DNA of 64,000 bases. Source: Gemmatimonadetes bacterium T265. Its GTDB lineage: Bacteria; Gemmatimonadota; Gemmatimonadetes; Gemmatimonadales; Gemmatimonadaceae. The notes under the pieces are model-generated. The model searched no databases. It was given only the letters and a program-made list of their open reading frames with translations, and was not told the origin of the DNA. Made by a program: the position numbers and the translations under genes. The DNA lies in contig BPUI01000001.1 of assembly GCA_019973575.1 (NCBI GenBank), positions 1,116,001 through 1,180,000 of the forward strand, in the 5' to 3' direction. The number at the start of each line of letters is the position of its first letter. Position 1 is the first letter of the stretch. Below are positions 1 through 64,000 of the stretch, in pieces.

Positions 1-265
1 TCGAACCGCGGCCGCACGCTCGACGCGTCGGCCTCGCGCGTGCCTAACGCCCGCGCCTCGTCGACCGCGGGGCCGAGCAGCGCCGTCACCGCGCCCTCGA
101 GCACGGCGAGGTGCTCCAGCACCTCGGCGACCGACCAGCGGTCGGGCGCGGGGCGGCGGTCGCGGAGTCCGGGCGGCACCGCGTCGACCGCCGCGCGCAG
201 GTCGACCCGCCGCTCGGTGAGGACCTCGACCAGCTCGCGCGTGCGCGGGTGCGCGAACTCGGTCA
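1..265 (-). CDS. DinB-superfamily protein (C-terminus beyond window)
   Basis: Reads leftward from an ATG at 265 and is still open at base 1, so only about the first 88 residues are seen. They form the first helices of a DinB/YfiT-type four-helix bundle, with a TERRVDLR stretch followed by the hallmark PDRWSVAEVLEHL near residues 42-54. Family members are small proteins, often metal-binding (three His) or thiol-dependent transferases. The later metal ligands lie outside the window, so activity cannot be judged. A TTA codon sits inside one GCCTAAC copy (42-48). The family call rests on the WSVAEVLEHL motif; the substrate is unknown. Confidence 0.75.
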
Positions 266-464
266 TTGCGCCGCCTCCCCGCTCGGCGCGCCGGGGGCCG
301 GCGCGAGGGCTCGGGTCGATCGGGAGCGCGCGTGAGAGGAGCGCGACATACGGCAGGGGTGCGAGAGTGGGCAGGGCGGCGCGGGCGCGCCGACCCCAAG
401 CTGCGACGGGCGCGGCGGGGGCGCTACGGCGCGCCGACGGTGCTGCGGGTCTAACACCCGGCGC
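266..464. other. non-coding gap beside broken vapC
   Basis: About 200 bases lie between the DinB start and the premature vapC stop. I checked the minus-strand frames for the missing half of a PIN domain and found nothing PIN-like. I see no terminator hairpin or clear promoter here. Confidence 0.5.
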
Positions 465-650
465 TCAACAGATCCCGACGGCCTTCGAGACGTCGTCCGG
501 CGCGACCGGTCCACACAGGAACTCCGCCCAAGCCGGAGCGGCGATTGCGAGCGCGCGCTCGTCACGCACCCAGCCCCGGAGCCGCACGTACTCAGGCGAG
601 CGGATCACGAACCCTCGGATGAGGAAGTTCGTGTCGATGTGCGTCACCAC
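465..650 (-). pseudogene. vapC: VapC-type PIN toxin, truncated
   Basis: A 61-residue frame starts at GTG 650 (or the next GTG, 647), 9 bases after the antitoxin stop. It begins with THIDTNFLIRG, the beta-1 strand of a PIN ribonuclease with the first catalytic Asp, and reaches WAEFLCGPV, which carries the second conserved acidic residue. It then stops at 465-467. Intact VapC toxins are about 125-140 residues, so the second half is missing, including the third acidic residue. The next 200 bases do not restore it in any frame. I therefore read it as a disabled toxin and not a simple one-base frameshift. Confidence 0.75.
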
Positions 651-659
651 GCGGCGGGA

Positions 660-956
660 CTACTTCTCCTCGTCGGGCCAGTAACGCCGGCCCGCGGGCG
701 ACGCATCGCGCTCGGCACGCACGTCGGCGACCCACGCGTCCGCTGCGGCCTGGTCCAGCCCGAGGGACTGCTGGAGCTGGTCGAACAGATCGAGCCGGGT
801 CGTGACGTGAGCGGACCGAACGCCCTCCGCGGCCGCGTGGATCGCACGACGGATCGCCTCGGATTTCGACACGCCCCAACGTTTCGCGACCTGTTCGAGC
901 TCGCCTACGGTGCTCGGGTCGAGCGAGTAGGTCCCCTTGATCTTCGGTACGGCCAT
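660..956 (-). CDS. vapB: VapB/CopG-type ribbon-helix-helix antitoxin
   Basis: 98 residues from ATG 956; an in-frame TTG two codons upstream is less likely. The N-terminus (VPKIKGTYSLDPSTVGELEQVAKRWGVS, in part) gives a basic beta strand, then helix A, then KSEAIRRAIHAAAE as helix B, the standard RHH DNA-binding fold. The C-terminal 50 residues (LFDQLQQSLGLDQAAADAWVADV) are the toxin-wrapping tail. It lies directly upstream of and co-directional with vapC, the usual order. Such proteins dimerise, repress their own promoter and neutralise the PIN RNase. Here the partner is truncated, so the antitoxin may be a relic or may act in trans on another VapC. Confidence 0.75.
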   Translation of the reverse strand: MAVPKIKGTYSLDPSTVGELEQVAKRWGVSKSEAIRRAIHAAAEGVRSAHVTTRLDLFDQLQQSLGLDQAAADAWVADVRAERDASPAGRRYWPDEEK

Positions 957-1091
957 ACCCAAACGCTACGGCCCGCCTAACCGCCCGTCAACGCTGCGAC
1001 TCACTTCTGCTTCCGGCACACAGAGCCGGGAGACGGCGGAATGCGACGAGCGGGCGCACGGCATGTCGGCGGGGGGAGACGCGGTGCGACT

Positions 1092-2429
1092 TCAAGAAGA
1101 TGCTCGCGCGGCCGTCAATCGCGCCGCCTTCAACGTGAGATAGTCCCGCTCCGGCACACTCGCCGTGCGCTCGGCCGCGGCGCGGTAGTGGGCGACGGCG
1201 CGCGCGTGATCCCCGGCCCGCTCCAGCAGGTGCGCGCGGACCGCGTCGAGCCGGTGATGCTCGGCCACGCGCGGGTCGGCGTCGAGCACGGTCAACCGCG
1301 CCAGCCCTGCCGCCGGTCCGTGCACCATCGCGAACGCGATCGCCTCGTTGAGCGCGACCATCGGGTTGTCGGACATGCGGCCGAGCAGGCCGTAGAGCGC
1401 GAGGATCTGCGGCCAGTCGGTGTCCTCCGCCCGCGCGGCCTCGTCGTGCACCGCCGCGACCGCAGCCTGCAGCTGGTACGGGCCGACCGCCCCCGCCGAA
1501 AGCGCCGCCGAGGCGAGCGCGACGCCTTCGGCGATCAGCCGCCGGTCCCACCGCGTGCGGTCCTGCTCGTCGAGCGGGACCAGCTCGCCGCCGGGGCCGG
1601 AGCGCGCGGCGCGGCGCGCGTCGGTGAGCAGCATGAGCGCGAGCAGCCCCGCGACCTCCGCGTCGCCGGGGAGCAACGCGCGCACGGCCCGCGTTAGGCG
1701 GATCGCCTCGCCGGAGAGGTCGGCGCGGTGGAGCGACGGGCCGGCGCTGCTCGCGTAGCCCTCGTTGAAGACGAGGTAGAGCACGTGCAGCACCGCGCGC
1801 AGGCGTTCACCCCGCTCCGACGCGGTCGGCATGCGGAACGGGATCCTCGACGCCGCGATGCGCTGCTTGGCGCGGCTGATCCGCTGCGCCATCGTCGCCT
1901 CGGGGACGAGGAAGGCGTGGGCGATCTCCGCGGTCGTGAGGCCGCCCACGGCACGCAGCGTGAGCGCGATCGCCGACGACGGCGTCAGCGCGGGGTGGCA
2001 GCACATGAAGAGAAGGACGAGCGTGTCGTCGTCCTGCCCGGGCAGCGCGTCCGGCGGCGGCGCGAACGGCGCGGCCTCCGCCTGCTCGACCGCGACGGCC
2101 TCCTCGCGGCGGCGGCGCGCCCGCTCGCCGCGCCGGTGGTCGGCGAGGCGGTGGAGGGCGACGCGGTACAGCCAGCCGCTCGGATTCTCGGGGCCCCCCG
2201 CCGCGGGCCACTGCTGCGCCGCAGCAATGAGCGCCTCCTGCACCGCGTCCTCCGCGGCCGCGAAGTCCGCGTGCCGGCTCGCGACCGCGCCGAGGACCCG
2301 CGGCGCGAGCTCGCGCAGCAGGTCCAGCGCGGTCGCGTCCAGCGCGGTCGCGTCCAGCGCGGGCGCGTCCAGCGCGGGCGCGTCCGGCGCGGTCGCGTCC
2401 GGCGCGGGCGACCGTGCGCCGTCCGTCAC
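1092..2429 (-). CDS. ECF42-type RNA polymerase sigma factor with C-terminal TPR-like extension
   Basis: 445 residues from GTG 2429, which overlaps the stop of the upstream DGPF gene by four bases (GTGA). Sigma region 2 is near residues 45-105 (DFAAAEDAVQEALIAAA, NPSGWLYRVALHRLADHRR) and region 4 near 150-205 (GLTTAEIAHAFLVPEATMAQRI). The remaining ~235 residues are the DUF6596/SnoaL-less helical extension typical of ECF42, needed for activity in studied members. ECF42 factors are linked to DGPF/YCII proteins, as here; no anti-sigma factor is expected. The first ~25 residues are a run of DATAL/DAPAL pentapeptides from a 15-bp tandem repeat. The call is firm; the regulon is unknown. Confidence 0.9.
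   Translation of the reverse strand: MTDGARSPAPDATAPDAPALDAPALDATALDATALDLLRELAPRVLGAVASRHADFAAAEDAVQEALIAAAQQWPAAGGPENPSGWLYRVALHRLADHRRGERARRRREEAVAVEQAEAAPFAPPPDALPGQDDDTLVLLFMCCHPALTPSSAIALTLRAVGGLTTAEIAHAFLVPEATMAQRISRAKQRIAASRIPFRMPTASERGERLRAVLHVLYLVFNEGYASSAGPSLHRADLSGEAIRLTRAVRALLPGDAEVAGLLALMLLTDARRAARSGPGGELVPLDEQDRTRWDRRLIAEGVALASAALSAGAVGPYQLQAAVAAVHDEAARAEDTDWPQILALYGLLGRMSDNPMVALNEAIAFAMVHGPAAGLARLTVLDADPRVAEHHRLDAVRAHLLERAGDHARAVAHYRAAAERTASVPERDYLTLKAARLTAARASS
2325..2412 (-). repeat. 15-bp tandem repeat at 5' end of the ECF42 gene
   Basis: Five full units and one partial unit of a 15-base repeat (consensus on the plus strand CAGCGCGGKCGCGTC, with C/A and T/G variants). They encode successive D-A-(T/P)-A-L/P pentapeptides right after the start codon. 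Because 15 is a multiple of three, gain or loss of units would change protein length without a frameshift. Confidence 0.85.
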
Positions 2430-2821
2430 ACGTCCTTCGCGGGCGCGCTCATCACCTGCCGCACTTCGATCGGCAGGTTGAGCGGCACCCCGCCCGGGCC
2501 CGGCGCCGCGGACGCCTTCGCGGCGAGTTCGTACGCGCGTTCGGGCCCGTCGACGTCGACGATCCAGAACCCGGCGAGGAATTCCTTCCCTTCCGGGAAC
2601 GGGCCGTCCGTCACCGGCGCGCCGTCCTTCCCCGCGCGGACCAGCGTCGCCATGCCCGGCGCGCTCAGGCCCTGGGCGTCGACCAACTCGCCGGCGTCGG
2701 CGATCTCTTTGTTGAGGCGGTGCATGTACGCGACGTGCGCCCGGAAGTCGTCGCCGGACGACGCATTGAACCGGTACTCGGCCGTCCCGCGCGGGACGTT
2801 CATCATCAGCATGTATTTCAT
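2426..2821 (-). CDS. YCII-related DGPF-domain protein
   Basis: 131 residues from ATG 2821. MKYMLMMNV begins the ferredoxin-like fold and VTDGPFPEGKEFLAGFWI, near residues 70-87, is the DGPF signature. YciI/DGPF proteins resemble dehalogenase or muconolactone-isomerase-like folds, but their role beside ECF42 sigma factors is unknown; a ligand-sensing or enzymatic role has been proposed. It is translationally coupled to the sigma factor downstream by a GTGA overlap. Its own start overlaps a five-codon reading frame that carries the only strong Shine-Dalgarno sequence here. The pair reads away from the gene at 2992. Confidence 0.9.
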   Translation of the reverse strand: MKYMLMMNVPRGTAEYRFNASSGDDFRAHVAYMHRLNKEIADAGELVDAQGLSAPGMATLVRAGKDGAPVTDGPFPEGKEFLAGFWIVDVDGPERAYELAAKASAAPGPGGVPLNLPIEVRQVMSAPAKDV

Positions 2822-2835
2822 GTCAGCACCTGCAT
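2818..2835 (-). promoter_or_regulatory. possible five-codon leader peptide (MQVLT) coupled to DGPF gene
   Basis: On the minus strand a GGAGGAGA sequence (2843-2850) lies about 7 bases before ATG 2835, which opens a frame of five codons, Met-Gln-Val-Leu-Thr. Its TGA (2820-2818) overlaps the ATG of the DGPF gene as ATGA. The DGPF ATG itself has no nearby Shine-Dalgarno. Ribosomes recruited for the leader would therefore reinitiate on the main gene. The alternative is that translation starts at ATG 2835 only by annotation accident. Confidence 0.4.
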
Positions 2836-2905
2836 CGTCGGGTCTCCTCCGAGTGTGGGGCGCCGCCTCGGGCGCCGGCGGAGAGAAGTCGGAGCCGGCG
2901 CGACG

Positions 2906-2944
2906 CGCTCGACATCGCCGCTCGACAGCACCGCTCGACACGGC
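2906..2944. repeat. three 13-bp direct repeats (CGCTCGACA core) in divergent intergenic region
   Basis: The core GCTCGACA appears at 2907-2914, 2920-2927 and 2933-2940, exactly 13 bases apart, between the divergent DGPF gene and the gene at 2992. Direct repeats spaced by little more than one helical turn in a promoter region suggest a regulator binding array. No regulator is identified. Confidence 0.5.
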
Positions 2945-2991
2945 ACGGGAAAGATGAGGCCGACGCGCGCCGCCGTCGGTAGCTTGCGCGG

Positions 2992-3747
2992 ATGTCCGCC
3001 CCCGACCGCCCGGCCGGCCGCGCCACCCCCGCGCCGAGCCTGCGCCGCTACAGCGACCAGGAGGTCTCGCTCATCCTGCGGCGCGCCGCCGAACTCCAGG
3101 TCGATCAGCCGGGCGCGTCCACCGGCACGTCGCTCGCCGACCTCGAAGCGATCGCGCGCGAGGCCGGGCTCGACCCGGCGCTCGTGCGCCGCGCGGCCGC
3201 CGACCTCGCCACCGCGGCGCCGGTCGCCGCGCCCTCGCGCTTCCTCGGCGCCGCGACGCGCGTGCACGTCGAACGCGTGATCGACGGCGAGGTCTCGGGC
3301 GACGACCTCGAGGCGCTCGTCGACGAGGTGCGCCGGACGTTCGGCGAGCCGGGCATCGTGAGCGCGCTCGGCCGCACGGTGACGTGGAGCCCGACGCCCA
3401 TGCAGTACGGGAGCAAGAACGCGGGCCGCCGCGTCTTCGTCACCCTCACCGCGCGTGGCGGGCAGACGACGCTGCGCGCGGAAGAGGACCTCTCGCCGCT
3501 CGCGGGCGGCCTGTTCGGCGGCCTGATGGGCGGCATGGGCGGCGGGCTCACCGCCCCGGTGGTCGCGATCGGCGTCGGCACGTTCCACGCGGCGCTCCCC
3601 ATCGTCGGCCTCGTCGGCGCGCTCGTCGGCGGCACGTACGCGCTCAGCCGGGCGATCTACGTCACGATGGCGCGCGGGCGCGAGCGGGCACTCCGGCAGC
3701 TGATCGAGCGGTTAGGCGCGTACGCGGCGCGGGCGGTCGCGCCCTGA
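2992..3747 (+). CDS. conserved hypothetical membrane protein
   Basis: 251 residues from ATG 2992. The N-terminal ~75 residues (RRYSDQEVSLILRRAAELQ, DLEAIAREAGLDPALVRRAA) look like a small helical, possibly DNA- or protein-binding, domain. A soluble middle part follows (VHVERVIDGEVSGDDLEALVDEV, then a TVTWSPTPM strand). Residues ~165-220 are a glycine-rich pair of membrane helices (GGLFGGLMGGMGGG, IVGLVGALVGGTYAL). The basic C-terminus should face the cytoplasm. I do not recognise a named family with known function. It is divergent from the DGPF/ECF42 pair and may share its control region. Confidence 0.75.
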   Translation: MSAPDRPAGRATPAPSLRRYSDQEVSLILRRAAELQVDQPGASTGTSLADLEAIAREAGLDPALVRRAAADLATAAPVAAPSRFLGAATRVHVERVIDGEVSGDDLEALVDEVRRTFGEPGIVSALGRTVTWSPTPMQYGSKNAGRRVFVTLTARGGQTTLRAEEDLSPLAGGLFGGLMGGMGGGLTAPVVAIGVGTFHAALPIVGLVGALVGGTYALSRAIYVTMARGRERALRQLIERLGAYAARAVAP

Positions 3748-3780
3748 TCGCGCGCCTCACGACGCGCCCTACGACGCTCC

Positions 3781-4281
3781 TCACAGCGCCGCGACGAACA
3801 GCAGCGCCGCGATCGCCACGCCGACCCCGGTCTTCACCGCCGCCGCGACCGCGCGTCCGACGAGCGCGCCAGTCGCGACGCGCGTCGCCACGCCCGCGTC
3901 GCTCCGGTGCGTGAGTTCGCCGACGAACGCGCCCGCGAATGCCCCCGCGAACGCGCCGAGCACCGGCCCGACTACCGGGACCGGCACGCCGACGAACGCG
4001 CCCGCTATCCCGCCGAGCATCGCGCCCCACCCCGCGCGCCGCGACCCGCCGTAGCGCGTCGCCGCGCGCGCGCTGACGACGAACTCCAGCACTTCGGCGG
4101 CGACGGCGAGCACGAGGGCGACGCCGAGCGTCGCCGTCCCGACGTGGCCGGCGCCGGGCGTGCTCGCACCCAGGGCGTTGTAGCCGAACGCAGCGGCGAG
4201 CATGACCCACGTGCCCGGCAGGCCGAGCGGGATCAGGGCGAGCGCGCCGAAGAGGACGAGGGCGAAGAGAAACTGGAGCAT
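3781..4281 (-). CDS. DUF456 family membrane protein
   Basis: 166 residues from ATG 4281; a GTG at 4320 would add 13 residues. Hydrophobic helices run through nearly the whole chain: FLFALVLFGALALIPLGLPG at the start, then LGVALVLAVAAEVLEFVV, then two glycine/alanine-rich segments (GAMLGGIAGAFVGVPVPVVGPVLGAFAGAF). The IPLGLPGTW and PGPVLGAFAGAF patterns are typical of DUF456 proteins, whose function is not known. It converges with the gene at 2992. The TTA/GTTAGGC-free coding sequence has the same codon use as its neighbours. Confidence 0.8.
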   Translation of the reverse strand: MLQFLFALVLFGALALIPLGLPGTWVMLAAAFGYNALGASTPGAGHVGTATLGVALVLAVAAEVLEFVVSARAATRYGGSRRAGWGAMLGGIAGAFVGVPVPVVGPVLGAFAGAFAGAFVGELTHRSDAGVATRVATGALVGRAVAAAVKTGVGVAIAALLFVAAL

Positions 4282-4457
4282 CGCGGGCGGGAGCGCGGGG
4301 ACGACGGTCGACGACACCAACCGTACGGGCCCGGCCGCCTCCGGGTGTCCCGCCGGCGCGCCGGACGTCGCACCGGGCGTTGCGCGGCGTCACGGCGCGG
4401 TCACGAGCGGGTACGGATTGGGCCCGGTCCGGGACGAACGGCGGGCCCGTCCGTCTA

Positions 4458-4484
4458 TTGTTCGGCGTCCGGTTCGTATACGAT
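4458..4484 (+). promoter_or_regulatory. weak sigma-70-like promoter candidate
   Basis: TTGTTC at 4458-4463 and TACGAT at 4479-4484, with 15 bases between, form the only AT-richer patch upstream of the small gene at 4548. The spacing is short, so this is a tentative call. Confidence 0.25.
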
Positions 4485-4547
4485 AGTCCGTCGCCACCAT
4501 ACAGCCGCGCCGCCGTCGTTGCCCACGCCCCCTTTGCCGGAGGATCA

Positions 4548-4850
4548 GTGGACCGAGCCGTCGTCGAGCAGTACCTCGCGCGGGCCGCCGCCGCCGCGAG
4601 CGTCCGCGAGCTGCACGCCCTCGCCCGCGCCGTCCGCCAGGCCCACGAAGGCGATCCCGATGCGGAGCGCGTGGAACAGGCGTGTTGGGCCGCCGCCCTG
4701 CGCGTGGTCGCCGAAGCGTCCGGGGCGCGACCCGCGTTCGAGCGCCCGCCCTCCGAGCGACCACCCTACGACCGGCGCGAGGCCCCGCGGGCATTCGCCG
4801 GCCCCGACCGGCGCCGCGTCGACTGGAAGGAGCGCGCGGCGCGGACGTAA
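4548..4850 (+). CDS. small hypothetical protein
   Basis: 100 residues from GTG 4548, chosen because CCGGAGGA lies immediately upstream; the frame stays open further left but without a good start. The first 65 residues are predicted helical (VVEQYLARAAAAASVRELHALARAV, VEQACWAAALRVVAEA). The last 35 are proline/arginine-rich and charged (FERPPSERPPYDRRE). I do not recognise the family. It converges with the gene at 4873, and its high third-position GC fits a real gene. Confidence 0.55.
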   Translation: MDRAVVEQYLARAAAAASVRELHALARAVRQAHEGDPDAERVEQACWAAALRVVAEASGARPAFERPPSERPPYDRREAPRAFAGPDRRRVDWKERAART

Positions 4851-4872
4851 CGGGCCGCGCCGCCCGGACGCG

Positions 4873-5301
4873 TCAGCGCAGGTCGGTGACGGCGAGCGTG
4901 CCGTACTTCACGAGCACCTCCGGCCCCAGCGGCTTCAGCACCGACGCCGCGCGGGTCGTGGCCGCGTCGTCGGGCGCGAAGGCGAGCACCATCGCGTCGC
5001 CGCGTTGGGCGAGGTCGAGCAGGTGGTCGAGCAGCGCGGACTCGTCGCCGTAAAGTCCGGCGAAGAATTGCCGCACGCGATCACCGACCGTGCGCTGGTC
5101 TTGATAGTCCTCATGGCGCGCGATGGCATCGGCCCCGTCGATCACGCCTACGTCGTCGCCGGCGAAGCCGGCCGTGCGGAGGGCGGCGACCGCGGCGTCC
5201 GCGGTCGCCCGCTCGGGAAACGCGGCGAGAACGTACCCCCTCGGGTAAAACACGCTGAACTCGGTCTCGCCTTCCTTGAAGAACTTGGGATCGATGGCCA
5301 T
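4873..5301 (-). CDS. YflT-like general stress domain protein (hypothetical)
   Basis: 142 residues from ATG 5301. After MAIDPKFFKEGETEFSVFYP comes GYVLAAFPERATADAAVAALR, followed by AGFAGDDVGVIDG. This matches the YflT/GsiB-like 'heat-induced stress' domain, in which a beta strand and helix with an xxF.....A..A...L..AG pattern precede a short acidic loop. The rest (RQFFAGLYGDESALLDHLLDLAQRGDAMVLAFAP) is a second alpha/beta unit. Function in this family is unknown; members are often stress-induced. It is divergent from the phosphatase gene at 5480. Confidence 0.6.
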   Translation of the reverse strand: MAIDPKFFKEGETEFSVFYPRGYVLAAFPERATADAAVAALRTAGFAGDDVGVIDGADAIARHEDYQDQRTVGDRVRQFFAGLYGDESALLDHLLDLAQRGDAMVLAFAPDDAATTRAASVLKPLGPEVLVKYGTLAVTDLR

Positions 5302-5479
5302 CGGGGCGTTCGGCGTGTGGGGGCAGCGTGTGAGGGATGAACCGTGAGGACGGGCCGCGCGGGCCCGACTGCCGTCGGATTCCTTGCCCCTTTCGTGCCA
5401 CCCCTGGCCGTCGCCGCGCGGCGCGCTTCCCGACGCCAACCTGCCGCCGGCCATCCGCTCCACTCCGTCTGTCGCTGAG

Positions 5480-7108
5480 ATGTTCTTCTCGATCCGTTCG
5501 CTTGCCGCCGCTGCCGTCCTCGTCACCCATGCCGCGTCCCGCGCCGCCGCGCAGCCCGCGACGTCGCCGGGCGCGCCGCAGCCCCGCCCAACGCTCGTCG
5601 TCTTTCTCACCGTCGACCAGATGCGCGCCGACTACCTGACGACGCGGTTCGGCGCCGGGCTCACCGGCGGACTCAAGCGCCTGCGCGACGGCGGGGCGCT
5701 GTTCACCAACGCGCACCAGGACCACGCGATCACCGAGACCGCGCCCGGGCACGCCTCGACGCTGAGCGGCCGCTTCCCCGCACACACGGGCATCGTCCGC
5801 AACGCGGTCGGCGTGCAGGACCCGCGGTCGCCGCTCCTCGCCGGCGGCACCACCGGGCCGGCCTCGCCGTTCCGCTTCCGCGGTTCCGCACTCGTCGACT
5901 GGATGCGCGCCGCCGACCCGCGCTCGCGCGCGCTCTCGGTGTCGCGCAAGGACCGCGGCGCGATCTTCCCCATGGGGCGCGCGCGGCAGAGCGTCTTCTG
6001 GTACGGCGGCAACGGCCGATTCGTGACGAGCCGCTACTACGCCGACACCCTCCCCGATTGGGTGAAGCGCTTCGACGGCGACACCACGGGGAGCCCGGCG
6101 CCCATCGGCGCCGTCGCCGCCCGCTACGCCGGCCGCCGGTGGACGCCGATCGCGCCGGCGATCGAGACCGAGCCGGACTCCGTTCCCGTGGAGAACGGCG
6201 GCCAGGACTACGTCTTCCCGCACGTGCTGTCGGCCGACCCGGACACCGCGGCGCGCACGCTCGCCGAGTTCCCCTTCATGGACGAGGCGACGCTCGGCTT
6301 CGCCCTCGCCGGCGTCCGCGCCATGCACCTCGGCGCCGGCCCCGCGCCCGACGTGCTCGCCATCTCGCTCTCGACGACCGACGCGATCGGGCACCGCTAC
6401 GGCATGGACTCGCGCGAGCTGCACGACCAGATCCTGCGTCTCGACCGCTCGCTCGGCGCGTTCCTCGACACGCTCTTCACCCTGCGCGATTCGGCGCGCG
6501 TGCTGGTCGCGCTCACCGCCGACCACGGAATGCAACCCTACCCCGCGCTGCACTTCCCGCCCAACGCGCCGCGCCACGGCTACGCCGAGGTCGGCTCCGC
6601 GCTGACGGGCGCGCGCGCGGCGCTCGCGGCGCGCGGGGTCACAGGCGGCGGGTTCGAGTTTGAGAGCGGGATGCTCACGGTGGACAGCGCGGCGTTCGCG
6701 CGGGCCGGGGTGAGCGCCGACAGTACCGTGGCGGCGATGGCCGCCGAGCTCCGGCGCGTTCCGGGCGTGGCGAGCGTGCTCCTGCGTCGTGACCTCGCCC
6801 CGCGCGCCGCCGCGGGCGACGTGTACGCGCGCCGCTGGCTGCACATGACGCCCGACGACTCGCCCGCGGCGGCGTTCGTCTCGCTGGCGCCGTTCTACTA
6901 CTGGGGTGGGACGAACAGCGCGACGCACGGGTCGCCCAACGACGACGACACGCACGTGCCGGTGCTCTTTTGGGGCGCGCCGTTCCGGCCGGGGCAGTAC
7001 CCGGCGTTCGCGCGCGTCGTGGACATGGCGCCGACGCTCGCCGCCGTGCTCGGCGTGCGGCCGACGGAGGCGTTGGACGGGGTCGTGCTGCAGGCGGCGT
7101 TGCGGTGA
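5480..7108 (+). CDS. secreted AlkP-superfamily phosphatase/phosphodiesterase
   Basis: 542 residues from ATG 5480, where a signal peptide begins (FFSIRSLAAAAVLVTHAASRAAAQ, cleaved after an Ala-X-Ala). The mature enzyme opens with VVFLTVDQMRADY, whose Asp is a first metal ligand. It then has AITETAPGHASTLSG, carrying the likely Thr nucleophile. Later come STTDAIGHRYG and LTADHGM (Asp, His metal ligands) and THGSPNDDDTHVPVLF (His ligand). These are the two-zinc-site motifs of the alkaline phosphatase superfamily, closest to PafA-like or nucleotide pyrophosphatase/phosphodiesterase members. It probably works in the periplasm on phosphate mono- or diesters. It stands alone between divergent and co-directional neighbours; the exact substrate is not determinable. 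Confidence 0.88.
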   Translation: MFFSIRSLAAAAVLVTHAASRAAAQPATSPGAPQPRPTLVVFLTVDQMRADYLTTRFGAGLTGGLKRLRDGGALFTNAHQDHAITETAPGHASTLSGRFPAHTGIVRNAVGVQDPRSPLLAGGTTGPASPFRFRGSALVDWMRAADPRSRALSVSRKDRGAIFPMGRARQSVFWYGGNGRFVTSRYYADTLPDWVKRFDGDTTGSPAPIGAVAARYAGRRWTPIAPAIETEPDSVPVENGGQDYVFPHVLSADPDTAARTLAEFPFMDEATLGFALAGVRAMHLGAGPAPDVLAISLSTTDAIGHRYGMDSRELHDQILRLDRSLGAFLDTLFTLRDSARVLVALTADHGMQPYPALHFPPNAPRHGYAEVGSALTGARAALAARGVTGGGFEFESGMLTVDSAAFARAGVSADSTVAAMAAELRRVPGVASVLLRRDLAPRAAAGDVYARRWLHMTPDDSPAAAFVSLAPFYYWGGTNSATHGSPNDDDTHVPVLFWGAPFRPGQYPAFARVVDMAPTLAAVLGVRPTEALDGVVLQAALR

Positions 7109-7144
7109 GCGCGGGACGGTAGGACCGATCGTTATCCTCCGGAC

Positions 7145-8266
7145 GTGCCGTCCCGCTCGTCCAAACAGCTCCGCGCCACCTCGTCCCCCGACGACCTCCG
7201 CCACGCGGCCTACGCGCCGAGTACCGCGGTCCGCCGCCGCGCCCTGCTCGCCCACGTCCGCGTGTCGTGTGCCGACCTGCCCGGCACCTACCGGATGCTC
7301 GGCGCGACCGGGCTCGTGATCTACGTCGGCAAGGCGAAGCGCCTCCGCACCCGCCTCCTCTCGTATTTTCGCGCGGCGCAGAAACACCGCCGCCGCGACC
7401 GGCAGTCGCGCATCCTGCGCCACGCGCACGCGATCGATTGGGAGTACGTGCACAGCGAGTTCGCCGCCCTCCTGCGCGAGCTGCGGCTCATCAAGCAGTA
7501 CCGCCCGCGCTTCAACGTCCTGCTCAACACCGACGAGGCCCCGCGCGGGTGGCTCGCGCTGAGCGGCGGTCCCGTCCCGGCGCTCCGCATGGTGCTACGC
7601 AGCGACGTCGACGACGCGCCGGTGTTGTACGGCCCGTTCCGGCGGCTCCACAACCTGGGCGACGCCGTTCGCGCCCTCGCCGACGCGACCGGCGTGCGCG
7701 ACTGTGGGACGACACGCCCCGACCCGTCGTGCCTGCGCGCACAACTCGGCATGTGCGCCTGCCCCGGGCGGGCCGCGGGGGCGAGCCCCGCCGACTACCA
7801 TGCGCGCGTCGCCCTCATCCGCGACTTCCTCGCCGGGCGCACGCGCGCGCCGCTCGACGCCCTGAGCGCGCGCATGCACGACGCGGCCGACGCGTGGCAG
7901 TTCGAACGCGCCGGCGCGCTCAAGCTCAAGCACGAGGCGCTCGCGTGGCTCGCCGGGCGGCTCGAACGGTTCCACGCCGGCGCCGACCGGCTCACCTTCC
8001 GCTACCGCTCGCTCGGCCACGACGGCACCGAGCGCGTCTACCTCGTGCGCCGCGGTACCGTGCGCGCCGAGTGCGCCGCGCCCGCGACGGCCGCGGAGAC
8101 GGCCGCACTCGACGCGCTCGCCACCCGCATCTTCGCGGCGCACGAGGTCGCCGACGTGGACGTGCCGACGCACGACCTCGACGAGTTCTACCTCGTGGCG
8201 AGCTGGTTCCGGCGCCACCCGGACGAATTCGCGCGCGTCGAACGCCGCGCGGAGCGCCCGGCCTAA
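7145..8266 (+). CDS. GIY-YIG nuclease, UvrC N-terminal half/Cho-like
   Basis: 373 residues from GTG 7145. Residues ~35-125 are a GIY-YIG nuclease domain (DLPGTYRMLGATGLVIYVGKAKRLRTRLLSYF, then a conserved E in SEFAALLRELRLIKQYRPRFN). The next ~100 residues follow the UvrC middle region and contain four cysteines (DCGTTRPDPSC, then LGMCACPG). These resemble the four-Cys iron-sulfur site of UvrC, although the last spacing is C-x-C, not C-x3-C. A UVR-like stretch (MHDAADAWQFERAGALKLK) comes next. The RNase-H-like endonuclease and HhH domains of full UvrC are absent. It should cut 3' of lesions in excision repair, like E. coli Cho. Its stop is inside a GCCTAAC. Confidence 0.85.
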   Translation: MPSRSSKQLRATSSPDDLRHAAYAPSTAVRRRALLAHVRVSCADLPGTYRMLGATGLVIYVGKAKRLRTRLLSYFRAAQKHRRRDRQSRILRHAHAIDWEYVHSEFAALLRELRLIKQYRPRFNVLLNTDEAPRGWLALSGGPVPALRMVLRSDVDDAPVLYGPFRRLHNLGDAVRALADATGVRDCGTTRPDPSCLRAQLGMCACPGRAAGASPADYHARVALIRDFLAGRTRAPLDALSARMHDAADAWQFERAGALKLKHEALAWLAGRLERFHAGADRLTFRYRSLGHDGTERVYLVRRGTVRAECAAPATAAETAALDALATRIFAAHEVADVDVPTHDLDEFYLVASWFRRHPDEFARVERRAERPA

Positions 8267-8283
8267 CCTCCTCCGATCCCGCC

Positions 8284-9447
8284 ATGCGCCTGCTCCCGTT
8301 CGCGACCCGCCTCGCCGCGCTCCCCGCCGTGACCGGCGCCGTCACCGCCGCCGCCCAGCCCGCCGACCACGCCGCCTTCGTCGTCACGCTCGGGCGCGAC
8401 ACCGTCGCGGCCGAGCAGTCCACACGGCGCGGCAACGTCGTCGAGGGCGACGTGATGACGCGGCAGCCCGAGGTGCGCGTGACGCATTACGTCGTCACGC
8501 TCGACGACCGCGGCCGTCCGACGTCGGTCGAGACGCGCACGCGCGCCGCCGACGGCGCCCCCGTGCCGCGCATGCCGCTCGGCGCGACGGGCACCTTCCG
8601 CAACGACAGCGTCCGGTACGACGTCACGTTCGCCGACAGCGTCGCCCGCCACGGCCTCGCCGCGCCCGCGGGGGCGCTGCCCTTCATCAACTACTCGTAC
8701 GCGGTCTACGAGATCGCGACGCGGCGGCTGCGCGCGGCGGGTGGGAGCGCCGACACCGTGCGCCTCGTCGCGCCCGGCATGCGGCAGGCGGCCGCGCTCG
8801 CGCTCGCCGTCGCCGGCGACACGGCGACGCTCGACTACTTCGGCGACCCCGTGCGCATGCGCCTCGACCGCGACGGCCGCGTCCTCGGCGTCGACGGCAC
8901 GCGCACGACCAACAAGGTCGTCGTCACGCGCGTGCCGTCGGTCGACCTGGCCGCGCTCACGCGGGCCTTCGCCGCACGCCCGGCGATGGGCGTGTCGTCG
9001 CCGCTCGACAGCGTGCGCGCGGCGATCGGCGCGGCGCAGGTCGCGGTCGTCTACAGCCGCCCGTCGGTGCGCGGGCGCACGGTGTGGGGCGGCCAGCTCG
9101 TGCCCTACGGCACGTGGTGGCGCACCGGCGCGAACGCGGCGACCGCGTTCCGCACCACGGCCGACCTCACGGTCGGCGGCGTGCGCGTGCCGGCGGGGAG
9201 CTACACGCTCTTCACGCTGCCGACGGCGGCGGGCGCGCAGCTCATCGTCAGCAAGAAGACGGGCGAGTGGGGGACCGAGTACGACGCCACGCAGGACCTC
9301 GCGCGCATCCCGCTCACGGTGGCCTCGCTCACGTCGCCGGTCGAGCAGTTCACGATCGCGGTCGAGCCGCGCGGCGCAGACGCGGGCGTGCTGCGGATGC
9401 GGTGGGCGGACCGGGAGCTGTCGGCGTCGATCGCCGTGGCGCGATAG
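8284..9447 (+). CDS. exported DUF2911-domain protein
   Basis: 387 residues from ATG 8284, 17 bases after the nuclease gene. The N-terminus is a signal peptide (RLLPFATRLAALPAVTGAVTAAAQ). Residues ~30-240 form a beta-rich region unlike a named family (FVVTLGRDTVAAEQ, VTHYVVTLDDRGRPTSV). The C-terminal ~140 residues are a DUF2911 domain: VVYSRPSVRGRTVWGG, LVPYGTWWRTGANAATAF and VPAGSYTLFTLP are its signatures. DUF2911 proteins are frequent in Bacteroidota and Gemmatimonadota and have no known function. It converges with the HDOD gene. Confidence 0.88.
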   Translation: MRLLPFATRLAALPAVTGAVTAAAQPADHAAFVVTLGRDTVAAEQSTRRGNVVEGDVMTRQPEVRVTHYVVTLDDRGRPTSVETRTRAADGAPVPRMPLGATGTFRNDSVRYDVTFADSVARHGLAAPAGALPFINYSYAVYEIATRRLRAAGGSADTVRLVAPGMRQAAALALAVAGDTATLDYFGDPVRMRLDRDGRVLGVDGTRTTNKVVVTRVPSVDLAALTRAFAARPAMGVSSPLDSVRAAIGAAQVAVVYSRPSVRGRTVWGGQLVPYGTWWRTGANAATAFRTTADLTVGGVRVPAGSYTLFTLPTAAGAQLIVSKKTGEWGTEYDATQDLARIPLTVASLTSPVEQFTIAVEPRGADAGVLRMRWADRELSASIAVAR

Positions 9448-9450
9448 CGG

Positions 9451-9473
9451 CGGCGCGGGTCGTCCCCGCGCCG
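9451..9473. terminator. bidirectional hairpin between convergent genes
   Basis: Arms CGGCGCGGG (9451-9459) and CCCGCGCCG (9465-9473) pair perfectly over 9 bp around TCGTC. The hairpin sits in the 30-base gap between the stops of the DUF2911 and HDOD genes. There is no T tract. Confidence 0.6.
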
Positions 9474-9477
9474 GAGG

Positions 9478-10548
9478 TCAGTGCGCGAGCGGGGCCGTCG
9501 TGCTCGCCCGCGCGATCGCCGCGGCGACGCGCTCGGGCGGGACGGTGATCTGGCCCTCGGCGCACCAGTGCTCCGGCTGCGGCGCCTCGCCCGCGGCGAG
9601 CGCGGCGTCGAAGCGGTCGGCGAGGAAGATCAACTCGCTCCGGCGGTCGGGCTCCGCGGGCGGCACGCGGCGGTGGTGGTGCGCCACCGCCCACGCGGCG
9701 CGCGGGTCGACGCCCCAGGAGAGCAGAGTTAGGCCGCCGAGGGGTTCGTGGAGGTCGCGGAGCGCGTCCGCGACGAAGTCGTCGGACAGGTCGGCGCCGC
9801 GGCCGGCCGCGGCCCGGAGCGCGCCCAACACGTCGAACAGCACGAGCGCGCCGACGTCGTAGAGCAGGCCGAGCAGGAACGCCTCGTGCGCGGGCACGGC
9901 GAGGGCGCGGGCGAGCGTGCGGGCGAGCGGCCCGACGCGCACCATCGCCGCCCACATCGCGTCGGCGCGCGCGCTGTACGCCCCGGAGCCGCGCGCGAGC
10001 AGCCCCTCCGCCATGCCGGCGAGCACGGCGATCTGCACGCCCTTGCCGCCGAGCCGGCGGACGGCGTCGTCGATCGAGGCGGGGGCGCCGGCGGCGGCGA
10101 ACATCGCGCTCGAGGCGTGGCGCATGAGGCCGCGCGTGAGCGTGGGGTCGCGCTCGATCACCTGGACGAGGCGGGGCAGTTCGCAGTCCGGGTCGCCCGC
10201 GACGGTGAGGGCCTCGCGCGCGGCCGGCGCCGGCTGCCGCACGACCATGTCGTGGTCGAAGGCGAGCGTGAGGAGCAGCCGTTCGGCGTGCCCGCGCGTG
10301 CGCGGGTCGGCGTCCGCCTGGTAGCGTTCGCGGAGCCCGACGGCGGCGCGGGCGACCTCCTGTCGCCACCGCTCGCACATGACCGCGGGGTGCGGCAGGA
10401 TCGGGTCGCGCGGCGCGCCCCCGCCGGTGGTCGTCGCGAGGCCGATGCGGGCGCCCGGTGGCGGGACCGGGGCCGCGGCGACGCCGTCCGCGCCCGGCGG
10501 GCGGTCGTCGGACTGGCCGCGCAGGGCGTCGAGGAGGCGGGTGAGCAT
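9478..10548 (-). CDS. HDOD-domain signalling protein
   Basis: 356 residues from ATG 10548. The first ~75 residues are low-complexity. An HDOD domain covers roughly 80-300: ELPRLVQVIERDPTLTRGLMRHASSAMF, then SIDDAVRRLGGKGVQIAVLAGMAEGL, then HEAFLLGLLYDVGALVLFDVLG. Near the end, PLGGLTLLSWGVDPRAAWAVAHHHRRV is the usual HDOD finish before the LADRFDAALAAGE helix. HDOD proteins are HD-related but lack hydrolase residues and act as adaptors in chemotaxis, cell-cycle or c-di-GMP signalling. No output or GGDEF domain is attached. One GCCTAAC lies in the coding sequence in the CTA-ACT frame. Confidence 0.85.
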   Translation of the reverse strand: MLTRLLDALRGQSDDRPPGADGVAAAPVPPPGARIGLATTTGGGAPRDPILPHPAVMCERWRQEVARAAVGLRERYQADADPRTRGHAERLLLTLAFDHDMVVRQPAPAAREALTVAGDPDCELPRLVQVIERDPTLTRGLMRHASSAMFAAAGAPASIDDAVRRLGGKGVQIAVLAGMAEGLLARGSGAYSARADAMWAAMVRVGPLARTLARALAVPAHEAFLLGLLYDVGALVLFDVLGALRAAAGRGADLSDDFVADALRDLHEPLGGLTLLSWGVDPRAAWAVAHHHRRVPPAEPDRRSELIFLADRFDAALAAGEAPQPEHWCAEGQITVPPERVAAAIARASTTAPLAH

Positions 10549-10700
10549 CGGCGGGGAACGGCTTGGGCGGGGGCGGACCGTTCGGAGTGTCGGCAGGCGG
10601 GGCCGGAAGGTGAGGCGGGGCGCCGGCGCGGGGCGACGCCTAACAGGGCGCGGCGCGGGTGTAGCCGGCGCGGGGCGTGGGCGGCGGGGGCCGCAAACGC

Positions 10701-10740
10701 GATCGGCGCCGCCCGCGGGAAGTCGCGGGCGGCGCCGATC
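10701..10740 (-). terminator. strong intrinsic-type hairpin after the small basic protein gene
   Basis: Two 17-base arms (10701-10717 and 10724-10740) pair perfectly around a 6-base loop, 22 bases beyond the stop of the minus-strand gene at 10763. On that strand it is followed by GCGTTTGCGG, a minimal T stretch. Confidence 0.7.
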
Positions 10741-10762
10741 GCACGGAGCGGGAGGACGACGA

Positions 10763-11008
10763 TCAGGGCGTCTTCGTGGCGCCCGCCGAGCCGCCGCTCA
10801 TGCTCGAGGAGTCCGTCATCGCCTTCTTCGCGGCCCGGTGGTGCCGCTTCCGGGTGCTGTGCTTCTTCATGCCGGACTTCATGGACGACGAGTCCTGCAT
10901 CGTGCTGCCGGCCGCGGCGCCCGTCGTCGAGCCGGTGGCGGGCTGCTGCTGGGCGGCGGCGGTGCCGGCCGCGAGGGCGAGCGCGGCGAACGCGAGGCGA
11001 GCCTTCAT
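10763..11008 (-). CDS. small secreted basic protein, unknown function
   Basis: 81 residues from ATG 11008, preceded by GGAG at a good distance. The first ~20 residues are a signal peptide (MKARLAFAALALAAGTAAAQ). The mature part is short and low-complexity. It has a Ser/Thr/Gly-rich start, a strongly basic, His-containing centre (KSGMKKHSTRKRHHRAAKKA), then SSSMSGGSAG. Similar little proteins with 'KKHHRKHH'-like centres are common in these genomes as secreted, possibly acid-response-like or envelope-associated proteins, but no function is assigned. A strong terminator follows, so it is probably a single-gene unit. Confidence 0.65.
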   Translation of the reverse strand: MKARLAFAALALAAGTAAAQQQPATGSTTGAAAGSTMQDSSSMKSGMKKHSTRKRHHRAAKKAMTDSSSMSGGSAGATKTP

Positions 11009-11532
11009 GCGAGTGCTCCGTGTTGAGGGGTGGTGCAGTCGCGTGCGCCGGCGCCACTCGCCGGTGAGCGGCGCCTGCACGCGGTGCTCACGCTATTGCC
11101 CCGACCGCGCCCGCGCCAGAGGGCGCCGCGTCCGGGCCGCGCGGACGCCACCGCATGACGTACACGCGCCGTACACGCGCGGCACGCGCGGCACGCGCGC
11201 GGCGGCATGTGCGTGACGGGCGTGTAAGGCCGCGCACGCGCGCGCGCGCGGACGGCGCGCGTGCGACTGCGTGCGATCGCGCGCGGACGCGACGAATACG
11301 CGACGAATTCGCGCGCGCGGCTTGACTGTTACGTCGCACACGCTTATCACGTCGTCACGCGGAGTCGCGTTGCGCGCACGGACGGCGCCGCGCGACGACG
11401 CGCGGGCCGCGCGCCACGCGCATTCGTCGCGTTGTGAATCGAACACCACGCGTACGGGGCACGCGGCGTGCAAGGCGGTGCGGTGGCGGCAGTCCGTCGA
11501 CGACTCACAGGAGGCGCGCACAGGAGGCGCAC
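11009..11532. other. long intergenic region with alternating CG tracts
   Basis: About 520 bases without a convincing gene. Positions ~11160-11320 are dominated by CGCGCG-type alternating purine-pyrimidine runs and short direct repeats (ACACGCGC, GGCACGCGC, CGCGACGAAT twice). A promoter-like pair follows at 11322-11350. Two AGGAGGCGC copies (11509-11530) precede the ATG of the next gene. Confidence 0.6.
11322..11350 (+). promoter_or_regulatory. sigma-70-type promoter for the acidic/H1-like gene
   Basis: TTGACT (11322-11327) and TTATCA (11344-11349, spacer 16) or TATCAC (11345-11350, spacer 17). These lie about 190 bases upstream of ATG 11533 in otherwise extremely GC-rich DNA. It would give a long 5' leader. 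Confidence 0.5.
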
Positions 11533-12669
11533 ATGCCCACGGGTGACGGGTTGGACGAGGAGCTCGCGCCGGAGTTCCGTCTCGCGCCGCGGCGCGGCGA
11601 CGACGACGACGACGACCTCGGCGGATACGGCTACGACGACGCCGACGAGGAAGAGGACGACGAGGAGGAGGAAGACGAGGACGAAGGCAGCGCCGCCTAC
11701 GCCGCACGGCGCAGTCGGCGCGAGCGCCTGTTCGACGACCCCGAGTCGGCGGCGCGCGAGGACCTCGACGAGGTCGAGGTGGAGGAAGACGTCGGCGCGG
11801 CGGGCGACGCCGAGGACGCGGACGACGACGAGCGCGGTGCGATCGTCGGGCCGGACGACGACCCGGAACAGCTCGACCTCGCCGCCGGCGCGGCAGGCCA
11901 GGACGCGGAGCAGGACGCTGACCCCCTCGACGTCGACGACGACGACGACGAGGCGGACCTCGGCGGCGGCAGCGGCAGTGGCAGTGCGACGATTTCCCAC
12001 CATTCCCACGACGAGGTGACGACCATGGCCGAGAACGAGACTCCCAACGGCGACGAGATGAACGCCACCCCCGCCGCCGCGACGGGCGGCGACGCCGGCG
12101 GCGCGGGCGAGACGACCGACGGCGGCGCGCGCGGCCGCGGCGCGCGCAAGACCGGCGCGCGCAAGGGTACGGCGAAGGGCGGCGCGCGTAAGGCCGCCGG
12201 CAAGAGCGGCGCGAAGACCGCCGCCAAGAGCGCGAGCAAGACGGGCGCGCGCAAGGGCGCCGCCAAGAGCGCGTCGAAGAGCGCGAGCAAGACGGGCGCG
12301 CGCAAGGGCGCGAGCAAGACCGGCGCGAAGACGGCGAGCAAGAGCGCCGCCAAGAGCGGGGCGCGCAAGACGACGGCGAAGTCCGCGAGCAAGACGGGCG
12401 CACGCAAGGGCGCCGCCAAGAGCGCGTCGAAGAGCGCGAGCAAGACGGGCGCGCGCAAGGGCGCGAGCAAGACCGGCGCGAAGACGGCGAGCAAGACGGG
12501 CGCGCGCAAGGGCGCGAGCAAGACCGGCGCGAAGACGGCGAGCAAGACCGGCGCGCGCAAGGGCGCGAGCAAGACCGCCGCGAAGGGCGGCGCCCGTAAG
12601 GCCGCCGGCCGCCCCGCGAACGCGTCGCGCGGCGCGGCGAAGAAGGCCGGGACGCGCCGCGGGCGCTGA
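11533..12669 (+). CDS. acidic-domain / histone-H1-like repeat protein
   Basis: 378 residues from ATG 11533, which follows AGGAGGCGC. Residues 1-164 are extremely acidic, with runs of Asp and Glu (RRGDDDDDDLGG, DEEEDDEEEEDEDEG), and end in a His/Ser linker. Residues ~165-195 are a neutral linker beginning at an internal Met with its own ribosome site. Residues ~195-378 are Lys/Ala/Ser/Gly/Arg repeats (SKTGARKGA, SKTGAKTA) with almost no hydrophobic residues. They are like the tail of eukaryotic histone H1, chlamydial Hc1/Hc2 or mycobacterial HupB. The basic part should bind DNA without sequence preference. The acidic part could mask it or bind other basic proteins, as in histone chaperones. 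I know no named family with this order. Confidence 0.8.
   Translation: MPTGDGLDEELAPEFRLAPRRGDDDDDDLGGYGYDDADEEEDDEEEEDEDEGSAAYAARRSRRERLFDDPESAAREDLDEVEVEEDVGAAGDAEDADDDERGAIVGPDDDPEQLDLAAGAAGQDAEQDADPLDVDDDDDEADLGGGSGSGSATISHHSHDEVTTMAENETPNGDEMNATPAAATGGDAGGAGETTDGGARGRGARKTGARKGTAKGGARKAAGKSGAKTAAKSASKTGARKGAAKSASKSASKTGARKGASKTGAKTASKSAAKSGARKTTAKSASKTGARKGAAKSASKSASKTGARKGASKTGAKTASKTGARKGASKTGAKTASKTGARKGASKTAAKGGARKAAGRPANASRGAAKKAGTRRGR
12025..12669 (+). CDS. possible internally initiated H1-like short form
   Basis: ATG 12025 is in frame with the long protein and is preceded by GAGG at 8 bases. It would produce 214 residues starting MAENETPNGDEMNATPAAA, a typical start for a short H1-like protein, and consisting almost entirely of the basic repeat domain. 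In many bacteria the H1-like protein exists alone. Here it may be made both as an acidic fusion and as a free form, or the gene may simply be annotated too long upstream. The strong ribosome site at 11533 argues that the long form is also made. Confidence 0.45.
   Translation: MAENETPNGDEMNATPAAATGGDAGGAGETTDGGARGRGARKTGARKGTAKGGARKAAGKSGAKTAAKSASKTGARKGAAKSASKSASKTGARKGASKTGAKTASKSAAKSGARKTTAKSASKTGARKGAAKSASKSASKTGARKGASKTGAKTASKTGARKGASKTGAKTASKTGARKGASKTAAKGGARKAAGRPANASRGAAKKAGTRRGR
12130..12640 (+). repeat. nested tandem repeats encoding SKTGARKGA units
   Basis: The DNA of the basic domain is built from 24-27-base units. At a higher level, a block of about 108 bases recurs with a period of 153 bases (about 12233-12340 and 12386-12493) with one visible mismatch. 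The near-identity shows recent duplication, and repeat number probably varies between strains. Confidence 0.8.
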
Positions 12670-12716
12670 CCACGGTGGCCGCCCCGCGGCCGGACTAACG
12701 CTCGACCAGTCCGGCC

Positions 12717-14120
12717 GTGGGACCGGCCGTGCTCGACGCCCTGCCGTTCGCGGTCTGGACCGCGGACGGCGGCCTGCGGGCCACTGGCGGGAACGCGGCG
12801 TGGGCGCGGCTCGCCGCCGACCCCGCCGCGCGCGCCGCCCTCGGGCGCGCGGCCGCGCGCGCGCGCGACCAGTCGTCCCCCGCGCGCTGCACACTCTCGT
12901 CGCCCGCGCGCACACTCCGCGTCGACGTCGCCCCGCTCGGCGACGCGCAATTCGTCTGCTCGGCCGTCGAGCTGAGCGAGCCGCGGGCATCGTCGCCGCC
13001 CGGGGCGACGCCGGCGCGCCGGGCGCGTGAGGCGCTGATCGACGCCGGACTCGCGCTCTCGCGCACGCTCGACATCGACGGCGTCCACCAGGAAGTCGCG
13101 CGGCAGGCGCGGCGCGCCCTCGGCGCCGACGCGATCGCCGTGGCCGCCGCGGACGACGAGACGGCCGCGCTCCGCCTCACGCACCGCGCGGGCTGGGCCG
13201 ACGAGCGCGATTCCGACCTCGAACGACGCCTCGCCCCCGCGTGGCTCGAGGCGCTCGCCACCCGCCGCGTCGTCGAACGCACGGACGGCGAGTTCACCGC
13301 GCCCGCGACGACCTCCGACGGCGCGCTCGGCGCGCTCACCGTGCGCGTGCCCAACGCGGACGCCGACGAGGCCGCGCGCCTGCTCGACACGTTCGCCGCG
13401 CAGACGGCGGTCGCGGTCGAGCGCGCGTGGCTCGTACGGCGCGTCGAACAGAAGCGGCGCCTCGAGGCGATCGGCGAGGTCGCGGCCGGCGTCGCGCACG
13501 AGCTGCGCAACCCGCTGTTCGGCATCTCGAGCGCGGCGCAGCTACTCGGCTTCCGCGCCGGCGACGACCCGGCGGTCGAGAAGAACGTCGGGCGCATCCT
13601 GCGCGAGGCCGAGCGCCTCAACCGCATCATCGCCGCGCTGCTCGACTACGGGCGGCCCGCGGCGGCCCGGCTCGCGCCCGGCGACCCGGACGCGCTCTGG
13701 GACGACGTGCTCGACGCGCAGCGCGCGCGCCTCGACGCGAAGCGCCTCACGCTCGAGCGGCGGCGCGCGGACGGCGTCGCCGCGCGGCGGTTCGACGCCG
13801 AACAACTCCGGCAGGTGTTCCTCAACGTGCTCGGCAACGCCGTCGACGCCGCGCCCGAGGGGAGCACGCTCACGCTCGCCGCGGCCGTCCTGCCCAACGG
13901 CGCATGGCGCTGCCACCTGCACAACGGCGGCCCCGCCGTACCGGCGGAGTCGCTCGCGCGCGTGTTCGAGCTGTTCTACTCGACGAAGCCCGGCGGCACC
14001 GGGATCGGGCTCGCGCTCTGCCGGCGCGTGATGGACGAGCACGGCGGCGCGATCACGATCGAGAGCGCGCCGGAGGCGGGGACGACGGTCGCGGTCACGC
14101 TGCCGCCGGCCCCGCCGTAA
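12717..14120 (+). CDS. sensor histidine kinase (PAS-like, GAF, HisKA, HATPase)
   Basis: 467 residues from GTG 12717. A short PAS-like segment (LDALPFAVWTADGGLRATGGN) is followed by a GAF-type domain at ~105-240 (EALIDAGLALSRTLDIDGVHQEV, LLDTFAAQTAVAVERAWL). HisKA follows with the phosphoacceptor in EVAAGVAHELRNPLFGISSAAQ. HATPase_c has QVFLNVLGNAVDAA (N box), FELFYSTKPGGTGIGLALCRRVMDEHGG (F and G boxes). There is no membrane segment, so it is a cytoplasmic sensor. The NtrB-like 'HELRNPL' and 'YSTKPGGTGIGL' fit kinases that phosphorylate NtrC-type regulators; one such regulator lies at 18578. No receiver gene is adjacent, so the partner is uncertain. Confidence 0.9.
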   Translation: MGPAVLDALPFAVWTADGGLRATGGNAAWARLAADPAARAALGRAAARARDQSSPARCTLSSPARTLRVDVAPLGDAQFVCSAVELSEPRASSPPGATPARRAREALIDAGLALSRTLDIDGVHQEVARQARRALGADAIAVAAADDETAALRLTHRAGWADERDSDLERRLAPAWLEALATRRVVERTDGEFTAPATTSDGALGALTVRVPNADADEAARLLDTFAAQTAVAVERAWLVRRVEQKRRLEAIGEVAAGVAHELRNPLFGISSAAQLLGFRAGDDPAVEKNVGRILREAERLNRIIAALLDYGRPAAARLAPGDPDALWDDVLDAQRARLDAKRLTLERRRADGVAARRFDAEQLRQVFLNVLGNAVDAAPEGSTLTLAAAVLPNGAWRCHLHNGGPAVPAESLARVFELFYSTKPGGTGIGLALCRRVMDEHGGAITIESAPEAGTTVAVTLPPAPP

Positions 14121-14195
14121 GGCCGACATGGCCGAACACTCCAAGTAGAGGACGGAACCGCAGAGCGCCGCGTCCCCACGATGCGGACGCCCCCG

Positions 14196-16778
14196 TCAGT
14201 CATGCGCGCTTTCGCGCGGAGCTCCGTTATTCGGGCGCCCGTCGAACCCGCGCGCCCGCAGCGTGTCGAGCCGGGCGCGCACCTCACGGCTCGCCTCCGC
14301 AGGCACGCCATCGGCGTCCCAGGTCGCGAGCACCTCGCGGAGCCGCACCGCGGCGCCCGCCGAGTCGCCGCGCCGCAACCGTGCGTGGGCCGCCCAGAGG
14401 GCGCCCGAGGTCGTCGCGAGTGCGGCGTCGTTCGCGCGCCCGAACGCGCGCAGCCGCTCCGCCTCGCGCAGCACGGCGTCCCACCGGCCGAGGGCGGCGA
14501 GCACCATGTTCGACCGGTCGACGATGTCCACCTGCACCGGCGCGATCACGTCGGGGAGCGCGGCGAGCGTTGCGAGCGCGCTGTCGGCTTCGGCCACGGC
14601 GGTTGCGGTGTCGTGGCGGGCGAGCGCGCTCGCCGCGCGGTACGCCCGGAAGTGTGCCGCCTCGCGGCTGCGGGGCCCGTAGCCGAGCGTGGCGAGGCGG
14701 ATCCCTTCGCGGAGGACCGAGTCGGACGCGGCGAGCGCGCCGGCGGCGGCGAGGAGGCCGCCGTGCCCGAGCAGCGCGTCCAGCCGCTCGACGGCCATCG
14801 GGGCGCCGAGCGAGTCCATGATCGCGATCGCGTGGACGAAGTGCGCGTCGTCGGAGTCGCGGCGTACGGTGCCGAGCACGCGCAGCGCCCAGGCGCGCGC
14901 GGCGGTCGGGGCGCGCGTGCGGGCCTCTTCGGCGGCGATCACCTCGGTCGCGAGCGAGTCCGCCGCCCGGCCGCGCCCGCGCGCGAGGGCGAGGGTCGCG
15001 CGCGCGCCGACGACCCGGGCGCGCAACTCGCCAAGCGTGCCGTCCTGCGCCGCGTCGTGGGCGGGGAGCGCCGCGCATGCGGCATCGAGATGGCGCTCGG
15101 CAGCCGCGAAGCCGTTCATGCGCAGGGCCGCCAGCCCCGCCGCGAGACTCGCCTCGGCGAAGGCGGTCGAGCGCGGCCCGTAGCTCGCGCCCGCGAGGAC
15201 GACGGCCGAGTCGAGGACGGCGGCCGCCGCGCGCGCCCGGTCCTGCGCGACGTAGGTGGCGCCGATGGCGGTGTAGAGCCGGGCGCGCACGCGCGGGTCG
15301 GCGGGGAATGCGGCGGGCACGCGGCGCACCGCGCTGTCGAGCACCTCCGCGAGCGTGGCCTGTCGTCCGACGCGCGTCACCACGCCGCCCGTGGTCGCGT
15401 CGGGCGCGCCGAGCATGGTCTGCAGGAAGGCGGCGACGCGCTCCGAGCGGTCGGCCTCGCGCCGGCTCTCGCGCGCCTCCCAGAGCGCGACGCCGCTGCC
15501 GACGACGAGCGCCGCCGCCGCGACCGCGACGCCGCCCATGAGCGCGCGCTGCCGCCGGGCGAAGCTCCGCACGCGGTAGGCGACGGTGTCGGGGCGCGCG
15601 AGCACGCGGTCCCGCCGCAGGTAGCGCCGCACGTCCTCGGCGAGCGCGTCGGCGGTGGCGTAGCGGCGCGCGGGGTCGTCGCGCAGCGCCATCCCGGCGA
15701 TCGCGTCGAGCTCGCCGCGGAGGGCACGCGCGTGCTGGGCGGACGAGGCGAAGCCGCGCGCCGCCGCGGCGCCGTCGCCGTCCGCCCGCGCGAGCGCGCT
15801 CGGCGCGACCGGCGCGCGCCCGTCGCGCGCGAACGCCCAGCGCATCTCGTCGGCCGTGAGCCCGTCGACGCCGAACGGCGGGCGGCCGGCGAGCAGCACG
15901 GTGAGCAGCGCGCCTAACGCGTAGACGTCGGTCGCCGTCGAGACGCGGCCGCCGGCGAGCTGTTCGGGGGCGGCGTAGGTGGCCGTGAATGGCGCGAGGC
16001 CCGCCCCGGTGAGCGTCCCCGGGTCGGCGGACCCGGCGCGCGGGTCGTCGACGAGCTTCGCGACGCCGAAGTCGAGCAGCTTGGCCGTGCCGTCCGCGGT
16101 GACGAGCACGTTGCCCGGCTTGAGGTCGCGGTGGACGACGAGGTTACGGTGCGCGTAGGCGACCGCCGCGCACACCTGGCGGAAGAGGTCGAGGCGCGCG
16201 GGAATCGGCAGACGCCGCGCGTCGCAGTAGCGGTCGATCGGCTCCCCCTCGACGTATTCCATGACGAGGTAGGGCGTCCCCTCGTCCGTCGCGCCGCCGT
16301 CCAACAGTTGCGCGATGTTGGGGTGCTGCAGCCCGGCGAGGATCTGCCGCTCGGAGCGGAAGCGGCGCGCGAGCACGGCGCTGTCCGCCCCGCGCCAGAG
16401 CGTCTTGAGCGCGACGCGGTGCTGGTACGCGTCGTCGGCGCGGGCGGCCGTGTAGACGGCGCCCATCCCGCCCTGCCCCAACCGCTCCAGTACCACGTAC
16501 GGCCCGAGCCGGCGGCCGACAAGCGACGGCGCCTCGGCCCACCCGGCGTGCGCGCGCGCGCCGCCGCTCGCGTCGGGGCGGAAGACCACATGCGAGGTCT
16601 CGAGGCGCGCGCCGAGCGAGGCGTCGGCGTCGAGCAGGCGCACGACGTAGGCGCGGACGGTCGGGTCGAGCGCGGGATCGTCGAGCAGGCGCGTGCGGCC
16701 GGTGGGAGTCGCGTCCTGCGCGGCCGCGAAGAGCCGCTTGACGTGGGCCCAGGTGGCGGGCGGAAGGGCGGCGGGCAT
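14196..16778 (-). CDS. PknB-type Ser/Thr protein kinase with TPR-like C-terminal region
   Basis: 860 residues from ATG 16778. After ~85 N-terminal residues the kinase domain starts with YVVLERLGQGGMGAVY (Gly loop at ~100-108) and the ATP-binding Lys in RVALKTL. It contains VVHRDLKPGNVLV (catalytic loop), LLDFGVAKL (DFG) and TYAAPEQLAGG (activation segment end). A single membrane helix (LMGGVAVAAAALVVGSGVALW) at about 425-445 leads to ~400 residues of alanine-rich helical repeats outside the membrane, resembling tetratricopeptides. The upstream gene is an ECF sigma factor, 42 bases away. This kinase/sigma pairing recurs in Gemmatimonadota, Acidobacteriota and Planctomycetota and suggests that the kinase gates the sigma factor. 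Confidence 0.92.
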   Translation of the reverse strand: MPAALPPATWAHVKRLFAAAQDATPTGRTRLLDDPALDPTVRAYVVRLLDADASLGARLETSHVVFRPDASGGARAHAGWAEAPSLVGRRLGPYVVLERLGQGGMGAVYTAARADDAYQHRVALKTLWRGADSAVLARRFRSERQILAGLQHPNIAQLLDGGATDEGTPYLVMEYVEGEPIDRYCDARRLPIPARLDLFRQVCAAVAYAHRNLVVHRDLKPGNVLVTADGTAKLLDFGVAKLVDDPRAGSADPGTLTGAGLAPFTATYAAPEQLAGGRVSTATDVYALGALLTVLLAGRPPFGVDGLTADEMRWAFARDGRAPVAPSALARADGDGAAAARGFASSAQHARALRGELDAIAGMALRDDPARRYATADALAEDVRRYLRRDRVLARPDTVAYRVRSFARRQRALMGGVAVAAAALVVGSGVALWEARESRREADRSERVAAFLQTMLGAPDATTGGVVTRVGRQATLAEVLDSAVRRVPAAFPADPRVRARLYTAIGATYVAQDRARAAAAVLDSAVVLAGASYGPRSTAFAEASLAAGLAALRMNGFAAAERHLDAACAALPAHDAAQDGTLGELRARVVGARATLALARGRGRAADSLATEVIAAEEARTRAPTAARAWALRVLGTVRRDSDDAHFVHAIAIMDSLGAPMAVERLDALLGHGGLLAAAGALAASDSVLREGIRLATLGYGPRSREAAHFRAYRAASALARHDTATAVAEADSALATLAALPDVIAPVQVDIVDRSNMVLAALGRWDAVLREAERLRAFGRANDAALATTSGALWAAHARLRRGDSAGAAVRLREVLATWDADGVPAEASREVRARLDTLRARGFDGRPNNGAPRESAHD

Positions 16779-16820
16779 GCGAGACGGCAGTCAGCCGGCG
16801 CGACGGTCAGCCGTTCCCCG

Positions 16821-17405
16821 TCAGCCGTCGCGCAGCTCCGCGGCGAGCCACGCGCGCGCCATCGCCCACTCGCGCGAGACGGTCACGGGCGACACGCCGA
16901 GCACGGCGGCGGTCTCGTCGAGGGTGAGGCCGACGAAGAAGCGGAGCTCGACGACGCGCGCCTGCCGGGCGTCGAGTGCGGCGAGCGATTCGAGCGCGTC
17001 GTGCACGCGCAGCACGTCGAGCGGCGCGCCCGCGCCGTCGGCCAGGCCGATCACGTCGTCGAGCGCGACCGGGACGCCGCCGTCGCGCTTGGTGGTCTGC
17101 GCGCGGCGTGCGTGGTCGACGAGCACCTGCCGCATGACGCGCGCGGCCATGCCGAAGAAGTGGGCGCGGTTGCGCCAGTCGACCGGCGCGCCGCCGAAGA
17201 GGCGCAGGTACGCCTCGTGGACGAGCGCGGTGGGCTGGAGGGTGTGGTCGGCGCGCTCGCGCCGCAGGTGGCCGGCGGCGAGCGTGCGCAGCTCGTCGTA
17301 CACGGCCCGCGCCAGCGCGTCGGTCGCGCCCGCCTCCCCATCGCGCACGGCGGTGAGGAGGTGGGTGAGCGGAGCGGGCTCGGCGTGTGCCAGCGAGGGT
17401 GGCAT
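16821..17405 (-). CDS. ECF-family RNA polymerase sigma factor (Sig-70_X6 type)
   Basis: 194 residues from ATG 17405. Region 2 runs from ALARAVYDELRTLAAGHLRRE through TLQPTALVHEAYLRLFGG and FFGMAARVMRQVLVDHARR. Region 4 is RQARVVELRFFVGLTLDETAAVLGVSPVTVSREWAMARAWL. The TLQPTALVHEAYLRL and FFGMAARVMR strings are hallmarks of the 'TIGR02999/Sig-70_X6' ECF group, which is genetically linked to Ser/Thr kinases and has no classical anti-sigma factor. It is the first gene of the sigma-kinase pair, with a 42-base gap to the kinase. The PEP-CTERM gene upstream reads in the same direction and might belong to its regulon. Confidence 0.92.
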   Translation of the reverse strand: MPPSLAHAEPAPLTHLLTAVRDGEAGATDALARAVYDELRTLAAGHLRRERADHTLQPTALVHEAYLRLFGGAPVDWRNRAHFFGMAARVMRQVLVDHARRAQTTKRDGGVPVALDDVIGLADGAGAPLDVLRVHDALESLAALDARQARVVELRFFVGLTLDETAAVLGVSPVTVSREWAMARAWLAAELRDG

Positions 17406-17531
17406 GCGGGACGGATGGGGACGAATCCCGACGGACTCGCTCCAACATGCACACAAACTGCTGGTTGCGAAATGGCGCAGGACTGCTACACGGTCGGGCC
17501 GCAGCGCGCCCGGCGTCCACTTCGCGCGCGA

Positions 17532-18434
17532 TCACGCCGAAATCCGACGCCGGCGCGCGACGCCGCCGACCGCGAGAAGGCCCGCGCCGAGCAGCGCCCA
17601 GGTCGAGGGCTCCGGGGTGTTCGTCATGCCGCCGCCCCCGCCGCCGGGTGCGACAAGGCGCGACTGGTAGATGGCGTCGATCTGCGCCGCCGACAGGTCG
17701 GTGTTGAACACCGCCACGTCCGCGATCGCGCCGTCGAAGGCGCGAGGCCCGCCGTAGTATGTGTCATTCCCGATGACGAACGGCGCGTTGTTGAGGGAGT
17801 GCGACCCCGGCGTATTGCTCCCGGCGAGCACGCCGTTGACGTACACCTCGCGATCGGAGTTGGCGGTGAAGGTGCCGGCGACGAAGATCCACTGACCCAC
17901 GTTACTCGCCGTGAAAGCGGGCGCGGCGGTGTACCCCCCTGCGTCAGTGTAGAACCGCAGCGTGTTGTCACCGAAGACGCCGAAGCCGAAGTCGTTGCCG
18001 TACTGCGGCTCCTCGGCGATCGTGAAGATGCGCCCCCCCTGCGTGGTCGGCAGCGAGGCGAGGTTGATCCACGCGACAATGCTGCCGCTGTTGCCGATGC
18101 CGCCGAGGAGCGGGTTACTGCCGCCCGATGTGGCGTACTTCTGCCCGCTCGCGCCGTTGTTCAGGATCAGGGCGGAGCTCGACGGGTCGCTGATGTTCGG
18201 ACCGCTCGCGGGGCCGCCGACTGTCGCGCCGTTCTGGAGCGTGCCCGTGTAGCCGTTCACGGCGCTGTTGGCCTGCGTCGCCTGTGTGAACGTGTAGTAG
18301 GCGAGGAGGCCGGGGGTGCTCTCGACGGTCGCGGTGTACCCCTGCGCGTGGGCCGCGCGGGCGCCGAGTGTGGCGGCGACGGCGAGGAGCGGGAGGCCGC
18401 GTCGGGCGGCGCGGGCGATGGACGGGACGGACAT
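17532..18434 (-). CDS. LamG-domain PEP-CTERM exported protein
   Basis: 300 residues from ATG 18434. A signal peptide (RRGLPLLAVAATLGARAAHAQG) leads to a concanavalin/LamG jellyroll of about 200 residues: GLLAYYTFTQAT at the start, then GSIVAWINLASLP, GQWIFVAGTFTANSDREVYVNGVLAG and FDGAIADVAVFNTDLSAAQIDAIY. A glycine linker is followed by the sorting signal TPEPSTWALLGAGLLAVGG and a basic tail. PEP-CTERM proteins are cut by an exosortase and released to the surface or matrix. No exosortase gene is in this window. LamG folds bind sugars or adhesion ligands. It is divergent from an NtrC-type activator. Confidence 0.93.
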   Translation of the reverse strand: MSVPSIARAARRGLPLLAVAATLGARAAHAQGYTATVESTPGLLAYYTFTQATQANSAVNGYTGTLQNGATVGGPASGPNISDPSSSALILNNGASGQKYATSGGSNPLLGGIGNSGSIVAWINLASLPTTQGGRIFTIAEEPQYGNDFGFGVFGDNTLRFYTDAGGYTAAPAFTASNVGQWIFVAGTFTANSDREVYVNGVLAGSNTPGSHSLNNAPFVIGNDTYYGGPRAFDGAIADVAVFNTDLSAAQIDAIYQSRLVAPGGGGGGMTNTPEPSTWALLGAGLLAVGGVARRRRISA

Positions 18435-18577
18435 GCAGCACCTGGGTGAGAAGAGGATACGGGGCAGCTCGTCGTGAGCGGCCATACGTTCAGGCGCGAA
18501 AATTTCCCGGATCACGTCATCGTCTTCCCACCCGCCCTCTTGCCGTCGCGCGTTCGGCGGCCGACCCTTCGGTCACC

Positions 18578-19948
18578 ATGCTTTCCGTTCTCGTCGTCGA
18601 CGACGACCCGACCACCCGCGAGACGCTCGCCGAATACTTCACCGGACGGGGGTACGCGGTGCGCACCGCCGCGAGCGCGACCGAAGGGCGCCGGTCGGCC
18701 GCGGCGCACTCGCCCGACGTGGCCGTCGTCGACCTTCGACTGCCCGATGCGAGCGGGCTGACGCTGTTCGAGGCGTTGCGCGCCGACGACCCCGAGCTCG
18801 CGGTCGTCTTCCTCACCGGGTACGCCGACGTGCCGAGTGCCGTGCGCGCGATGCGCGACGGGGCGGCGGACTTTCTGGAGAAGCCGATCGACCTCGCCGC
18901 GCTCGACGCGGCCGTGCGGCGTGCGGCCGACCACGCGGGGATGCGCCGCGAGCTGCAGCTGCTCCGCGCGCGCGACGCGGAGGCGCTCTGGCAGGACAGC
19001 GCGCCCGCCACGCTGACGCCCGCGCTCGCCCCGTCGCTCGACCGTTTGGTGGCACTCGCGGCGCGGAACGACGACGTCCCGGTGCTGATCATCGGCGAGA
19101 CGGGAACCGGCAAGGGATTCGTGGCGCGGCGAATCCATGAGCTGTCCTCCCGCGCGACGTGCCCGTTCGTCGAGATCAACGGCGCCTCCCTGGCCGGCGC
19201 GCTCGTCGAGAGCGAGCTGTTCGGCCACGAAAAGGGCGCGTTCACCGACGCGCGGCAGGCGAAGCGCGGGCTGCTCGAGGTAGCCGGGCGCGGGACGCTC
19301 TTCCTCGACGAGGTCGCGGAGCTCGCCCCGGAGGTGCAGCCGAAGCTGCTCAAGGTGATCGAGGAACGCACCTTCCGGCGCGTGGGCGGGACGGCGACGC
19401 TGACGAGCGAGGCGCGACTGCTCGTCGCGACGCACACGGCGCTCGAGCAGGCGGTGGACGCGGGACAGTTCCGCGCCGATCTGTACTACCGGCTCCAGGT
19501 GCTGACCATCGCGCTGCCGCCGCTCCGGGATCGTCCCGAGCAGATCCCGACGCTCGCGCGAACGTTCCTCCCGCCCGGGGCCACGCTGCCCGAGGTCGCG
19601 GTGGCCGCGCTCATCGCCTACGACTGGCCGGGGAACATCCGCGAGCTGAAGAACGCGCTCTGGCGCGCGACGATCCTCTCCGACGGCGGCGCGATCCTCC
19701 CGGAGCACCTGGGACTCGGCGTGGCGCGGCGCCCCGCCCCCGACCGCCAGGTCGCGCTGCCGGTGATGACCCTCGCCGACGCCGAACGCCGCGCGATCGA
19801 CGTGGCGCTGAGCGCGACCCGAGGAAACCGGACACGGGCGGCGAGCCTTCTCGGTATTGCACGCTCGACGCTGAATGAGAAGCTCCGCACCGCGGCCGCG
19901 GCGCCCGCTCCCCGCGCGACGCCGCACGCCGGCCAGCGCAGCGTCTAG
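18578..19948 (+). CDS. NtrC-family response regulator with GAFTDA variant
   Basis: 456 residues from ATG 18578. The receiver domain (LSVLVVDDDPTTRETL, phospho-Asp in VVDLRLPD at ~52, Lys in DFLEKPID) is followed by an AAA+ domain. That domain has Walker A GETGTGKG, Walker B GTLFLDEVAEL, and the L1 loop FGHEKGAFTDARQAKRG. It ends in a Fis-type helix-turn-helix (NRTRAASLLGIARSTLNEKL). The usual sigma-54 contact motif GAFTGA is here GAFTDA, a substitution that may weaken or alter sigma-54 activation. It is divergent from the PEP-CTERM gene, like PrsR-type regulators of PEP-CTERM/exopolysaccharide loci. A strong terminator follows. Confidence 0.9.
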   Translation: MLSVLVVDDDPTTRETLAEYFTGRGYAVRTAASATEGRRSAAAHSPDVAVVDLRLPDASGLTLFEALRADDPELAVVFLTGYADVPSAVRAMRDGAADFLEKPIDLAALDAAVRRAADHAGMRRELQLLRARDAEALWQDSAPATLTPALAPSLDRLVALAARNDDVPVLIIGETGTGKGFVARRIHELSSRATCPFVEINGASLAGALVESELFGHEKGAFTDARQAKRGLLEVAGRGTLFLDEVAELAPEVQPKLLKVIEERTFRRVGGTATLTSEARLLVATHTALEQAVDAGQFRADLYYRLQVLTIALPPLRDRPEQIPTLARTFLPPGATLPEVAVAALIAYDWPGNIRELKNALWRATILSDGGAILPEHLGLGVARRPAPDRQVALPVMTLADAERRAIDVALSATRGNRTRAASLLGIARSTLNEKLRTAAAAPAPRATPHAGQRSV

Positions 19949-19974
19949 CACGCGGCGACCGATCGCAGTTGAGC

Positions 19975-20019
19975 GACCGAAAGCCGGACAGTTCACGACG
20001 AACTGTCCGGCTTTCGGTC
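19975..20019. terminator. 19-bp perfect hairpin after NtrC-type gene
   Basis: Arms at 19975-19993 and 20001-20019 pair perfectly around CACGACG, 27 bases after the stop. On the plus strand it runs into CATATTG, not a T tract. It is one of the strongest hairpins in the window. Confidence 0.75.
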
Positions 20020-20094
20020 ATATTGCGCCTCGTGTGTCGGCCGTCTGTTGTGCGTAATCACCACGCGCGCAATCACTTACGAAACGGGACCGGG

Positions 20095-20111
20095 TTGGTG
20101 CGGATCTCGCT
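20095..20111 (+). promoter_or_regulatory. sigma-54-like -24/-12 element candidate
   Basis: TTGGTGCGGATCTCGCT keeps GG (20097-20098) and GC (20109-20110) exactly 10 bases apart. It matches the consensus YTGGCACGRNNNTTGCW at most fixed positions, 45 bases before the receiver gene start. It is weaker than the pair at 33684 and 38224. Confidence 0.35.
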
Positions 20112-20155
20112 TTAGCTCGGGACCAAACCATTTACGTCTCGCCTCGCTCCGCTCC

Positions 20156-20593
20156 GTGCACCGACACGTCCTCATCGTCGAAGACGAACACTGCATCCGC
20201 GACATTCTCGCAGAGCTGTTCGACGTCGATGGGACAGATACGACCACGGCGGCGACGCTCGACCAGGCGAAAACGGCGCTCACGACCCGACGCTTCGACT
20301 TTATCCTGACCGACCTGCGGTTGGGCGGTCATCGCGATGGGGGGCTGCAGGTCATGGCCGCTGGCGGGCTGCTCTCGCCCGACGCGATGGTCATCGTCCT
20401 CACTGCCTTCCCCGACGACGACAACCGGCACGCCTCGGCCCGGCTCGGCGCGACGCACTTCCTCGAAAAACCGGTCTCGTTGCAGACGATCGCGACGCTC
20501 GCCGCGGACGCCGGCGTCGCGTCGGCGATGCACCCGCACGCGACGCGTGACGCGGAGTGGCGTGCGAGCGACGAGCAGGTGTTGGTCTTGTAG
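20156..20593 (+). CDS. single-domain response regulator
   Basis: 145 residues from GTG 20156. HVLIVEDEHCIRDILAELF gives the acidic pocket, FILTDLRLGGHRDGG carries the phospho-Asp, AMVIVLTAF has the conserved Thr and THFLEKPVSL the conserved Lys. Only the receiver is present, with a ~30-residue tail lacking a recognisable output domain. It therefore acts as a phosphorelay shuttle or protein-interaction switch. It follows an NtrC-type gene but is separated from it by a strong terminator and has its own promoter candidate. The start was placed at GTG because it directly precedes the first beta strand. Confidence 0.85.
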   Translation: MHRHVLIVEDEHCIRDILAELFDVDGTDTTTAATLDQAKTALTTRRFDFILTDLRLGGHRDGGLQVMAAGGLLSPDAMVIVLTAFPDDDNRHASARLGATHFLEKPVSLQTIATLAADAGVASAMHPHATRDAEWRASDEQVLVL

Positions 20594-20779
20594 GACAGGA
20601 CAGACGCAGGACACACATAAAGCAGGAACGCGACAGTTCTGCACTGTCGGGTGCCCGTGCTCGCTAGATCGGCTTCGCCACGTGTGTGGGGTGGTGTGGG
20701 GGGCGGACCGATCTCGCGGGGCGGGCACTCTTGCGTCCGCCGCACACGCGCGGCGGGCGGGTGATGTCCGGCGCCGACG
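20594..20779. other. intergenic region with imperfect long inverted repeat
   Basis: Between convergent genes. Arms at 20651-20672 and 20708-20728 share GTGCCCG, a CGC core and AGATCGG in inverted order, around a G/T-rich loop (CGTGTGTGGGGTGGTGTGGGG). It may be a terminator or a remnant of a small mobile repeat. No gene is seen. Confidence 0.45.
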
Positions 20780-21532
20780 TCACGCGCCGCGGCGGATCAG
20801 CCGTCCGACGGTCTGGTCGTAGACGCGGTTCACGGTCGCGCCGCCCGTGAGCACGGAGTTGTAGCCCAGCGCGGCGGGGTCGACACCGGCGGCGAGATCG
20901 CCGTCGAGCGCGGCGAGCGTGTCGCCCAGCGCCCCCTCCAGCCGCCGCGTGTACGACGCGCTCGAGCGTACGGTACGCGCGTCCGGCACGAGCGGATCGC
21001 CGATCCGCACGACACACTCCGGACGCGCGACGTCGCGGAACTCGTGGCGCACCGCGACCGGCACGAGGTGCGCCTCGGGCACCGCCCGACTGATCCGCGC
21101 CAACCCGGACCGGAACCGGAGCGGGGCCCGGCTCGGCAACAGCGCCCCTTGCGGAAAGAGCCACAGCGCCCGCGCGCGCCCGCCGCGCAGTAGGCGGGTC
21201 GCGTAGTCGCCTATCGCGCGCGCGTCGTCGATCGCGAGCCCCTCGCCGGTCACCCCGAAGCAGCCAACGCGCCGGAAGAACGGGTACCGGGCGAGCTGCA
21301 CGCCGTCCATCAGGCCGTACCCGTCCCGCCGGAACACGTCGTGCGAAAGGAACACGGCGAGGATCGGGTCCCACCACGCGGCGTGGTTGGCGTAGGCGAT
21401 CACCGGACCGTCGCCGGCCGGCCACGACGCACCGCCGACCCGCACGCGCGCGAACGCCCCCCGCAACAGCCGCCGGCCGTACGCGGCGTACAGACGCTCC
21501 AGCACCGGCTGCTTGCGGGCCTCGATCAGCAT
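20780..21532 (-). CDS. PlsC-type lysophospholipid acyltransferase
   Basis: 250 residues from ATG 21532. The acyltransferase signature NHAAWWD (H50, D55; HX4D) is followed by a FPQGALLPS block that corresponds to the FPEGTRS motif of block III, here with Gln for Glu. LVPVAVRHEF matches block IV. Such enzymes transfer acyl chains to lysophosphatidic acid or related glycerolipids at the inner membrane face. It has no long membrane helix, so it is peripheral. The FPQG variant occurs in divergent PlsC-like proteins that modify other lipids such as carotenoids or ornithine lipids, so the acceptor is uncertain. It is divergent, by 32 bases, from the hydrolase at 21565. Confidence 0.85.
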   Translation of the reverse strand: MLIEARKQPVLERLYAAYGRRLLRGAFARVRVGGASWPAGDGPVIAYANHAAWWDPILAVFLSHDVFRRDGYGLMDGVQLARYPFFRRVGCFGVTGEGLAIDDARAIGDYATRLLRGGRARALWLFPQGALLPSRAPLRFRSGLARISRAVPEAHLVPVAVRHEFRDVARPECVVRIGDPLVPDARTVRSSASYTRRLEGALGDTLAALDGDLAAGVDPAALGYNSVLTGGATVNRVYDQTVGRLIRRGA

Positions 21533-21564
21533 GGCCGCAGCTTAATCAGCCACCCCGCCCCGCC

Positions 21565-22557
21565 GTGAAAGCCCGCAACTACTGGAAGCCGCTTGCCGCC
21601 CTCACCGGCGCCGTGGCCGGTGCGGCCGCCCTCAACGCGGTCGTCGCCCGCCCGCTCGGCTCGCTCCCCAACCTGATCGGCGGCGACGCGGGGTGGTACG
21701 ACTGGCGCGGTTACCGCATCGCCTGGACGCGCCGCGGCACGGGACCGGCGCTACTCCTCGTCCACAGCATTCATGCCGCCGGATGGTCGTATGAGTGGCG
21801 ACATGATGTCGATCCCCTCGCGGCCGGGGGGCACACGGTCTGGACCCTCGACCTGCTCGGCTTCGGTCGCTCCGACCGGCCCGACGTCGACTACTCGGCG
21901 CGTCTCTACGTCGACCTGCTCCGCGACTTCATCAGCGAGGCGATCGCAGAACCGACCGTGCTCGTGGGCTCGTCGCTGAGCGCGGCGCACGCGGTCGCGG
22001 TCGCGGCAGGGTTCCGGACCGTGACTGGATTGGTGCTCGTCGGCGCGCCGGGGCTCAACATCCTCGCAACCCCGCCCACGCCGGTCAACGACGCGACGCG
22101 CGCGATGATCGACGCACCGCTCGCGGGGCAGGCCCTCTATAACGCCCTGGTCACGAAGCCGAGCATGGGAGCATTTCTGCGGAGGACGTACTACGACAGC
22201 GCGCGCGTGACGCCCGAGCTGCTCGACGCCTACTCGGCGACCGCGCACCAGCCCGGCGCCCGTCACGCGCCCGCCGCGTTCATCGGGCAGGCGCTCAACC
22301 TCTACGTCGGCGGCGCGCTCGCGCGGGTGCGCCAGCCGATCCTGCTCACCTGGGGGCGGGAGGCGAAAGAAGTCCCGCTCACGGAGCTCGACGCCTACCG
22401 TGCGATCCGGCCGGACGCCGCGGTGCGGACGTTCGAGGCATGCGGATCGCTGCCGCACGACGAAAAGACGGAGGCGTGGTGCGCGGCGGTGCTGGAGTTC
22501 ACGGCGGGGGTGCGGGGGGCGGGCGCGGCGCGCGGCACTGCGACCGTGTCATCCTGA
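21565..22557 (+). CDS. alpha/beta hydrolase
   Basis: 330 residues from GTG 21565. A hydrophobic N-terminal stretch (WKPLAALTGAVAGAAALNAVVA) is either a membrane anchor or a signal. The fold begins with PALLLVHSIHAAG (oxyanion region), then WTLDLLGFGRSDRP. The nucleophile elbow GSSLSAAHAV carries the Ser, the acid is probably the Asp in the last third, and SLPHDEKTEAW supplies the catalytic His. Its last three codons and stop lie inside an inverted repeat element (22547-22656). The substrate is unknown. It may share a 32-base divergent promoter with the acyltransferase. Confidence 0.85.
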   Translation: MKARNYWKPLAALTGAVAGAAALNAVVARPLGSLPNLIGGDAGWYDWRGYRIAWTRRGTGPALLLVHSIHAAGWSYEWRHDVDPLAAGGHTVWTLDLLGFGRSDRPDVDYSARLYVDLLRDFISEAIAEPTVLVGSSLSAAHAVAVAAGFRTVTGLVLVGAPGLNILATPPTPVNDATRAMIDAPLAGQALYNALVTKPSMGAFLRRTYYDSARVTPELLDAYSATAHQPGARHAPAAFIGQALNLYVGGALARVRQPILLTWGREAKEVPLTELDAYRAIRPDAAVRTFEACGSLPHDEKTEAWCAAVLEFTAGVRGAGAARGTATVSS

Positions 22558-22656
22558 GCGGAGCGAAGGATCGCTCTCCCGGCCGACGGGTCCGTACCGC
22601 CACTGCGTGAGCACGGTCGCCCCGGACAGCGATCCTTCGCTGCGCTCAGGATGACA
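22547..22656. repeat. 29-bp inverted repeat element between convergent genes
   Basis: Arms at 22547-22575 and 22628-22656 are inverted copies with a single mismatch, separated by 52 bases. Each holds the core TCATCCTGAGCG and GAAGGATC. Elements with this core recur in intergenic regions of many unrelated high-GC genomes. It provides the stop codon of the hydrolase gene and can act as a bidirectional terminator. Confidence 0.85.
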
Positions 22657-22712
22657 GCGAGGCGCGGTTCCTCTTTCCCCTCGCACGTCCCCGCACCGCC
22701 GCCGTCATCGCG

Positions 22713-24452
22713 CTACCGCCGGTAGTCCGTCGTCCGCCGCAAGGCCTTCGTGCACACCGGCCACGTCTGCGGCTGCCCCGTGCGCGGGTCGTTGGGCAGC
22801 GGGTCGATCCGGTCGCGCGGGATCGTCGCTGGGTCCTCGCTTGCCTGGTAGGCGAGCATCGCGGCGAGCATCGCGTTCGACCGCACGTCGTCCAGCACGA
22901 GTTTGTCGTACGTGTCGCGTGTGGTGTGCCAGGTGGTCTGGAAGTAGTCCCAGGAGAGCGAGTTGAGCCCGAACGCCGGCGCGCCGTAGCAGGCGAACGA
23001 GGCGTTGTCGCTGCCGCCCGACGCGGGGCTGCCGCGGTCGTCGAAGCGGATGTACTGCGTGACCTCGCCCGGGATCTCGCCGAGGTAGCGGCGGAGGAAC
23101 GCGCCCGCGCCGGCGAGACCACCGGCGTTCATCGTCACCACGCGGCCCGTGCCGTTGTCCTGGTTGAAGAGGGCCTGCAGGCCGCGCACGACTTCGGGAT
23201 GGTCCTCGGAGAAGGCGCGCGAGCCGTTGAGCCCCTGCTCTTCCCCGCTCCAGTGGCCGACGAGGATCGTGCGGCGCGGGTGAGGGAGCGCCTGCTTGAG
23301 GAGGCGCATCGCCTCCATCATCGTGACCGTGCCGGTGCCGTTGTCGGTCGCGCCGGAGCCGCCGTCCCACGAGTCGAAGTGAGCGGAGAGCACCACGTAC
23401 TCGTTCGGCTTCTCCCGCCCCCGGAGTTCGGCCACGGTGTTGAACACCGGGCGCTCGCCGAGGAACTCCGACTCGGCCGTGAGGCGCACGCGGGGGCCCT
23501 GGCCGTGCTCGGCGAGGCGGACGAGGAGGCCGTAGTCCTCGCAGCCGACGTCGAACGTGGGGAGCTGCTGGCGCGGCGAGCCGAAGACCTTGTCGACGCC
23601 CGGGTAGCCGGAGAAGGTGTGCGTGAGCACGCCGACCGCGCCGGCGGCCTTGAGGCTCGCCTGGAGCGCCGCGCCGCCGAGGCCGGCGGTGCCGACCGCG
23701 GCCGCGGCCGCGAGGCGCGGCTGCCAGGCCGTGCGCACCGAGTCCTGCCGCGTGCGCACCGCGGCCTGTTCGGCGGGAGTGCCGAACTCCTGGAACTGCG
23801 AGGCGGGGCGGCAGGAGAGCGTGGGCGGGCTCACGAGCACCGCGCGGCCGCGCGCGTTGCCGGCGGCGAGCCAGGCGGCGAACGCGGCGGAGTCGCGCAC
23901 GTCGGGGAGGAGGACGACGTCGGCGTCCTCCGGGCGGCCGCCGCCCGTCCCCGGGCTCCAGGCGAGCATCGTCGCCTCGAGCGTGCGCACGCGCGGCGCG
24001 AGGAGGTCGAGGTGTGCGGGGCCACGGCGCCAGCCGTTGAAGGTGCCGTACTGCTCGCGCCGCGCCGGGACGCCCCAGCGGCGGTACTGCGCGAGGGCCC
24101 AGTCACTCGCGCCGAGGTTGGCGGGGGAGCCGGTGAGGCGCGGGCCGACCGAGTCGGCGAGGGTCTGGGCGAGCGCGGCGACCTCGGAGTGGGCCGTCTC
24201 CTCGTCGAGGAGGCGGCGGATGACCGGGTCGGTCGGGGGCGTCGTACGGATGTAGGGCGCGGTCGTCGGCTGCCCGAACGGGTTGGGCGCGACGGGCTGC
24301 GGGGCGAACGGGTTGGGCGCCGCCGACGTCGCGGCGGGCGGCGCCGGCGGGCGGGTGGCGGGCGTGGGCGCGGGGTTCTGCGCCGCCGCCGCCGCCGCGG
24401 CGGCGAGCGGCGCGGCACAGAGCGCGGCGAGGGTGCGGCGGGCGGGCGGCAT
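22713..24452 (-). CDS. secreted M28-family zinc peptidase
   Basis: 579 residues from ATG 24452. A signal peptide and a proline-rich linker (PFAPQPVAPNPFGQP) precede a mature enzyme with a protease-associated insert at ~190-330. The catalytic M28 domain is at ~355-560: SAHFDSWDGGSGATDNGTGT carries the first His and bridging Asp, HWSGEEQGLNGSRAF the general-base Glu and metal Glu, IRFDDRGSPASGGSDNASF a metal Asp, and TTWHTTRDTYDKL the last His. The arrangement matches aminopeptidases or carboxypeptidases of the PSMA/plasma glutamate carboxypeptidase type. It probably digests peptides in the periplasm. It follows the MerR gene by 45 bases on the same strand. Confidence 0.92.
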   Translation of the reverse strand: MPPARRTLAALCAAPLAAAAAAAAQNPAPTPATRPPAPPAATSAAPNPFAPQPVAPNPFGQPTTAPYIRTTPPTDPVIRRLLDEETAHSEVAALAQTLADSVGPRLTGSPANLGASDWALAQYRRWGVPARREQYGTFNGWRRGPAHLDLLAPRVRTLEATMLAWSPGTGGGRPEDADVVLLPDVRDSAAFAAWLAAGNARGRAVLVSPPTLSCRPASQFQEFGTPAEQAAVRTRQDSVRTAWQPRLAAAAAVGTAGLGGAALQASLKAAGAVGVLTHTFSGYPGVDKVFGSPRQQLPTFDVGCEDYGLLVRLAEHGQGPRVRLTAESEFLGERPVFNTVAELRGREKPNEYVVLSAHFDSWDGGSGATDNGTGTVTMMEAMRLLKQALPHPRRTILVGHWSGEEQGLNGSRAFSEDHPEVVRGLQALFNQDNGTGRVVTMNAGGLAGAGAFLRRYLGEIPGEVTQYIRFDDRGSPASGGSDNASFACYGAPAFGLNSLSWDYFQTTWHTTRDTYDKLVLDDVRSNAMLAAMLAYQASEDPATIPRDRIDPLPNDPRTGQPQTWPVCTKALRRTTDYRR

Positions 24453-24497
24453 CGGCGACGCGCGGCGTGTTAGGCGCAGGATCTTAGGGGTGGTGTG

Positions 24498-25046
24498 TTA
24501 GGTGGAGCGGCCGAGCGCGGCGCGGACCGCCTCGCGCATGGCGAGCAGGGCGTCGCCCCGGGCGGCGGCGCTGTCGCCGCGGACGTGGAGTTCGACGCCG
24601 TCCGTGACCGCGACGCGCTGCCACTGGGCGGGGGTGCCGTCGACCGCGCCGTCCGGGACGGGGGCGCCGGGCGCGGCGCCCTGGAGCGCCGGGGCGAGCG
24701 CGGTCGCGACGCGCCGTTCGAGCGCGTCGCCGGCGCTGTCGCGCAGTTCGCGCTTGATCCCTTCGAGCGGCTGCCCCTCGCGCTGCCGGATCTTGATCGC
24801 GAGCAGTTGCAGGAGGTGCCGGTAGTGGTAGATGGCCGACGTCCCGGTGCCGTCGGGGCGGTCGAGCAGCCCGTTGGCGACGTAGAAGCGGACCGCGCGG
24901 GCGCTCGGCGCGGCGCGCGCGGAGGCGTTGGTGGGGCGCATGCCCGCGGCGTCGACGAGGGCAGTGGCGTGTGCCGCGAGCGAGCGGGCGTTGAACGGCG
25001 CGTGGCGGGCGTGCAGCCGCAGGAGATGCACCGGAGACTCGGCCAT
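24498..25046 (-). CDS. MerR-type transcriptional regulator
   Basis: 182 residues from ATG 25046. The winged helix lies at ~48-110 (APSARAVRFYVANGLLDRPDGTGTSAIYHYRHLLQLLAIKIRQREG), in the position and sequence pattern of MerR DNA-binding heads. The start before it is longer than usual, with ~45 extra residues. The C-terminal part has QPLEGIKREL and then a glycine/alanine region ending GVELHVRGDS. There are no Cys ligands, so it is not a metal sensor. It is divergent from rfbC and upstream of the M28 peptidase. A target at either promoter is possible. Confidence 0.8.
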   Translation of the reverse strand: MAESPVHLLRLHARHAPFNARSLAAHATALVDAAGMRPTNASARAAPSARAVRFYVANGLLDRPDGTGTSAIYHYRHLLQLLAIKIRQREGQPLEGIKRELRDSAGDALERRVATALAPALQGAAPGAPVPDGAVDGTPAQWQRVAVTDGVELHVRGDSAAARGDALLAMREAVRAALGRST

Positions 25047-25180
25047 AGCAAGGATGCTACATACGGTACCCGTTCGGTGGTAGGGTGGCGCGGCGGTGGC
25101 GGGGCGGTGTCGTGGGATCGTGACGCGGTATGGACACCAGGGATGCGCGGTTCCCGCAGCCGCCTTTACAATGGACGACG

Positions 25181-25795
25181 ATGCGCATTCGCGAGACTTC
25201 CCTGCCCGGCGTGCTCCTGCTCGACCCGTCGATCCACCACGACGCGCGCGGCGCGTTCGTCGAGCTCGCCCACCTCGAGCGCTTCGCGGCCACGAACGCG
25301 CACGACGCGCACGGGCTGCCCGAGCAGATTACGCAGATCAACCTGTCGCGCTCGGCGCCGGGGGTGCTGCGTGGGCTGCATTGGCAGTCCCGGCGGCCGC
25401 AGGGCAAGCTGATCTCGACGGTGCGCGGGGCGGTGTTCGACGTCGCCGTCGACGTGCGCCGCGGCTCGCCGATGTTCGGGCGGTGGACGGGCGCGACGCT
25501 CGACGCGGCGTCGGGCCGGCAGCTGTGGATCCCGGCCGGTTTCGCCCACGGCTTCTGCGTGCTCTCGGACGACGGGGCGGACCTCGTCTACGCCTGCACC
25601 ACGGCGTACGACGCGGCGAGCGACACCGGCGTGCGCTGGGACGACCCGTCGATCGGCGTCGAGTGGCCGCTCGGCGAGGCATGCCCGGGCGGCGCGCCGC
25701 TCCTCTCGCCGCGCGACGCCGTCCTGCCCCCGCTCGACCCAGCGCGCGCCGACCTGCCAGCGTACGAGGAGTTCACCGCCGCTATCGCGGCCTGA
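25181..25795 (+). CDS. rfbC: dTDP-4-dehydrorhamnose 3,5-epimerase
   Basis: 204 residues from ATG 25181. RETSLPGVLLLDPSIHHDARGAF, then QINLSRSAPGVLRGLHWQ with the catalytic His, GKLISTVRGAVFDVAVDVRRGSP and IPAGFAHGFCVLSDDGADLVYAC are the RmlC signatures. The enzyme converts dTDP-4-keto-6-deoxyglucose to dTDP-4-keto-rhamnose. The downstream gene is the next step, rfbD, 29 bases on. rfbA and rfbB are not in the window. It probably feeds rhamnose into surface glycans. Confidence 0.95.
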   Translation: MRIRETSLPGVLLLDPSIHHDARGAFVELAHLERFAATNAHDAHGLPEQITQINLSRSAPGVLRGLHWQSRRPQGKLISTVRGAVFDVAVDVRRGSPMFGRWTGATLDAASGRQLWIPAGFAHGFCVLSDDGADLVYACTTAYDAASDTGVRWDDPSIGVEWPLGEACPGGAPLLSPRDAVLPPLDPARADLPAYEEFTAAIAA

Positions 25796-25824
25796 CCTCG
25801 GCGAGCGCCGAGGGCCGCGACGGC

Positions 25825-26670
25825 GTGCGCGCACTGCTCCTCGGCGCGGGCGGAATGCTCGGCCGCGACCTCGCGGCGACCGCACCGGCGGACGTCGACC
25901 TCGTGGCGCGCCCGCGCGCCGCGCTCGACCTGACGCGGGCCGCCGCGCTCGCCGCCGCCTTGGACGCCGCGCGGCCGGACGTCGTGCTCAACGCCGCCGC
26001 GTACACGCAGGTGGACCGCGCGGAGGCCGAGCCGGCGGCGGCGTTCGCGACCAACGCGGGCGCGGTGGGCACGCTCGGCGCGCTCTGCGCCGCGCGCGGG
26101 GTGCGGGTGGTGCACGTGAGCACGGACTACGTGTTCGACGGCACGCGCCGGCGCCCCTACCGCGAGGGCGACGCGACCAACCCGCTCGGCGTCTACGGCG
26201 CGAGCAAGCGGGCGGGCGAGCGGCGGCTCGCGGGGTCGGGCCCGCGGGCGCTCGTCGTGCGCACGCAGTGGTTGTTCGGCGCGCACGGGCGCTCGTTCGT
26301 GCGGACGATGTGGGAGCGGGCGCGGCGCGGCGAGTCGGCGCGCGTCGTGGCCGACCAGTACGGCGCGCCGACGCACACGGGCGAGCTCGCGGCGGCGATC
26401 TGGGCGCTCGTCGCCCGCGACGTGGCGGGCGTCGTGCACGTGACCAACGCGGGCGAGGCGACCTGGTTCGACGTGGCGGCGCGCGTGTACGCGGCGGCCG
26501 GGCGGCCGGGCGGCGTGACGCCCTGCGCGAGCGCGGAGTACCCGACGCCGGCGCGGCGGCCCGCCTACGCGGTGTTAGACACCGGCCGAGCACGGGCGGC
26601 GGGGATCGTCATGCGGCCGTGGCAGGCGGCCGTCGACGCGTGGGTGACGCTCCAGCCGCGGCTTGCGTAG
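25825..26670 (+). CDS. rfbD: dTDP-4-dehydrorhamnose reductase
   Basis: 281 residues from GTG 25825, chosen because it directly precedes the Rossmann strand RALLLGAGGMLGRDLA with the GxxGxxG dinucleotide site. DVVLNAAAYTQVDRAE, HVSTDYVFDGT and the catalytic YGASKRAGE (Tyr-x3-Lys) are RmlD hallmarks. YVVRTQWLFG-like VVRTQWLFGAHG is present. It reduces dTDP-4-keto-L-rhamnose to dTDP-L-rhamnose with NAD(P)H. It is in an operon with rfbC and converges with the phospholipase-D-like gene, only 3 bases apart. A TTA codon occurs in a GTTAGAC variant of the window's repeated heptamer. Confidence 0.93.
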   Translation: MRALLLGAGGMLGRDLAATAPADVDLVARPRAALDLTRAAALAAALDAARPDVVLNAAAYTQVDRAEAEPAAAFATNAGAVGTLGALCAARGVRVVHVSTDYVFDGTRRRPYREGDATNPLGVYGASKRAGERRLAGSGPRALVVRTQWLFGAHGRSFVRTMWERARRGESARVVADQYGAPTHTGELAAAIWALVARDVAGVVHVTNAGEATWFDVAARVYAAAGRPGGVTPCASAEYPTPARRPAYAVLDTGRARAAGIVMRPWQAAVDAWVTLQPRLA

Positions 26671-26673
26671 CCC

Positions 26674-28191
26674 CTACAGCAGTCGCTGCAACAACGCCGC
26701 GCCGCCGTCGCGCGCCTTCTCCCACCACGGCCGGTGCCGCATCTCGTCGCGGGTCATCTCGCGGCTGTAGCGCAGGTCGTCGAGGAACATCCGGTCCATC
26801 CCGCCGACGACCGTCGAGTCGAGCACGAGCAGCGTCGTCTCGTCGTTGAAGGCGAGCGAGCGGTTGTCGAAGTTCATCGACCCCACGCTCCCCCACCGCC
26901 CGTCGGCGGAGAGGGTCTTGGCGTGCATGTTGGACGGCTGATACTCGTAGATCCGCACGCCGCCCGCGAGCAACTCTTCGTAGCGGAAGCGCCCGGCCCA
27001 GCGCGCGGTCTTGACGTCGCTGCGCGGGCCGGTGGTGAGCACGCGTACGTCGACCCCGCGGTGCGCGGCGGCGACCAGCAGGCGGCGGAAGTCGTCGTCG
27101 GGGACGAAGTACGCGTTCGTGATGTAGAGCCGCCGGCGCGCCCCGGCGATGGAGAGCGCGTAGTAGCGCTCGGCCGGCGTGCTGCCGGTCGACGGCACCG
27201 CGTGAAAGAGGGCCGCCTCGACCGAGCCCACGACGGTGTCGCGCGCCACCGTCGGCGCGTCGCCGGGCGGCGGGTCGAGCGCGGTCGCGCCACCGGACGG
27301 GCCGGTGCGTTTGGGCAGGAAGCGCACGCCCACCGGGCCGGTCGAGTCGGCCGTCACCGGGCGGAAGCTCACGCTCGGGAAGAAGGCCCGCCCGGTGAGC
27401 AACTCGCCCGTCGCCTCGGCCCAGGTCGACGCGAAGGTGGCCTGGAGCTGCGAGACGGCAGGGCCCTCGAAGCGCACGTTCGTCTCCCGCCACTCGTTCT
27501 CGCGGCGGCCGGCGCCGAGCCAGTAGTCGGCGAGGCCGAAACCACCGGTGTAGCCGACGCGGCCGTCGACGACGACGGCGCGCGCGTGCGACCGTTCGGC
27601 GACCTTGTTGAGGTCGTACCACCGGAGTTGCCGCAGCCACGCGACTTCGACGCCCGCGTGTGCCACCTGGTCGGCCCAGCGGCGGGAGAGGGTTTGCGCG
27701 CCGAAGCCGTCGAGCAGCAGGAGCACGCGCGCGCCGCGGCGCGCGCACTCACCGAGCACGGCGGCCATCGTGTCGGCCACGGCGCCGGGCTTGGCGAAGT
27801 ACATCTGCACCGTGACTGTGTGCTGGCAGGTGCGGACGTCGCGCCAGAGTAGCGGGTACGTGGCGTCGCCGTTCTCGAGCACCTGGACGCGGTTGCCCGG
27901 GTGCAGCTCGACGCCGGTGTAGAGCGTCATCGTGCGCGTGAAGAGCGAGTCGCCGGGCGCGGGCGCGCCGCGCGGGTCGCCGCGCGCGATGACGTACTCG
28001 ACCGGCGTGCCGCGCGTCAGCGTGAGCGCGCCGACGAGCGCGAGCGCGAGCACGAAGGCCGCGGCGACGTAGCTCACGAGGCGCCGCACCACCGTCGGCC
28101 AGGGCGCGTGCGGCGGCTCGGCCGCGTCCGCGTCGGGGGCGGTCGTGCGCGGCGCGTCGTCCGGCGCGAGTGGGGGGGAGGCGGTCGCCAT
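26674..28191 (-). CDS. phospholipase-D superfamily / cardiolipin-synthase-like protein
   Basis: 505 residues from ATG 28191, with an alternative ATG five codons upstream at 28206. A membrane helix (VVRRLVSYVAAAFVLALALVGAL) at ~35-58 anchors it. Two HKD half-sites follow: SHARAVVVDGRVGYTGGFGLAD, with Arg in place of the usual Lys, and NMHAKTLSADGRWGSVGSMNFDNRS, canonical. Between them lies YYALSIAGARRRLYITNAYFVPDDDF. This order matches bacterial cardiolipin synthases ClsB/ClsC or other PLD-type lipid transferases at the membrane. The Arg in the first motif may reduce catalysis. It converges with rfbD and is divergent from the glycosyltransferase. Confidence 0.87.
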   Translation of the reverse strand: MATASPPLAPDDAPRTTAPDADAAEPPHAPWPTVVRRLVSYVAAAFVLALALVGALTLTRGTPVEYVIARGDPRGAPAPGDSLFTRTMTLYTGVELHPGNRVQVLENGDATYPLLWRDVRTCQHTVTVQMYFAKPGAVADTMAAVLGECARRGARVLLLLDGFGAQTLSRRWADQVAHAGVEVAWLRQLRWYDLNKVAERSHARAVVVDGRVGYTGGFGLADYWLGAGRRENEWRETNVRFEGPAVSQLQATFASTWAEATGELLTGRAFFPSVSFRPVTADSTGPVGVRFLPKRTGPSGGATALDPPPGDAPTVARDTVVGSVEAALFHAVPSTGSTPAERYYALSIAGARRRLYITNAYFVPDDDFRRLLVAAAHRGVDVRVLTTGPRSDVKTARWAGRFRYEELLAGGVRIYEYQPSNMHAKTLSADGRWGSVGSMNFDNRSLAFNDETTLLVLDSTVVGGMDRMFLDDLRYSREMTRDEMRHRPWWEKARDGGAALLQRLL

Positions 28192-28317
28192 CGCGCGCGC
28201 CCCCATGCACCGGGCGTTCCACGCGCCGTAACCGGTCCGCCGGCAAACGCGTACGTTCTCCCGAGCCCACCGGCCCGTCGCCCGCGAAGCCGGGACGCCT
28301 CCGCTCCGTTCTCCGTC

Positions 28318-29940
28318 ATGCCCGCGCCCGACGACCGCCTCACGCCGCGCACCCTCGCCGCGCTCGCGGCGGCCGTCGCGGTCCTGCACCTCGCGATAAA
28401 CGCGGCGTCGCCCTACGGCGTGCACCGCGACGAACTGCTCTACCTCGCGATGGGCCGGCACCTGCGGCTCTGGGCGATGGACTTCCCGCCCTTCATCGCG
28501 CTCGCGGCGCAGCTGACGCGCGGGCTGGCGTGGCCGCTGGCCGGGGAGCGTGCGGTGGCGACGTCGGTCGCGGTGTTGCGCCTGCTCCCGGCGCTCGCGG
28601 CCGCGGCGCTCGTCGTGCTCGCCGCCGTGATCGCGCGCACGCTCGGTGGCGGGCGCGGCGCGCAGTGGCTGGCGGTGGGATGTGTGCTCGCGTCGCCGCT
28701 GTACATGCGCACCGGGTCGCTCTTCCAGCCGGTCGTCTTCGACCAGCTCTGGTGGACGCTCGCCCTCTGGGCACTGGTCCGCCTGGGGCGGAACGCGCTC
28801 GTTCGGCTCGGCCAGTCGCCGGACGGCGGAACGGACGGCCGCGACTGGCTCTTCCTTGGCGCGGCGCTCGGGCTCGGGCTGCTGACGAAGTTCTCGGTCG
28901 CGTTCGTCGCGGTCGGGGTGCTCACGGGCGTGCTCGTCACCCCGCTGCGGCGCGCGCTGCGGACGCCGTGGCCGTGGGCGGCCGCCCTCCTCGCGCTCGT
29001 GCTCGGCGCGCCGAGCGTGGTGGGACAGGTGCGGCTGGGATGGCCGGTGGTGAAACAGATGGCCGACCTGCGCGCCCAGCAGCTCGAGCGCGTGCGTCCG
29101 CTCGATTTCCTCGCCGGGCAGGCATTCTGGGGGCCCGCGGTGTTGGTCGCCGTATTTGGACTCTGGGCGCTGCTCGCCCGCCCAGCGCTGCGCGCAGGGC
29201 AGGCTGCCGGGGTGGCGTGCGCGGTCGCTTTCGCACTGCTGCTGTTCGCGCACGGGAAGTCGTACTACGTGGGGCCGATCTATCCGACGCTGTGGGCGGC
29301 AGGCGCGGTGGCGCTCGCGGATGGGGTTGCGGGGTGGCGCGCACCGTCCGGACGTCGCGCCCGGCTCGGGATCGCCGGCGCGCTCGTCGCCCTCTTCGGC
29401 GTCGTGGCCTTTCCGCTCGGCGTGCCGGTGCTGCCCCCCGCGCCGATGGCGCGCTACGCGGCCGCGCTCGGCGTCGGGTCGGGGACGGACCACGGCGAGC
29501 CGCTCGTCATCCCCCAAGATTACGCCGACATGCTCGGCTGGCCGGAGCAGGCAGATGCGGTCGCGCGTGCCTTTCGTGCGCTGCCGCCCGAGGACCAGGC
29601 ACGCGCGGCGATCCTCGGCGGGAGCTACGGCGAGGCGGGGGCGGTCGAGCTGTACGGGCCCGCACGCGGACTGCCCGCGCCGGTCAGTCCGGCCGGCAGC
29701 TACTGGTTCTGGGGCCCCGGTGCGCGCGCGGGCGAGGTCCTCCTCGTACTCGCCGACTCGGCCCCGGCGAGCACGCAACTCGCGCGGCTCTATGCACGCG
29801 TGCGACCCGTCGCGCGCGCGGTGCCTGATTCGCTCAGCCCCTGGGTCGTGCCCGAGGAGCGGCGGGCGTGGATCTTCGTCTGCGGCGGGCCGCGGCGGAC
29901 GCTGCAGCAGGTGTGGCCGTCGCTCGCGGGGCGGAACTGA
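28318..29940 (+). CDS. GT39-type glycosyltransferase (ArnT/PMT-like), multi-spanning
   Basis: 540 residues from ATG 28318. There are about ten hydrophobic segments. In the first loop PYGVHRDELLYLAMGRHLRLWAMDFPPF carries the conserved Asp/Glu pair after TM1, the catalytic acidic motif of GT39/GT83 transferases. TM bundles continue to residue ~390 (WPWAAALLALVLGAPSVVG, AVLVAVFGLWALLARP). A ~150-residue soluble C-terminal domain follows. These enzymes move a sugar from a polyprenyl-phosphate carrier to a lipid or protein outside the membrane. Its neighbours make rhamnose nucleotide and lipids, so envelope decoration is likely. Confidence 0.85.
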   Translation: MPAPDDRLTPRTLAALAAAVAVLHLAINAASPYGVHRDELLYLAMGRHLRLWAMDFPPFIALAAQLTRGLAWPLAGERAVATSVAVLRLLPALAAAALVVLAAVIARTLGGGRGAQWLAVGCVLASPLYMRTGSLFQPVVFDQLWWTLALWALVRLGRNALVRLGQSPDGGTDGRDWLFLGAALGLGLLTKFSVAFVAVGVLTGVLVTPLRRALRTPWPWAAALLALVLGAPSVVGQVRLGWPVVKQMADLRAQQLERVRPLDFLAGQAFWGPAVLVAVFGLWALLARPALRAGQAAGVACAVAFALLLFAHGKSYYVGPIYPTLWAAGAVALADGVAGWRAPSGRRARLGIAGALVALFGVVAFPLGVPVLPPAPMARYAAALGVGSGTDHGEPLVIPQDYADMLGWPEQADAVARAFRALPPEDQARAAILGGSYGEAGAVELYGPARGLPAPVSPAGSYWFWGPGARAGEVLLVLADSAPASTQLARLYARVRPVARAVPDSLSPWVVPEERRAWIFVCGGPRRTLQQVWPSLAGRN

Positions 29941-29947
29941 GCCGCGA

Positions 29948-29975
29948 TTGACATGCGGTGGCGCCGGAATATTAT
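29948..29975 (+). promoter_or_regulatory. near-consensus promoter of the arg operon
   Basis: TTGACA (29948-29953), 16 bases, TATTAT (29970-29975). The argC ATG starts at 29985, so transcription should begin within a few bases of the start codon. No Shine-Dalgarno fits between. This is the best sigma-70 promoter in the window. Confidence 0.75.
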
Positions 29976-29984
29976 GCAGCCCCC

Positions 29985-31004
29985 ATGCATAACATCCCGG
30001 TCGGCATCCTCGGCGCGAGTGGGTACGCGGGGCGCGAGCTGTGCGCGCTCGTCGCGGCCCACCCGCGCCTCACGCTCGCCTTCGCGACCGCCGACCGGCG
30101 CCGCGGCGAGACCGTGCGCGTGGGACCACCGTACGCCCCGCCCGCCGACGTCACCTTCGTCGCCACCGACGACGCCCCGCTCGGCGACGCCGCGCTCGTC
30201 TTCTCCGCCCTCCCCCACGGCGCCTCGGCGGAGTGGAGCGGCCGCGCGCGGGCGGCAGGCGCCAAGGTGGTCGACCTCTCGAGCGACCTCCGCCCGGGGC
30301 ACCTCACCGAGGCGCTCCGCGAGCGGGTCGCGCCCGGCGCGCGCGCCATCCCCTACGGCCTCCCCGAGCTCTTCCGCGACCAGGTGCGCTGCGCCGACGC
30401 GGTCGCCAACCCCGGCTGCTACCCGACCGCGATCCTCGTCGCCGTCGCCCCGCTCGCCCGCGCGGGGCTGATCCGCCCCGGCGCGACCGTCGTCGCCGAC
30501 GCGGCGAGCGGCGTCACGGGCGCGGGTAACGCGCCCAAGGAGGACCTCCTCTACGGCGAGGTGACGGAGAACTTCCGCGCCTACGGCGCCACTGGTGGTG
30601 CAGCCAACGTCCACCGCCACCTCCCCGAGATGGTCGCCGCGTTAGGCGCGCTCGGCGCCGACGCGGACCTCGTCTTCACGCCGCACCTGCTGCCGGTCGC
30701 GCGCGGGATCCTCGCCACCTGCACGGTCCCCGTGACCGACGCGCCCGGCGACCCGCTCGCCGTGTGGCGCGACGCCTACGCCGGCGAGCCGTTCGTCGAG
30801 CTCACCGACGCGATGCCCGCGATCGTCGACGTGCAGCGCCGCAACGTCGTGCGCCTGACCGCGCTCCCCGTGCGCGGCGTGCGCACGCCGACGCTGCTCG
30901 TCGTCGCCGCAATCGACAACCTCACAAAGGGCGCCGCCGGCCAGGCCGTGCAGAACGCCAACCTCATGCTCGGCCTCGACGAGACGGCCGGGCTGCCGCG
31001 GTAG
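29985..31004 (+). CDS. argC: N-acetyl-gamma-glutamyl-phosphate reductase
   Basis: 339 residues from ATG 29985. NIPVGILGASGYAGRELCALV is the NADP Rossmann motif, and VANPGCYPTAILVAVAPL contains the active-site Cys of ArgC. The GAGNAPKEDLLYGEVTENFRAYG and HRHLPEM stretches match the family. It reduces N-acetylglutamyl phosphate to the semialdehyde in arginine synthesis. It is first of four genes argC-argB-argD-argA in tight succession (4-base gap, 29-base gap, then overlap). The promoter is immediately upstream and implies a leaderless mRNA. A GTTAGGC gives a TTA codon mid-gene. Confidence 0.96.
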   Translation: MHNIPVGILGASGYAGRELCALVAAHPRLTLAFATADRRRGETVRVGPPYAPPADVTFVATDDAPLGDAALVFSALPHGASAEWSGRARAAGAKVVDLSSDLRPGHLTEALRERVAPGARAIPYGLPELFRDQVRCADAVANPGCYPTAILVAVAPLARAGLIRPGATVVADAASGVTGAGNAPKEDLLYGEVTENFRAYGATGGAANVHRHLPEMVAALGALGADADLVFTPHLLPVARGILATCTVPVTDAPGDPLAVWRDAYAGEPFVELTDAMPAIVDVQRRNVVRLTALPVRGVRTPTLLVVAAIDNLTKGAAGQAVQNANLMLGLDETAGLPR

Positions 31005-31008
31005 CGCC

Positions 31009-31806
31009 GTGACGCATCACGGCCTTCCGAACGGTCCTCTGGCCGTCGTCAAGATCGGCGGACGCCCGCAGGCCGACCCCGCGCTGCCGGCCGCGCTCGC
31101 CGAGTGCTGGCGCGCGACGGACGGACGCCTGGTCGTCGTGCACGGCGGCGGCGACGCGGTGAGCGAGCTACAGCGCGCCCGCGGCGTCGAGCCGCGCTTC
31201 GTCGGCGGCCGCCGCGTGACGACGCCCGCCGACCTCGACGTGCTCCGCATGGCGCTCTCCGGGCTCGCCAACAAGCAGCTCGTCGCCGCGCTGCGCGGGG
31301 CGGGCGTGCCCGCCTTCGGCTGCTCGGGGGAGGACGGCGCGCTGCTCACCGCGACCCGCACCGCCGACGCCGCGCTCGGCGCCGTCGGCGTGCCCGCGCG
31401 CGTCGACGCCGCCGTGCTCGACGCGCTGCTCCGCGCCGGGTGCTGCCCCGTCATCTCCCCCGTCTCGGCCGACGCCGACGCGGCGGGCAGCGCGCTCAAC
31501 GTGAACGGCGACGACGCGGCCGCCGCCGTCGCCGCCGCGCTCGGCGCCGCGGAGCTCTTCTTCCTCGCCGACGTCCCCGGCGTGCTCGTCGACGGCGCCC
31601 CCGTCGCGGAGCTCGACCCGGCCGGCGCCCGCGCGCTCGTCGCCGACGGCACGGCCGCGGGCGGGATGGCCGCCAAGCTCGACGCCGCGCTCGTCGCGCT
31701 CGGCGCGGGCGTCCGGCGCGTGCGCGTCGGCGACGTCGCCGCGCTCGCCGACCCGTCGCGCGGCACGGCCGTCGTCGCGACGGCGGGCGTCCACTCGATC
31801 GCCTAA
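31009..31806 (+). CDS. argB: acetylglutamate kinase
   Basis: 265 residues from GTG 31009, four bases after argC. PLAVVKIGGRPQADP gives the Lys of the nucleotide site, RLVVVHGGGDAVSELQ is the GGG loop, and RFVGGRRVTTPADLDVLRMALSGLANKQLVAAL is the acetylglutamate site. SALNVNGDDAAAAVAAALGA and FFLADVPGVLVDG end the amino-acid-kinase fold. It phosphorylates N-acetylglutamate. The N-terminal arginine-regulation helix seen in feedback-inhibited enzymes appears absent, so feedback control may lie elsewhere. The stop codon lies in a GCCTAAC. Confidence 0.95.
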   Translation: MTHHGLPNGPLAVVKIGGRPQADPALPAALAECWRATDGRLVVVHGGGDAVSELQRARGVEPRFVGGRRVTTPADLDVLRMALSGLANKQLVAALRGAGVPAFGCSGEDGALLTATRTADAALGAVGVPARVDAAVLDALLRAGCCPVISPVSADADAAGSALNVNGDDAAAAVAAALGAAELFFLADVPGVLVDGAPVAELDPAGARALVADGTAAGGMAAKLDAALVALGAGVRRVRVGDVAALADPSRGTAVVATAGVHSIA

Positions 31807-31835
31807 CGCATCCCTCGCAGCCCACGTCCGGTCTC

Positions 31836-33137
31836 ATGGCTACCCTCGTCGCCCCCGACGTTCCCGACGTCGTGCCCGATCCCCCCAGCGCGCCGGCGCC
31901 CGCCGCGCCCCCCGCCGCCGACCGCCTGCTCGGCACCTACAAGCGCGCCCCGATGCGCCTCGTGCGCGGCGAGGGCGTCACGCTCTACGACGACGCGGGC
32001 CGCGCCTACCTCGACTTCACGAGCGGCATCGCCGTGAATGCGCTCGGCTACGGCGACCCCGGCCTCATGCAGGCCATGCGCGACGCGACGGCGAGCGGGC
32101 TCGTGCACGTCTCCAACCTCTTCCGCACCGAGCCCGGCGAGCGGCTGGCGGAGTTCCTCGTCGCGCGCTCGTTCGCGGCGCGGGCGTTCTTCTGCAACTC
32201 GGGGGCGGAGGCGAACGAGGGCGCGTTCAAGTTCGCGCGGCGCTGGGCGCGCACGCTCGTGCCCGCCGGGGCGAGCGAGGCCCCGGGCGCGTTCGGCCCC
32301 TGCGCCAAGCACGAGATCGTCTCGCTCCGCGGCGCGTTCCACGGTCGCACGATGGGCGTGCTCGCGGCGACCGACCGCGTGCAGTACCGCGCCCCGTTCC
32401 AGCCGCTCGCGGGGGGGGTGTCGATCGCCGAGCGGGATATTGGGGACCTGGAGCAGATCGTCGACGTCGAGCGGACGGCGGCCGTGATCGTCGAGCCCGT
32501 GCAGGGCGAGGGCGGCGTGCGCGTCGTCGACCCGGGCTTCCTGCGCGAGCTGCGCGCCCTCACCGCGGAGCGCCGCGTCGCGCTCGTTTTCGACGAGATC
32601 CAGTGCGGGCTCGGGCGGCTCGGGACGTTCTTCGCCTACGAGCACGCGGGCGTGACGCCCGACATGGTCACGCTCGCCAAGCCGCTCGCCGGCGGGCTGC
32701 CGATGGGCGCGGTGCTCGTGAGCGAGGAGATCGGCGCCGCGATCCAGCCCGGCGACCACGGGACGACCTTCGGCGGCGGGCCGTTCGTCTCCGCGGTCGC
32801 GCTGTACGTGGTCGAGCGGCTCGCCGACCCCGCGTTCCTCGCGCACGTCGTGCAGACCGGCGAGGCGATGGGCGCGGGGCTCCGCGCGATCGGCGAGCGG
32901 ACGGGCAAGGTGCGCGCGGTGCGCGGCGCCGGGCTGATGTGGGGCGTCGACACGCACGAGCCGGCCGCGGCGATCGTCGAGCGGGCGCGGGGTGCGGGGC
33001 TACTCGTCCTCACCGCGGGGGAGCACACGCTCCGCCTGCTCCCGCCGCTCGTCATCGGCGAGGCGGACGTGGCGCGCGGGCTCGCAACGCTCGAGGAGGT
33101 CATCGCGGCCGGCAATCCGGCCGGAGCGGGGGCGTGA
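31836..33137 (+). CDS. argD: acetylornithine aminotransferase
   Basis: 433 residues from ATG 31836. Residues 1-30 are a variable acidic/proline lead. Then TYKRAPMRLVRGEGVTLYD and YLDFTSGIAVNALGYGDP open a class-III PLP aminotransferase. FCNSGAEANEGAFKFAR is the phosphate-binding region, SLRGAFHGRTMGVL follows, VIVEPVQGEGGVRV and LVFDEIQCGLGRLG contain the PLP Asp, and TLAKPLAGGLPMGAVL the Schiff-base Lys. It transfers an amino group to N-acetylglutamate semialdehyde. Its TGA overlaps the GTG of argA (GTGA), so the two are translationally coupled. Confidence 0.95.
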   Translation: MATLVAPDVPDVVPDPPSAPAPAAPPAADRLLGTYKRAPMRLVRGEGVTLYDDAGRAYLDFTSGIAVNALGYGDPGLMQAMRDATASGLVHVSNLFRTEPGERLAEFLVARSFAARAFFCNSGAEANEGAFKFARRWARTLVPAGASEAPGAFGPCAKHEIVSLRGAFHGRTMGVLAATDRVQYRAPFQPLAGGVSIAERDIGDLEQIVDVERTAAVIVEPVQGEGGVRVVDPGFLRELRALTAERRVALVFDEIQCGLGRLGTFFAYEHAGVTPDMVTLAKPLAGGLPMGAVLVSEEIGAAIQPGDHGTTFGGGPFVSAVALYVVERLADPAFLAHVVQTGEAMGAGLRAIGERTGKVRAVRGAGLMWGVDTHEPAAAIVERARGAGLLVLTAGEHTLRLLPPLVIGEADVARGLATLEEVIAAGNPAGAGA

Positions 33138-33664
33138 CCCCGCCCGCCCTCGTTGACCTCCGGCCCGCGCGCACGGCCCGGGTTCGCCGCGCGCGGGCGG
33201 CCGACACGGCCGGCATCGCGACGCTCGTCGCGAGCTGGGCGGCGGAGGGATTACTCCTGCCGCGCGGAACGACCGAGGTCGCGGCCGCGCTCGACGACTA
33301 CGTGGTGGCCGTCGACGCCGCGGGGCGCGTGCTCGCCTGCGCGGCGGTGCGCGAGTACGCGCCGTCGCTCGCCGAGGTGGTGAGCGTGGCCGTCGAGCGG
33401 AGCGCGCGCGGCGGCGGGCTCGGGGCGCGGGTGGTCGCGGCGGCGGAGCGACTCGCGCGCGTCCGGGGGCACCGTGAGGTGTTCGCGCACACCCGCAACC
33501 CCGAGTTCTTCACCGCCATCGGTTATGAGTGCGTGGACCGCGGCCTCTACCCTGAGAAGCGGGGGCGCGCCCAGTCGACCTGCGTGCGGCGTCGCCTCGG
33601 CCTGGCCGCGGACCGCCTGGCGCAGCTCCCGGTGTGGACCGACGAGGTGCGCCAGGCGGCCTGA
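33134..33664 (+). CDS. argA: N-acetylglutamate synthase-like GNAT acetyltransferase
   Basis: 176 residues from GTG 33134, overlapping argD. A single GNAT domain: RARAADTAGIATLVASWAAEGLLLPRG (acceptor region), SLAEVVSVAVERSARGGGLGARVVAAAERLAR (acetyl-CoA loop, Q/RxxGxG/A-like), then EVFAHTRNPEFFTAIGYECVDRGLYPEKRG. The TxxPEFF..xGF and 'P.K' pattern is typical of short ArgA proteins and the GNAT tail of fused ArgH(A). The position at the end of the arg cluster supports acetylglutamate synthesis as its role. It has no amino-acid-kinase domain, so arginine feedback may be absent or different. Confidence 0.85.
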   Translation: MTPPALVDLRPARTARVRRARAADTAGIATLVASWAAEGLLLPRGTTEVAAALDDYVVAVDAAGRVLACAAVREYAPSLAEVVSVAVERSARGGGLGARVVAAAERLARVRGHREVFAHTRNPEFFTAIGYECVDRGLYPEKRGRAQSTCVRRRLGLAADRLAQLPVWTDEVRQAA

Positions 33665-33683
33665 ACGGTCGTCGGCGCGGTCC

Positions 33684-33708
33684 GTGGTCCGGAGTCTGCC
33701 ATTGTCGC
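33684..33708 (+). promoter_or_regulatory. sigma-54-like promoter, copy 1 of conserved 25-bp motif
   Basis: GTGGTCC-N5-CTGCCATTGTCGC. GG and GC are exactly 10 bases apart, as in -24/-12 promoters, and ATTGTCGC follows. The same motif recurs at 38224-38248. It lies about 50 bases before the MHYT kinase gene. Confidence 0.55.
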
Positions 33709-33758
33709 TTTGTTTTCAGGCCGCCGCCCCGGCCGGCCCCGGACTTGTCGTGCTCTAC

Positions 33759-36344
33759 ATGCTCGCCCCCGCTGTTTCTGTTGCTCCCGTCGCGCTCCAC
33801 GGCAGCTATTCGCCCCCGCTCGTCCTTGCGTCGTTCCTGATCGCGGCGCTCGCGTCGTACACGGCGCTCGATTTCGCCGCCCGCGTAGCGGCGGCGAGTC
33901 GCGCGTCGCGCGGCTGGTGGCTTGCCGGCGGGGCGCTCGCCCTCGGGCTCGGCATTTGGGGGATGCACTTCGTCGGCATGCTCGCCGTCGGGTGGCAGAC
34001 CGCGGGCGGGATGTCGGTCGCCGCGGCGTACGACGTCGGGCGCGTGATCCTCTCGATCGTCGTCGCGGTCGCGGCTTCCGCGTTCGCGCTCTGGGTGGCC
34101 GCGCGCGCGGAGGTCGGCCGTCGAGCGCTCGGCGCGGCGGCGCTCGTGATGGGCCTCGGGATCGCGGGCATGCACTACATCGGCATGGCGTCGATGCGCA
34201 TGCCGGGGGCGACGGACGCGATGCCCGGCCTCGTCTACCGCCCCGCCCTCGTGGTGCTCGCCTACGCGATCGCGGCCGGCGCGTCGCTCGCCGCGCTCTG
34301 GCTCGCCCGGCGCGCGTATCGCGAGCGCGGATCGTTCGTCGTCCGCCTCGTGCTCCCTGCCGCAGTCATGGGCATCGCGATCGCCGGCATGCACTACGTC
34401 GGCATGGCGTCGGCCAGCCTCCGCCCGACGCTCAGCCCCGCGGCGCTCGGCGTCGGCGATGCTGGCGGCTTCGGCGTGGACGACGAGGCCGGCCTCGCCG
34501 GGCTGCTGCTCGCCACGCCGTCGCTCGGCGCGGGCGTGACGGTCGCGCTCTTCGTCGTGCTCGCCCTCACCCTGCTCGGCACGACGAACGGGCGGTGGGC
34601 GGCCACCGCGCCGCTCCCCGGCGAAGACGCCGAAGACCGGGGCGGGCCGGGGTCGGCGCCCGCCAGAGGAGACGCATCCTCCCGGCGGTCGGAAACGGCG
34701 GCCGAGCACCGGCGCACGCCGAGCGCGCTCGAGGTCTGGCGTGTGCGCCGCTCGTGGCGGCGCGAGGCGGACGCGCTCGACGCGGGCGGGCCGTCGTTGC
34801 GCACCAAGCTCGCGGCCGGGAGCGCGGCCGCCGGGCTCGTGCTCGTCGTCGCCCTCGTCGCGTACTGGGGATTTTACGAGTTCCAGGACGCGGCGAGCTG
34901 GCTCGCGCACACGACCCAGGTCCGGGCCTCGGTGGAAGGCATCGAGACGGCCGTGTCGCAGGCCGAGGCCGGCGGGCGCGGGTACCTGCTCACGGGGCGG
35001 CCTCGGTACGCCGACGCGTACGGCCAGGCGGTCACGCAGGCGCGGTTGCAGCTCGCCGCCGTCCGCCGCCTCACCGCAGACAACGCGCAGCAGCAGCGCC
35101 GCCTCGACCGGCTCGGCCCGCTGCTCGACCGGCGGTTCGTCGTGCTCGACTCGTTCATGGCGCTCCGGCGCGCGGGGGGCGCGGACACCGCGCTCGCGGC
35201 CATCCGCCGCGCCGACAACTTCGTGGGAGGGAACCGCGGGGCCGCCCTCGCCGACTCGCTGCACCAGCTCGTAACGCAGGTGGACGCGGCCGAGGCGCGG
35301 CTCTACGACCTCCGCCGCGACCGCCTCGCGCGGCGCTCGCGCCTCGTGACCGTGACCCTGCTCGGCGGCAGCCTCGTCGCATTCACGCTCATCCTTCTCA
35401 TTCTGCAGGCGATTCGCCGCGACGTCGCGACGCGTGAGGCGGCGCAGGCGCGGGTGCGCGAGCAGGCCGACGCGATCGCCGCCCAGGCCGAGCAGCTGGA
35501 GCAGCAGCAGATCGAGCTGGAGCAGCAGGTCGAGGAGCAGCAGGTGCTGAACGAGGAGTTGTCCGACGCGAATCAGGCGTTGGAGCGGAGTACGCGACGG
35601 CGCGATCGCCTGATCCGGCAGCTCGAGCGGAGTAACAAGGACCTCGACCAGTTCGCCTACGTCGCCTCGCACGACCTCAAGGCGCCGCTGCGGGGGATCG
35701 CGAACCTGTCGAGCTGGATCGAGGAGGACCTGGCCCCGGTGATGACCGACGACACGCGCGAGCAGATGCAGCTCATGCGTGGCCGGGTGCACCGGATGGA
35801 GGCGCTGATCGACGGGATCCTGCAGTACTCGCGGGCCGGGCGGGTGCGGAGCGCGCCCGAGCCGGTCGACACCGGCACGCTCGTCCGGGAGGTGGTGGAG
35901 CTGATCGCGCCGCCCGCGGGTACCGACATCATGATCGCGGACGGGATGCCGCAGGTGCTGGCCGAGCGCGTGCCGCTACAGCAGGTATTCATGAACCTGA
36001 TCGGCAACGCGGTGAAGTACGCGCGGCGGAGCGCGGGGCCCGTCGAGGTGCGGGTCGGGTGGACGGAGGAGCCGACCGACCCCGAGGTGCCGCGCCTGTA
36101 TAGGTTTTCCGTCGCCGACAACGGCCCGGGCATTGCGCCGCAGTACCACGAGCGCGTGTTCGGGATCTTCCAGACGCTGCAGTCCCGCGACCAGGTGGAG
36201 GGCACGGGCATCGGGCTCTCCGTGGTCAAAAAAATCGTCGAGGGGCAGGGCGGGCGGGTGTGGGTCGAGAGCGCCGAAGGCGAGGGCGCGACGTTCCACT
36301 TCACCTGGCCCGCGGCCCCCGTCTCTCACAGCGCCGACGCATGA
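33759..36344 (+). CDS. MHYT / CHASE3 membrane sensor histidine kinase
   Basis: 861 residues from ATG 33759; a GTG three codons earlier is possible. Residues ~15-235 are a seven-helix MHYT sensor with three repeats GMHFVGM, GMHYIGM and GMHYVGM, thought to hold a metal and sense oxygen, CO or NO. A variable linker is followed by a CHASE3-type extracytoplasmic domain flanked by helices at ~355-560 (VRASVEGIETAVSQAEAGGRGYLLTG). Next is a glutamine-rich coiled coil (AEQLEQQQIELEQQVEEQQ), HisKA (YVASHDLKAPLRGIANL) and HATPase (MNLIGNAVKYAR, VADNGPGIAPQY, GTGIGLSVVKKIVE). The 'SHDLKAPLR' class commonly pairs with Rcp-like receivers such as the next gene. Confidence 0.93.
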   Translation: MLAPAVSVAPVALHGSYSPPLVLASFLIAALASYTALDFAARVAAASRASRGWWLAGGALALGLGIWGMHFVGMLAVGWQTAGGMSVAAAYDVGRVILSIVVAVAASAFALWVAARAEVGRRALGAAALVMGLGIAGMHYIGMASMRMPGATDAMPGLVYRPALVVLAYAIAAGASLAALWLARRAYRERGSFVVRLVLPAAVMGIAIAGMHYVGMASASLRPTLSPAALGVGDAGGFGVDDEAGLAGLLLATPSLGAGVTVALFVVLALTLLGTTNGRWAATAPLPGEDAEDRGGPGSAPARGDASSRRSETAAEHRRTPSALEVWRVRRSWRREADALDAGGPSLRTKLAAGSAAAGLVLVVALVAYWGFYEFQDAASWLAHTTQVRASVEGIETAVSQAEAGGRGYLLTGRPRYADAYGQAVTQARLQLAAVRRLTADNAQQQRRLDRLGPLLDRRFVVLDSFMALRRAGGADTALAAIRRADNFVGGNRGAALADSLHQLVTQVDAAEARLYDLRRDRLARRSRLVTVTLLGGSLVAFTLILLILQAIRRDVATREAAQARVREQADAIAAQAEQLEQQQIELEQQVEEQQVLNEELSDANQALERSTRRRDRLIRQLERSNKDLDQFAYVASHDLKAPLRGIANLSSWIEEDLAPVMTDDTREQMQLMRGRVHRMEALIDGILQYSRAGRVRSAPEPVDTGTLVREVVELIAPPAGTDIMIADGMPQVLAERVPLQQVFMNLIGNAVKYARRSAGPVEVRVGWTEEPTDPEVPRLYRFSVADNGPGIAPQYHERVFGIFQTLQSRDQVEGTGIGLSVVKKIVEGQGGRVWVESAEGEGATFHFTWPAAPVSHSADA

Positions 36345-36360
36345 CGCCCGCCCGCCTCCT

Positions 36361-36813
36361 ATGACGTCGTCCCAGCCCCCGGTCGCCGACGCGACCACGC
36401 GCGACCGATGCCTCAACATCCTCCTCGTCGACGACGACGAGGTGGACGTGATGAACGTGAAGCGCGCCTTCGCGAAGGCGCACATCACGAACCCGCTCTA
36501 CGTCGTGCACGACGGGCTGCAGGCGCTCGAGGCGCTGCGCACCGGCGAGTTCGCGTGCGACCGGCGGCTAGTCCTGCTCGACCTCAACATGCCGCGGATG
36601 AACGGGATCGAGTTCCTGCGCGAGCTGCGCCGCGACCCCGCGCTGCACGCGACGCCGGTGGTCGTGCTGACGACGAGCGACGACGAGCGGGACAAGGTGG
36701 ACGCGTACGACCTGAACGTCGCCGGCTACCTGCTGAAGCCGGTCACGTTCGCGAGCTTCGTCGAGATCATGGCGGCGCTCAACAAGTACTGGACGCTCGT
36801 CGAGCTGCCCTGA
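36361..36813 (+). CDS. Rcp1-like single-domain response regulator
   Basis: 150 residues from ATG 36361, 16 bases after the MHYT kinase. CLNILLVDDDEVDVMNVKRAF is the acidic pocket, LVLLDLNMPRMNGIEFLREL the phospho-Asp site, VVVLTTSDDERDKVDAYD the Thr, and VAGYLLKPVTFASFVEIM the Lys. The long loop and the DxxMPRMNG pattern with C-terminal FxxxMxxLxxYW match receivers that serve bacteriophytochrome-type or CHASE3 kinases. No output domain is present. It probably carries phosphate from the membrane kinase to the next gene or to another protein. Confidence 0.92.
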   Translation: MTSSQPPVADATTRDRCLNILLVDDDEVDVMNVKRAFAKAHITNPLYVVHDGLQALEALRTGEFACDRRLVLLDLNMPRMNGIEFLRELRRDPALHATPVVVLTTSDDERDKVDAYDLNVAGYLLKPVTFASFVEIMAALNKYWTLVELP

Positions 36814-36845
36814 GCGAGGCCGCCGACGCGCGCGAGAACGGGGCG

Positions 36846-38207
36846 GTGACCGAGGTCCAGAGCTCGGCCCAGGCGGCGGGCGAGGAGCGGCTGCGCGTGC
36901 TCGTGGTCGACGACGACGCGGTCGACCGGATGGCGGTGCGGCGCGCGCTGCGCGGCACCGGGCTCGCCGTGGACGTGTCGGAGGCGGAGGACGGCGACGG
37001 CGCGCTCGCACGGCTGTTAGGCGTGGCCGGCGCGGTCGACTGCGTGCTGCTCGACTTCCAGCTGCCGGGCGCGACGGGGCTCGACGTGCTGCAGGCGCTA
37101 CGCGCCGGGGGCTCGGACGTGCCGGTCGTGATGCTCACCGGCCAGAGCGACCCCGAGACGGCCGTCGCGCTCATCAAGGCGGGCGCGGCCGACTTCATCC
37201 CCAAGGCCTCGCTCAGCGCCGACCGGCTGGCGCGGGTGCTGACGAGCGCGGTGCGCGTGCAGCGCGCCGAGCGCGCGCGGCAGTCGGCCGAGGCAGAGAC
37301 GCGCCGCGCGCTGCTGGCCGCGGAGGCCGCGCAGCACCAGGCCGAGGACGCGCGGGCGCGGGCCGAGGAGGCGAACAAGGCGAAGAGCGAGTTCCTGGCG
37401 ATGATGAGCCACGAGCTGCGCACCCCGCTCAACGCGATCGGCGGCTACGTGCAGCTCATGCAACTGGGCGTGCCCGAGCCGGTGCCGCACGCGCACCTCG
37501 ACTACCTGGACCGGCTCAAGCGCTCGCAGCAGCACCTGTTAGGCCTCATCAACTCGGTGCTCAACTACGCCAAGCTGGAGGCGGGGCGCGTCGAGTTCGC
37601 GGTGCGGCCGGTGCCGGTGAACGAGCTGGCCGCGGCGGTCGAGGCGATGGTCACGCCGCTCGCCGCGACGAAGGAGCTCGCCTACGAGTGGCATCCGCCG
37701 GACGCGCCGCTCGTCGCGCTCGCCGACCCGGAGAAGGCGGCGCAGGTGCTGCTCAACCTGCTCTCGAACGCCGTCAAGTTCACGCCGCCCGGCGGCCGGG
37801 TCACGCTCGCCGCCAGCGCGGTCGACGGCGGCGAGCGGATCGCGCTGCACGTGCGCGACACGGGCGTCGGGATCCCGGCCGAGAAGCTGGAGACGGTGTT
37901 CGATCCGTTCGTGCAGCTCGACACCGGCTACGCGCGGCAGCAGGAAGGCACCGGGCTGGGGCTCGCGATCAGCCGCGACCTGGCGCGCGGCATGGGAGGC
38001 GAGCTGGCGGCGACGAGCGAGGTCGGGCACGGGGCGACGTTCACGCTCACGCTGCGCGCGGCGGAGCGCGCCGCGGACGACGACGCGTCGCTCGACGCCG
38101 ACCGGCGGCACGACGAGCGGCGTGCGGGAGATGACGACCGCCGCTCGCACGAAGACCGGCGGGGACACCTCGACGCGGACCCGACGTCGGAGTACCTCGC
38201 CGGGTAA
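36846..38207 (+). CDS. receiver-histidine kinase hybrid
   Basis: 453 residues from GTG 36846, 32 bases after the receiver gene. An N-terminal receiver (LRVLVVDDDAVDRMAVRRAL, phospho-Asp in VDCVLLDFQLPGATGLDVL, PVVMLTGQSDP, DFIPKASL) is joined by an alanine/glutamate coiled coil to HisKA (FLAMMSHELRTPLNAIGGYVQLM). HATPase follows (QVLLNLLSNAVKFTPPGG, DTGVGIPAEKL, GTGLGLAISRDLARGMGG). The last ~35 residues are a charged tail with repeated DRR/HDERR. The receiver-first order suggests that it takes input from the upstream genes. Three components in one operon form a branched phosphorelay; no DNA-binding output is encoded here. Two GTTAGGC copies occur in the gene. Confidence 0.92.
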   Translation: MTEVQSSAQAAGEERLRVLVVDDDAVDRMAVRRALRGTGLAVDVSEAEDGDGALARLLGVAGAVDCVLLDFQLPGATGLDVLQALRAGGSDVPVVMLTGQSDPETAVALIKAGAADFIPKASLSADRLARVLTSAVRVQRAERARQSAEAETRRALLAAEAAQHQAEDARARAEEANKAKSEFLAMMSHELRTPLNAIGGYVQLMQLGVPEPVPHAHLDYLDRLKRSQQHLLGLINSVLNYAKLEAGRVEFAVRPVPVNELAAAVEAMVTPLAATKELAYEWHPPDAPLVALADPEKAAQVLLNLLSNAVKFTPPGGRVTLAASAVDGGERIALHVRDTGVGIPAEKLETVFDPFVQLDTGYARQQEGTGLGLAISRDLARGMGGELAATSEVGHGATFTLTLRAAERAADDDASLDADRRHDERRAGDDDRRSHEDRRGHLDADPTSEYLAG

Positions 38208-38223
38208 GGTGCTGGCGACGGGG

Positions 38224-38248
38224 GTGGTCCACAACCTGCCATTGTCGC
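38224..38248 (+). promoter_or_regulatory. sigma-54-like promoter, copy 2 of conserved 25-bp motif
   Basis: Identical to the motif at 33684 in 20 of 25 positions, with the five variable bases together in the middle. It lies 66 bases before the ATG of the lipoprotein and 16 bases after the kinase stop. Confidence 0.55.
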
Positions 38249-38313
38249 CCCGCCTTGTAGGGGATGCGTACGCCCCGGCGCCGACATTTACACCTTGAGT
38301 GAGAGCCGTTCCA

Positions 38314-38649
38314 ATGTTGAATCGCCTTCGCATGCACGCCACTGTCGTGCTCACTTCGGTCTGCCTCGTCGGCACGGCGTGCGGCGGCGGTCGGGACACG
38401 AGTGCGGCCGCGACCACCCCCGCCGCGACGTCGGCCCCGGTGACCACGCCCGCTCCCGCGGCGGCGCCGGCCCCCGTCGCGACCACGCCGGTCCACCACA
38501 GCAAGCTCGGCGGCGCGGTCGCGGGCGGCGTCGTGGGGCACATGGTCGGCGGCAAGAAGGGCGCGCTACTTGGCGCGGCCACGGGCGCCTACATCCAGCA
38601 CCGCCGCAACAAGACCGCCGAGCACGCGGCCGCGGCGTCGACGCCGTAA
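38314..38649 (+). CDS. glycine-zipper lipoprotein
   Basis: 111 residues from ATG 38314. A type II signal (RMHATVVLTSVCLVGTACGGG) places the lipidated Cys near residue 24. A Thr/Pro/Ala-rich spacer follows, then a glycine zipper (LGGAVAGGVVGHMVGGKKGALLGAATGAY) and a short basic tail. Proteins with this build (YMGG/Rick17kDa/glycine-zipper 2TM-like) are outer-membrane lipoproteins induced by envelope stress. It is preceded by the same promoter motif as the upstream kinase operon, suggesting joint control. A strong terminator follows. Confidence 0.8.
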   Translation: MLNRLRMHATVVLTSVCLVGTACGGGRDTSAAATTPAATSAPVTTPAPAAAPAPVATTPVHHSKLGGAVAGGVVGHMVGGKKGALLGAATGAYIQHRRNKTAEHAAAASTP

Positions 38650-38683
38650 GGTCACGGCGGACGTCGACGGCGGACGTCGCGCG

Positions 38684-38722
38684 CGACGAACGGCCGGCGC
38701 ATGACGCGCCGGCCGTTCGTCG
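38684..38722 (+). terminator. 17-bp perfect hairpin after lipoprotein gene
   Basis: Arms 38684-38700 and 38706-38722 pair perfectly around ATGAC, 35 bases after the stop. TTGTACG follows. Confidence 0.75.
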
Positions 38723-39151
38723 TTGTACGCGCCGTTGTATGCGCCGCGTAATGGCCGCGAGCCCGGCCCGTCCCCGGTCAGGATTCCAGATCGGCGTTGG
38801 ACACCGTGCGGTGGGCGGCGTATCCGAACGCGGCGGCGACGAGGGCCCAGGCGCCGGCAAGCAGAAGCGATGACATATTCGCGAAAGGTGGAAGTCGATG
38901 AACGCGCGAGCGATGACGGCGCGGTAACAGAGCGGTGCAGGGCGCGTTCCGGCGCGCGCGTGCCGGCGCGATTCACTAACTTCCGCCCTGACAACAGCTT
39001 ACCCCACCAACTCGCAGACCGACGCGACGGCAGGTGTCGCACGACTGCGACAGAATCGTGCGGCACAGAGAGGACACTCCGGCCTGGCGGGCGCTCCGGT
39101 GCCCGCGTCGTCGGCCGCCTGCGCCCGTTGGTTCCCTGCCCCCACTCTCCC
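38723..39151. other. 430-base intergenic region
   Basis: No convincing gene. It begins with a short direct repeat (CGTTGTACGCGCC / CGTTGTATGCGCC). It holds the most AT-balanced patch nearby (TTCACTAACTTC, CTGACAACAGCTTACC, about 38970-39005), a probable promoter area for the L,D-transpeptidase-like gene. Confidence 0.45.
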
Positions 39152-39811
39152 GTGCCTCGATCGGCCGCCCGTCCCCTCACACTCGTCGCGCTTGCCGCCG
39201 GCGCAGCCCTCGCCGCGGCCGGCGGATGCGACCGTCCGCGACGCGCCGACACGCCCCAGGCCGCACCGCCGGCCCAGCCATCGGTCGCCCCGGTCGCGCC
39301 CACGCCGAAACCCGCGCCGCCGCCCAAGCCACTCGCCGATCTGCGGATCGAGATCGACACGCACGCCCGGCGCCTCACCGTGTTCCGCGCCGACTCCGAA
39401 CGCGAGACGTACCCTGTCGCGGTCGGCTCGCCGCGCTGGCCGACGCGGCATGGGTCGTGGAAGGTGGTGCAGGTGATCTGGAACCCCGAGTGGCGGCCTC
39501 CTGAGGAGTCGTGGGCCGCGGGGCTCGAGCGCCGCGGCCCCGGCGACCCGGAGAACCCGCTCGGGCGCGTGCAGCTCGTCTACGACCCGCCGCGCACGAT
39601 CCACGGCACCAACCATCCCGCCTCGATCGGCAAGGCCGTGTCGCACGGCTCGATCCGGATGGGCGACGGCGACATCACCCGCCTCGCGCGCGAGGTCATG
39701 CGTGTCGCGGGCGTCGAGCGCGACTCGGCGTGGTACGCCCGCGTGCGCGAGGACCGGCACGAGAAGGCGATCATCGACCTGCCGAAGGTCGTGCCGATCC
39801 GGGTGTATTAG
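39152..39811 (+). CDS. YkuD-fold L,D-transpeptidase-like lipoprotein with Ser at catalytic Cys
   Basis: 219 residues from GTG 39152. An N-terminal lipoprotein signal (LVALAAGAALAAAGGC) and a Pro-rich spacer precede the YkuD domain at ~70-215: LADLRIEIDTHARRLTVFRAD, YPVAVGSPRWPTRHGSWKV, then HGTNHPASIGKAVSHGSIRMGDGDI. In active L,D-transpeptidases the motif is HGT...SHGCxR, with Cys as nucleophile. Here the codon at 39650-39652 is TCG (Ser). The His, Gly and Arg are kept, so the fold is intact, but cross-linking by a thioester should be lost unless Ser substitutes. Alternatives are a binding-only role or a base-order error (TCG for TGC). Confidence 0.85.
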   Translation: MPRSAARPLTLVALAAGAALAAAGGCDRPRRADTPQAAPPAQPSVAPVAPTPKPAPPPKPLADLRIEIDTHARRLTVFRADSERETYPVAVGSPRWPTRHGSWKVVQVIWNPEWRPPEESWAAGLERRGPGDPENPLGRVQLVYDPPRTIHGTNHPASIGKAVSHGSIRMGDGDITRLAREVMRVAGVERDSAWYARVREDRHEKAIIDLPKVVPIRVY

Positions 39812-39866
39812 AGCGGGTGGTGTTGGAAGGCCGTACTTCGCCGTCGTCGGAGCCGCCCCTCAGGTG

Positions 39867-40574
39867 TCACGCCACCGCCGGCACCGACGGGTCGCGCCCG
39901 GCGGTGCCGCGGGGCGGCCGCGTCACGAGCAGGAGCGCGACCGGGAGGCCGACGCCGAGCAGCCGGGCGAAGACCGACATGAACGGCATGAAGAGCTGGA
40001 GGCCCACGACGAGCATGAGGCACGCGAGCGCGGCGCCGCGCGACAACCGCGTCGCGCCCGGCCCGCCCCGGAAGAGCGCGACGCCCGCCGCCAGAAGCAG
40101 GAGCCCCATGAGCGTGGACAGCGCCATCGCGAGCGCCCAGCCCGCCGTCGGGCCGCCGTACCCGGCCCACACCTCGGCGCCCGTGTTCACCACCTCGTAC
40201 GCGCCGCCTAACACCGCCAGCGCCGCCGCCGTCCGCCTCGCCCGCATGGTGCCCTCCCGAGTTGTGTGTGCGGACCGCGCGTCGACGGCCCGTCCTGCCA
40301 CACGCGCCGCCGGGCGCGCCGCGTGGAGTGCGGCCCACCGCAGCGCCGGCGCGCTGCGGACCACGTCCCACAGCACGGCGGCCCAGAAGCCGGCGTGCGC
40401 GCCGCCGGGGGCCGTCGCGCGTTGCCGGTCGCGCCACTGGTCGCGGAACAGCTGCTCCACCTCGCGCCCGTACGCCGCCCGGAACGCCGCCGGGTACGCG
40501 CGCAGCAGCAGCCGGTAGGTCCGCACGACCACCCCGGTCGCGGCGCCGTCGGCCGGGGAGCCGGGCCCGCTCAT
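39867..40574 (-). CDS. PadR-linked membrane protein with permease-type N-terminal motif
   Basis: 235 residues from ATG 40574, overlapping the PadR stop as ATGA. The cytoplasmic N-terminus has RTYRLLLRAYPAAFRAAYGREVEQLFRDQWRD. This is the YPxxFRxxYG-E-F motif found at the start of PadR-associated permeases and ADOP-type ABC permeases of Acidobacteriota and Gemmatimonadota. The second half has four membrane helices (AALAVLGGAYEVVNTG, LAMALSTLMGLLLLAAGVAL, ALACLMLVVGLQLFMPFM, LLGVGLPVALLLV). The large MacB-like periplasmic domains are absent, so it is not a full permease. It is co-regulated with PadR; a role in drug or envelope stress is a guess. GTTAGGC gives one TTA codon. Confidence 0.75.
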   Translation of the reverse strand: MSGPGSPADGAATGVVVRTYRLLLRAYPAAFRAAYGREVEQLFRDQWRDRQRATAPGGAHAGFWAAVLWDVVRSAPALRWAALHAARPAARVAGRAVDARSAHTTREGTMRARRTAAALAVLGGAYEVVNTGAEVWAGYGGPTAGWALAMALSTLMGLLLLAAGVALFRGGPGATRLSRGAALACLMLVVGLQLFMPFMSVFARLLGVGLPVALLLVTRPPRGTAGRDPSVPAVA

Positions 40575-40957
40575 GCCGGCTCCGGCCCAAGCAGGCGCGT
40601 CCGCCGCGCCACCTGCACGAGCCTGTCGAGCCGCTGCGCCTCGGCGCGCGCCACCGCGCGGCCGAACGGCGTCAAGCGGTAGTAGCGCCGCCGCTCGTCG
40701 CCGAGGGCCGCGTCGGCCCGCTCGCCGGCCTCGGCGACCAGCCCGCTTTCGAGCAGGCGCTTGAGCGCGCCGTACAGGGTGCCGGCCCCGAGCCGCACGG
40801 CGCCCCCGGTGCGCTCGGATACCTCTCGCATAACCGCGTAGCCGTGCCGCTCGCCGTCGGCGAGCGCGAGCAGGATGTGGAACGTGGCCGCCGGTAGCGG
40901 GAGGTGGTTCTCCGGCCGGAGCTCTGGCGCGGTGTGGGCGTTTGGAGGGCTGGCCAT
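40571..40957 (-). CDS. PadR-family transcriptional regulator
   Basis: 128 residues from ATG 40957; an ATG at 40982 would add eight residues and overlap the operator. The winged helix is clear: PAATFHILLALADGERHGYAVMREVSERTGG, then LGAGTLYGALKRLLESGLVAEAGE and RRYYRLTPFGRAVARAEAQRLDRLV. PadR proteins are dimeric repressors released by small molecules or phosphorylation-independent signals. The two overlapping perfect palindromes just upstream (40981-41015) are its probable autoregulatory operator. It is coupled to the membrane protein gene by ATGA. Confidence 0.92.
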   Translation of the reverse strand: MASPPNAHTAPELRPENHLPLPAATFHILLALADGERHGYAVMREVSERTGGAVRLGAGTLYGALKRLLESGLVAEAGERADAALGDERRRYYRLTPFGRAVARAEAQRLDRLVQVARRTRLLGPEPA

Positions 40958-40980
40958 CCGCAGGCTTCTCGTCACAGGCA

Positions 40981-41015
40981 TATACCGACACACGGTATAT
41001 CGACTGGCGATATAC
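40981..41015. promoter_or_regulatory. double overlapping palindromic operator upstream of padR
   Basis: TATACCG-N5-CGGTATA (40981-40999) and GTATATCG-N5-CGATATAC (40995-41015) are perfect inverted repeats whose centres are 15 bases apart and which share five bases. They are the AT-richest bases nearby and sit 24-58 bases upstream of the PadR ATG, covering the likely promoter. Confidence 0.7.
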
Positions 41016-41173
41016 TCGCTCGAGTGTATGGCCCGCGTGCGCCGCGTCACGCGGTGTGGATCGGGGCGGTTCCAGACCGCCGCCTGCGGGTCGCGACTGC
41101 AGCGGTTCACCGGCGTGAGGCGCGCAGCGTCCGCCGTGGCCGAACCGGTGCGCGACAGGGTAGACTAACGTCC

Positions 41174-41752
41174 GTGACCCGCGAGTCCAGGCATCAGGTC
41201 AGTCCCGTCGCGTGCCCCCGGGCCGATCCTTACCGCGTCCGTCCGGCGCGCCCGGAGGACGCGGCGGAGGTCGGGGCGATCTACGCCCCGCTCGTCGAGC
41301 ACACGGCCGTCTCGTTCGAGGAGGTCCCGCCGTCGGTCGACGAGGTGCGCGCGCGCATCGCGGCCACGCTGGCGACCCACCCGTACTTCGTCGCGGAGGA
41401 CGCGCGCGGCGTAGTGGGGTACGCCTACGGCGGCCCGCACCGCGCGCGCGCCGCCTACCGCTGGTCGGCCGACGTGAGCGTCTACGTAGCGGACCGGGCG
41501 CGCCGCCGCGGCGTCGGGCGCGCGCTGTACGCGGCGCTGCTGCCGGCGCTGGCCGCGCGCGGCGTCCACGCCGCCTTCGCCGGCATCGCACTGCCGAACT
41601 CGGGGAGCGTCGGGCTGCACGAGGCGCTCGGCTTCACGCCGGTCGGCGTCTACCGCGAGGTCGGCTTCAAGTTCGGCCGCTGGCACGACGTCGGTTGGTG
41701 GCAGCGGCTGCTGGACGCGGTGCCGGTGCCGAGACGGGACCCGCCCTCCTGA
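41174..41752 (+). CDS. GNAT acetyltransferase, phosphinothricin/methionine-sulfone type
   Basis: 192 residues from GTG 41174. RVRPARPEDAAEVGAIYAPLVEHTAVSFEEVPPSVDEV is the start typical of phosphinothricin N-acetyltransferase-like proteins. VVGYAYGGPHRARAAYRWSADVSVYVADRARRRGVGRALY contains the RRRGVG acetyl-CoA loop. IALPNSGSVGLHEALGFTPVGVYREVGFKFGRWHDVGWW is the conserved tail. Such enzymes acetylate amino groups of amino-acid analogues such as methionine sulfoximine or sulfone. The gene reads away from padR, across the palindromic operator, so it could also respond to PadR. Confidence 0.9.
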   Translation: MTRESRHQVSPVACPRADPYRVRPARPEDAAEVGAIYAPLVEHTAVSFEEVPPSVDEVRARIAATLATHPYFVAEDARGVVGYAYGGPHRARAAYRWSADVSVYVADRARRRGVGRALYAALLPALAARGVHAAFAGIALPNSGSVGLHEALGFTPVGVYREVGFKFGRWHDVGWWQRLLDAVPVPRRDPPS

Positions 41753-41803
41753 GGCGAGCAGGCCGGGCGGGGCGTCTTCGCGGGCCTGGCGGCGGACGCC
41801 GGG

Positions 41804-41923
41804 TCAGTCGGCGAACGGGCCGCCGGCCACGTCGAGCTCGAGGCGGCTCTCGACGACGAGGAAGAGCTCGTCCGACATCGGGGGATGGTGCCAGCGGTAC
41901 TCGCCGCGGAACACGGCGAGGTG
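41804..41923 (-). pseudogene. cupin-domain fragment
   Basis: About 38 codons ending at TGA 41804: HLAVFRGEYRWHHPPMSDELFLVV, then ESRLELDVAGGPFAD. WHHxxxSDELFLVVExRLELDV is the metal-binding beta strand pair of small cupins (His, His, Glu). The rest of the barrel on both sides is absent and there is no start. It joins, out of frame, a fragment of a different gene on its 5' side. Confidence 0.6.
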
Positions 41924-41927
41924 CAGA

Positions 41928-42060
41928 CAGCTCGCGGGCCACGCGGATCGCGCGCAGCGCGCCGTCCAGACTCCGGTACGGACTGGGCGGCACACACCAG
42001 ATTGCGTCGTAGGCGGCGAGATCGGCGTCCGCGCGGATCGCGTCCGTCGAAGCGTGGGTT
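41928..42060 (-). pseudogene. glutamine-amidotransferase-like (CTP-synthase-type) fragment
   Basis: About 42 codons reading STDAIRADADLAAYDAIWCV, followed by PPSPYRSLDGALRAIRVAREL. This resembles the stretch 'YDGIWxVPGSPYR...AIRxARE' just before the catalytic GTCGGFQ of CTP-synthase-like amidotransferases. The catalytic Cys region never appears; the reading frame instead runs into the cupin fragment in another frame. It is a decayed remnant. Confidence 0.5.
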
Positions 42061-42154
42061 GTTGGCGTCTCGCCGAGCGTTTCTGAGCAGCGGCCACCGC
42101 GCCGGTCCGTTGCGGCGCGCGACCTTCGCCGGACCGGGTGGTTTCGTACGGCCG

Positions 42155-43129
42155 TTAGCTGTCCGTGTCGGCGCCCGCGGCGGCCGCCGCGCGGTAGCGC
42201 CGCGGCGGCACCCCGGTCGCCCGCGTGAACGCGTGACTGAACGCGCTTTCGGACGTGTAGCCGAGCGCGCGGGCCACCTCGCCGACCGGCCGCGCCCCCT
42301 CGCGCAGTTCGCGTTCGGCGAGGCGCATCCGCCACCGGGCGAGGTACGTGAGCGGCGCGACGCCTACGGCCGCGCGGAAGCGGACCGCGAAGCTGGTGCG
42401 CGACATGTTGGCCGCGCGCGCCAGCTCGCCGAGCCGCCAGGCGCGGCCGGGGTTCGCGTGTAGGAGGCGCAGCGCGGGCGCGAGGCGCTCGTCCCGGAGC
42501 GCGCCGGCCCACCCGGGCGGGAGCGGCGCGCCGGAGGCGAGGTGGGCGCGCAGGAGCTGCACGAAGACGAGCTGCGCGAGCTGCGCCGACGCGAGGACAG
42601 CCCCCGGCCGCTCGGTGCTCACCTCCTCTGCGAGGTGTTCCAGGAGCCAGCGCAGGGCCGCGGCCTCGGGCGACCGGCCGTCGACGCGCACCACCGGGGG
42701 GAGCACGTCGGTGAGCAGCGGCCCGCGCGCGGGGTTGAGGGCGACGTGCGCGCCGACCGCGAGGAATCCGTCGCCGGTGCCGACCCGGGCGACGTGGTCG
42801 GGCGCCCCCGCGAACACGCGGGCCCCGTCGTCCGGGCGCGCGCGCAGGGTCTGCAGGTCGCCCGCGAGCCCGAACGGCCGGTCGGCGGGGAGCAGGACCG
42901 CGTCGCCGGCCTCCAGGCGCGCGGGCGCGCCGGGGCGGGGCGCGCCGGGGCCGGGCACTCGCTCGCCGTCGATGCCCAGCCAGCACGCGCCGCGCACGAC
43001 CGCGAGGACCTTGAGGCGGCGGGGCGGCGGGAAGCGCAACGCCCACGCGCCGCCGGCGATCAGCGTGCCCGACGCCGCCGCGCGGGCGTTGGTCAGCAGG
43101 AGGACGTCGGTGAGCGGGTCGGCCGGCAC
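42155..43129 (-). CDS. AraC-family transcriptional regulator with cupin_6 domain
   Basis: 324 residues from GTG 43129; a TTG six codons upstream is possible. The N-terminal ~200 residues are a cupin_6 sensor (DPLTDVLLLTNARAAASGTL, LKVLAVVRGACWLGIDGE, GDAVLLPADRPFGLAGD). The C-terminal ~100 residues hold two helix-turn-helix units: WRLGELARAANMSRTSFAVRFRAAVGVAPLTYLARWRM and PVGEVARALGYTSESAFSHAFTRATGVPPRRYR. It is divergent from an SDR gene, the classical target of this subfamily. A dyad over its own start region (43129-43165) may be its site. Confidence 0.92.
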   Translation of the reverse strand: MPADPLTDVLLLTNARAAASGTLIAGGAWALRFPPPRRLKVLAVVRGACWLGIDGERVPGPGAPRPGAPARLEAGDAVLLPADRPFGLAGDLQTLRARPDDGARVFAGAPDHVARVGTGDGFLAVGAHVALNPARGPLLTDVLPPVVRVDGRSPEAAALRWLLEHLAEEVSTERPGAVLASAQLAQLVFVQLLRAHLASGAPLPPGWAGALRDERLAPALRLLHANPGRAWRLGELARAANMSRTSFAVRFRAAVGVAPLTYLARWRMRLAERELREGARPVGEVARALGYTSESAFSHAFTRATGVPPRRYRAAAAAGADTDS

Positions 43130-43165
43130 TTCCGAACGCCCGCGCAAAAAGTGTGAACGCGGAAG
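43129..43165. promoter_or_regulatory. possible AraC-type operator
   Basis: CTTCCG (43129-43134) and CGGAAG (43160-43165) form a dyad, and GAACGC is directly repeated inside it. It lies in the divergent AraC/SDR region and overlaps the AraC start. Confidence 0.3.
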
Positions 43166-43267
43166 GGTTTGGCATCCCGGCGCCGCCGCGCATACTGGGG
43201 CAGTACGCCGCGCGCCGCCGCAGGGTCGCGGCGGTGCCTAACACACCATCACGTCGCCGGAGGGAGC

Positions 43268-44017
43268 GTGGCCGCGGGAACGTCCGGGATTACAGGGAAG
43301 GTGGTCGCCGTCACCGGCGCGAGCAGTGGGATTGGCGCGGCGACGGCGCGCCTGCTCGCCGAGCGCGGGGCGACGGTCGTGCTCGGCGCGACCGGCGCGG
43401 CGCGGCTCGAGGCGGTCGCGCGCGAGATCGCGGCGCACGGCCACGCCGTCGCGCACCGGGCGACCGACGTGCGGCGGCGCACGGACCTCGCCGCGCTCGT
43501 GGCGCTCGCCACCGAGCGCTTCGGCCGGCTCGACGTGCTGGTCGCGAGCGCCGGCGTCGCGCCCACCGGGCCGCTCGACGCGCTCGCGGTCGACGACTGG
43601 GACGCGATGATCGACGTGAACCTGCGCGGGGTGCTGTACGGGATCGCGGCCGCCCTCCCGGTGTTCCGCCACCAGCAGTCGGGACACTTCGTCACGATCG
43701 TGTCGACCGCCGGGCTCCGCGTCGTACCCGGCCAGGCCGTCTACGCCGGGACCAAGAACGCCGTGCGCACGATCCTGGAGGGACTGCGGCAGGAGTCGAA
43801 GGGCGAGTTCCGCGTGACCGGAGTCTCGCCCGGGTTCGTGCGGACCAACCTCGCCGACTCGATGCGCGACCCCGGCACGGCGGCGCAGGTCCGGGACCGG
43901 ATGGCCGCGATCGGCCTCCCGCCCGAGGCGGTCGCGCGGGCCGTCGCCTTCGCGATCGAGCAGCCCGCCGAGGTCGACGTCGGCGACGTCGTCGTCCGGC
44001 CCGCGGCCCAGGACTGA
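43268..44017 (+). CDS. short-chain dehydrogenase/reductase
   Basis: 249 residues from GTG 43268, directly after GGAGGGAGC. KVVAVTGASSGIGAATARLLAERGA is the TGxxxGIG cofactor loop, DVLVASAGVAPTGPL the NAG-equivalent, TIVSTAGLR the catalytic Ser and YAGTKNAVRTIL the catalytic Tyr-x3-Lys. QESKGEFRVTGVSPGFVRT completes the fold. It oxidises or reduces an alcohol/carbonyl with NAD(P)(H). It is controlled most likely by the divergent AraC regulator. The substrate is unknown. Confidence 0.92.
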   Translation: MAAGTSGITGKVVAVTGASSGIGAATARLLAERGATVVLGATGAARLEAVAREIAAHGHAVAHRATDVRRRTDLAALVALATERFGRLDVLVASAGVAPTGPLDALAVDDWDAMIDVNLRGVLYGIAAALPVFRHQQSGHFVTIVSTAGLRVVPGQAVYAGTKNAVRTILEGLRQESKGEFRVTGVSPGFVRTNLADSMRDPGTAAQVRDRMAAIGLPPEAVARAVAFAIEQPAEVDVGDVVVRPAAQD

Positions 44018-44057
44018 ACACCACCGGGTTCGGCGCACGACCCAGAGGAGGAATGGG

Positions 44058-44570
44058 ATGTTGGAACTGATGACCGGCCGGTTCGACCAGATCGCCTTCA
44101 TCACCACGGACGTCGACGAGACGACGGCGCTGTTCCGGGATCGGTACGGCGTTCCCCGCTTTCAAGTCGGCGAGCAACAGATGCAGGCGTCGGAACGGGG
44201 CGCGCCCGTCCCACTGTCGCTCAAAGTCGCACAGGTCATGCTCGACGGGGCCGAACTCGAGATCATCGAGGATACCGGGAGCGGCACGGACTTCTTCCGC
44301 CGGGGGTTGCCGGACGACGGCCGCTTCGCCCACCGCCTGCACCACGTGCAGTTCCAGATTGTTGGGGCTCGCGAGCTGTGGGACCGCCACCTGGCGGCGC
44401 TCGTGGCATCGCACCCGCCGCGGCTGTCCGGCGGCACGGGCGAGGACCTCCGCTTCGCGTTCACCGACGAAACGGGAGTGCTCGGCATCAACTTCGAGTA
44501 CGTTTGGTTTAGTCCTGCGCAGAAGAAGAAAATGGAGTCCGTTCCCGGCGTCCGGTCCGCGAGGGGCTGA
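44058..44570 (+). CDS. VOC-superfamily (glyoxalase-like) protein
   Basis: 170 residues from ATG 44058, after a strong AGAGGAGGAA ribosome site. GRFDQIAFITTDVDETTALFRDRYGVPRF and HRLHHVQFQIVGARELWDRHLAAL are the two beta-alpha-beta-beta-beta modules of the vicinal-oxygen-chelate fold, each with the metal-binding position at the strand start (Gln/His). AELEIIEDTGSG and GINFEYVWFS supply Glu positions. It probably acts on a small hydrophobic substrate. It is 40 bases downstream of the SDR and likely co-transcribed. Confidence 0.85.
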   Translation: MLELMTGRFDQIAFITTDVDETTALFRDRYGVPRFQVGEQQMQASERGAPVPLSLKVAQVMLDGAELEIIEDTGSGTDFFRRGLPDDGRFAHRLHHVQFQIVGARELWDRHLAALVASHPPRLSGGTGEDLRFAFTDETGVLGINFEYVWFSPAQKKKMESVPGVRSARG

Positions 44571-44709
44571 GCCGGAACCCGCGCAAAAAGGTGATGCGCC
44601 CGTCGAACGCCCGGGCGGTGCGGGCGTACGTGGCGTCGTCGAACCGCCACCGTCTCTTCCCAGCTCCCGCCGCCTGGACGCGGGACGGCGGACGGTGGCA
44701 GTTTGGGGG

Positions 44710-45555
44710 GTGATCCGCAACGTTCGCCGCCCCGCCGTACAGGCCGTCGTCCTCGCTTGGACCACCCTGGCTGGTGCCACGCCGGCCGGCGCCGCCCGGG
44801 CCGGCGTCGCCGGAGCGGCACGCCCCGCCGTCCGCCCGGCCGCGCCGGTCCTGTTGGAGCGCGCGCGGCAACTGGTCGTCGTGACCACGGCCGGGTGGGA
44901 CACCACGGCGGGCGTGCTCCGCCGCTACACGCGCGCCGACGCCGCCGGACGCTGGCGCGCGGTCGGTGCGCCCGTGCCGGTCGTCGTCGGGCGCGCGGGG
45001 CTGGCATGGGACGCCGGGGCGGTCGCCGTCGCCGCGACGGCCGCACCACCCGCGGGGGCGTCGGCGGCGGCGGCATCGGGTCCGCGCAAGCGCGAGGGGG
45101 ACGGGCGGTCGCCGGCCGGCGTGTTCCCGCTCGACACGGCGTTCGGCTTCGCGGGCCGCTCGGCGCTGGGGGCGCGGCTTCCGTACGTCGCCCTCGGCCC
45201 GCAGAGCGAGTGCGTGGACGACAGCGCGTCGGCGTACTACAACACGGTCGTGGACCGCGCGGCGGTGCCGCGCGTCGACTGGACGAGCGCCGAGCGGATG
45301 CGCGCGGTCGCGGGCTACCGCGTCGGCGTCATCGTGGGGTACAACGCATGGCCGGTTCGGCGCGCGGCGGGCTCGTGCATCTTTCTCCACGTGTGGGACG
45401 GTCCCGCGAGCGCGACGGCCGGGTGTACGGCGATGGACGAGGCCGCGCTCACGGACGTCGTGCGGTGGCTCGACCCGGCGCGGCGCCCCGTGCTCGTCCA
45501 GGTGCCGGCCGCGGTGTACGCCGGCGTGCGCCGGCGCTGGCGCCTGCCGGCGTAA
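44710..45555 (+). CDS. exported L,D-transpeptidase-family protein (catalytic Cys present)
   Basis: 281 residues from GTG 44710; a GTG five codons upstream is possible. A signal sequence (RNVRRPAVQAVVLAWTTLAGA) precedes an alanine-rich region. The YkuD-like domain has KREGDGRSPAGVFPLDTAFGFAG, GPQSECVDDSASAYYNTVVDR, VIVGYNAWPVRRAAGSCIFLHVWDG and SATAGCTAMDEAALTDVV. The His in FLHVW and the Cys in AGCTAM are the catalytic pair, so this copy should be active, unlike the one at 39152. It forms or remodels peptidoglycan cross-links, or attaches proteins to it. Confidence 0.85.
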   Translation: MIRNVRRPAVQAVVLAWTTLAGATPAGAARAGVAGAARPAVRPAAPVLLERARQLVVVTTAGWDTTAGVLRRYTRADAAGRWRAVGAPVPVVVGRAGLAWDAGAVAVAATAAPPAGASAAAASGPRKREGDGRSPAGVFPLDTAFGFAGRSALGARLPYVALGPQSECVDDSASAYYNTVVDRAAVPRVDWTSAERMRAVAGYRVGVIVGYNAWPVRRAAGSCIFLHVWDGPASATAGCTAMDEAALTDVVRWLDPARRPVLVQVPAAVYAGVRRRWRLPA

Positions 45556-45574
45556 GGCGCCGCGGGCGGGCGCG

Positions 45575-46606
45575 TTAGGCGAGCAGCTCGCGCACGCGCG
45601 GGACCACCCGCGTCCCGTAGAGTTCGATGCTCCGCATCAGCCTGTCGTGCGCGAGCGGGCCCGCGCTGTACTTGAGGTCGAAGCGCGCGACGCCGAGCGC
45701 GCGCGCGGTCGCGGCGATCTTGCGGGCGACCGTCTCGGGCGCGCCCACGTAGAGCGACCCGCGCGCGACCTCCTGGTCGAACGCGGCGCGGGCCATCGGC
45801 GCCCACCCGCGCTCCGCGCCGATGCGGGCGTGCATGCGCTGGTAGTCGGGCCAGAACTCCTCCGCGGCCCGCGCGTCGGTGTCGGCCACGTAGCCGGGCG
45901 AGTGCACGCCGACCGGGAGCGCGGGCCGGCTGCCCTGCGCGAGCGCGCGGTGGTAGAGGTCGACGTAGGGCCTGAAGCGCGTTGGGTCGCCGCCGATGAT
46001 CGCGAGCATCATCGGCAGGCCGTAGTGCGCCGCGCGCACGACCGACTCCGGGCTCCCACCCACGCCGACCCACGTCTTCAGCGGCCCGGGGTCGACGGCC
46101 GGGAAGACCCGCTGGTCGGTGAGCGGCGCGCGCGTCTTTCCGCTCCACGTGACCGGCTCCTGCCGGAGCAGCGCGGCGAAGAGGTCGAGCTTCTCGTCGA
46201 AGAGCGTCTCGTAGTCGCGGAGCTCGTAGCCGAAGAGCGGGAACGACTCGGTGAACGACCCGCGGCCGAGGATGACCTCGGCGCGTCCGTTAGACACCGC
46301 GTCGAGCGTGGCGAAGCGCTGGAAGACGCGCACCGGGTCGTCGGAGCTGAGCACCGTCACGGCCGAGCCGAGCCGGATGCGCGAGGTGCGGCCGGCGATC
46401 GCGGCGAGGACGACCTCGGGCGCGGAGACGGCGAAGTCGGCGCGGTGGTGCTCGCCGACGCCGATGAAGTCGATGCCTAACGAGTCGGCGAGGACGGCCT
46501 CGTCGACGACGTCGCGGATCACCCGCGCGTCCGGGAGCGGCCGTCCGTCCGTGCCCGCGGTGACGTCGCCGAAGGTGTCGAGGCCGAGTTCGAGGGGCTG
46601 TGTCAT
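45575..46606 (-). CDS. LLM-class flavin-dependent oxidoreductase
   Basis: 343 residues from ATG 46606. LELGLDTFGDVTAG opens a luciferase-like TIM barrel. IDFIGVGEHHRADFAVSAPEVVLAAIAGRTSRIRLGSAVTVLSSDDPVRVFQRFATLD is the flavin/F420 region, and RAEVILGRGSFTESFPLFGY and VGVGGSPESVVRAA continue the pattern. The VGEHH and FPLFG strings put it in the subgroup near bacterial luciferase alkanal monooxygenases. The donor may be FMNH2 or F420. It converges with the transpeptidase gene; its stop is part of GTTAGGC (45574-45580). Confidence 0.92.
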   Translation of the reverse strand: MTQPLELGLDTFGDVTAGTDGRPLPDARVIRDVVDEAVLADSLGIDFIGVGEHHRADFAVSAPEVVLAAIAGRTSRIRLGSAVTVLSSDDPVRVFQRFATLDAVSNGRAEVILGRGSFTESFPLFGYELRDYETLFDEKLDLFAALLRQEPVTWSGKTRAPLTDQRVFPAVDPGPLKTWVGVGGSPESVVRAAHYGLPMMLAIIGGDPTRFRPYVDLYHRALAQGSRPALPVGVHSPGYVADTDARAAEEFWPDYQRMHARIGAERGWAPMARAAFDQEVARGSLYVGAPETVARKIAATARALGVARFDLKYSAGPLAHDRLMRSIELYGTRVVPRVRELLA

Positions 46607-46738
46607 GCCCGGGAATCAATCCACCCGCGGAACCCGGCGCGGCGTGGTGCGCCGGCGCGTCGCGATCGAGAAACCTTTGCGCCCGGCGCGTCCGCCGCGG
46701 GGGATCGCCCGCGCGTTTCGGGGGTTGGATTTTCCGTG

Positions 46739-47311
46739 ATGGTCTCGCGCGTCTCCGTCCGGTGGTCGCGCCGCGCGCGCGTGGCGGGCCTCGCGTTCGC
46801 CGCGGCGGCCGGCGCGGCTGCGCGCGCGCTGCCCGCCGGCGCCGCCGTGCGCGGCGCCGCGGTCCGGGTGCCGGCGCGCGGGTGCAACCCGGCGTGGTGC
46901 ACGGTGTCGCGGCCGACCCCGGCGGAGTTCGACGCGATCGTGGCCGAGGCGGACCGGCTGCTCGCCCGGTACGCCGACGACACCACCGCGCTCGGCCGGC
47001 ACTGTCACGCGCTCGGCGCGACGATGCGGGCCCGCGCGGGCGACGTGCGGATGATCCCGTACATGTGGCGGGTCGAGGACCCGGACGGGCACGTCGCCCC
47101 GGTCACCGGCGACGCGCACCCTGTGGAGGCGGTCGCGGGCACGGGACTGGTGCACATCGCGCGCGGGTACGACGCGCTCAACCCCGACCGCGGGCTGCCC
47201 GCGATCCTCCAGACCGCGCGGCACGAGTTCGCGCACCTCAACGGGCTGCGGCAGAGCGAGGGCGGGGTCGACGAGGCGGCGCAGCTCGCGGCCGCGTGCG
47301 GGCCGCCGTAG
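46739..47311 (+). CDS. exported zincin-like protein with HEFAH motif
   Basis: 190 residues from ATG 46739. A long arginine-initiated signal (RRARVAGLAFAAAAGAAARALPAGA) is followed by a CNPAWC pair and a domain unlike any named family to me. It contains ILQTARHEFAHLNGLRQSEGG near the C-terminus. HEFAH is the HExxH zinc-ligand/catalytic motif of metallopeptidases. A distal acidic third ligand could be the Glu/Asp in GGVDEAAQ. The usual length of zincins is larger, so it is a minimal enzyme or a relic. Its stop lies in a 14-bp tandem duplication. Confidence 0.6.
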   Translation: MVSRVSVRWSRRARVAGLAFAAAAGAAARALPAGAAVRGAAVRVPARGCNPAWCTVSRPTPAEFDAIVAEADRLLARYADDTTALGRHCHALGATMRARAGDVRMIPYMWRVEDPDGHVAPVTGDAHPVEAVAGTGLVHIARGYDALNPDRGLPAILQTARHEFAHLNGLRQSEGGVDEAAQLAAACGPP

Positions 47312-47325
47312 GCGGGCCGCCGTAG
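47298..47325. repeat. 14-bp tandem duplication spanning a stop codon
   Basis: GCGGGCCGCCGTAG occurs twice in direct succession (47298-47311 and 47312-47325). The first copy holds the TAG stop of the HEFAH protein, so the stop is duplicated too, in another phase. Confidence 0.7.
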
Positions 47326-47655
47326 GCTCGCCCGGCGGGGCGGCCCTCTGCGTGGCCGGACCCGCGGGACGACTGCAGCAGCGGGGACGACTCCACCGGC
47401 GTTGCTGCGGTCGCACATCGCATGTGGTGCGTCTCGGCGGCGGATCGCTGACGTCATCGACCGCGAACGGGATTTCCCAGCGCAATGGCGATCTCACATC
47501 TCGTCGGGGGCCGCTGACGAGCGACGCAGGTTCTGCAACGGAGTTTCGAGAGCCCCCCCTTCTCTACGGCGGAGCGCGAGCGGGTGACGTGACCGATCGT
47601 GGGGCGCCCGCGAGTCCGACCGGCGGCCCGCGGTTTCGGCGGTGCGTTGCCCGGT
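47326..47655. other. 330-base intergenic region
   Basis: Between convergent genes. Base composition is more mixed than in coding DNA (for example TTGCTGCGGTCGCACATCGCATG, in part, and AGTTTCGAGAG). I see no gene, promoter pair or strong hairpin that I can defend. Confidence 0.4.
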
Positions 47656-47946
47656 CTACCGCCCGGACCCTGTCACATTCCGCACGCGCCGTCCGCCGTC
47701 GTACTCGGTGAACGTCCCCTGGTGCTGGCCGGCGCCGATGCCACCGATGGCGACATAGTGCAGGAAGCGAGTGCGAATGACGCTGCTGTCGATCCGGCCG
47801 CTCAGGCGCAGGGTGTCGGCCACGAGCGTGTCACGCTCGTTGGCGGTACGGGTGGTCTCCACCGGGAGCGGCTGGTCGTCGACGGCGGCCAGGGTGTAGA
47901 CGCCCGGTGCCACGGTCACAGGATCGACCGCGGGCGGGGCGACCAC
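47656..47946 (-). CDS. hypothetical protein, probably 5'-truncated
   Basis: 96 residues from a GTG at 47946. PVTVAPGVYTLAAVDDQPLPVETT, then RDTLVADTLRLSGRIDSSVIRTRFLHYVAIGG is the beginning and middle of a small beta-rich domain of secreted proteins in Gemmatimonadota ('G.Y.L..V.G..LP'). Such proteins normally start with a signal peptide, which is missing in this frame. The sequence immediately upstream offers no signal in frame, so the gene may have lost its 5' end or be frameshifted. Its expression is doubtful. Confidence 0.45.
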   Translation of the reverse strand: MVAPPAVDPVTVAPGVYTLAAVDDQPLPVETTRTANERDTLVADTLRLSGRIDSSVIRTRFLHYVAIGGIGAGQHQGTFTEYDGGRRVRNVTGSGR

Positions 47947-48093
47947 GTCGCGCGTGGCCCCGCCGCCGCACCGCGCGCGTGGTCGGTCGCATCGCCGCGA
48001 CCGCCCTCACGCTGGCCGCCGTGGGCGGGGCGGGCGTGCCGCGAGTCGTCGGCCCGTCGCGTCACTGCGCCGGGCGGCCCCGTCGGTGGGCCG

Positions 48094-50418
48094 TCACGGC
48101 TCGACGGCGAGTTCCGCGTGGAGGTCCGCCGTCGAGCTCTCGCCGGCCCAGATGTCGAACACGGCGGGTTCGACGACCCACCGCTTCGCCTGCGGGCTCC
48201 AGAACTGGAGCTCGCGCCGGCCTACCACGAACCGGAGCGTCCGCGTCTCGCCGGGCCGCAGCGCCACGCGGCGGAAGCCTTCGAGCTGGCGGACCGGGCG
48301 CGACGCCGAGCCGGCGCGCTGGTGGACGTAGACCTGCGCGACGGCGTCGCCCGGCACGGCGCCCGTGTTCGTGACGTCGACCGCCACCTCGGCGCTGTCG
48401 CCGGCCCGCAGGCGCGCCTTCGACAGGCGCAGGTTCGCGAACCGGAACGTCGTGTAGCTCAGCCCGTACCCGAACGGGTAGCGGGGCGTGCTCGCGAGGT
48501 CCCAGTACCGCGACGTGAAGCCCGGCGCGCTCTCCGGCGCGTGCGTGAGGTTGTGGTTGTAGTAAAGCGGCTCCTGCCCGGCGCTCCGCGGCCAGCTCAC
48601 GGGGAGCTTGCCGCCCGGGTTCACGTCGCCGAAGAGCACGTCGGCCACCGCGGTGCCGCCCTCCACGCCCGGCAGCCACGCCTCGAGCACGGCGGCCGCG
48701 TGGTCCGCGACCCAGTTGATCTCGAGGGGGCGGCCGTTCTGCAGGACGACGACGAGCGGCTTGCCCGCCGCGGCGGCCGCCTCGATCATCTGCTCCTGGA
48801 TGCCCGGCAGGCCGAGGGTGCCGCGCGAGGCGCCCTCGCTGCTCATGAATGCCGTCTCGCCGACGACGGCGACCACGAGGTCCGCGCTGTCCGCCGCCGC
48901 CCGTGCCTTCCGCAGCCACTCCGCCGAATCCGCCGGCGGCGGCGGCGCGACCGGCTTCTGGCCCAGGAGCGCGTCGAACATCCCCGGGAACACCTTCGAG
49001 AGCGGCGGCCCCGCGACGTAGGTGACGCGCGCGTCGGGGCCGAGACGGCTCTTCAGGGCGGCCAACACGGTCACCGCCGGGGCGTCCGGCTGGCGGGTGA
49101 ACACGCCGGCGGGCGACGGGCCGCCTGTGACGTCGACCGGCGAGTCGGCCAGCGGCCCGAGGACCGCCACGCGCCTCACGGTCCTGGCGAGCGGGAGCGC
49201 GTGGCCGTCGTTCTTGAGCAGCACCATCGAGCGCGCCGCGAGCCGCCGCGCGAGTGCCCGCCCCTCGGCGGTGACGGCGGCCGCTGGGCGCGACGTGTCG
49301 GCGTATGGGTGCTCGAAGAGGCCGATCTGGTACTTGACGGCGAGAATCGGCAGCACGGCGGAGTCAATCTGGGCCTGCGACACCCGGCCGCTCGCGACCA
49401 GCGCCGGGAGCTGCTTCACGAACGTCTGGCTCGCCATGTCCATCCCCATGCCCGCGGTGATCGCCTTGTACGCGGCGTCGGCGGGGTCGGCCGCGAAGCC
49501 GTGCACCTGCAGACTCGCGACGGCGTTCGCGTCCGACGTGACGAAGCCGCCGAAGCCCCAGTCGCGGCGGAGCACGTCGGTGAGGAGCCAGTGGTTGCCG
49601 CTCGCCGGCACGTCGTTCAGGTCCATGTAGGCCGACATGAGGCTGCCGGCGCCGGCCTCGACCGCCGCGTGGAATGGCACGAGGTAGACGTTCCGCATCA
49701 GCGCCTCGGGCACGTACGCGCCGTCGTAGTCGCGGCCGCCCTCCGCCGCCCCGTAGCCCGCGAAGTGCTTGACGCACGCGACGACGCTGGTCGGTCCTAA
49801 CGCCGCGCCCTGGAACCCGCGCACCTGCGCCCGGGCCATCGCGGCGCCGAGGACCGGGTCCTCGCCGGCGCCCTCCTGAATGCGGCCCCAGCGGGCGTCG
49901 CGCGCGACGTCGACCATCGGCGTGAACGTCCACGTGATGCCCGCAGCCCGCGTTTCCCGTGCGGCGAACGCCTGCGCCTGCTCCTCGACGGCGGGGTCCC
50001 ACGAGGACGCCATGCCGAGCGGCGCGGGGAAGATGGTGCTGTAGCCGTGGATCACGTCGAGGCCGAAGAGGAGCGGGATGTGGAGCCGGCTCCGCTCGAC
50101 GGCGACGTGCTGCAGCCGGTTGATCGCCTGCGGGACCGCGAGCCACAGGATGGCGCCGACGCGGCCGCGGACGATGTCGCTGTCGGCGGCGGCCGTGACC
50201 ATGCCGGCGAGGCCGACGCCCGCCGCGAGGTTGAGCTGCCCGATCTTCTCCTCCGGCGTCATCTGCCGGAGGAGGGCGCGCGCCCGGCGGGTCGCGTCGG
50301 CGCTGACGGCGGGGGTAGACGCCGACACGCCTGGCGCTTGGGCGACGGCGCGGCCGGCGCCTGCAAGTAGACCGGCCAGCGCAAGCGAGCGGGTGAGCCG
50401 GGTGGGGCAACGGAGCAT
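48094..50418 (-). CDS. bglX: GH3 beta-glucosidase, BglX-type
   Basis: 774 residues from ATG 50418. A signal peptide (RSLALAGLLAGAGRAVAQ) directs it to the periplasm. The GH3 N-terminal barrel carries IPLLFGLDVIHGYSTIFP, VACVKHFAGYGAAEGGRDYDGA (substrate Lys-His) and GGFVTSDANAVASL with the Asp nucleophile. The alpha/beta sandwich (KSMVLLKND-like RSMVLLKNDGHALPLA) holds the acid/base region. The C-terminal Fn3-like domain ends PYPFGYGLSYTTF and VTNTGAVPGDAVAQVYV. It removes terminal glucose or xylose from oligosaccharides. The divergent NUDIX-type regulator probably senses a sugar derived from it. Confidence 0.95.
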   Translation of the reverse strand: MLRCPTRLTRSLALAGLLAGAGRAVAQAPGVSASTPAVSADATRRARALLRQMTPEEKIGQLNLAAGVGLAGMVTAAADSDIVRGRVGAILWLAVPQAINRLQHVAVERSRLHIPLLFGLDVIHGYSTIFPAPLGMASSWDPAVEEQAQAFAARETRAAGITWTFTPMVDVARDARWGRIQEGAGEDPVLGAAMARAQVRGFQGAALGPTSVVACVKHFAGYGAAEGGRDYDGAYVPEALMRNVYLVPFHAAVEAGAGSLMSAYMDLNDVPASGNHWLLTDVLRRDWGFGGFVTSDANAVASLQVHGFAADPADAAYKAITAGMGMDMASQTFVKQLPALVASGRVSQAQIDSAVLPILAVKYQIGLFEHPYADTSRPAAAVTAEGRALARRLAARSMVLLKNDGHALPLARTVRRVAVLGPLADSPVDVTGGPSPAGVFTRQPDAPAVTVLAALKSRLGPDARVTYVAGPPLSKVFPGMFDALLGQKPVAPPPPADSAEWLRKARAAADSADLVVAVVGETAFMSSEGASRGTLGLPGIQEQMIEAAAAAGKPLVVVLQNGRPLEINWVADHAAAVLEAWLPGVEGGTAVADVLFGDVNPGGKLPVSWPRSAGQEPLYYNHNLTHAPESAPGFTSRYWDLASTPRYPFGYGLSYTTFRFANLRLSKARLRAGDSAEVAVDVTNTGAVPGDAVAQVYVHQRAGSASRPVRQLEGFRRVALRPGETRTLRFVVGRRELQFWSPQAKRWVVEPAVFDIWAGESSTADLHAELAVEP

Positions 50419-50516
50419 ACGAACCTCGGACGAGTGAAGGGCGGCGTCTCAGGCGCCGAGCGACGCGGAGGGAACGTGCGGATTGGTTGCGTGACAGCCA
50501 CGCTAGTTGCGGCGCG

Positions 50517-50528
50517 TTGCGTGCGCAA
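50517..50528. promoter_or_regulatory. palindrome between bglX and NUDIX regulator
   Basis: TTGCGTGCGCAA is a perfect 12-bp palindrome. Flanking CGCG on both sides extends it imperfectly. It lies 24 bases before the regulator ATG and about 100 bases before bglX. Confidence 0.4.
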
Positions 50529-50551
50529 TACGCGACCGGTATCGTCCCCGG

Positions 50552-51370
50552 ATGCCTGCGTCTGCCGCCAACCGCACCCGCGGTCGCACCGCCCTTCCGC
50601 GCCCCTCCGGGGCCGCAGCGGTCGCCGACCTGCGCGCCGCGCTCGAGCGCGACTTCTTCCCCGGGCTCTCGGTCAACGGCGTGATCTTCGGCGCCGACGC
50701 CGGGACGCTCCGGGTCCTGCTCATGCGCTGGCTCGACGCCGACGCCTGGGGGCTGCCAGGCGGCTACGTGCGCCGCGACGAGGACGTCGACGCCGCCGCG
50801 GCGCGCATGGTGCGCGAGCTCACGGGGCTCGAGGGCGTCTACCTGCGGCAGTTCCACACCTTCGGCCGCGCCGACCGCGCCCTGGGGCCGGCCCCGGCGG
50901 CGGCGCGCTCCCTCGCGCTCCCGGCCGACCACTGGATCTTCGGGCGTGTGGTGTCGGTCGGGTACGTCGCGCTCGTCGACGCCGCCCGCGCGCGGGTGGC
51001 GCCCGACCCGGTGGCGAGCGCGATGACGAACGCGCACGGCTGGTACCCCGTGGCCGAGCGCCCGCCGCTCGTCCTCGACCACGCGGAGATGATCGACCGC
51101 GCCCTCGCGGCCCTGCGCGCGGGGCTCGACGACCTACCGCTCGGCGACACCCTGCTGCCGGGCGCGTTCACCATGCCCGAACTCCAGCGCCTCTACGAGA
51201 CGGTGCTCGGTCGCGCGTTCGACCGGCGCAACTTCCTCAACCGCATGCTTGACCTCGGGCTCGTCGAGCGCCTGCCGGGGCAGCGCGTCAGCCGCGTGAG
51301 CCGGCCACTGAACCTGTATCGCTGGGCCGGGCGCGACGGCGCGCCCGACAACGAGGCCGCAACGGGATAA
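50552..51370 (+). CDS. NrtR/AraR-type NUDIX transcriptional regulator
   Basis: 272 residues from ATG 50552. The NUDIX-like N-terminal part begins SVNGVIFGADAGTLRVLLMRW and has WGLPGGYVRRDEDVDAAAARMVRELTGLEGV. The REx2EE-type catalytic glutamates of true NUDIX hydrolases are partly lost (ARMVREL), so it is a ligand sensor. The C-terminal winged helix is PLGDTLLPGAFTMPELQRLYETVLGRAFDRRNFLNRML, then GLVERLPG. Relatives control NAD or sugar catabolism, the latter next to glycosidase genes. It is divergent from bglX, which suggests regulation of that gene. Confidence 0.9.
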   Translation: MPASAANRTRGRTALPRPSGAAAVADLRAALERDFFPGLSVNGVIFGADAGTLRVLLMRWLDADAWGLPGGYVRRDEDVDAAAARMVRELTGLEGVYLRQFHTFGRADRALGPAPAAARSLALPADHWIFGRVVSVGYVALVDAARARVAPDPVASAMTNAHGWYPVAERPPLVLDHAEMIDRALAALRAGLDDLPLGDTLLPGAFTMPELQRLYETVLGRAFDRRNFLNRMLDLGLVERLPGQRVSRVSRPLNLYRWAGRDGAPDNEAATG

Positions 51371-51588
51371 CCGCTCAGAAACGCTCGCTCCACCGGGATC
51401 GCCTCGACGTGGATTTGCGCATCCCGGCGCTGGTCCGAGAGGCACTCGGTGCCCAGGCGATTCAGAGCGTGTTCGGCGCAGCGGGTGGCCGAGTGACGAC
51501 CCCGACGGCCGGGGTGCGGACCCGACGCAGAGAATGCTACCGGCGGGCCCGGCGCGCCTCAGCGCGCCTCAGCGCGTGTTGGCGCGCG
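51371..51588. other. 218-base intergenic region
   Basis: Between convergent genes. It includes a short direct repeat (GCGCGCCTCA twice, about 51549-51572) and GTGTTGGCGCGCG. No gene or clear hairpin is defended. Confidence 0.35.
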
Positions 51589-52341
51589 TTAGAGCGCGGC
51601 GGCGCGGCCGCCGTCGACGGCCAGGACGGCCCCGGTGATGTAGCTCGACGCCGCGCTGGCGAGGTAGACGATCGCGTTGGCGACCTCCCCCGGGTCGGCG
51701 GCGCGGCGGAGCGGGATCATCGCGACCATGGCGGGGAGCATGCCGGCCATCGGCTCGGTCGCCGGCGTCAGCGTCGGCCCGAGCGCGACGGCGTTGACCC
51801 GGACGCCCTGCGGCCCGTACTCCGCCGCCCACGACCGGGTGAGCAGTTCGAGCGCGGCCTTGGACGCGCCGTACGCGGCCATGCCCGCGAGGCCGCGCGA
51901 GGCGACCATGGTCGACACGTTCACGATCGCCCCGCCGCCGCGCGCCGCCATCTGCGGCGCGTAGGCCGCCGTGAGGAAGAAGGGCGCCTTGACGTTAACG
52001 GCGAACATCTGGTCGAAGCCGGCCTCGCGGGTCTCGCTCGTGGGGCCGAGTTCCCAGTAGCCCGCGTTGTTGACCAGGACGTCGACCGGCCCGGCGTCCT
52101 GGACCAGCCGTTGCACGTCGGCGTGGGACGTCAGGTCGGCGCGGACGAAGCGGGCCGCCGGGCCCGGACGATCGAGTCGGCCGATCTCGGCAACCACGCC
52201 CTGCCCGCGCGCCTCGTCCCGTCCCACGACGACGACGCGGGCGCCCCGCTCCGCGAACGCGAGGGCGGTCGCGCGTCCGATGCCGGACGTCCCGCCCGTG
52301 ACGAGCACGGTCTTCCCGTCGAACTCCATCGCGCGCTCCAT
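51589..52341 (-). CDS. SDR-family oxidoreductase
   Basis: 250 residues from ATG 52341 (or ATG 52329). GKTVLVTGGTSGIGRATALAFAERGARVVVVGRD is the cofactor motif, DVLVNNAGYWELGP the NNAG strand, AIVNVSTMVASRG the Ser, and YGASKAALELLTRSWAAEYGPQGVRVNAVALGPTLTP the Tyr-x3-Lys and lid. It ends with YITGAVLAVDGG, classical FabG-like. It follows the peroxiredoxin by only 3 bases in one operon, opposite a TetR gene. Substrate unknown. Confidence 0.93.
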   Translation of the reverse strand: MERAMEFDGKTVLVTGGTSGIGRATALAFAERGARVVVVGRDEARGQGVVAEIGRLDRPGPAARFVRADLTSHADVQRLVQDAGPVDVLVNNAGYWELGPTSETREAGFDQMFAVNVKAPFFLTAAYAPQMAARGGGAIVNVSTMVASRGLAGMAAYGASKAALELLTRSWAAEYGPQGVRVNAVALGPTLTPATEPMAGMLPAMVAMIPLRRAADPGEVANAIVYLASAASSYITGAVLAVDGGRAAAL

Positions 52342-52344
52342 GCG

Positions 52345-53019
52345 TCACCCGGCCTGGAGCACGCCGTCGACGGCGGCGAGGATCTCGCCGGGCTCCGAGC
52401 GGGTCGCGTAGTTGGGCCGCACGTCGATCCAGCGGATCGTCCCGGCGGCGTCCACGACGACCACCGTGGGCATGGGGAGGTCGTGCGTCCCGTCGACGTT
52501 GCGCTCGCTCACGTCGAGTCCGAGGCTGGCCTGGGCGTCGCGGGCGCCCTCGCCGTGGCGCATCACGATGCCGAGCGGCCCGGCGATCTGGTTGCCCGGG
52601 TCCGACACGACGGCGAAGGTCAGGCCGTTCTTTTCGGCCGCGGACAACGACCCGTCGGGCTTCTGCGGGCTCACCGCGACGAGCGCCACGCCGCGCGCGT
52701 CGAGCGCGCCGACGAGGGTCTCCTGGTACGCGTGGAGCGCCAGGTTGCAGTACGGGCACCACGCGCCGCGGTAGAAGACGACCACCGCCGGACGCCCCGC
52801 CCGCACCGCGGTCAGGGTGATCGGGCGCCCGAACGCGTCGAGCAGATCGCCGTCGGGCATCGGCATGCCAGGCGCCGCAACCCCCGCCGGCACCCCCTCC
52901 GCGACGATCCGCTGCAGGTCCGCGCCGAACGTGGCGCGCACGTCGGCGGGCAATCGCGCGGCGAACTGCGGCTGGGCAGCCTTCACCCGGTCGGCGATCG
53001 TCGTGTCTATGGCAGTCAT
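52345..53019 (-). CDS. AhpC/TSA-type peroxiredoxin
   Basis: 224 residues from ATG 53019. A helical N-terminal ~60 residues precedes a thioredoxin fold: GRPAVVVFYRGAWCPYCNLALHAYQETL carries the peroxidatic Cys in a CPYC context. VALVAVSPQKPDGSLSAAEKNGLTFAVVSDPGNQIAGPLG and MPTVVVVDAAGTIRWIDVRPNYATRSEPGEIL complete it. It reduces peroxides with thiols. It is first gene of a two-gene unit with the SDR, divergent from the TetR regulator; both probably respond to electrophile or oxidative stress. Confidence 0.93.
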   Translation of the reverse strand: MTAIDTTIADRVKAAQPQFAARLPADVRATFGADLQRIVAEGVPAGVAAPGMPMPDGDLLDAFGRPITLTAVRAGRPAVVVFYRGAWCPYCNLALHAYQETLVGALDARGVALVAVSPQKPDGSLSAAEKNGLTFAVVSDPGNQIAGPLGIVMRHGEGARDAQASLGLDVSERNVDGTHDLPMPTVVVVDAAGTIRWIDVRPNYATRSEPGEILAAVDGVLQAG

Positions 53020-53156
53020 CAGTAGCTCCAGGCAGTGTGGTGGCCCTGCCTCGTAGGCCACCAGCCATTCGGCCGCGGTGCCCCGAGTGGGTCGCACAAT
53101 CCAATAACGGGCTGAAGGAACACCGCCGAGAGTGGGTTTTCTAGCCCCAAAATTGA

Positions 53157-53165
53157 TGCTACTCT
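53157..53165 (+). promoter_or_regulatory. extended -10 element abutting the tetR start
   Basis: TGCTACTCT at 53157-53165 has an extended -10 (TG before TACTCT). Six bases separate it from ATG 53172, so the mRNA should begin at or near the start codon. No good -35 is visible. Confidence 0.4.
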
Positions 53166-53171
53166 CAACCC

Positions 53172-53831
53172 ATGGACCCGAGCGCGCCTCGCACAAACAC
53201 GCTGACTCGCAAGGGCGCGCGAACCCGCGCGCGGATCGTCGACGCCGCTGCCCGCCTCGTCTATGAACGTGGGGTCGCCGGCACGACGGTCGAGGACGTC
53301 CGGGCCGCCGCGGAGGTGAGCGGCTCGCAGCTCTACCACTACTTCGCCGACAAGGACGCGCTCGTGCAGGCGGTCATCGATTGCCAGGCCGACGCGATCG
53401 TCGCCAACCAGGAACGCGCCGACCTCGCCACCGCCGACGGCCTGCGGGCCTGGCGCTCGGCCGTGCTCGCGCACGCCGAGCGCACCGGCGGGGCGGGGGG
53501 ATGCCCGCTCGGGTCCCTCGGCGGCCAACTCGCCGAGCGCGACACTCGGGCCCGCACGCATCTCGCGGCCGGCTTCGAGCGGTGGGCGGGTGTCCTGCGC
53601 GACGGACTGCGCGCGCTATCCGCCGCCGGGGAGATCTCGCGCGACGTCGACCCCGACGCCCTCGCCGTGACCCTCCTTGCGGCCCTGCAGGGCGGCCTGC
53701 TCCTCGCGCAAGTCCAGCGCGACAGCCGCCCCCTCGAAACCGCGCTCGACACGCTGCTGGCCCTCGCCGGCGTACGCCCCGCTCACGACCTCGGGGTCCT
53801 GGGAGCCGCGGACGGCGCGGAAGCCGCCTGA
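53172..53831 (+). CDS. TetR-family repressor
   Basis: 219 residues from ATG 53172. RKGARTRARIVDAAARLVYERGVAGTTVEDVRAAAEVSGSQLYHYFADKDALVQAVI is the TetR helix-turn-helix. The ligand domain includes GGCPLGSLGGQLAERDTRARTHL, with a Cys near residue 112, as in thiol-sensing TetR members (TetR_C_33/YxaF type). It probably represses the divergent peroxiredoxin-SDR operon. Confidence 0.93.
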   Translation: MDPSAPRTNTLTRKGARTRARIVDAAARLVYERGVAGTTVEDVRAAAEVSGSQLYHYFADKDALVQAVIDCQADAIVANQERADLATADGLRAWRSAVLAHAERTGGAGGCPLGSLGGQLAERDTRARTHLAAGFERWAGVLRDGLRALSAAGEISRDVDPDALAVTLLAALQGGLLLAQVQRDSRPLETALDTLLALAGVRPAHDLGVLGAADGAEAA

Positions 53832-54032
53832 CCATTCAGCGGCCCGTGACGATGGCGCGGCACGGAATCGTGGATGTCGCGTCCGACGTCATCGCCGTGA
53901 GCCGGTGCAGCCTCCGTTTGCGCGTTCGACAAGGGGGCCGCTAACCGCTGCTCGTTCGCGGGCCGGCCGCCCCCAAGCCGCCGCGTCCGCGGCGCGCGGC
54001 GTGGGTCCGGACCGCAGACCCCCTCCGTAAAC
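53832..54032. other. 200-base intergenic region
   Basis: No gene recognised. Complementary CAGCGGCC and GGCCGC-type words at its ends (about 53838 and 53935) may form a weak hairpin after tetR. Confidence 0.35.
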
Positions 54033-54230
54033 GTGCACCTCCCGGGCGAACTGGCGACGCAGGAGTTGATCACCGCCGGCCGCGAGGCGTACGTCGGCCT
54101 CTCGATGGTGAATCTGGCGCTGAAGATGACCGACCGCGTGGCCGCCCTCGAGCTCGCGCGTACGGGCGTCGCACACGCCACCGCGCAGATGCAGCGGATG
54201 GAGGGGGAGCTGCGCGCCCAGAGGACCTGA
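54033..54230 (+). CDS. small hypothetical helical protein
   Basis: 65 residues from GTG 54033. ELATQELITAGREAYVGLSMVNLALKMTDRVAALELARTG-like sequence (in part) is amphipathic helix throughout, with high third-position GC as in real genes. No family recognised. It converges with the DHFR-like gene; its stop is 17 bases from that one. Confidence 0.5.
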   Translation: MHLPGELATQELITAGREAYVGLSMVNLALKMTDRVAALELARTGVAHATAQMQRMEGELRAQRT

Positions 54231-54247
54231 CACGCTCCTTGACTACC

Positions 54248-54841
54248 TCACTTCGCATCGCCGTCCCCGGCCTTCAGAGGACCGGCGGCCCTGTACAGAC
54301 TGAACACGATGCCGGACGGCGTCGTTTGCGTGCTGACCAGCTCGAACGCGCGCGCCGGGGTCCGCTCCGCGAAGAAGCGCTTTCCCGTGCCTAACAGCAC
54401 CGGGTAGACGACCAGCAGGACTTCGTCCGCGAGCCCGTGTTCGAGCAGTGCCGAGGTCAGCGTGGAGCTACCCGAGAGGATCAGGTCGGGGCCGTCCTGC
54501 GACTTGAGGCGGCGAACGCCCGCGACGATGTCCGGTCCGAGGCCCTCGAACGGGCCCCATTCCAGACTCTCCGGACGGTGGGTGGCGACATACTTCGTCG
54601 CCGCGTTGAGACGGTCCGCCATCGGACTGCTCGGCGCGTGTGGCCAGAAGCCCGACCAGAGGTCGTAGGTGTGACGGCCGAGCAGCAGATCGAAGCGCTC
54701 GCCATACGCCGCGAGCATCGCGTCCCGGCCAGCGGGGGTCCGGTAGGGCGCGGTCCAGTCGCTGTAGGGGAAGCCGTCGTCGGCGGAGTGCTGGATCACG
54801 CCGTCCAGCGAGATGTGTTCGACGAGTTTGAGCGTTCTCAT
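54248..54841 (-). CDS. dihydrofolate-reductase-like (RibD C-terminal) protein
   Basis: 197 residues from ATG 54841. RTLKLVEHISLDGVIQ, RFDLLLGRHTYDLWSGFWPHAP, YVATHRPESLEWGPFEGLG, DLILSGSSTLTSALLEHGLADEVLLVVYPVLLGTGKRFF are the RibD_C/YyaP signatures. The family resembles DHFR but most members are not folate enzymes. It follows the SRPBCC gene by seven bases in a three-gene operon. GTTAGGC encodes LLG in the conserved VLLGTG. Confidence 0.9.
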   Translation of the reverse strand: MRTLKLVEHISLDGVIQHSADDGFPYSDWTAPYRTPAGRDAMLAAYGERFDLLLGRHTYDLWSGFWPHAPSSPMADRLNAATKYVATHRPESLEWGPFEGLGPDIVAGVRRLKSQDGPDLILSGSSTLTSALLEHGLADEVLLVVYPVLLGTGKRFFAERTPARAFELVSTQTTPSGIVFSLYRAAGPLKAGDGDAK

Positions 54842-54848
54842 GTGCGTC

Positions 54849-55670
54849 TCATTCGGCCGCGCTCAGCGCCGTCGGCATCGGGAAGCGTTCGTCGATCCAC
54901 GCGCGCCACAGCGGTGTCTCGCGCGCGACGGACGCGGCCGCCTGATCGCCGTAGTGGTAGAAGTTCAGGGCCACCATGCTCTGGCCGCCGACGGTGAAGG
55001 CGCCGAGGGCGGCGACGCCCGGCCCCGGCGTGTCGAGCCGCAGCAGGACGTCGTGCGGACTCTGGCTGACGTACTCCGCCACGCCGCTGAGCGCCGGGAC
55101 ACCGGCGGGCGCCGTCCACGCCTGCCCGACGCTCAAGCCGTTCACGCCCAGCGCCGCGGTCAGCGTCTCCCACGCTTCCGCTTCGGTGCCCGCGACGGGC
55201 GCCACGAACTGCATGAGCGCCGAGCGTTGGCCGCGGAAGTGTGTGAGATAGATCGTCAGGGTGCGGAAGAAGGCGGGCCAGCCGAGCCCGGCGGCTTCGA
55301 GCTGATCGTCCCAGTCGTCGGTGCTCGCGAAGAGGCTGTGCACCACACGGACGACGCACACGCCGCCGGCGCGCGCTTCGACGCTCCACTCGGTCGCGAT
55401 GGGCGGGGCGCCACCCCAGCCCTCGCCCTGCTTGGCGAACGTTCGGGGCGGATCCCAGGCCGTCACGGCGGCACGGGGCTCCATGCCCGGGCCGAAATGC
55501 AACGTCACCGCGACGGGCTTTCCGTCACGCTCCTCGAACTCGGCCGGCACGAACCAGGACGAGATACCGGGCCCGGTCGCGATGGCCTGCCAGACCTCCT
55601 CCGGCGTGCCGGGGACTTCGACTTCGACCTGGACGGAACGGCGTCCGGAGGCCTCCTTTTTCACGCTCAC
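54849..55670 (-). CDS. SRPBCC/AHSA1-domain protein
   Basis: 273 residues from GTG 55670, overlapping the regulator stop (GTGA). RRSVQVEVEVPGTPEEVWQAIATGPGISSWFVPAEFEERDG, then AVTAWDPPRTFAKQGEGWGG are AHSA1/START-like hallmarks. Near residue 130 it has VHSLFASTDDWDDQLEAAGLGWPAFFRTLTIYL. The ~110 C-terminal residues (ETLTAALGVNGLSVGQAW, FYHYGDQAAASVARETPLWRAWIDERFP) resemble a second, divergent domain. It binds a hydrophobic ligand; partner of the ArsR-like regulator. Confidence 0.85.
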   Translation of the reverse strand: MSVKKEASGRRSVQVEVEVPGTPEEVWQAIATGPGISSWFVPAEFEERDGKPVAVTLHFGPGMEPRAAVTAWDPPRTFAKQGEGWGGAPPIATEWSVEARAGGVCVVRVVHSLFASTDDWDDQLEAAGLGWPAFFRTLTIYLTHFRGQRSALMQFVAPVAGTEAEAWETLTAALGVNGLSVGQAWTAPAGVPALSGVAEYVSQSPHDVLLRLDTPGPGVAALGAFTVGGQSMVALNFYHYGDQAAASVARETPLWRAWIDERFPMPTALSAAE

Positions 55671-56269
55671 GATGGCTCCTTGGGATCGGATGGCTGCGGG
55701 AGAGGATGCGCCACGACGACCAGGCGATGCGCGCGGCCGCCGGGGGCGGATGGGTCGTGGTATTTGGCCACGAGTGTGGTGATGGCCTCGGTGAGTTCGT
55801 GGCTGAACGCCGCGCGGTCCGTCGGCGACCGGAAGCGCACCTCGGTATCCACCGCCAGGGTCGCCAGGCGTTTGCGCGATTCGGTCGCACGACGCACGAG
55901 GTGGCCGACCTCGCGGACCACGCGTGCGCCTAACGCGATGAGGTAGCTCGCGGACAGCCGGTCGACTTCCCGGATCGGATCGACGGCGACCGGGCCCAAG
56001 GCGCTCGGCGAGACGACGTAGGAGGCGGCCGTCGCGACGAGCAGCCGTTCGGTCAGGCCGCCCCACTTGCGTTCCGCGGCCAGCCGCACCAGCCCATGCG
56101 CCTCCAGCGCGTGCAGGTGGTAGTTGACCTTCTGCCGGGCCAGGCCGACTCGCGTGGCCAGCGTCGCCGCCGAGGCGGGCGCTGCCAACTCGGCGAGGAG
56201 TCGGCTTCGCACCGGCTCCAGGGCCACCGTCGCCGCCGCCGGATCCTCGATGACGTGGATGTCGAACAC
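55667..56269 (-). CDS. ArsR-like winged-helix regulator of SRPBCC operon
   Basis: 200 residues from GTG 56269. VIEDPAAATVALEPVRSRLLAELAAPASAATLATRVGLARQKVNYHLHALEAHGLVRL is an ArsR-type helix-turn-helix with wing. A ~110-residue C-terminal part (REVDRLSASYLIALGARVVREVGHLV, VRFRSPTDRAAFSHELTEAITTLVAKY) may bind ligand or dimerise. A consensus promoter ends six bases before GTG, so the mRNA should be leaderless. It heads an operon with SRPBCC and DHFR-like genes. A GCCTAAC occurs in the coding sequence. Confidence 0.88.
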   Translation of the reverse strand: MFDIHVIEDPAAATVALEPVRSRLLAELAAPASAATLATRVGLARQKVNYHLHALEAHGLVRLAAERKWGGLTERLLVATAASYVVSPSALGPVAVDPIREVDRLSASYLIALGARVVREVGHLVRRATESRKRLATLAVDTEVRFRSPTDRAAFSHELTEAITTLVAKYHDPSAPGGRAHRLVVVAHPLPQPSDPKEPS

Positions 56270-56275
56270 GGGGCG

Positions 56276-56304
56276 ATGGTAGCTGCGACAACTTTTATTG
56301 TCAA
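56276..56304 (-). promoter_or_regulatory. promoter abutting the ArsR-like gene
   Basis: On the minus strand TTGACA (56304-56299), 17 bases, TACCAT (56281-56276), then six bases to GTG 56269. It is the clearest leaderless arrangement in the window. Confidence 0.7.
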
Positions 56305-56398
56305 TCCTCGCCCGAGTCCGGAGTCGCTCCTGCGAACGGCGCGGCGTCTGGCAATGACCACGCGGGCGCGCTCGACCGGCAGTCGCCCGCCGGCTACG

Positions 56399-56437
56399 AT
56401 GTCGCGGACCCTCATGTCGCGGCCCCCGATGTCGCGG
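56399..56437 (+). repeat. three ATGTCGCGG copies, 15-bp period
   Basis: ATGTCGCGG at 56399-56407, 56414-56422 and 56429-56437, in the 5' region of the sugar transporter. The period of 15 keeps one reading frame but I see no credible protein. Confidence 0.6.
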
Positions 56438-56508
56438 GCCCCCGCTCGTCCGCCGGCGCGCGGCGCCGACGTCCGCCCCCGACGCCCCACCCCGCGCCCC
56501 CCCCGACG

Positions 56509-57804
56509 ATGGCCACCGCCGCCCTGCCGCCCGCGTCCCGCGCCGAGTCGTCGCGCCCCGGGGCACCCCGCGTCGAACCCGCGCCGAGCCGGTTCGCCCT
56601 GCCGACGGTGACCGCGCTGTTCTTCGCGTGGGGCTTTCTCACCGCGCTGAACGACATCCTCGTCCCGCACCTGCGCGGGGTGTTCGCGCTGAACTACACG
56701 CGCGCCGCGCTCGTGCAGTTCACCTTCTTCGGCGCGTACTTCCTCACGGCGCTGCCGTGGGGGCAGGTCGTCACGCGCGTCGGCTACAAGCGCGGCATCG
56801 TGCTCGGGCTCGTCGTGGCCGGGGTCGGCGCGCTGCTCTTCTACCCCGCGGCCGGCCTGCTCTCGTACGGCCTGTTCCTGACCGCGCTGTTCGTCCTCGC
56901 GGCCGGGATCACCCTCCTGCAGGTCGCCGCGAACCCGTACGTCGCGGTGCTCGGCCGCCCCGAGACGGCGTCGAGTCGCCTCGTGCTCACGCAGGCGTTC
57001 AACTCGTTCGGCACCACGCTGGCGCCGCTGTTAGGCGGGCTGCTCATCTTCGCCGCGGGAGGCGCGGCGGCCACGGACGCCCAGCGCCTCGCGACCGCGA
57101 AGACGGTCCAGGGGCCGTACGTCGGGCTCGCGGTCGCGCTGTTCGTGCTCGCGGGCGTGATGGCCGCCGCCCGCCTCCCGCGCCTGGCGATCGAGGACGC
57201 GCCCCCCGCGGCCGGCGCGCCCGGCGCCGCCGCGCCCGCGACCGTCTGGCGCGTGCGGCACCTCGTGCTCGGCGCGGTCGGCATCTTCGTGTACGTGGGC
57301 GCCGAGGTGACGATCGGCAGCTTCCTCATCAACTTCGTCGGCGAGCCGCGGATCGCCGGACTCCCGGCCGCGCAGGCCGCGCGCTACGTGGCGTACTACT
57401 GGGGCGGGGCGATGGTCGGCCGCTTCGTCGGCGCCGCGCTGCTGCAGCGCTACAGCCCGCGCCGCATGCTCGCCCTGTTCGCGGCGACCGCGGCGGTGCT
57501 GACGATGGTCGCCGTGCTCGCGACGGGGCACGTCGCGATGTGGGCGCTGCTCTCGGTGGGGCTGTTCAACTCGATCATGTTCCCGACCATCTTCGCGCTC
57601 GCGATCGAGGGGCTGGGGCACCGCACCGGCGCGGGGTCGAGCGTGCTGGTGATGGCGATCGTGGGCGGCGCGCTCGTGCCGCTCGCCTACGGGGCGCTGG
57701 CCGACCGGGTGGGGCTGCAGCCGGCGTTCGTGCTGCCGGTGGTGTGTTACCTGTATGTCGTGTACTACGGGCTGGGGGGCGCCGCGCGGCGCGTGGTCGG
57801 CTAG
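56509..57804 (+). CDS. FucP/GluP-type sugar MFS transporter
   Basis: 431 residues from ATG 56509. After ~30 residues, twelve membrane helices: LPTVTALFFAWGFLTALNDILVPHL with the conserved Asn-Asp, QFTFFGAYFLTALPWG, TLLQVAANPYVAVLGRPETASSRLVLTQAFNSFGTTLAPLLGG and, in the second half, YWGGAMVGRFVGAALL and GLFNSIMFPTIFALAIEGLG. The AANPYV and LTQAFNSxGTT strings are hallmarks of glucose/galactose or fucose proton symporters. It carries hexoses into the cell. It is followed by a small hypothetical gene 55 bases away. Confidence 0.93.
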   Translation: MATAALPPASRAESSRPGAPRVEPAPSRFALPTVTALFFAWGFLTALNDILVPHLRGVFALNYTRAALVQFTFFGAYFLTALPWGQVVTRVGYKRGIVLGLVVAGVGALLFYPAAGLLSYGLFLTALFVLAAGITLLQVAANPYVAVLGRPETASSRLVLTQAFNSFGTTLAPLLGGLLIFAAGGAAATDAQRLATAKTVQGPYVGLAVALFVLAGVMAAARLPRLAIEDAPPAAGAPGAAAPATVWRVRHLVLGAVGIFVYVGAEVTIGSFLINFVGEPRIAGLPAAQAARYVAYYWGGAMVGRFVGAALLQRYSPRRMLALFAATAAVLTMVAVLATGHVAMWALLSVGLFNSIMFPTIFALAIEGLGHRTGAGSSVLVMAIVGGALVPLAYGALADRVGLQPAFVLPVVCYLYVVYYGLGGAARRVVG

Positions 57805-57858
57805 ACTCGGGCGCGTCGCGGCGCCGCCCGGCCCAACCGTTCGGGCGACAAGGTGCGC

Positions 57859-58098
57859 ATGGCGCAGTACATCGCGATGATGCCGGCGCAGGAGGACAAC
57901 GAGGCGCTGCGGCGGTGGCGCGTCAGCTCGTGGCGCGACCGGCGCGCGCCGGAGGGCTACGCCTTCCCCGGCGACCCGCGCAACTGGGAGCAGACGCGGT
58001 ACGGGCGCGCCGAGCTGAGCGAGCTGGGCGAGAAGCTGCTCGGCCTCCGGTCGTGGGAGACCGGGCGGCTCGTCGACGCGGACGCGGGGGGGCGCTGA
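57859..58098 (+). CDS. small hypothetical protein
   Basis: 79 residues from ATG 57859. QYIAMMPAQEDNEALRRWRVS, then SWRDRRAPEGYAFPGDPRNWEQTRYGRAELSELGEKLLGLRSWETGRLV. It is rich in Arg, Trp and Tyr. No family known to me. Downstream of the sugar transporter and converging with the thiamine-diphosphate enzyme. Confidence 0.5.
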   Translation: MAQYIAMMPAQEDNEALRRWRVSSWRDRRAPEGYAFPGDPRNWEQTRYGRAELSELGEKLLGLRSWETGRLVDADAGGR

Positions 58099-58115
58099 CG
58101 TGCGCGCCGCCGGCG

Positions 58116-59957
58116 TCACGCCGCGAGCTTGTCGGGCGGCTGCGGCTCCTCGGCGGGGTCGACCTGCACGTCGAGCAGCGCCGCCCCCGGCGCGGCCAGC
58201 CACGCCTCGACCGCCGGCCGCAGGTCGGCCACGCGCGCGGCGCCGAAGCCCTGCGCCCCGGCCGCCCGCGCGTAGGCGGCGAAGTCGACGTGGCCTAACG
58301 CGCAGCCGTACTCCTCGGCGCCGATCTCGCGCTGCTCGGCGATGACCTGCGCGAGCGCGTCGTTGTTGAGCACCATCACCTTCACGTTCAGGCGGTGCAG
58401 CACCGCCGTCGACAGCTCGGCCATGAGCATGCCGAACCCCCCGTCGCCGGCCACCGCGATCGACGGGCGGTCCGGGTACGCGAACGCGCCCGCGATCGCC
58501 AGCGGGAGCGCGGACGCCATCGACACTAGCGTGCCCGACCCGGTCCAGCGCTGCCCCTCGCGGAGCTGCAGGTGGCGCGCGGCGAAGTGCGTGTTCGCGC
58601 CGCAGTCCATGCTGAAGATCGCGTTAGGCGGGGCCAGGTCGCTGAGGGCGCGGATCGCCGTCTGCGGGCGCAGGCGCGGCCCCTTCTGCGTGCCCGCCAC
58701 GCGGTCGAGCAGGGCGCGCCAGTCGCGCATCCGGCCCTGCGCCTCGGCGAGGAAGCCGCGGTCCGCCTTTGCGGTGACTAACGGCAGCAGCGCGTCGAGC
58801 GTCGCCCGCATGTCGCCCGTAAGGCCGACCTCGACGGGGTACTTGAGGCCGATGTGGTCGGGCTTGACGTCCACCTGGACGCCGCGCGCCTGTCCGGGCG
58901 TGGGGTAGTAGTCGATCCACGGCATCATGGTGCCGAGGATGAGCACCGTGTCGCAGGCGTGCATGCTCCACTGCGACGGCGCGGTGCCGAGGTGGCCGAT
59001 GCCGCCCGTGGTCAGCGGGTCGTCGTCGGGGAGCAGCGCCTTCCCGAGGTATGCCTTGGCGACCGGCGCGCCGAGCCGCTCGGCGAGGCGCCGCAGCTCG
59101 GGCACGGCGTTCGCGCACCCCTGTCCGGCAAGGATCGCGACGCGCCGCCCGGCGTTGAGCACGGCCGCGGCCGCGCGCAGCTGGTCGGCGGGCGGGGTGC
59201 CCGCCGGGGGCGCCCAGGACGAGGCGGTGCGCCCGCCGTGGTTCTCCTTCGACGGTTTGTCGGCGGAGAGGGGTTGGAGCTGCAAGTCCTTGGCGACCGT
59301 CAGGTGCGCGACGCCGCGGCCGGCGAGCGCCGCGCGGCACGCCCGGTTGGCGATCAGCAGCGCGTTGGCCGGCCCGGTCACGCGCTCGTTGAAGAGGGCG
59401 ACGTCCTCCATGAGCTTGACCGTGTCGACGTCCTGCATGAAGCGCATGCCTTCCAGATCGTGGAACGTGGTCCCGGTGATCGCGACGACGGGCGCGTTGT
59501 CGAGCGCGGCGTCGTAGAGGCCGTTCAGCAGGTGCACGGCGCCGGGGCCGGTCGTGGCGAGGCACACGCCGAGCCGGCCGGCGTGCTTGGCCATGCCGCC
59601 GGCCATGAAGGCGGCGGCCTCCTCGTGGCGCACGCCGACGAAGGCGATGCGGTCGCGCCGCTTGCGCAGCGCCTCGACGACGGGGTTGATGCCGTCGCCG
59701 ACGATGCCGAAGACGTGGGTCGCGCCCCAGGTGATCAGCGTGTCGACGAGGAGGTCGGCGGTGTTCGCGTCGCCCGCGGCCGGCCGTGCGGCGGACGACG
59801 GCGTGCGCCCCGCGTCGACGGTTTGGGCGGCGGCCGTGGCGGTCGGGACGCCAACCGCGGCCGCCGCGGCGCCGGCCAGCTTGAGGAAGTCGCGGCGGTC
59901 CACGGCCGGCGGTTGCGCGGCGTCGTGCGGAGGACCCGCGGGCTCTGCGGTCGACAT
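58116..59957 (-). CDS. Tat-exported thiamine-diphosphate enzyme (pyruvate-oxidase/acetolactate-synthase-like)
   Basis: 613 residues from ATG 59957. DRRDFLKLAGAAAAAVGVPTATAAA at ~20-45 is a clear twin-arginine signal. The enzyme has the Pyr domain (LLVDTLITWGATHVFGIVGDGINPV, catalytic Glu in FVGVRHEEAAAFMAGG), a central domain (LRAAAAVLNAGRRVAILAGQG), and the PP domain with the thiamine-diphosphate motif AVAGDGGFGMLMAELSTAV then KVMVLNNDALAQV. These motifs match pyruvate oxidase PoxB and relatives. Export of such an enzyme is unusual; Tat carries folded, cofactor-loaded proteins. It follows the CMD-like gene in the same direction as the PaoABC-like operon. Confidence 0.9.
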   Translation of the reverse strand: MSTAEPAGPPHDAAQPPAVDRRDFLKLAGAAAAAVGVPTATAAAQTVDAGRTPSSAARPAAGDANTADLLVDTLITWGATHVFGIVGDGINPVVEALRKRRDRIAFVGVRHEEAAAFMAGGMAKHAGRLGVCLATTGPGAVHLLNGLYDAALDNAPVVAITGTTFHDLEGMRFMQDVDTVKLMEDVALFNERVTGPANALLIANRACRAALAGRGVAHLTVAKDLQLQPLSADKPSKENHGGRTASSWAPPAGTPPADQLRAAAAVLNAGRRVAILAGQGCANAVPELRRLAERLGAPVAKAYLGKALLPDDDPLTTGGIGHLGTAPSQWSMHACDTVLILGTMMPWIDYYPTPGQARGVQVDVKPDHIGLKYPVEVGLTGDMRATLDALLPLVTAKADRGFLAEAQGRMRDWRALLDRVAGTQKGPRLRPQTAIRALSDLAPPNAIFSMDCGANTHFAARHLQLREGQRWTGSGTLVSMASALPLAIAGAFAYPDRPSIAVAGDGGFGMLMAELSTAVLHRLNVKVMVLNNDALAQVIAEQREIGAEEYGCALGHVDFAAYARAAGAQGFGAARVADLRPAVEAWLAAPGAALLDVQVDPAEEPQPPDKLAA

Positions 59958-60040
59958 GGCGATCTCCGGCGTGGCGTGGTGAGATCAGCGTACGACAGCA
60001 TGATGCGTGCGGGGCTGGTCGCGGCCGCGGGACCGACGCG

Positions 60041-60661
60041 TCAGCCCGCCGGCGCCGGAACGCGGAAGGCGTTGAGCAGCGCCGACGTGGCGAGGTACTG
60101 CCCGATCAAGTGGACCATCGCCACCACGCCCGCCTCGCCGAACACGGCGACCGCCTCGGCGTAGGTGGCGTCGTCGACGCCGCGCGTCCGCGCGAGCGCG
60201 TCGGCGAACCGCCACGCCGTCCGCGCCGCGGGCGATGCACCCTCCGGCTCGCGGCCTTCGGTGATGGCGCGGATCGCGTCGTCGGACAGCCCCGCCTTGC
60301 GGGCGACCGCGGTGTGCGCGTACACCTCGTAGACGGCGCCCCACGCCGCGCCGACGGCGAGGATGATCACCTGGCTCACGTCGTCCGGCAGCGGCGTGTG
60401 CGCGGTGTACGCGTCGATCCACGCCCCGTAGCCGCGCGCGATCTCCGGCGCGTACAGGAACACGTTGAACGGCCCGACGAGCCGCCCGTCGGGCAGCTGC
60501 GCTTCGAAGCCGGACTGCTTGGCCCGGGGGAGCTGTTTCCCGGCCAGGTAGTCGTACTCCCCGCGCTGCGCGGCGTTCAGCGCCGCCGGGTCGAGGAGCG
60601 CGAGGCGGCCGCCGAGGGCGTCGGCGTCGGGCGGGGCGGGGGGCGTGGGGCTCTGGCGCAT
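60041..60661 (-). CDS. carboxymuconolactone-decarboxylase-family protein
   Basis: 206 residues from ATG 60661. FNVFLYAPEIARGYGAWIDAYTAHTPLPDDVSQVIILAVGAAWGAVYEVYAHTAVARKAGLSDDAIRAI is the CMD core with the conserved YExxxH. The CxxC of AhpD peroxidase-type members is absent. It ends VVAMVHLIGQYLATSALLNAFRVP. It lies between paoC and the thiamine enzyme, 12 bases after paoC. Function unknown; could act on a lactone or be a peroxide-handling partner of the oxidoreductase. Confidence 0.88.
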   Translation of the reverse strand: MRQSPTPPAPPDADALGGRLALLDPAALNAAQRGEYDYLAGKQLPRAKQSGFEAQLPDGRLVGPFNVFLYAPEIARGYGAWIDAYTAHTPLPDDVSQVIILAVGAAWGAVYEVYAHTAVARKAGLSDDAIRAITEGREPEGASPAARTAWRFADALARTRGVDDATYAEAVAVFGEAGVVAMVHLIGQYLATSALLNAFRVPAPAG

Positions 60662-60673
60662 CGCGCGTCTCCG

Positions 60674-62878
60674 TTAGGCAGTCAACAACTTGTCCGGCGT
60701 GATCGGCAGCTCGCGCACCCGCACGCCGGTCGCGTGCCACACCGCGTTGGCGACCGCCGGCGCGACGCCGCACAGGCCCAGCTCGGCCAGCCCCTTCGTG
60801 CCTAACGGGCTGGCGACGGGGTCCTTGCCGGGGACGAAGAGCGCGTCGAGCGCGCCCACGCTGGCGCACACCGGGACGTGGTAGTCGGCGAGCGTGGCGT
60901 TGGTCGCGCGGCCGTGGCGCGGGTCCCACCCCGCGTCCTCCGTGAGCGCCATGCCGATCCCCTGCACCATGCCGCCGAGGCACTGGCTGTGCGCGAGCCT
61001 CGGGTTCACCACGTGGCCGGCGTCGTAGGCGCCGACGACGCGCGCCACGCGGACCGTGCCCAGGTCGGGGTCCACGCGCACCTCCGCGAACACCGCGCCG
61101 AAGCCGTAGATCGCGTACGCCTTCGCGTCGCCGCCCGGCCCGGCGCTGCCGTCCGCGTCGAGGCGCGCGAGGCCGGCCCGGCGGAGCAGGGCCGCGGGGT
61201 CGGCGGCGCCGTCCGCCGCGTCCGCAGCCCTATCGCCCCGGCTCCGCGCGAGGTCGTCGAGCTTCGCCCGCAACGCCCGGCAGGCCGCCTGCACCGCCGG
61301 GCCGATGCTGGCCGTCGTGGTCGAGCCGCCGTGCTCCTTCGCCGCGGGGAACGCCGTGTCGCCGAGCTCGAAGCGCACGCGCGCCATTGGCAGGCCGAGG
61401 GCGTCGGCGGCGACCTGGGTCGCGGCCGTGTATGTGCCCGGCCCCATGTCGCTCGTCGCGCAGCGGACGACCGCGGTGCCGTCGGCGAACAGCGTGGCCG
61501 ACGCGCTCGTCGGGTAGCGCGGCGCGGGGTTGAGCGCGGTCGCCATCCCGTAGCCCACCAGATCGCGCCCGTCGCGCGCGGCGCGCGGTGCCGGATTCCG
61601 CGCGCCCCACCCGAAGCGCGCGGCGCCTAACGCGTAGCACTCGCGCAGGCGCTTGCTCGACCACGGGAGGTCCTTCCCCGGGTGACGCTCGGCGTAGTTG
61701 CGCAGCCGGAGCTCGACGGGGTCGAGGCCCAGCGCGGCCGCCAGCTCGTCCATCGCGACCTCCTGCGCGAAGAGGCCGGTCACGTGCCCGGGGCCGCGCA
61801 TCGGGCACGGGGTGTTGGTGTGCATCGGGACGAGGCGGTACCGCGTGCGCCGGTCGGCGCAGGCGTACGTCGACGCCGCCGCGTCGAGCGTCGCGTCGGC
61901 GAACTCCTCGTACGTCGACGTCTGCGCCACGGCCTCGTGCACGACCGCCAGGAGGCGCCCCGCCCGGTCGGCGCCGAGCGCGACGCGCTGCTCGGCGCGC
62001 GGGCGGAAGCCGACCGACGTGGCGAGCTGGCGCCGCGTCAGCTCCAGCCGCACCGGGCGGCCGGCCCGACGCGCGGCCAGCGCGGCGAGCGTCACATGCG
62101 GCCACGTGCGCAGCGCCGACCCGAACGCGCCGCCGACGAAGGGGTTGATCACGCGCACGTGCTCGGCGGGGATGCCGAAGACGAGAGCGATCGCGTCCCG
62201 CTCGTTGCCCACCCACTGCGTCTTGCTCCAGAGCGTCAGCCGGTCGCCCTCCCACCGGGCGACCGCCGCGTGCGGCTCCATCGCCTGGTGGTGCTCGCGC
62301 GGCTGCACGTATGTGTGGTCGACGCGCACCGGGGCAGCGGCGAGAGCGCCGTCGGGATCGCCCCACGTCGACTCGGGGCCGCGCCCCTTCTTCGCCGCCG
62401 CGTCCGACGTCGGCATGCCTAACGCCGGGTCGAACCGGGTGTGCGGCGCCGGGTCGCGCGCGTACGTCACGCGCACCAGCGAGGCGCCGTACTCGGCCTG
62501 CGCCTGCGTCGCCGCGACGACCACGCCGACCGGCTGGCCGCTGAACTTCACCTCCGCGTCCTGCAGCGCGCGCAGCTGCTCGCCCGAGACCGGGTCGACC
62601 GCGGGGCGCTCCTTCGGCTGCTCGTACGCGAGCCGGTCCGCGTTCTCGTGCGTGAGCACGAGCAGCACGCCCGGCGCGCGCTCGGCCTCGGCGGCGTCGA
62701 TCGCCGCGATGCGCCCGGCGGGGATCGTGCTCTCCACGACCGCGGCGTAGGCGAGCCCGGGTGGCGCGAACTCGGCGGCGTACCGGGCGCGCCCCGTCAC
62801 CTTGAGCCGCCCCTCGACGCGCGGGAGCGGCTGGCCGACCGCCGGCGTGTGCGACGAACCGTCCGCCACGGGCCTCAC
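60674..62878 (-). CDS. paoC: PaoC-like molybdenum-cofactor subunit of aldehyde oxidoreductase
   Basis: 734 residues from GTG 62878, which overlaps the paoB stop (GTGA). [21 protein letters not shown] opens a xanthine-oxidase-family large subunit. [60 protein letters not shown] and [19 protein letters not shown] bind the molybdopterin dinucleotide. [26 protein letters not shown] near the end holds the catalytic Glu. The length fits E. coli PaoC (YagR). It oxidises aldehydes to acids in the periplasm. Several GCCTAAC copies (60673, 60800, 61625, 62417) lie in it, one at the stop. Confidence 0.93.
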
Positions 62879-63894
62879 CACCCGGGAGGCCGCGCGCCGC
62901 CGTCCGCCGCGCCCCGCAGCGCGCGCGCGACCGCGCGCACGCCTAACGGTACCTTGAAGCCGTTCCCGGCGAGCGGCCGCGCCCCGCGCATCGCGACCTC
63001 GCCCGCCGCGCGGAAGTTGTCGTCGGTCGCCTCCCGCCCCACGAGCGCCGCCTCCGCCTCCGGCGCCCGCCACGGCTTGTGCGCCACGCCGCCGAGCGCG
63101 ACGCGCGCCGCCGCGACGCGGCCGCCGTCCAGCACCAGGGCCGCGGCGACGGAGACGAGCGCGAACGCGTAGCTCGGCCGCTCGCGCACCTTGAGGTAGT
63201 ACGAGTGGGCGGCGAAGTCGTCCGGCGGCAGCTCGACCGCCGTCACGAGCTCGCCGTGGGCGAGCGTGGTGTCGCGCTCGGGCGCGTCGCCCGGCAGGCG
63301 GTGGAACTCGGCGATCGGCACCTCGCGCTCGATACCGTTAGGCGTACGCACCCTGACCTCCGCGTCGAGGGCGGCGAGCGCGACCGCCATGTCGCCGGGG
63401 TAGGTGGCGACGCACTGCTCGCTCCAGCCGAAGACGGCGTGGGTGCGGTTGACGCCGTCGCGCGCCCCGCACCCCGAGCCCGGCGCGCGCTTGTTGCACG
63501 GCAGCGCGACGTCGTAGAAGTACGGACAGCGCGTGCGCTGGTTCAGATTCCCGCCGTTGGTCGCCATGTTGCGGATCTGCCCCGACGCGCCAGACAAGAT
63601 CGCCTGCGACACCAGCGGGTAGCGCGCCCGCACGAGCGGGTGGTTCGCCGTGTCGGTGTTGGTCGCGAGCGCGCCGATCGAGAGCCCGCCCGCCCGCGGG
63701 CCCGCCGCGATGGTCACGATCTGTGCTAATTCAAGCCGCGAGACGTCCACGACGGCGTCCGGGCGCGCGACGCCCTCGCGCACGAGGTCGAGCAGGTTGG
63801 TCCCGCCCGCGAGGTAGCTCGCCGCGGGGTCGCCCGCGACGGCGCGCACGGCGGCCGCCGGGTCCGCGGCCCGCGCGTACGTGAACGGCCTCAC
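62875..63894 (-). CDS. paoB: PaoB-like FAD/[4Fe-4S] subunit of aldehyde oxidoreductase
   Basis: 339 residues from GTG 63894, overlapping the stop of the upstream gene. [20 protein letters not shown] is the FAD loop and [31 protein letters not shown] a second. [24 protein letters not shown] and [21 protein letters not shown] contain the four Cys of the extra iron-sulfur cluster that distinguishes PaoB/YagS from ordinary xanthine dehydrogenase FAD subunits. It passes electrons between the 2Fe-2S and quinone or cytochrome acceptor. Confidence 0.93.
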
Positions 63895-64000
63895 GTCCCG
63901 CCCCCGGCGACGCCGGACGCCGCGTCGACCTCGCGGATCGCGGCGACGATGTTGGCGTAGGCGCCGCAGCGGCAGAGGTTGCCCGACATGCGCTCGCGGA
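63891..64000 (-). CDS. paoA: PaoA-like [2Fe-2S] subunit (C-terminal end only)
   Basis: The last 36 codons of a gene that continues beyond base 64000. [24 protein letters not shown] is the second [2Fe-2S] cluster motif (CxRC) of xanthine-dehydrogenase-family small subunits. Its TGA overlaps the paoB GTG, giving the order paoA-paoB-paoC. In E. coli this subunit carries the Tat signal of the complex; that end is not visible here. Confidence 0.85.

Follow-up and report, generated by a model that had tools for sequence, protein, structure and literature searches.

The gene on the forward strand at positions 11533–12669 of the window (the whole 64,000-nucleotide stretch of DNA analysed here) couples a strongly acidic half to a lysine-rich tail resembling histone H1, raising the question of whether such a fusion is a local accident or a member of a genuine protein family, and, if the latter, what the acidic domain might be doing on a basic tail and whether one or two proteins are made from the gene. 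On the evidence of sequence comparison, the window gene is the local member of a previously unnamed, family-wide, single-copy protein family of the Gemmatimonadaceae.

The window gene and its two halves

The open reading frame extends from ATG 11533 to TGA 12669 and encodes 378 residues, an acidic half being followed by an H1-like tail rich in Lys, Ala, Ser, Gly and Arg (Table 1). The initial annotation, made from the letters of the DNA alone, had described a single gene encoding both halves, and this description was borne out with respect to the reading frame, its coordinates and the two halves. The charge minimum falls at residue 196, with a net charge of −62 up to that point and +56 beyond it, and a 51-nt (17-residue) repeat forms the building unit of the tail. 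The start codon is preceded, with a 5-nt spacer, by AGGAGG (11522–11527), the ribosome-binding site of the full-length start; the two AGGAGG words of the upstream duplication are 13 nt apart. A TTGTGAATC-like block upstream, common by eye to the window and the homologous locus in G015, is a candidate promoter.

Table 1. Positions of the gene, its parts and neighbouring features within the window
Feature	Position	Strand	Evidence
Two AGGAGG words (11509–11514, 11522–11527), small direct duplication	11509..11527	+	Read from sequence
Full gene, 378 aa, acidic half and H1-like tail	11533..12669	+	Orthologs throughout the family, single-copy; order unchanged in all complete sequences
Conserved acidic core, residues 1–90, family-defining N-terminal domain	11533..11802	+	Alignments, profile; dN/dS about 0.02–0.37 by pair
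Motif region: predicted helix 54–68 and L-[WF]-D (here LFDD, residues 66–69)	11692..11739	+	AlphaFold; motif in 67/67 orthologs
Second acidic stretch, ending ADLGGG, homologous to the family's EEEDLFGG	11788..11970	+	Alignment
Clade-specific linker, residues 147–198, G000/G015/G182 only	11971..12126	+	Alignment
Possible internal start: GAGGTGA 12013–12019, 5-nt spacer, ATG 12025–12027	12013..12027	+	Duplex energy, local MFE
H1-like Lys/Ala/Ser/Gly/Arg tail, 51-nt repeat, terminal TRRGR	12127..12666	+	Repeat; all complete orthologs have a basic tail
GAF/HisKA/HATPase histidine kinase, syntenic neighbour; no part in the function is claimed	12717..14120	+	Pfam; directly downstream, same strand, in 19/42 loci

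An AlphaFold model built with 42 sequences has a mean pLDDT of 45.8, and the protein is predicted to be disordered; the single notable predicted helix, residues 54–68, adjoins LFDD and is the block of best confidence (pLDDT about 59–65). The mean net charges of the halves are alike in size (−34 and +43), with a Pearson correlation of 0.45 and a Spearman correlation of 0.19 that are uncorrected for kinship and too weak to establish charge balance in itself. Comparison of the window protein with Pfam and NCBIfam returned no matching family in either library, the tail alone scoring 11 bits against HC2, for which the curated cut-off is 40. The likeness to chlamydial Hc2, to the Burkholderia-type H1-like proteins (PF07382, NF038052, NF038053) and to Rv3852 lies in the composition of the Lys-rich tail; tails of some relatives match the HC2, hist_H1_lk_Burk and Rv3852 models (best E 3.7e-18), low-complexity Lys tails matching H1 models by composition, whereas the window member falls short of every curated whole-protein cut-off and matches none. 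These models describe basic proteins without an acidic domain.

Distribution and conservation of the family

A search with the acidic half alone recovered a homolog in another genus (G015), its gene likewise an acidic-basic fusion, and a two-sequence profile recovered fusions in further genera. A contig scan with the whole window protein as query gave no match; among the matches listed by a second contig scan were at least three Gemmatimonadota records, one labelled Gemmatimonadaceae, and it is on these named records that the name Gemmatimonadaceae rests. An earlier, narrower profile, built from eight acidic domains, had matches in 124 of 179 family genomes and in 29 of 35 genera, at one place per genome bar a few cases split over contig ends. 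With a profile of 42 acidic N-terminal domains, a single-copy match was obtained in 124 of 140 Gemmatimonadaceae genomes and in none of the 255 genomes sampled from elsewhere in the phylum, where 140 and 255 are totals counted from the profile's listing of matches and non-matches, and the genome counts are lower bounds because few candidates were scored per genome. The window gene itself matches the N-terminal profile, carries the L[WF]D motif and the basic tail, and is present in one copy per genome.

The acidic domain comes first and the basic tail second in every complete relative in a broader set of 63, in which sequences with a short tail or none run off contig or locus ends, and almost all members of a set of 42 orthologs have AGGAGG or GGAGG 4–6 nt 5′ of the homologous ATG. 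Relatives with only the short form and non-coding sequence upstream, which would have spoken against the initial annotation, were thus not encountered. A search of relatives for the acidic half as a separate gene, which that annotation had proposed, found none. Neither was a standalone short form found in G000, G015, G182, G016 or G003, the other Lys-rich matches examined being tails or extensions on other proteins (SWIB and ribosomal L29, for example). With orthologs in about 29 genera, a one-off fusion or assembly accident was rejected as an explanation. No description of the acidic/H1-like family was found in the open-licence literature, and nothing relevant to Gemmatimonas and histones or the nucleoid at the level of title and abstract in open-licence papers.

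Lys/Ala H1-like extensions were also identified by eye on other proteins (L147, L144, L026, L027, L028), the carriers being a ribosomal L29-like protein, topoisomerase I-like proteins and, in the genome to which the window belongs, a SWIB-domain-like protein. From such sequences, the H1-like tail seems to be in wide use as a module among the Gemmatimonadaceae.

The family consensus reads MPRGDELxExLRFxDRDDDxDDxGY..GG..SYDDDDDEDGGWxxxKDxSDxLWDSxDDxDDDDEE...EEEExDLFGxxAPRRRGRP, beyond which a long AKP/AKK/KGG tail often ends in KKGRR or similar. L[WF][DE][DENS] is present at residues 47–66 in all 67 distinct sequences, and L-[WF]-D in a broader context pattern in 66 of 67 orthologs, as against 0.66 of 67 (maximum 4) after shuffling of each N-terminus. 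A chance origin was rejected on this contrast and on the recovery of the acidic half by homology inside the Gemmatimonadaceae as opposed to outside. The fixed aromatic motif of the acidic domain, GGW...SDxLWDSxED in the family, reads RRERLFDDPESA in the window member, which is divergent, having RRERLFDDPESAARED where others carry SDxLWDSxED. A GRP or RGRK joint is found at residues 61–170 in 39 of 67 members; the window protein has GARGRGAR only. In one genus (L072, L044, L045) a second stretch of acidic sequence separates the RGRP joint from the basic tail, and the charge minimum lies at residues 170–173 rather than at about 84.

Six pairs were compared; in each of them dN is lower in the acidic core than in the tail, as is dN/dS wherever dS could be computed, using Nei-Gojobori counts whose tail values are rough because low-complexity tails align poorly. 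The contrast is clearest for L073/L101 (0.02 in the core vs 0.32 in the tail), L082/L108 (0.05 vs 0.17) and L088/L107 (0.10 vs 0.46); in L071/L100 the core dS is saturated, with dN values of 0.07 and 0.40 for core and tail, and in L035/L099, from the window's own clade, the contrast is small (0.37 vs 0.41). These lower values indicate that the acidic half is almost certainly translated and more constrained than the tail, and argue for a sequence-specific function of the acidic part, beyond its charge.

In addition to the histidine kinase listed in Table 1, an RND pump is encoded 5′ of the gene in 17 of 42 loci and a MerR-type regulator nearby in 34, and these shared neighbours support orthology while naming no function. 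The histidine kinase and a sigma-54 response regulator (18368–19948) lie apart in the window and are adjacent in L071 and L100; the intervening block (14196–18515), on the other strand, encodes a Ser/Thr kinase, an ECF sigma factor and a LamG/PEP-CTERM protein. At 10763–11005, on the reverse strand, is a gene for a small predicted secreted protein with a signal peptide-like MKARLAFAALALAAGTAAA, a Lys/His/Arg-rich middle and no Pfam match.

The candidate internal start

The initial annotation also drew attention to ATG 12025 (codon 165) as a second start, and the codon is indeed in frame, with GAGGTGA at a spacing of 5 nt. Initiation there is plausible in the window: the duplex energy of −11.5 kcal/mol is among the best 2.7% of codons and exceeds that of the main start (−10.3), and the local MFE is −5.9 compared with a mean of −17.6, placing it among the weakest 4%. 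The tetranucleotide GAGG alone was rejected as proof, since 4-nt SD-like words precede 31–43% of codons in the acidic halves of G000, G015 and G182; a 7-nt SD match is rarer, at 0.5% of codons across 42 genes.

Among those 42 genes, an ATG at the homologous junction is confined to G000, G015 and G182, in which nearly all in-frame internal ATG codons cluster at the junction, those of the window gene falling without exception within the linker, itself an insertion specific to this clade. In G015 and G182 local structure at the junction ATG is very weak (weakest 0.4% and 1.5%), but the SD there is ordinary, 39–53% of codons matching or exceeding its −5.9. No equivalent start was found at the junction in the other 39 genes; a few of them (e.g. 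L079, L104) do have isolated ATG or GTG codons behind SD-like words at other places, which is to be expected where coding sequence is rich in Glu. Use of ATG 12025 would yield, from one mRNA, a free H1-like protein beside a self-masked long form, for which the strength of the window SD, the weak structure and the clustering of internal ATGs in all three clade genes all speak. Against this, the short form would retain about 34 linker residues, and the recurrence of the ATG in just two close relatives, with an ordinary SD, means that two products would be lineage-specific at most. The internal start is therefore possible in the window, judging by its sequence context, but is no property of the family, and synthesis of two products seems to us rather improbable, if still the strongest of the alternatives considered.

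Proposed function and comparison with known proteins

The acidic domain with its aromatic motif, the RGRP-like joint present in most members and the H1-like tail always occur in one chain. The function that we favour, with about an even chance of being correct, is that of a disordered nucleoid-type protein whose tail grips DNA or another polyanion and is tempered by the acidic motif domain, which also binds a partner. Charge would let the tail bind DNA, or perhaps polyphosphate or RNA. The acidic domain would bind a specific partner through its aromatic motif, and would fold back on the tail, competing with DNA and lowering the tail's non-specific affinity. Tail binding combined with partner binding and fold-back would suit the protein to act as a regulated adaptor on the nucleoid, and not to compact DNA in bulk. 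It is the predicted disorder, the charge segregation, the constrained aromatic-acidic motif and the H1-like tail that together suggest binding, a partner and masking. Of the self-masked fusion envisaged by the initial annotation, the conserved acidic domain stands, a self-tempered nucleic acid binder being its most natural reading; the accompanying internal start does not generalise. Synteny points to no partner, the RND pump, histidine kinase and MerR-type regulator being neighbours in varying subsets.

The nearest known design, by analogy of layout, is that of Myxococcus CarD, in which acidic sequence leads into AT-hooks. The C-terminal, HMGA-like domain of the M. xanthus protein is intrinsically unfolded and, as in the present bacterial family, places an acidic segment before a basic region, in CarD one of DNA-binding repeats that contain RGRP (PMC4374960), so that the earlier remark that no family with this order had been described holds only in part. 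CarD differs in beginning with a folded domain that binds RNA polymerase and CarG, which is absent here (CarD_CdnL Pfam matches in 0 of 42 members), and in ending in AT-hooks, whereas RGRP-like words are few in the long H1-like tail that closes the Gemmatimonadaceae proteins. We know of no description of an L-[WF]-D acidic motif in CarD. The resemblance raises the alternative of a transcription factor-like or RNA polymerase adaptor, in which the acidic aromatic motif would bind RNA polymerase, a sigma factor or a CarG-like partner and the tail would hold promoter DNA. The acidic-then-basic order shared with CarD's acidic-then-RGRP domain (PMC4374960) and the regulator-rich surroundings, with their histidine kinase and MerR-type genes, are in keeping with such a role, but the missing CarD_CdnL domain and neighbours that vary, and are not obviously one regulon, make it unlikely, somewhat more so than the two-product scheme.

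Less probable again is a granule or condensate scaffold, in which the tail would bind polyphosphate or DNA and the acidic part would drive complex coacervation, much as AlgP and PhaF position granules on the nucleoid. The family protein is a charge-segregated disordered polyampholyte, and the disordered Lys/Ala/Pro tails of AlgP and PhaF resemble the histone H1 C-terminal domain, the KPAA tail of AlgP recalling the AKP/KPA tails of many members (PMC9239181). The AlgP tail, however, is carried on a putative alpha-helical N-terminal domain, whereas the N-terminal half of the window protein is acidic and mostly disordered, so that the likeness is one of the tails in kind; moreover, no polyphosphate or PHA gene was noted nearby. 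Similarly doubtful is the idea of a lineage-wide counterpart of an acidic histone chaperone fused to its H1-like cargo, with the window's clade also making the cargo alone from the internal start; if true, the balance between the masked and the free DNA-binding protein would be set by one mRNA. Eukaryotic HMGA2 and HMGB1 likewise combine basic DNA-binding and acidic disordered parts in one chain, but with the acidic part C-terminal, and no sequence relationship is claimed (PMC4482583, PMC10853541). Finally, that GC-rich repeat DNA has been read as a protein without function, as the repetitive sequence and long open antisense frames might hint, is refuted by single-copy conservation, a conserved start site, dN well below dS and the fixed aromatic motif, and can be dismissed.

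The acidic/H1-like fusion family appears to be new with respect to the open-licence literature, although acidic-then-basic order and H1-like tails were each already known (from CarD, and from AlgP, PhaF and Hc2-type proteins, respectively). Almost all genomes in this major family of soil bacteria encode, in a single copy, a protein missing from the family databases, which has the look of a nucleoid factor carrying its own acidic regulator. Since the acidic half is the better conserved, identification of its partner and a test of masking and unmasking are direct. More broadly, bacterial H1-like tails appear as modules, the meaning of which depends on the domain to which they are joined.
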